DNA of 11,073 nucleotides from Akkermansiaceae bacterium (lineage in GTDB: Bacteria > Verrucomicrobiota > Verrucomicrobiia > Verrucomicrobiales > Akkermansiaceae), in contig JAQGPE010000787.1 of assembly GCA_028293225.1 (NCBI GenBank), positions 1 to 11,073 of the forward strand, given 5' to 3'. A model generated the notes under the pieces. It saw only the letters and a list, made by a program, of their open reading frames with translations, searched no databases and was not told where the DNA came from. Below are positions 1 to 11,073 of the stretch, piece by piece (the stretch's first letter is position 1; each line of letters opens with the position of its first letter). The position numbers and the translations under genes were made by a program.

Positions 1-1008
1 AGCCTGGAACTGAACAACCGCTACAGCGCGGACACGACGCCGCTGCGCCTGAACGGGTCCCTCAATTACGACAATCTCTGGCAGCTCGGGCACTCGCTGG
101 GGCTGAGCTTTCAGATCGCGCCGGAGAAGCTGGAGGACGCCGAAGTTTTCTCGGCCTCCTACACCATCCGTCTCCCGAACAGCGAAGGCTGGTCGGTGCT
201 GCTCCAGGGCACCAAGCAAGATAGCAACGTCTCCACGCTGGGCGGCTCCGCGGTGGTGGGCCGCGGTGAAACGGTCGGCGTGCGCGCCATGAAGACGCTG
301 CCGCAGTCCGAGCACTACTCGCAGTCCATCAGCATGGGCTTCGACTACAAGCACCTGGACGAGTTCAGCATCGGTGGGTTCAAGCCGATCACCTACTATC
401 CCTTTAGCTTGCTCTACACCTCGACCTGGAAGCAGGACAAGGGGCACACCGACATCAATGCCGGGATCAACTGGCACTTCCGCGGCGTGGGCGATGCGGA
501 GTCGGACTTCGACGCCAAGCGCTACAAGGCGGACGGCGGCTACATCTACTTCCGTGGCGATATTTCCCACACCCAGGATCTCAATACCGGTTACCAGTGG
601 TTCGCGAAGGTCCAGGGCCAGGCCTCGAACGAGCCGCTGATCAACAGCGAGCAGTTCTCCGCCGGCGGTCTTGGCAGCGTCCGCGGCTACATGGAGTCCG
701 AAGCGCTGGGTGACGACGCGATTTTCGGCACACTGGAATTCCGCAGTCCGTCGCTGATTGGCAAGGGCTGGAGCGAGGCGGACGACCTGCGGGTTTACGG
801 CTTCTTCGACGGCGGCGTGACCAGCATCCATGACGCCCTGCCGCTCCAGAGCGCGGGCGAGCAGCTCGCCAGCGTCGGCATCGGCGCGCGCGGCCGTGTC
901 TTCGACCATTTCAACGGCTCGCTCGATGCCGCCTACCCCCTCTTCAGCCGGCCCTCCGGCAAAGATACCCGCCTGATGTACACCTTCCGTCTCTGGGGTG
1001 ATTTCTGA
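1..1008 (+). CDS. TpsB/FhaC/ShlB-type two-partner secretion outer-membrane transporter (5' truncated)
   Basis: Outer-membrane beta-barrel of the Omp85/TpsB family, which translocates a partner TpsA exoprotein across the outer membrane without ATP. The frame is open from base 1, so the gene begins upstream; 335 codons are visible, and family members are usually 550-600 residues, so the signal peptide and most of the POTRA region are missing. The visible start (NRYSADTTPLRLNGSL, followed by YDNLWQLGHSLGLSFQ) is the typical first barrel strands. The diagnostic VRGY tip of loop 6 is at 679-690, within GGLGSVRGYMESEALGDDA. The second Omp85 motif (YGFFDGG, with its conserved Asp codon at 808-810) follows. 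The protein ends in a phenylalanine (RLWGDF), the usual barrel-terminal signature. Its likely substrate is the TpsA protein starting at 7519. The two genes are separated by six others, whereas they are normally adjacent. Family assignment is secure; the substrate pairing is inferred. Confidence 0.93.
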   Translation, partial: SLELNNRYSADTTPLRLNGSLNYDNLWQLGHSLGLSFQIAPEKLEDAEVFSASYTIRLPNSEGWSVLLQGTKQDSNVSTLGGSAVVGRGETVGVRAMKTLPQSEHYSQSISMGFDYKHLDEFSIGGFKPITYYPFSLLYTSTWKQDKGHTDINAGINWHFRGVGDAESDFDAKRYKADGGYIYFRGDISHTQDLNTGYQWFAKVQGQASNEPLINSEQFSAGGLGSVRGYMESEALGDDAIFGTLEFRSPSLIGKGWSEADDLRVYGFFDGGVTSIHDALPLQSAGEQLASVGIGARGRVFDHFNGSLDAAYPLFSRPSGKDTRLMYTFRLWGDF

Positions 1009-1042
1009 ATTCCCTCCCTCCCAACACCACTCTCACTTTGCG
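1009..1042 (+). other. Short pyrimidine-rich leader before the ExbB-fusion gene
   Basis: The 34-base gap holds no purine-rich Shine-Dalgarno sequence. It contains CCTCCCTCCC at 1013-1022, which recurs exactly at 4071-4080 in front of the porin gene. No hairpin or terminator is visible. Whether the shared tract acts in translation or is just base composition cannot be told from the sequence. Confidence 0.3.
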
Positions 1043-2938
1043 ATGAAACTGAGCAAGACGACCCGATCGATCCTACCCGCCGTGCTGGCCGCGCTCGGCC
1101 TGACCGCGCTGCCCGCCTTTGCGGAGGGCAGCAGCAATGGTTGGTGGGACGCGGCCTGGGCCCACCGCCAGCCGGTGACCATTGATCCTGCCGCCGATGC
1201 GGGCCTGACCGAAGCCACCGGGCCGGTGACGGTGCTGGTGCGCCTGCATGAGGGCAACTTCGCTTTCTCCCAAGCCGCCCCGGACGGCAGCGACCTGCGC
1301 TTCGCTTCCGAAGACGGCAAAACGGTGTATCCGCACCAGATCGAGAAGTACGACTCCCTGATCAATGAAGCCTTCGTCTGGGTGAAGCTGCCGGGCATCG
1401 CTCCCGGCGCGAAGACCAACCTTTTCGCCTACTACGGCAATGGCGCGCCAACGGCGGCCAACAAGCCGGCCGAAGCCTACGATGCCGACGCCTCGCTGGT
1501 GTGGCATTTCTCCGGCCAGACCGGCTCTCCCACCGACGCCACCAGCAACGGCAGCGACGGCGGCTCGCCCGCGACCTTTTCCGAAGGCGCCCTGATCGGC
1601 GGCGGCCTGCGCCTGCTGGGCGCGGAGCCGGTGACGATCAAGGAAAACCCGGCCTTGAACTGGACCGGCGCGGCGACGATCTCGATGTGGGTCCGCCCCT
1701 CGGCGGTGAATACGACGAACGTCGTAATGAGTCGCGGTGAAGGCGGCGAACGCTTCCGCCTGCTGCTCGACAAGGGCGTGCCGGTGGTGGAAATCGGCGG
1801 CGTGAAGTCCTCCGGTGGCGCTCCGCTGGCTGCCGGAACCTGGGCCCACCTCGCCGTCACGGCCGAGGCCGGTGCGGTGAAGGTTTATGTCGATGGCAAG
1901 GTCTACGGCACGGCTCAGGCGGCGTTGCCGGCTCTGCAGAGCGCGATCATCCTGGGCGGTCCTGCCGGGGGGGGCGCGACGCCATTCGCCGGTGAAGTCG
2001 ATGAGCTGGAAATTTCCAAGGTTGCCCGCAGCGCCGGCTGGGTGCACTTCGCGGCGACCTCGCAGGGCACCAGCGATGCCGCTGCCCGCCTGGTGGCTGC
2101 CGGAGCGGCGGAAGAGTCGGGCGCGGCGGCCAAGGAAGGCGGCCACAGCAAGGTCATGGAGCACATCGCGCTCTTCGGCGACATCGCCAAGAACATGATG
2201 TTCGACGGCTGGATGGCGATCGGCCTCTGCTGCATCATGATCGTGGTCGGCTGGACCGTCGCGGCCAGGAAGTTCATCTATCTCAACTCGATCCAGAAGG
2301 GCAGCGAAGCTTTCCTGCGCCAGTGGAAGATGATTTCGTCCGACCTTACGTCGCTCGACCACGCCGATGCCGAGAGCGTCCGCAGCTTTGGTGGAACCGC
2401 CGATCCCAAGACCCAGAAACTGGTCCAGAAGTCGCCACTCTATCAGATCTATCACATCGGCTCGGAGGAGATCCGCCACCGCCTGCTGCGGGACAAGGAA
2501 CGCACGCAGGGCCTGTCCGGCCGCTCGATCCAGGCGATCCGCGCCGCGCTCGACGGCGGCCTGGTCCACGCGACTCACAAGCTCACCAGTGGCCTGGTTT
2601 TCCTCACCATCAGCATCGCCGGTGGCCCGTATGTCGGTCTGCTCGGCACGGTGGTCGGCGTCATGATCACGTTCGCCATCATCGCGAAAAGCGGCGAGGT
2701 GGACGTCAACTCGATCGCCCCGGGTATCGCCAGCGCCCTGCTCGCCACCGTGGCCGGCCTGATCGTCGCGATCCCGGCGCTGTTCATCTACAGCTACCTG
2801 AACAGCAAGATCAAGGAAGCCACCGGCAGCATGCAGGTCTTCATCGATGAGTTCGTCGCCAAGATGGCCGAATTCTATCCGCCCGCGGGAGAAAGCTCCC
2901 CCTACGCGCAGACCGCGCCAAACGACAAAGTCGCCTGA
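1043..2938 (+). CDS. DUF2341-LamG-ExbB/TolQ/MotA-type proton channel fusion
   Basis: Inner-membrane proton-channel subunit with a large periplasmic sensor-like region, 631 aa. I chose the ATG at 1043 because it opens directly on a signal peptide (MKLSKTTRSILPAVLAAL... ending AFA|EGS near residue 27). A GTG at 998 would overlap the upstream gene and bury that signal. Order: DUF2341 about residues 33-135 (WWDAAWAHRQPVTI; LFAYYGN near 127), a LamG/concanavalin-like jelly roll about 150-330 (GEVDELEISKVARS), a linker, TM1 about 389-414, a cytoplasmic region, TM2 about 528-547 (GPYVGLLGTVVGVM) and TM3 about 557-586 (IASALLATVAGLIVAIPALF). Plain ExbB proteins are about 240 aa with no such ectodomain. 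T536 and T569 match E. coli ExbB T148 and T181, with the same 33-residue spacing, but the E176 position is Ser564. It lies 6 bases before exbD. A proton-fed role with ExbD and TonB is strong; the ectodomain's ligand is unknown. Confidence 0.93.
   Translation: MKLSKTTRSILPAVLAALGLTALPAFAEGSSNGWWDAAWAHRQPVTIDPAADAGLTEATGPVTVLVRLHEGNFAFSQAAPDGSDLRFASEDGKTVYPHQIEKYDSLINEAFVWVKLPGIAPGAKTNLFAYYGNGAPTAANKPAEAYDADASLVWHFSGQTGSPTDATSNGSDGGSPATFSEGALIGGGLRLLGAEPVTIKENPALNWTGAATISMWVRPSAVNTTNVVMSRGEGGERFRLLLDKGVPVVEIGGVKSSGGAPLAAGTWAHLAVTAEAGAVKVYVDGKVYGTAQAALPALQSAIILGGPAGGGATPFAGEVDELEISKVARSAGWVHFAATSQGTSDAAARLVAAGAAEESGAAAKEGGHSKVMEHIALFGDIAKNMMFDGWMAIGLCCIMIVVGWTVAARKFIYLNSIQKGSEAFLRQWKMISSDLTSLDHADAESVRSFGGTADPKTQKLVQKSPLYQIYHIGSEEIRHRLLRDKERTQGLSGRSIQAIRAALDGGLVHATHKLTSGLVFLTISIAGGPYVGLLGTVVGVMITFAIIAKSGEVDVNSIAPGIASALLATVAGLIVAIPALFIYSYLNSKIKEATGSMQVFIDEFVAKMAEFYPPAGESSPYAQTAPNDKVA
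1967..1974 (+). repeat. G8 homopolymer inside the LamG region
   Basis: Eight consecutive G residues lie in frame (codons GGG GGG GGC starting at 1967, residues 309-311) within the LamG part of the ExbB fusion. The current length keeps the frame open. Gain or loss of one G would truncate the protein before all three channel membrane segments. It could be a slippage site or a sequencing-error-prone spot. Confidence 0.85.
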
Positions 2939-2944
2939 TTTACC

Positions 2945-3352
2945 ATGGCCTCCGCTGACGAAAAGAGCTTCGACGACATCAACGTCACGCCGATGGTGGA
3001 CCTCTACCTGGTGCTGCTGTTGATCTTCATCATCATGACCACTGCCGGGGTGCAGGGCGTGAAAGTCAATCTGCCCAGGGCCGGCAAGGCCGCGGCGGCA
3101 GACATCGGCGCGCCGAAACTGCAGGCCATCACCGTCAACACGGAAGGGAAGATTTTCCTGAACACGATGCCCGTCACGCTCGCCGAGTTGGAGGACAAGC
3201 TGTCCAAGCACAAGGCGCAGCACCCGGAGTTTCCCGTGGTGGTCCGTGGCGACCGCCAGTCCCAGTACCAGGGCATCATGGATGTGCTCGATGTACTAGG
3301 CCGCCTGAACATCACCAACATCGGCCTCGCCACCCAGGGCCCGAAGAAGTGA
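2945..3352 (+). CDS. exbD: ExbD/TolR-family proton-channel subunit
   Basis: Partner of the ExbB-like channel in the inner membrane, 135 aa, the usual ExbD length. A short cytoplasmic N-terminus is followed by INVTPMVDLYLVLLLIFIIM, the family's single membrane helix (about residues 17-37). Asp19 corresponds to the essential protonatable aspartate (D25 of E. coli ExbD). After the helix comes VKVNLP, the conserved stretch leading into the periplasmic domain (about 40-135), which ends with VVVRGDRQSQYQGIMDVLDVL, typical of the ExbD/TolR C-terminal fold. The ATG follows the fusion gene's stop by 6 bases and precedes the TonB-like gene by 6 bases, so the three are almost surely co-transcribed. No Shine-Dalgarno is visible. 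TolR is the alternative name, but the adjacent TonB-like gene and the absence of tolA/tolB/pal favour ExbD. Confidence 0.95.
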   Translation: MASADEKSFDDINVTPMVDLYLVLLLIFIIMTTAGVQGVKVNLPRAGKAAAADIGAPKLQAITVNTEGKIFLNTMPVTLAELEDKLSKHKAQHPEFPVVVRGDRQSQYQGIMDVLDVLGRLNITNIGLATQGPKK

Positions 3353-3358
3353 TCCCGC

Positions 3359-4060
3359 ATGTCCGGACCCTTTGACCAATCGATCGACGACGAGGACGAG
3401 AAGCGCAAACGCCGCTTCATCGTCCTCGGCGTCGTTGTCGCCGTGCTGCTGGCCGGGGGTGGTGCGTACTATGCCAGTAGTGGCAACAAGCCCGCGCCGA
3501 AGAAGAAAGCGGTCTCCGATGTGGTGATGATCACGCCGCTGCCTCCTCCTCCACCGCCGCTACCCCCGCCCCCGCCGCCAAAGGATCCGCCGCCGGAGCC
3601 GGAGAAGCAGGAGATGATCAAGGAGCAGCCCGTCGAGGAAGAACCCCCGCCGGAACCAGCCGCCGCGCCCGATCCGGGCCCGGATATTTCGACCAACATT
3701 GGCGGTGACGGACCGGGAAGCCTTTCCCGCCCCGGCCAAGGAGGCAATGGCCCCGGCGGACCAGGCAGAACTGGCGGCGGTGGCGATCCGCGCCGCTACT
3801 ACGGCTCCCAGGTTCGCAGGGGCCTGATCGACGCTCTCAAGCTCAATTCCAAGACCCGCACCGCTGCCATGGATGTGACGGTGCGCGTCTGGTTTTCCTC
3901 CACCGGACAGGTCACGCGTTCGACCGTGTCGGGCGATGTCAGCCCTGCCGTAAAGGATGCCATCCAGTCCGAAGTGCTCGCCAACTATTCCGCTCCGGGC
4001 GGCCCTCCCGCCAACGCCCCCATGCCCATGGTCCTTCGTTTCAAGGCCACCCGCCCCTGA
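3359..4060 (+). CDS. TonB-like energy transducer
   Basis: Inner-membrane-anchored periplasmic protein, 233 aa, expected to carry proton-motive energy from ExbB-ExbD to the outer membrane. Visible parts: an acidic then basic cytoplasmic N-terminus (DDEDEKRKRR), one membrane helix about residues 20-38, a proline tract (six Pro, Leu, six Pro at residues 62-74) continuing as a Pro/Glu/Lys region to about 105 (the TonB periplasm-spanning arm), a Gly-rich hinge about 113-142, and a small C-terminal domain about 143-233. That domain contains VRVWFSSTGQVTRSTVSGD, matching the TonB C-terminal pattern of a strand followed by a [DS]-x-x-G-x-V turn. The membrane helix lacks an obvious SHLS-type His motif as in E. 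coli TonB. Position right after exbD supports the call. No TonB-dependent receptor is present in the window, so its partner is unknown. A TolA-like function is possible. Confidence 0.82.
   Translation: MSGPFDQSIDDEDEKRKRRFIVLGVVVAVLLAGGGAYYASSGNKPAPKKKAVSDVVMITPLPPPPPPLPPPPPPKDPPPEPEKQEMIKEQPVEEEPPPEPAAAPDPGPDISTNIGGDGPGSLSRPGQGGNGPGGPGRTGGGGDPRRYYGSQVRRGLIDALKLNSKTRTAAMDVTVRVWFSSTGQVTRSTVSGDVSPAVKDAIQSEVLANYSAPGGPPANAPMPMVLRFKATRP
3542..3580 (+). repeat. Proline-codon tract of the TonB-like protein
   Basis: Thirteen codons, twelve of them CCN (six proline, one CTA leucine, six proline), form a low-complexity C-rich run. It encodes the start of the rigid periplasmic arm, residues 62-74. Synonymous codon mixing suggests selection for proline rather than a recent simple-repeat expansion. 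Confidence 0.9.
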
Positions 4061-4093
4061 CGCCGCCCCACCTCCCTCCCATTCATTTCACCC
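4061..4093 (+). other. Short pyrimidine-rich leader before the porin gene
   Basis: The 33-base gap has no Shine-Dalgarno-like purine run. It carries CCTCCCTCCC at 4071-4080, ending 13 bases before the ATG, identical to the 10-mer before the ExbB-fusion start. No terminator-like hairpin is visible. Confidence 0.3.
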
Positions 4094-5869
4094 ATGCCCC
4101 TTCCACGTCACGATATTCACGGTCCGCTCGCGGCCCTTCTGCTGGCCTCGCTTTCGGCCGCGTCACTCCAGGCCGCTGAAGAGCCGGCTGCCGCTCTGGC
4201 CGCGAACAGCGCCGGCAGCGGTGCGACCTCCAACGTCACCATCAACCTGATCAACCGCTTGGTTGCGAAGAATGTGCTGAGCAAGGAGGACGCCGCGGAC
4301 CTGATCAAGCAGGCCAAGGCCGATGCCGAGGCCGTGGCCATCCGCGAGCAGTCGATGCGCGTGGCGATCGCCGATGCCGCCGCGCCCCCCGCCGATCCAA
4401 ACGATGTGAATGTCAGCTACGTGCCGGAGCCGGTGCGGGCGCAGATGCGTGAGGAGATCAAGGCCGACGTTCTCGCCGATGCCCGCAAGCAGGGCTGGGG
4501 CAATCCCAAGGACGCCACTCCTTCCTGGGTGAAAAAGTGGGATGTCTTCGGTGACTTCCGCGTCCGCTACGAGGGCACCTTCTTCCCGGGCGGCAATGAC
4601 AACACCGGCGCTTTCCCGAATTTCAACGCGATCAACACCGGCTCGCCGTTCGACGTCTCCGGCACGCAGTTCTCGCCCCAGCTCAACGTCGACCAGGACC
4701 GCAACCGCCTGCGCTTCCGCGCCCGCATCGGCGCCGGGATCGAGCTGGAGGACGGCTTCAGCGCCGGCTTCCGCGTGGCGACCGGTGAGAACAACTCGCC
4801 GGTTTCGACCAACCAGTCCTTCGGGGCTTCCGGCGGCAATTTCTCGAAGTATTCGCTCTGGCTCGACCGCGCCTATCTGGCCTACAATTTCGGCGATAAG
4901 CCTTACTCCGACATCACCGCCTACATCGGCCGTTTCGAGAATCCGTTCTTCTCGTCCGAGGTCATGTGGGACGACGACATCGGCTTCGACGGCATGGCCT
5001 TGAAGGGCAAGTTCGAGCTGAACGACCGGATGAAGATGTTCGCCACCGGCGGCGCCTTTCCGATCTTCAACACCGACTTCAACTTCGCGACCAACCAGCC
5101 GGCGAAATTCGACAGCACCGACAAGTGGCTGCTCGCCGCGCAGATCGGCCTCGACTGGAAGATCAAGGACGACCTGACCGCCAAGTTCGCGGCCGCCTAC
5201 TACGACTTCGACGGCGTCGCCGGCAAGCTCTCCAGCCCCTTCACGCCGCTGAGCTCCGCGGATGCCGGTGACACCGACGGCACCCGCCCGTCGTTCGCCC
5301 AGAAGGGCAACACCTACATGGCGCTGCGCAACATCGTTCCAGACGCCAGCAACGGCAATGGAACGACCAACCAGTACCAGTACTTCGGTCTCGCGACGCC
5401 TTTCCGCAACATCACCCTGACCGGCCGTCTCGACTATGACGGCTACGAGCCCGTGCGCCTGTCGCTGATGGGCGAGTTCATCAAGAACATCGCCTTTGAC
5501 GAAGCCTCGGTCGCTGCCCTGGCAGTCAACAACCGCGGCCCGGCCGGAACCTCCGGCCCCGGCGCCTTCGAAGGGGGCGACACCGCCTGGTTCCTCAACT
5601 TCGTGGTCGGTGACGCATCGCTGGACGAGCGCGGCAAGTGGAACACCTTCCTCGGCTACCGCTACGTCGAGTCCGACTCCGTCGTGGATGGTTTCACCGA
5701 CTCCGACTTCGGTGGCGGCGGCACCAACATGAAGGGCTTCACCCTGGGTGGAAACTACGCGCTGTCGCCGTCGGTCCGCGTTGGCGCCCGCTGGATGAGC
5801 GCCGAAGAAGTCGCCGGCCCGACCTTGAAGAGCGACGTCCTCCAATTCGACATCAACGCCAAATTCTGA
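4094..5869 (+). CDS. Putative outer-membrane porin (Porin_5-like)
   Basis: Predicted outer-membrane beta-barrel channel, 591 aa. The start at 4094 gives a signal peptide (core LAALLLASLSAASLQA, cleavage near residue 27). Next is a helical periplasmic segment (about 45-100) containing NRLVAKNVLSKEDAADLIKQ, the pattern seen at the start of the 'putative porin' family. From about residue 145 (WVKKWDVFGDFRVRYEGTFF) to the end the sequence alternates aromatic and polar residues with short turns and long loops, as in barrels: RNRLRFRARIGAGIEL, WLDRAYLAYNFGD, YIGRFENPFF. It finishes LQFDINAKF, with the terminal Phe recognised by the BAM machinery. There is no TonB plug domain, so it is not a TonB-dependent receptor. 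It lies 33 bases after the TonB-like gene and 1 base before the next gene. Substrate is unknown; a role in solute uptake or as part of the surface system is inference. Confidence 0.86.
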   Translation: MPLPRHDIHGPLAALLLASLSAASLQAAEEPAAALAANSAGSGATSNVTINLINRLVAKNVLSKEDAADLIKQAKADAEAVAIREQSMRVAIADAAAPPADPNDVNVSYVPEPVRAQMREEIKADVLADARKQGWGNPKDATPSWVKKWDVFGDFRVRYEGTFFPGGNDNTGAFPNFNAINTGSPFDVSGTQFSPQLNVDQDRNRLRFRARIGAGIELEDGFSAGFRVATGENNSPVSTNQSFGASGGNFSKYSLWLDRAYLAYNFGDKPYSDITAYIGRFENPFFSSEVMWDDDIGFDGMALKGKFELNDRMKMFATGGAFPIFNTDFNFATNQPAKFDSTDKWLLAAQIGLDWKIKDDLTAKFAAAYYDFDGVAGKLSSPFTPLSSADAGDTDGTRPSFAQKGNTYMALRNIVPDASNGNGTTNQYQYFGLATPFRNITLTGRLDYDGYEPVRLSLMGEFIKNIAFDEASVAALAVNNRGPAGTSGPGAFEGGDTAWFLNFVVGDASLDERGKWNTFLGYRYVESDSVVDGFTDSDFGGGGTNMKGFTLGGNYALSPSVRVGARWMSAEEVAGPTLKSDVLQFDINAKF

Positions 5870-5870
5870 T

Positions 5871-6542
5871 ATGTCCCGTTCCCTTCTTCTTCTCTCGGGC
5901 CTGATGACGGCCCTGATTCTTCCCCTGCATGCCGCAGAGCCGGAAGATCCGAACGTTGCCGCCAATGCGAAGCTGCGTGAGGCGCTGCGAAATACGATGA
6001 CGCAGCTGCGCACCGCGCAGACCGATCTCGCGACCGCCCAGTCGGCGCAGGCCGCGGCCGAAGCCCAGGTGAAGGACCTCACCCTCAAGGCGGAAGCGAC
6101 CGCCAAGCAGGTGACCGCCGACCAGTTGGAGGCCCGTAAGAAGCTGGAAGCGGCCGTGGTCACGAACGAGCAACTCGAGACCATGCTGAAGGCCGCCAAG
6201 GCGAAGCTCGAAGAGTACGGGGTGAAGTTCCCACAGCTCATCGATCTCGCGAAAGCCACCGAGGCGGAGCGCGCCAAGCTGGCCGACGAGAACTCCGTCC
6301 TGAAAGCCAGGGTCCGCGACCACAAGGCGCAGAATCTGGAGCTCTTCCGTTTGGCGAACGAAATCCTCACCCGCTACGAGAAGTTCGGCGTGGGTGACGC
6401 GTTGAAAGCCAGGGAGCCCTTCACGGGCATCACCCGCGCCCGTCTGGAGACGCAGGTGCAGGACTACCGTGACAAAGCGGAGGATCTGAGAATTCCTGCG
6501 GAAAAAGCCAAGAAACCCGCGCCTGCTCCGTCGACTCATTGA
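5871..6542 (+). CDS. Secreted coiled-coil periplasmic protein of unknown function
   Basis: I do not recognise a named family. The 223-aa product begins with a clear signal peptide (MSRSLLLLSGLMTALILPLHA, about residues 1-21). A long helix with no Gly or Pro follows from about 29 to 115, rich in Ala, Lys, Glu, Gln and Leu with heptad-like spacing. A break (YGVKFP near 116-121) leads to a second helical stretch to about 168, so the mature protein probably forms a helical hairpin or coiled coil. Residues 169-208 are more compact (FGVGDALKAREPFTGITRAR), and the tail is basic and Pro-rich (KAKKPAPAPSTH). No membrane anchor or lipobox is visible after the signal. The ATG follows the porin stop by one base (TGA T ATG), implying translational coupling. 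Its size, helical prongs and neighbouring isomerase recall the Skp/SurA chaperone pair, but this is only an analogy; a scaffold or porin-tethering role is equally possible. Confidence 0.85.
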   Translation: MSRSLLLLSGLMTALILPLHAAEPEDPNVAANAKLREALRNTMTQLRTAQTDLATAQSAQAAAEAQVKDLTLKAEATAKQVTADQLEARKKLEAAVVTNEQLETMLKAAKAKLEEYGVKFPQLIDLAKATEAERAKLADENSVLKARVRDHKAQNLELFRLANEILTRYEKFGVGDALKAREPFTGITRARLETQVQDYRDKAEDLRIPAEKAKKPAPAPSTH

Positions 6543-6565
6543 AACCATTTCCGACGTACTACGAT

Positions 6566-7471
6566 ATGTTCCGTAATTCCATACTGTTCCCGCTTTTTGC
6601 CACCGGCCTGCTGATGCCGGCATTCGCCCAGGACGCGGGCGGGAAAGCGGTCATCGCGAAGATGGGCGACATCGAAATCCGCGCCGACGAGGTCCGCGGC
6701 TGGCTGGCCGGTCTGGATGAACAGCAGCGTGAAGCGGCGAAGGCCCAGCCGAACCTGCTGACGGAAGCGGTGCGCAGCCTGTTGGTGCAGCGCTTGGTTC
6801 TCCAGGAAGCCGACTCCAAGAAATGGGCCGAGCGTCCGGACGTGGCGGCGAAGATCGAGCGGCAGCGCGGCAGCATCGTCGCCGAGAGCTACCTGCGCTC
6901 GATGGCGGAGCCGGACAAGAATTTCCCTTCGGAAGACGAGATCAAGAAGGCCTACGACTCCGCCGGCGATGCCCTGAACGTGCCGCGCCGCCTGAAGCTG
7001 GCGCAGATCTTCATCGCGGCTCCGGCCGACGCGAAAGAGAAGGCCGCGAAGGAAGCCCAGGTCGCCGCCGTGAAGAAGAAACTGGCGGCCTCCGGCGCCG
7101 ATTTCGCCGCGATTGCCAAAGCCGACAGTGAAGAGCCGGCGACCGCGGAAAAAAGCGGCGAACTCGGATGGGTGGGCGAGAGCCAGATCCAGCCGGAGAT
7201 CCGCGACGAAGCGGCCAAGGTGACGAAGAACGGCGTGACCGCCCCAGTCCTTCTGAAGGACGGCTGGCATTTTGTGAAGGTCCTCGACCGCGAGGAACCG
7301 CGCAAGCTGACCCTCGAAGAGGTGAAGCCGAAGCTGCAGGAAAAACTCCGCGAGCAGCGCACCCAGGCCGCCAGCCAGGCGTATCTGGCGAAATTGTTGA
7401 AAGACCATCCGGTGGTCATCAACGAGATCGAACTGCCCAAGGTTCTCGGCGCCAACAAGAGCGCCGAGTGA
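6566..7471 (+). CDS. SurA/PpiC-like periplasmic peptidyl-prolyl isomerase (parvulin type)
   Basis: Predicted periplasmic foldase of 301 aa. I chose ATG 6566 because it starts a signal peptide (MFRNSILFPLFATGLLMPAFA|QD, cleavage near residue 21); a TTG at 6539 would overlap the preceding stop and add a non-signal extension. Residues about 25-135 form a helical SurA_N-like region (EVRGWLAGL, LLTEAVRSLLVQRLVLQEA). The parvulin domain spans about 138-245: KLAQIFIAAP, FAAIAKADSEEPATAEKSG, ELGWVGESQIQPEI, GWHFVKVLDREE. A C-terminal helix (about 246-290) returns to the chaperone region, as in SurA. The catalytic site is partly altered: the first conserved His is Gln147, the Cys/Asp position appears to be Glu, while the last His (His235) is kept, so isomerase activity may be weak and chaperoning dominant. 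It sits 47 bases before the giant TpsA gene, whose product is a plausible client. Confidence 0.92.
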   Translation: MFRNSILFPLFATGLLMPAFAQDAGGKAVIAKMGDIEIRADEVRGWLAGLDEQQREAAKAQPNLLTEAVRSLLVQRLVLQEADSKKWAERPDVAAKIERQRGSIVAESYLRSMAEPDKNFPSEDEIKKAYDSAGDALNVPRRLKLAQIFIAAPADAKEKAAKEAQVAAVKKKLAASGADFAAIAKADSEEPATAEKSGELGWVGESQIQPEIRDEAAKVTKNGVTAPVLLKDGWHFVKVLDREEPRKLTLEEVKPKLQEKLREQRTQAASQAYLAKLLKDHPVVINEIELPKVLGANKSAE

Positions 7472-7518
7472 TCCTGATCGTCCCTCTTTAAAGCCCGCAT
7501 TGCCCACCCTGCCGTCCC
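7472..7518 (+). other. 47-base gap before the TpsA gene
   Basis: The largest gap in the window. It is C-rich, with no convincing Shine-Dalgarno sequence, hairpin terminator or -35/-10 pair. The only palindrome noticed is TTTAAA. Continued transcription from the isomerase gene into TpsA is the simplest reading. Confidence 0.3.
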
Positions 7519-10500
7519 ATGAAAGTTTCCCCTCATCCTCTCCGCCGTCGTAGCGCCGCCGCCCGTGCCGCTGCGGCGCTCCTTGTCCTGCTGTGCGAGA
7601 TCGGAGTTCTGAATGAAGCGGTGATGGCAGGGGATATTCTCCGCGGCGGAGCGACCTCGGGCGCTCCCGTGGGGGCGAGTAATCCGACCGGCACCGCGCC
7701 TCCGGCGATCGCGCCGGCCGGCGGTACCACCCGCGATTCGCTGGCGCGCACTGCCCAGGCGATCCAGGCCATGCAGGCGATGCAGCTGGCGGCCCGCAAT
7801 GTGGCCAACCAGGGGGCGAACCACGCGATCAAGAATCCTTCGGGCAAGGGCGGCACCCTGCCGGATGTGCCGAACGGCATTGGCAAGGGCGGCCTGCAGG
7901 TCGACCCTCGTGTGACCGGAGGGCCTACGGATCCGCTCTGGACCGGTGCGGACCTTCCTTCGCAGACGACGACTTCCGGCGGCACCCAGGTGGTGACCGT
8001 GAAGCAGACCGCCCAGCAGGCGGTGCTGAACTGGGAGACCTTCAACGTCGGCAAGAACACCACGCTCAAGTTCGACCAGAGCGCCGGCGGCGCGAACGTC
8101 GGCCAGTGGATCGCCTTCAACAAGGTCAACGACCCGATGGCAAATCCGAGCCAGATTCTCGGCTCCATCGAGGCGCCCGGACAGGTCTACGTGATCAATC
8201 GCAACGGGATCATTTTCGGCGGCGGCTCGCAGGTGAATGTCCACGCCCTGGTGGCGTCGACGCTTTCGATCAACGACGACCTGGTGAAGCAGGGCCTGCT
8301 GAACAACCCGACCAACAAGTTCCTTTTCTCCGGACTCGGCGGCCCGGCCGATTCGAAGGTCGGCGATGTGATCGTCGAAGCCGGCGCCAAGCTCACGGCG
8401 CCGACCACCGTGGACAAGGTCGGCGGCCGCATCGCGCTGATCGGCGCGAACGTCTCGAACGAAGGCACGATCTCCACGACCGACGGACAGACGATTCTGG
8501 CGGCGGGTCTGGAGGTCGGCTTCACCGCCCACGCCACGACCGATCCGTCGCTGCGTGGCCTGGATACCTACATCGGTGCGGTGGTGGATCCGGCCTCCAC
8601 GTTGGCTGCCTATGCCGGCACGGCGACCAACAGTGGCCTCATCGACGCGGGACGGGCCAATGTCACCATTGCCGGCAAAAACGTTCAGCAGCTGGGAATT
8701 ATCACCAGCACGACCTCGGTCTCCTTCAACGGTCGCATCGACCTGCTGGCGAACTATGATGCGGTGGGCAACCCGTTCTACAACCCGGCGACAGTCGGCT
8801 CGCCGACTTTCCTGAACCGCTCGGTTGGGACGGTGACGCTTGGCGAGGGCAGCGTGACTCAGATCCTTCCCGAACTCGACAGCACGGAGAAGGCGATCGG
8901 ATCGAAGCTGGCCCTGCCATCGCAGATCAATCTGCAGGGCCAGGAGATCCACTTCGACAACAACTCGATCCTCTACGCGCCGAGCGCCAATGTGGTGGTC
9001 AACGCGGGTGCCTGGCAGGCGATCTTGCCGACCAATCAGACAAGTATCGGGACCTATCAGTTCGTGCACACCGGAGGTCGCATCGACCTCGATAGCGGCG
9101 CCCTGATCGATGTCTCCGGCTCGAAAAACGTCACTTCCTCGGTTGCGTCCAATATCATCGCGGTTGAGTTGCGCGGCTCGGAACTCGCGGACTCGCCGCT
9201 GCTGCGCGACGGCGCTCTGCGCGGCCAGACCATCTACGTCGATATCACCAAGACGGGCACTTACAACGGCAAGGCCTGGGTCGGCACTCCGTTGGCCGAC
9301 GTGTCCGGCTATGTCAATCTGGTCCAGCGGACGGTGGGCGAACTCACCGCTGCCGGCGGCACGGTGAAGCTCAACGCCGGTGATGCCGTGGTGATCCGCG
9401 AAGGGGCCAAAGTGGATGTCTCCGGCGGCACGATCAACTATGTGGGGGGTGTCGTACAGACCTCGCGGGTGGTTTCGAACGGCAAGATTTTCGACGTCGC
9501 TGATGCCACACCGGATCGGGTTTACGATGGCGTCTATCGCGGCGGCAGCATCACCAAGTCCAAGGCCTGGGGGGTGACCGAGCAGTTCGTCAATCCTCTT
9601 ACACTCAACGGCAGTCACTACCAGGAAGGCTTCCTCCAGGGCGGCAATGGCGGCACGCTCGATATCGCCAGCGGTGCGGTGGCCATCGACGGCACACTGA
9701 AAGGTACGACCTTCACCGGAGTTCGCCAGCGAACCATCGGCCCGGTGGCATCGACGCTGAATATTTCCTTCACCGCGGATCGCTTCCTCAACGGCACTTT
9801 GTCGGCCTACTCGCCCAATGCGACTTCGGTGGTCTTTTCAAACAATGCCGCGACCGACCAACTGGCCGACTTCTCCCTGGATGATGCCGGGAAGCCGCTG
9901 GCGCTGCCTGCGGACCGCCTGAACAAACTGATCCTGGATCCGGATCTGGTTGGCGCGAATGGTTTCGGGAACCTGTCGGTCAAGACTCCCGAAGGCGATG
10001 TCGTGGTGGAAAAAGGGATCAAGCTTGAGACCACGCCGCGCGGATCGATTTCCCTCTCAGGGGCGAATGTGGATGTGGAGGGCTCGCTGATCGCGGCCGG
10101 TGGCACGATTTCCGTAACGACCTACGATATTTCTCCGAACAAGGCGGCTGAGCTGGTCTTGAGCGGAGGACCGCTTCCGGCCGTTGACCCGACCCGCGGC
10201 CTGTTCACTCTTGGGGAAGGCGCGACGCTGAGCACGGCGGGCTATCTGGTCGATGACCGCCCGGAATCAGCGACGCTGCTCAAGACCCCGCTGGTCACCA
10301 ATGGCGGCACGATCAGCGTGACCTCCCTGTCGGCCAATCTTTCGGAAGGATCCCTGATCGATGTGTCGGGTGGCGTGGTTGCAACCGCCGGTGGCAAATA
10401 CACCTACGGCAATGCCGGTGGCATCTCGCTGCTTACCGGTCGCGACACCTCCTTTAAGGGCGTGGTGGGCGGCGAACTTCATCTCGGCGGCGAACTGCGC

Positions 10501-11073
10501 GGCATGTCCGGCGCCACTGGCGGCTCGCTGACGGTTCAGGCCGCGGCGGTCCAGGTGGGCGGCGACTCCGCGCCGCAGGGCGTCCTGCATCTGGATTCGA
10601 ATTTCTTCAACCAGGGAGGGTTTTCCTCCTTCACCGTGAATGGCATCGGTCGCGCCGACGGCCCCGGCCTGCTGATTGTCGGCGGCACGCGGATTTCTCC
10701 GGTGATTTCCAGCTGGCTCGCCTCGTCGGTCGACGGCGCCATTTCGCTGGATACCTATGTCAAGGATGCGGGCCTGCGTTCCACGGCCAGCCTGAGCTTC
10801 GGAGCACTCGGTTCCACGGATGATCAGGGCAACTTCAAGCTGCTTCTTCGCGGCGATCTGAAGGTCGAGGAAGGCGCGGTCATCGATGCCGGCGCCACAG
10901 GTGCGATCAAACTCAATGGCCAGACAGTCGAGGTCCAGGGCTCGCTGCTGGCGGCCGGTGGCTCGATCCAGGTGAATGGCGCCGGCAAGCTGCCTCTTCC
11001 CAACAATGCGAACGGCACCGAGGCGGACACCACCGTTTGGATCGGGCCGCACGCCGTGCTGAATGCCGCGGGA
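7519..11073 (+). CDS. Filamentous-haemagglutinin-type TpsA exoprotein (3' truncated)
   Basis: Large secreted adhesin-like protein of the two-partner system. 1185 codons are visible without a stop and the gene runs off the window. The ATG at 7519 opens a long basic signal sequence (RRR near residue 10, core AAAALLVLL, likely cleavage AVMA|GDI at 37). Residues 38-154 are an unusual extension: a Pro/Ala/Gly linker, a helix QAIQAMQAMQLAARN (80-94), then LPDVPNGIGKGGLQVDP and WTGADLP. The TPS secretion domain follows at about 155-300 with NWETFNVGKNTTLKFDQ (171-187) and VINRNGIIFGGGSQVNVHAL (225-244), the counterparts of FHA's N-terminal core and NPNG motif. The rest is repeated parallel beta-helix rungs (GALIDVSG, GSLIAAGGTISV). 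I saw no cysteine after the signal, usual for TpsA proteins. The QAMQ extension and rung style resemble the DUF3739-bearing haemagglutinin subfamily; that C-terminal domain would lie beyond the window. Binding target and activity are unknown. Confidence 0.95.
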   Translation, partial: MKVSPHPLRRRSAAARAAAALLVLLCEIGVLNEAVMAGDILRGGATSGAPVGASNPTGTAPPAIAPAGGTTRDSLARTAQAIQAMQAMQLAARNVANQGANHAIKNPSGKGGTLPDVPNGIGKGGLQVDPRVTGGPTDPLWTGADLPSQTTTSGGTQVVTVKQTAQQAVLNWETFNVGKNTTLKFDQSAGGANVGQWIAFNKVNDPMANPSQILGSIEAPGQVYVINRNGIIFGGGSQVNVHALVASTLSINDDLVKQGLLNNPTNKFLFSGLGGPADSKVGDVIVEAGAKLTAPTTVDKVGGRIALIGANVSNEGTISTTDGQTILAAGLEVGFTAHATTDPSLRGLDTYIGAVVDPASTLAAYAGTATNSGLIDAGRANVTIAGKNVQQLGIITSTTSVSFNGRIDLLANYDAVGNPFYNPATVGSPTFLNRSVGTVTLGEGSVTQILPELDSTEKAIGSKLALPSQINLQGQEIHFDNNSILYAPSANVVVNAGAWQAILPTNQTSIGTYQFVHTGGRIDLDSGALIDVSGSKNVTSSVASNIIAVELRGSELADSPLLRDGALRGQTIYVDITKTGTYNGKAWVGTPLADVSGYVNLVQRTVGELTAAGGTVKLNAGDAVVIREGAKVDVSGGTINYVGGVVQTSRVVSNGKIFDVADATPDRVYDGVYRGGSITKSKAWGVTEQFVNPLTLNGSHYQEGFLQGGNGGTLDIASGAVAIDGTLKGTTFTGVRQRTIGPVASTLNISFTADRFLNGTLSAYSPNATSVVFSNNAATDQLADFSLDDAGKPLALPADRLNKLILDPDLVGANGFGNLSVKTPEGDVVVEKGIKLETTPRGSISLSGANVDVEGSLIAAGGTISVTTYDISPNKAAELVLSGGPLPAVDPTRGLFTLGEGATLSTAGYLVDDRPESATLLKTPLVTNGGTISVTSLSANLSEGSLIDVSGGVVATAGGKYTYGNAGGISLLTGRDTSFKGVVGGELHLGGELRGMSGATGGSLTVQAAAVQVGGDSAPQGVLHLDSNFFNQGGFSSFTVNGIGRADGPGLLIVGGTRISPVISSWLASSVDGAISLDTYVKDAGLRSTASLSFGALGSTDDQGNFKLLLRGDLKVEEGAVIDAGATGAIKLNGQTVEVQGSLLAAGGSIQVNGAGKLPLPNNANGTEADTTVWIGPHAVLNAAG
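9097..9120 (+). repeat. Beta-helix rung motif GALIDVSG (copy 1)
   Basis: One of four visible copies of the pattern G-[AS]-x-[IV]-D-[VA]-[SG]-[GA] in TpsA. The others start at 9403 (GAKVDVSG), 10348 (GSLIDVSG) and 10873 (GAVIDAGA). Such units are the turn-plus-strand of a right-handed parallel beta-helix in FHA-like exoproteins. Confidence 0.7.
9403..9426 (+). repeat. Beta-helix rung motif GAKVDVSG (copy 2)
   Basis: Second copy of the short rung motif in TpsA. It is preceded by VVIRE and followed by a Gly and a new strand (TINYVGG), consistent with one helical coil. Confidence 0.65.
10042..10116 (+). repeat. 25-residue TpsA module, copy A
   Basis: Encodes GSISLSGANVDVEGSLIAAG followed by GTISV. 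It aligns without gaps to 10900-10974 (GAIKLNGQTVEVQGSLLAAG then GSIQV). The pattern is G-x-I-x-L-x-G-x-x-V-[DE]-V-[EQ]-G-S-L-[IL]-A-A-G-G-[TS]-I-x-V. Both copies are preceded by a similar VE-[KE]-G stretch, so the duplicated unit may be about 40 residues. Confidence 0.75.
10348..10371 (+). repeat. Beta-helix rung motif GSLIDVSG (copy 3)
   Basis: Third copy of the short rung motif in TpsA, between SANLSE and GVVATAGG. It fits the same turn-strand pattern as the copies at 9097 and 9403. Confidence 0.65.
10900..10974 (+). repeat. 25-residue TpsA module, copy B
   Basis: Second copy of the module at 10042-10116, 858 bases (286 codons) downstream and in the same frame. The two share the core V-[DE]-V-x-G-S-L-x-A-A-G-G. 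It is preceded by GAVIDAGA at 10873-10896, a fourth and divergent copy of the short rung motif. The DNA has diverged more than the protein, suggesting an old duplication or convergent rung structure. Confidence 0.75.

Follow-up and report, generated by a model that had tools for sequence, protein, structure and literature searches.

A two-partner secretion subtype kept together with a Tol/TonB-like motor and a porin in distant bacterial groups

Previous studies consider two-partner secretion (TPS, type Vb) to be free of an external energy need (PMC9355242), and a 2021 review termed the driving force of its translocation unclear (PMC8151025). The closest described gene set is the Pdt cluster of Pseudomonas aeruginosa, pdtB-exbB2-exbD2-tonB4-PA0696-PA0699 with pdtA, which the cited accounts present as an uncharacterised putative TonB system and not as part of an export machine (PMC2729926, PMC7035377). 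The cluster is described as induced in phosphate starvation via PhoB and sigma-VreI (PMC4971064, PMC7035377), and one promoter reportedly reads phdA, pdtB, exbB2D2, tonB4, and PA0696-PA0701 (PMC4971064). In the VreI-induced zebrafish infection, P. aeruginosa mutants in tpsA, tpsB, PA0696, and the tonB homologue reportedly all kept wild-type virulence, and the same paper reports the association of TPS, exbBD, and PA0696 in P. fluorescens, P. entomophila, B. vietnamiensis, R. palustris, and Janthinobacterium (PMC2729926).

The window analysed here, 11,073 b in length, is one entire contig whose ends cut both TPS genes. The original prediction of eight genes, all on the + strand with gaps of 1-47 bases, was borne out by the ORF list and by Pfam and NCBIfam profiles:

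1..1008, + strand, TpsB, outer-membrane transporter of the ShlB/FhaC type, C-terminal 335 aa, 5' end cut (ShlB PF03865, 1.7e-18)
1043..2938, + strand, ExbB/TolQ-type motor subunit with a signal peptide, DUF2341 and LamG, then TMs (Pfam, NCBIfam, hydropathy)
2945..3352, + strand, ExbD/TolR-type motor subunit, membrane Asp in NVTPMVD (PF02472, 1.5e-25)
3359..4060, + strand, TonB/TolA-like transducer with a TM, a Pro-rich linker, and a C-terminal domain (predicted fold)
4094..5869, + strand, Porin_5, predicted to be 16-stranded and plugless with N-terminal helices (PF16930, 1.6e-199; AF2 model)
5871..6542, + strand, helical/coiled-coil protein with a signal peptide (ORF, hydropathy, conserved position)
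6566..7471, + strand, exported parvulin-type peptidyl-prolyl isomerase (PPIC rotamase PF00639, 1.9e-16)
7519..11073, + strand, TpsA, FHA-type exoprotein, N-terminal 1,185 aa with the TPS domain, 3' end cut (PF05860, 7.1e-22; TIGR01901, 4.7e-19)

With the likely starts (ATG 1043 for ExbB and ATG 6566 for the parvulin), the gaps from TpsB to TpsA are 34, 6, 6, 33, 1, 23, and 47 bases, and a simple scan of the window gave 0 sigma-70 sites, while shuffles average 1.3. Compared by gene lists only, the Pdt cluster has the same kinds of components in its published order (PMC2729926, PMC7035377), sharing TpsB, ExbB, ExbD, TonB, a putative outer-membrane porin, a further protein (PA0697), a PpiC isomerase, and a large TpsA.

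Both TPS proteins carry the defining domains of type Vb, the N-terminal TPS domain in TpsA and the ShlB/FhaC-type Omp85 barrel in TpsB. The TpsB relatives in loci L034, L036, and L038 have 534, 539, and 575 aa. Relatives of TpsB show a conserved N-terminal region, whose counterpart is missing from the truncated window copy. Inspection by eye of the TpsB consensus found no conserved TonB-box-like stretch ahead of the POTRA region.

The ExbB ORF combines DUF2341 (6.6e-12), Laminin_G_3 (5.8e-21), and MotA_ExbB (4.8e-27) in Pfam, with DUF2341 and LamG located in the periplasm ahead of the first TM. The TM threonines T511 and T544 of the window ExbB (A2) are invariant across 19 sequences, and these residues, together with the membrane Asp of ExbD, presumably form the proton path. 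Among 80 ExbD sequences the consensus TPM.D holds at the level of at least 95%, and the narrower pattern TP.[VI]D matches 45, the residue preceding the Asp being variable. The MotA_ExbB and ExbD domains, the TM threonines, and the Asp place the pair in the ExbB/TolQ/MotA proton-channel superfamily. All scores against curated NCBIfam equivalogs fall below cut-off, with the TolQ/TolR models (tolQ 110.4 of 221 bits; tolR 94 of 127.3 bits) ahead of the ExbB/ExbD models (exbB 68.8 of 206.2 bits; ExbD_2 62.2 of 123.45 bits). The neighbouring gene had been called TonB-like; its TM, Pro-rich linker, and predicted TolA/TonB fold agree with such a transducer, but in the predicted model the C-terminal domain is nearer to TolA than to TonB. 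The protein has no Pfam match and, by sequence, only weak matches in the PDB (HasB, 0.014). An N-terminal DUF2341 on A subunits of this kind has already been published, listed without an assigned function (PMC12505986).

In the AF2 model, the porin has 16 strands, N-terminal helices, and no plug, and its best structural match by Foldseek is the attachment porin OmpM1 (2.3e-14); a sequence comparison with the PDB gave no match and Pfam no peptidoglycan-binding domain. A TonB-dependent receptor, with 22 strands and a plug, is thus not what the model predicts, and we rejected this assignment. The helical protein matches no family above cut-off in Pfam or NCBIfam, and a relative of it follows the porin in all 59 assessable loci with a LamG-ExbB. 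The parvulin turned up in 38 of 56 loci whose downstream flank spans 9 kb, so that the "dedicated escort pair" of the original prediction is less constant than that wording implies.

We compared 78 loci with a LamG-ExbB, drawn from Verrucomicrobiota, Proteobacteria, and one Anaeromyxobacter MAG. Where assessable, TpsB adjoins the LamG-ExbB in 75 of 76 loci, and ExbD (70/70), the TonB-like gene (65/65), and the porin (63/63) are always present. The order TpsB-ExbB-ExbD-TonB-porin-helical protein is near-invariant between phyla, in loci that include plasmids. Conservation beyond close relatives had been named as the test of the idea, and the neighbourhood is conserved between phyla from both LamG-ExbB and porin anchors; the attempted refutation failed, and the conservation among LamG-ExbB loci rejects a local accident. 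Furthermore, the motor, a full-length Porin_5, and a DUF3739-type TpsA occur in exactly the same 7 of 240 Verrucomicrobiota genomes. TpsB occurs in 33 of these genomes, 26 of them without the motor, and given the exact co-occurrence the module therefore belongs to one TPS subtype.

In the porin-anchored set from 229 Gammaproteobacteria, 12 loci could be assessed: 11 have a DUF3739 TpsA no more than 4 kb off, and in the remaining one it is at a distance of about 15 kb. Many of these loci seemed TPS-free at first, because the TpsA model spans only about the N-terminal 420 aa. The ORF lists and further upstream DNA gave a DUF3739 TpsA directly before the motor, and we rejected the view that the module often occurs without TPS. 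Several loci depart from the pattern: L215 has motor and porin, no TpsB in 49 kb, and its DUF3739 TpsA about 15 kb off on the other strand; in L055 and L136 no TpsB is adjacent; L226 has TpsA and no TpsB in the stretch examined; L220 has TPS and porin with no motor between them; and L228 lacks the helical protein. In four genomes with paralogous cassettes A and B, the trees of TpsB, ExbB, porin, helical protein, PPIase, and TpsA separate the cassettes into two clades, whereas those of ExbD and the TonB-like protein do not recover the split. ExbD is tandem in several loci, the best-scoring copy being used in the trees, and the TonB-like linker is of low complexity; these two trees are either uninformative or count against strict co-inheritance.

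Secreted PBP-like and TSP3-type proteins are often found near the cassette. The PBP-like proteins belong to PF12849 in Methylosinus and to a separate family in 19 Verrucomicrobiota loci, of which five members had no Pfam match; BLAST among the Methylosinus, Aquabacterium, and Verrucomicrobiota proteins gave no match between the three groups. BLAST matches to sigma and FecR genes were confined to proteobacterial loci, and no VreI/VreR-like genes were found in the Verrucomicrobiota loci. The window itself includes no DNA upstream of tpsB. VreA-like matches, which cross-match to TonB domains, were left out of the counts.

Whole TpsA of the DUF3739 type have about 3,600-4,600 aa, and their C-termini consist of DUF3739 followed by a tail motif, VEVLGYGG. 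Three same-genus TpsA (L143, L149, and L150), with 3,707-3,763 aa from stop to stop, end in this way, and the window's own genome has DUF3739 ends on contigs C560 and C664. The motif is carried by most DUF3739 C-termini but by none of the 11 ordinary TpsA that could serve as controls (20, less eight that were open-ended and L171, which had been read in a wrong frame); the strict pattern misses five tails, recognised by eye, with VEILGYG, VEIVGYG, or LEVMGYG. Five TpsA C-termini compared with NCBIfam gave no match. Clients can outnumber machines: in Rhodoblastus sphagnicola, nine DUF3739 TpsA were detected against a single TpsB, a single motor, and a single porin.

The conservation between phyla and the shared distribution in the 240 genomes give good support to the composite system of the original prediction, with its dedicated motor and a porin, and the case for a functional link of motor and porin with TpsA is strong. 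That this gene set is kept across distant groups suggests that this TPS export may have its own engine. We tentatively favour a motor-coupled type Vb system, a reading that falls a little short of probable: TpsA, probably via its tail, would be served in export, anchoring, or release by a porin and a TolQRA/ExbBD-like motor. The giant FHA-like exoprotein, a DUF3739-type TpsA, would be exported by TpsB, and the inner-membrane ExbB/TolQ-ExbD/TolR proton-channel pair, with its periplasmic LamG head, would drive the TonB/TolA-like rod. The rod may reach the outer membrane and act with the 16-stranded porin and the periplasmic helical protein, the most likely target being the C-terminal tail of TpsA (DUF3739 and VEVLGYGG), so that TpsA export would be finished or the exoprotein anchored or released. 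Gene order, co-occurrence, domain content, the tail motif, and the surplus of clients over machines are what we observed; an active motor, contact of this motor with the tail or the porin, and a task in export or surface assembly are inferred. The kept motor residues and the separate A and B clades of most cassette proteins speak for this reading. Ordinary TPS without a motor in the same phylum counts against motor-coupled export, as do the accepted view of TPS as free of an external energy need (PMC9355242), the missing TonB-box-like stretch in the TpsB consensus, the wild-type virulence of the P. aeruginosa mutants (PMC2729926), the departing loci, and the ExbD and TonB-like trees.

Capture and uptake, the weaker alternative of the original prediction, is unlikely but has several points in its favour. 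TpsA would then be a surface fibre, and a porin energised or gated by the rod would import bound matter, such as phosphate-rich compounds in phosphate starvation. The induction of the Pdt cluster through PhoB/sigma-VreI (PMC4971064, PMC7035377) and the precedent of HxuABC, where TPS is paired with TonB-dependent uptake (PMC5422565), are consistent with it. The PBP-like neighbours point the same way. However, the predicted plugless 16-stranded porin disfavours the classical receptor form of this idea, and a barrel of this type is not known to be energised by a TonB-type motor; up to nine TpsA per porin also argue against it, and no inner-membrane transporter was noticed in passing as a constant neighbour. 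Envelope support, in which a Tol-like motor and porin would hold the outer membrane and TpsB machine or set their position, in the manner of Tol-Pal or attachment porins and with no energising of export, is rather improbable. The higher TolQ/TolR scores, the TolA-like rod domain, and the OmpM1 match would suit it, but the set is bound to one TPS subtype and not to genomes at large, and the porin lacks a Pfam peptidoglycan-binding domain. Co-regulated neighbours, in which adhesin and TonB-type system would be distinct and jointly expressed with no mutual action, would fit the single promoter from phdA through PA0701 (PMC4971064) but are very unlikely, given that the module and the DUF3739 subtype occur in exactly the same genomes and that the gene order is kept between phyla, with the Methylosinus-like sigma/FecR genes found in proteobacterial loci only.

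With a TPS subtype that is tied across phyla to a motor, a porin, and a client tag at the C-terminus, the energy question becomes testable by gene removal; should the motor not serve export, a new kind of adhesin partner would emerge. The wider claim, which we regard as doubtful, is that a widespread TPS class is driven by proton-motive force, a TolQRA-like motor, its LamG head acting as a sensor, perhaps pulling or pushing giant TpsA by the shared DUF3739 tag through or past TpsB and the porin, with several clients per machine; type Vb secretion would then gain a direct energy source. The cassette also points to a role for the P. aeruginosa motor, described as uncharacterised as of 2020 (PMC7035377).

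The cassette differs from each of the known systems. Unlike the Pdt cluster, cassettes here often have TpsA after the parvulin. The YbjN gene of the cluster (PA0698) was not seen in the window or its relatives (best tblastn E 0.041 in the loci of 20 relatives; HMM 0 of 16 related loci and none in the window); the PBP-like and TSP3-type secreted neighbours and the lack of VreI/VreR-like matches in Verrucomicrobiota loci also set the cassettes apart. HxuCBA of haem-haemopexin uptake likewise joins TPS to a TonB-linked outer-membrane partner (PMC5422565), but HxuC is a TonB-dependent transporter, whereas the cassette pairs TPS with a porin predicted to be plugless and encodes the motor as well. 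The Tol (TolQRA) and TonB (ExbBD-TonB) motors share the proton-channel pair and a Pro-rich rod whose C-terminal domain has the TolA/TonB fold; unlike them, this motor has the LamG/DUF2341 head on ExbB, and the window has no TonB-dependent receptor, TolB, or Pal. With type Vb FhaB/FhaC the cassette has in common a TPS-domain TpsA and a ShlB-type TpsB, but canonical type Vb consists of two proteins and is motorless, and the cassette adds a near-constant motor, porin, and helical protein. In type 9 secretion, one motor-driven machine (PorLM/GldLM) serves several giant clients with a C-terminal tag. Pfam and NCBIfam gave no match to type 9 components in the window, and the likeness is one of working principle and not of membership, the export channel here being TpsB.

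The window is the entire contig G000:C134 of a 4.5 Mb genome (G000; 820 contigs, 61.8% complete). An ORF listing and Pfam/NCBIfam searches bore out the gene list of the original prediction, with all genes on a single strand and intergenic gaps of 1–47 bases:

TpsB, ShlB-type: C-terminal end, first in the window
ExbB: signal peptide followed by periplasmic DUF2341 and LamG domains
ExbD: after ExbB
Transducer (TonB/TolA-like): transmembrane segment and Pro-rich region
Porin_5 protein: after the transducer
Helical exported protein: after the porin
Parvulin (PPIase): before TpsA
TpsA, FHA-type: N-terminal start, last in the window

Among 57 genomes of relatives searched for the full LamG-ExbB, 12 genomes carried it at 17 loci, including the window. 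The order TpsB-ExbB-ExbD-TonB-like-porin was found in all 16 other loci (L034–L049); the helical protein is present in 15 (the L046 sequence ends inside the porin) and, within the available flanking DNA, the PPIase in 14/16, TpsA in 13/16 and a YbjN gene in none. Four paralogous loci (L050–L053) encode an ExbB whose core is up to 79.5% identical to that of the window, with a different N-terminus and no LamG head; ExbD, a TonB-like gene and further genes lie beside it, and TPS and porin are absent from the available stretch. PBP-like secreted proteins occur in 19/110 loci and TSP3-type proteins in 15/110, in Verrucomicrobiota cassettes (L034, L039, L042, L043 and L048 among the bearers).

We then scanned one genome per species for the pattern (84,980 species) and took the best 80 matches, which fall in Verrucomicrobiota, Alpha-, Beta- and Gammaproteobacteria and one Anaeromyxobacter MAG. 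L127 and L130, without LamG, were left out; three of the 78 loci counted (L078, L087, L091) are records already counted among the relatives, and because all 78 were picked by likeness to LamG-ExbB, the sample leans to orthologues. Scoring only loci with enough flank, TpsB lies upstream in 75/76 (exception L136), and ExbD (70/70), the TonB-like gene (65/65), the porin (63/63) and the helical protein (59/59) are always present; the gene neighbourhood that the original prediction proposed to search for is conserved between phyla. The 56 loci with 9 kb downstream contain the PPIase in 38, YbjN in 25 and a TpsA N-terminus in 29. A tblastn search of the fusion against 72,556 plasmids gave 185 matching records, 11 of them covering at least 80% of it; TpsB and porin lie near the ExbB-ExbD motor in eight of the nine loci examined, the ninth, Methylomagnum L055, having only the motor, the TonB-like gene and a helical-protein relative. 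Neither L136 nor L055 has an adjoining TpsB. Two Klebsiella plasmids carry the cassette (L056, L057), one typed conjugative; the TpsB and PPIase frames of L057 are broken, and no near match was found in 20,395 E. coli records.

The distribution of the parts was compared in 240 evenly drawn Verrucomicrobiota genomes. ExbB matched seven at E ≤1e-50 (the G029 contig begins inside ExbB, leaving the LamG portion out of view, and G003 has an additional match without LamG). Full-length Porin_5 occurs in the identical seven, with only partial, weaker matches in 30 others, and DUF3739, a TpsA C-terminal domain, occurs in exactly these seven. The chance of such a seven-and-seven overlap is ~1e-13 with phylogeny ignored, and 3e-9 when counted as 5/131 genera. 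TpsB (PF03865, E 1e-8) was found in at least 33 genomes and the TPS domain in at least 31, both including all seven; these are lower bounds, since the cassette TpsB of G003 was missed by PF03865 and recovered by homology, a different TpsB of that genome being on the list. Because ExbB, porin and DUF3739 share the same seven genomes while TpsB and TPS are wider, the motor and porin accompany one TPS subtype, and ordinary TPS occurs without them.

The porin was next used as the anchor in the class to which Solimonas flava belongs. The 229 genomes searched contain 17 full-length copies, spread over 16 genomes, and 16 of these loci were examined (the G291 copy was left out). LamG-ExbB precedes the porin in 12/16, and also at locus L117; it is missing at L220, and L228–L230 are too short to judge. 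The helical protein lies 3' of the porin everywhere except L228. TpsB was seen at L219 and L221 in the first reading; at L216, L217, L222, L224 and L227, TpsB is followed by a giant ORF ending ahead of ExbB; L226 has TpsA, with TpsB not found in the available stretch. At L220, TpsB and TpsA lie upstream of the porin with no motor between. All ten TpsA C-termini tested contain DUF3739 (Pfam, 6.5e-26 to 1.1e-41), and the single DUF3739 of the L117 genome is on the porin contig. Of the 12 assessable loci, L117 included, 11 have a TpsA with DUF3739 no more than 4 kb away (L223, L225 and L228–L230 have too little upstream DNA). The twelfth, L215, has no TpsB in 49 kb; its standing as an exception is weakened by a DUF3739 ORF (L239) ~15 kb away on the opposite strand (7.5e-42, tail VELLGFGE).

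Eleven cassette TpsA span 3,602–4,254 aa as stop-to-stop frames, and nine have a VEVLGYG-like pattern in the last 60 residues. L154 has a variant; L147 (G179) lacks it, with DUF3739 and the pattern in the neighbouring ORF or frame L210. Pfam found DUF3739 in 5/5 tested (L143, L149, L150, L153, L056). The strict pattern occurs in 32 of 40 DUF3739 C-termini, at least four of which (L208, L209, L212, L214) are genes also covered by the preceding tail scan, and a near form, judged by eye, in five more; L202 has VEVVGYE, L184 has none and L204 stops inside DUF3739. From 20 control TpsA of other TPS matches, 12 were closed and 11 usable (L171, in the wrong frame, was dropped); the pattern occurs in 0/11.

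In 16 named genomes (15 proteobacterial and one Anaeromyxobacter MAG), DUF3739 is present in 1–9 copies, 31 in total, and porin and LamG-ExbB are each single, with two in G289. In the draft genome of Rhodoblastus sphagnicola (G293), nine DUF3739 C-termini stand against a single porin, a single motor and a single PF03865-detected TpsB ORF. For R. palustris and Janthinobacterium, Llamas 2009 (PMC2729926) describes a fourfold repetition of PUMA3 clusters, with tpsA after three of them and tpsB plus exbBD after the remaining one.

A second, paralogous cassette lies on contig C416 of the window's genome (L037), and the same-genus genomes G006, G011 and G015 each have two. Types A and B, both present in these four genomes, form separate clades for TpsB, ExbB, porin, helical protein, PPIase and TpsA (the TpsA tree without the G000 B copy); the ExbD and TonB-like trees do not keep them apart. 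The ExbD copies of both cassettes cluster by genome in G000 and G015, as if exchanged, and L036, L039–L042, L059, L092 and L093 have a tandem ExbD pair.

We favour a type Vb system in which the motor would couple to export and act on the client's C-terminal tail, inferring contact, force direction and energy use alike. This reading is favoured because the motor is tied to one client type, because a single machine serves many clients, because the tail would leave last, and because the TolA/TonB domain, which may contact the tail, belongs to a peptide-binding kind; TolA/TonB-type domains bind short peptides through strand addition. The main argument against it is that ordinary TPS exports without motors.

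Type II secretion genes lie near the cassette in 6/110 loci by BLAST (L058, L061, L069, L070, L108, L141; also L153, L154) and are annotated there in Cupriavidus, Methylosinus and Aquabacterium, as with hxc in P. aeruginosa. A VreA-like 'secretin and TonB N-terminal domain' protein lies by the cassette at L054 (9052–9783), with a TonB-type C-terminal domain (HMM 1e-22). The literature searched gave no report of TPS with ExbB/ExbD or of filamentous hemagglutinin with ExbD in Verrucomicrobia and no mention of DUF3739; within these searches, no description was found of the Verrucomicrobiota form, the exact DUF3739 tie, the tail motif or the client excess. By published gene lists, P. aeruginosa pdtB-exbB2-exbD2-tonB4-PA0696-PA0699 plus pdtA is the same gene set as the cassette. 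PdtA secretion was reportedly studied by Faure in 2014. Published work describes DUF2341 on motor subunits of this kind without assigning it a function (PMC12505986) and reports that one P. aeruginosa promoter covers phdA through PA0701 (PMC4971064), that the P. aeruginosa mutants tested were as virulent as wild type, and that TPS, exbBD and PA0696 are associated in six proteobacterial genomes (both PMC2729926).
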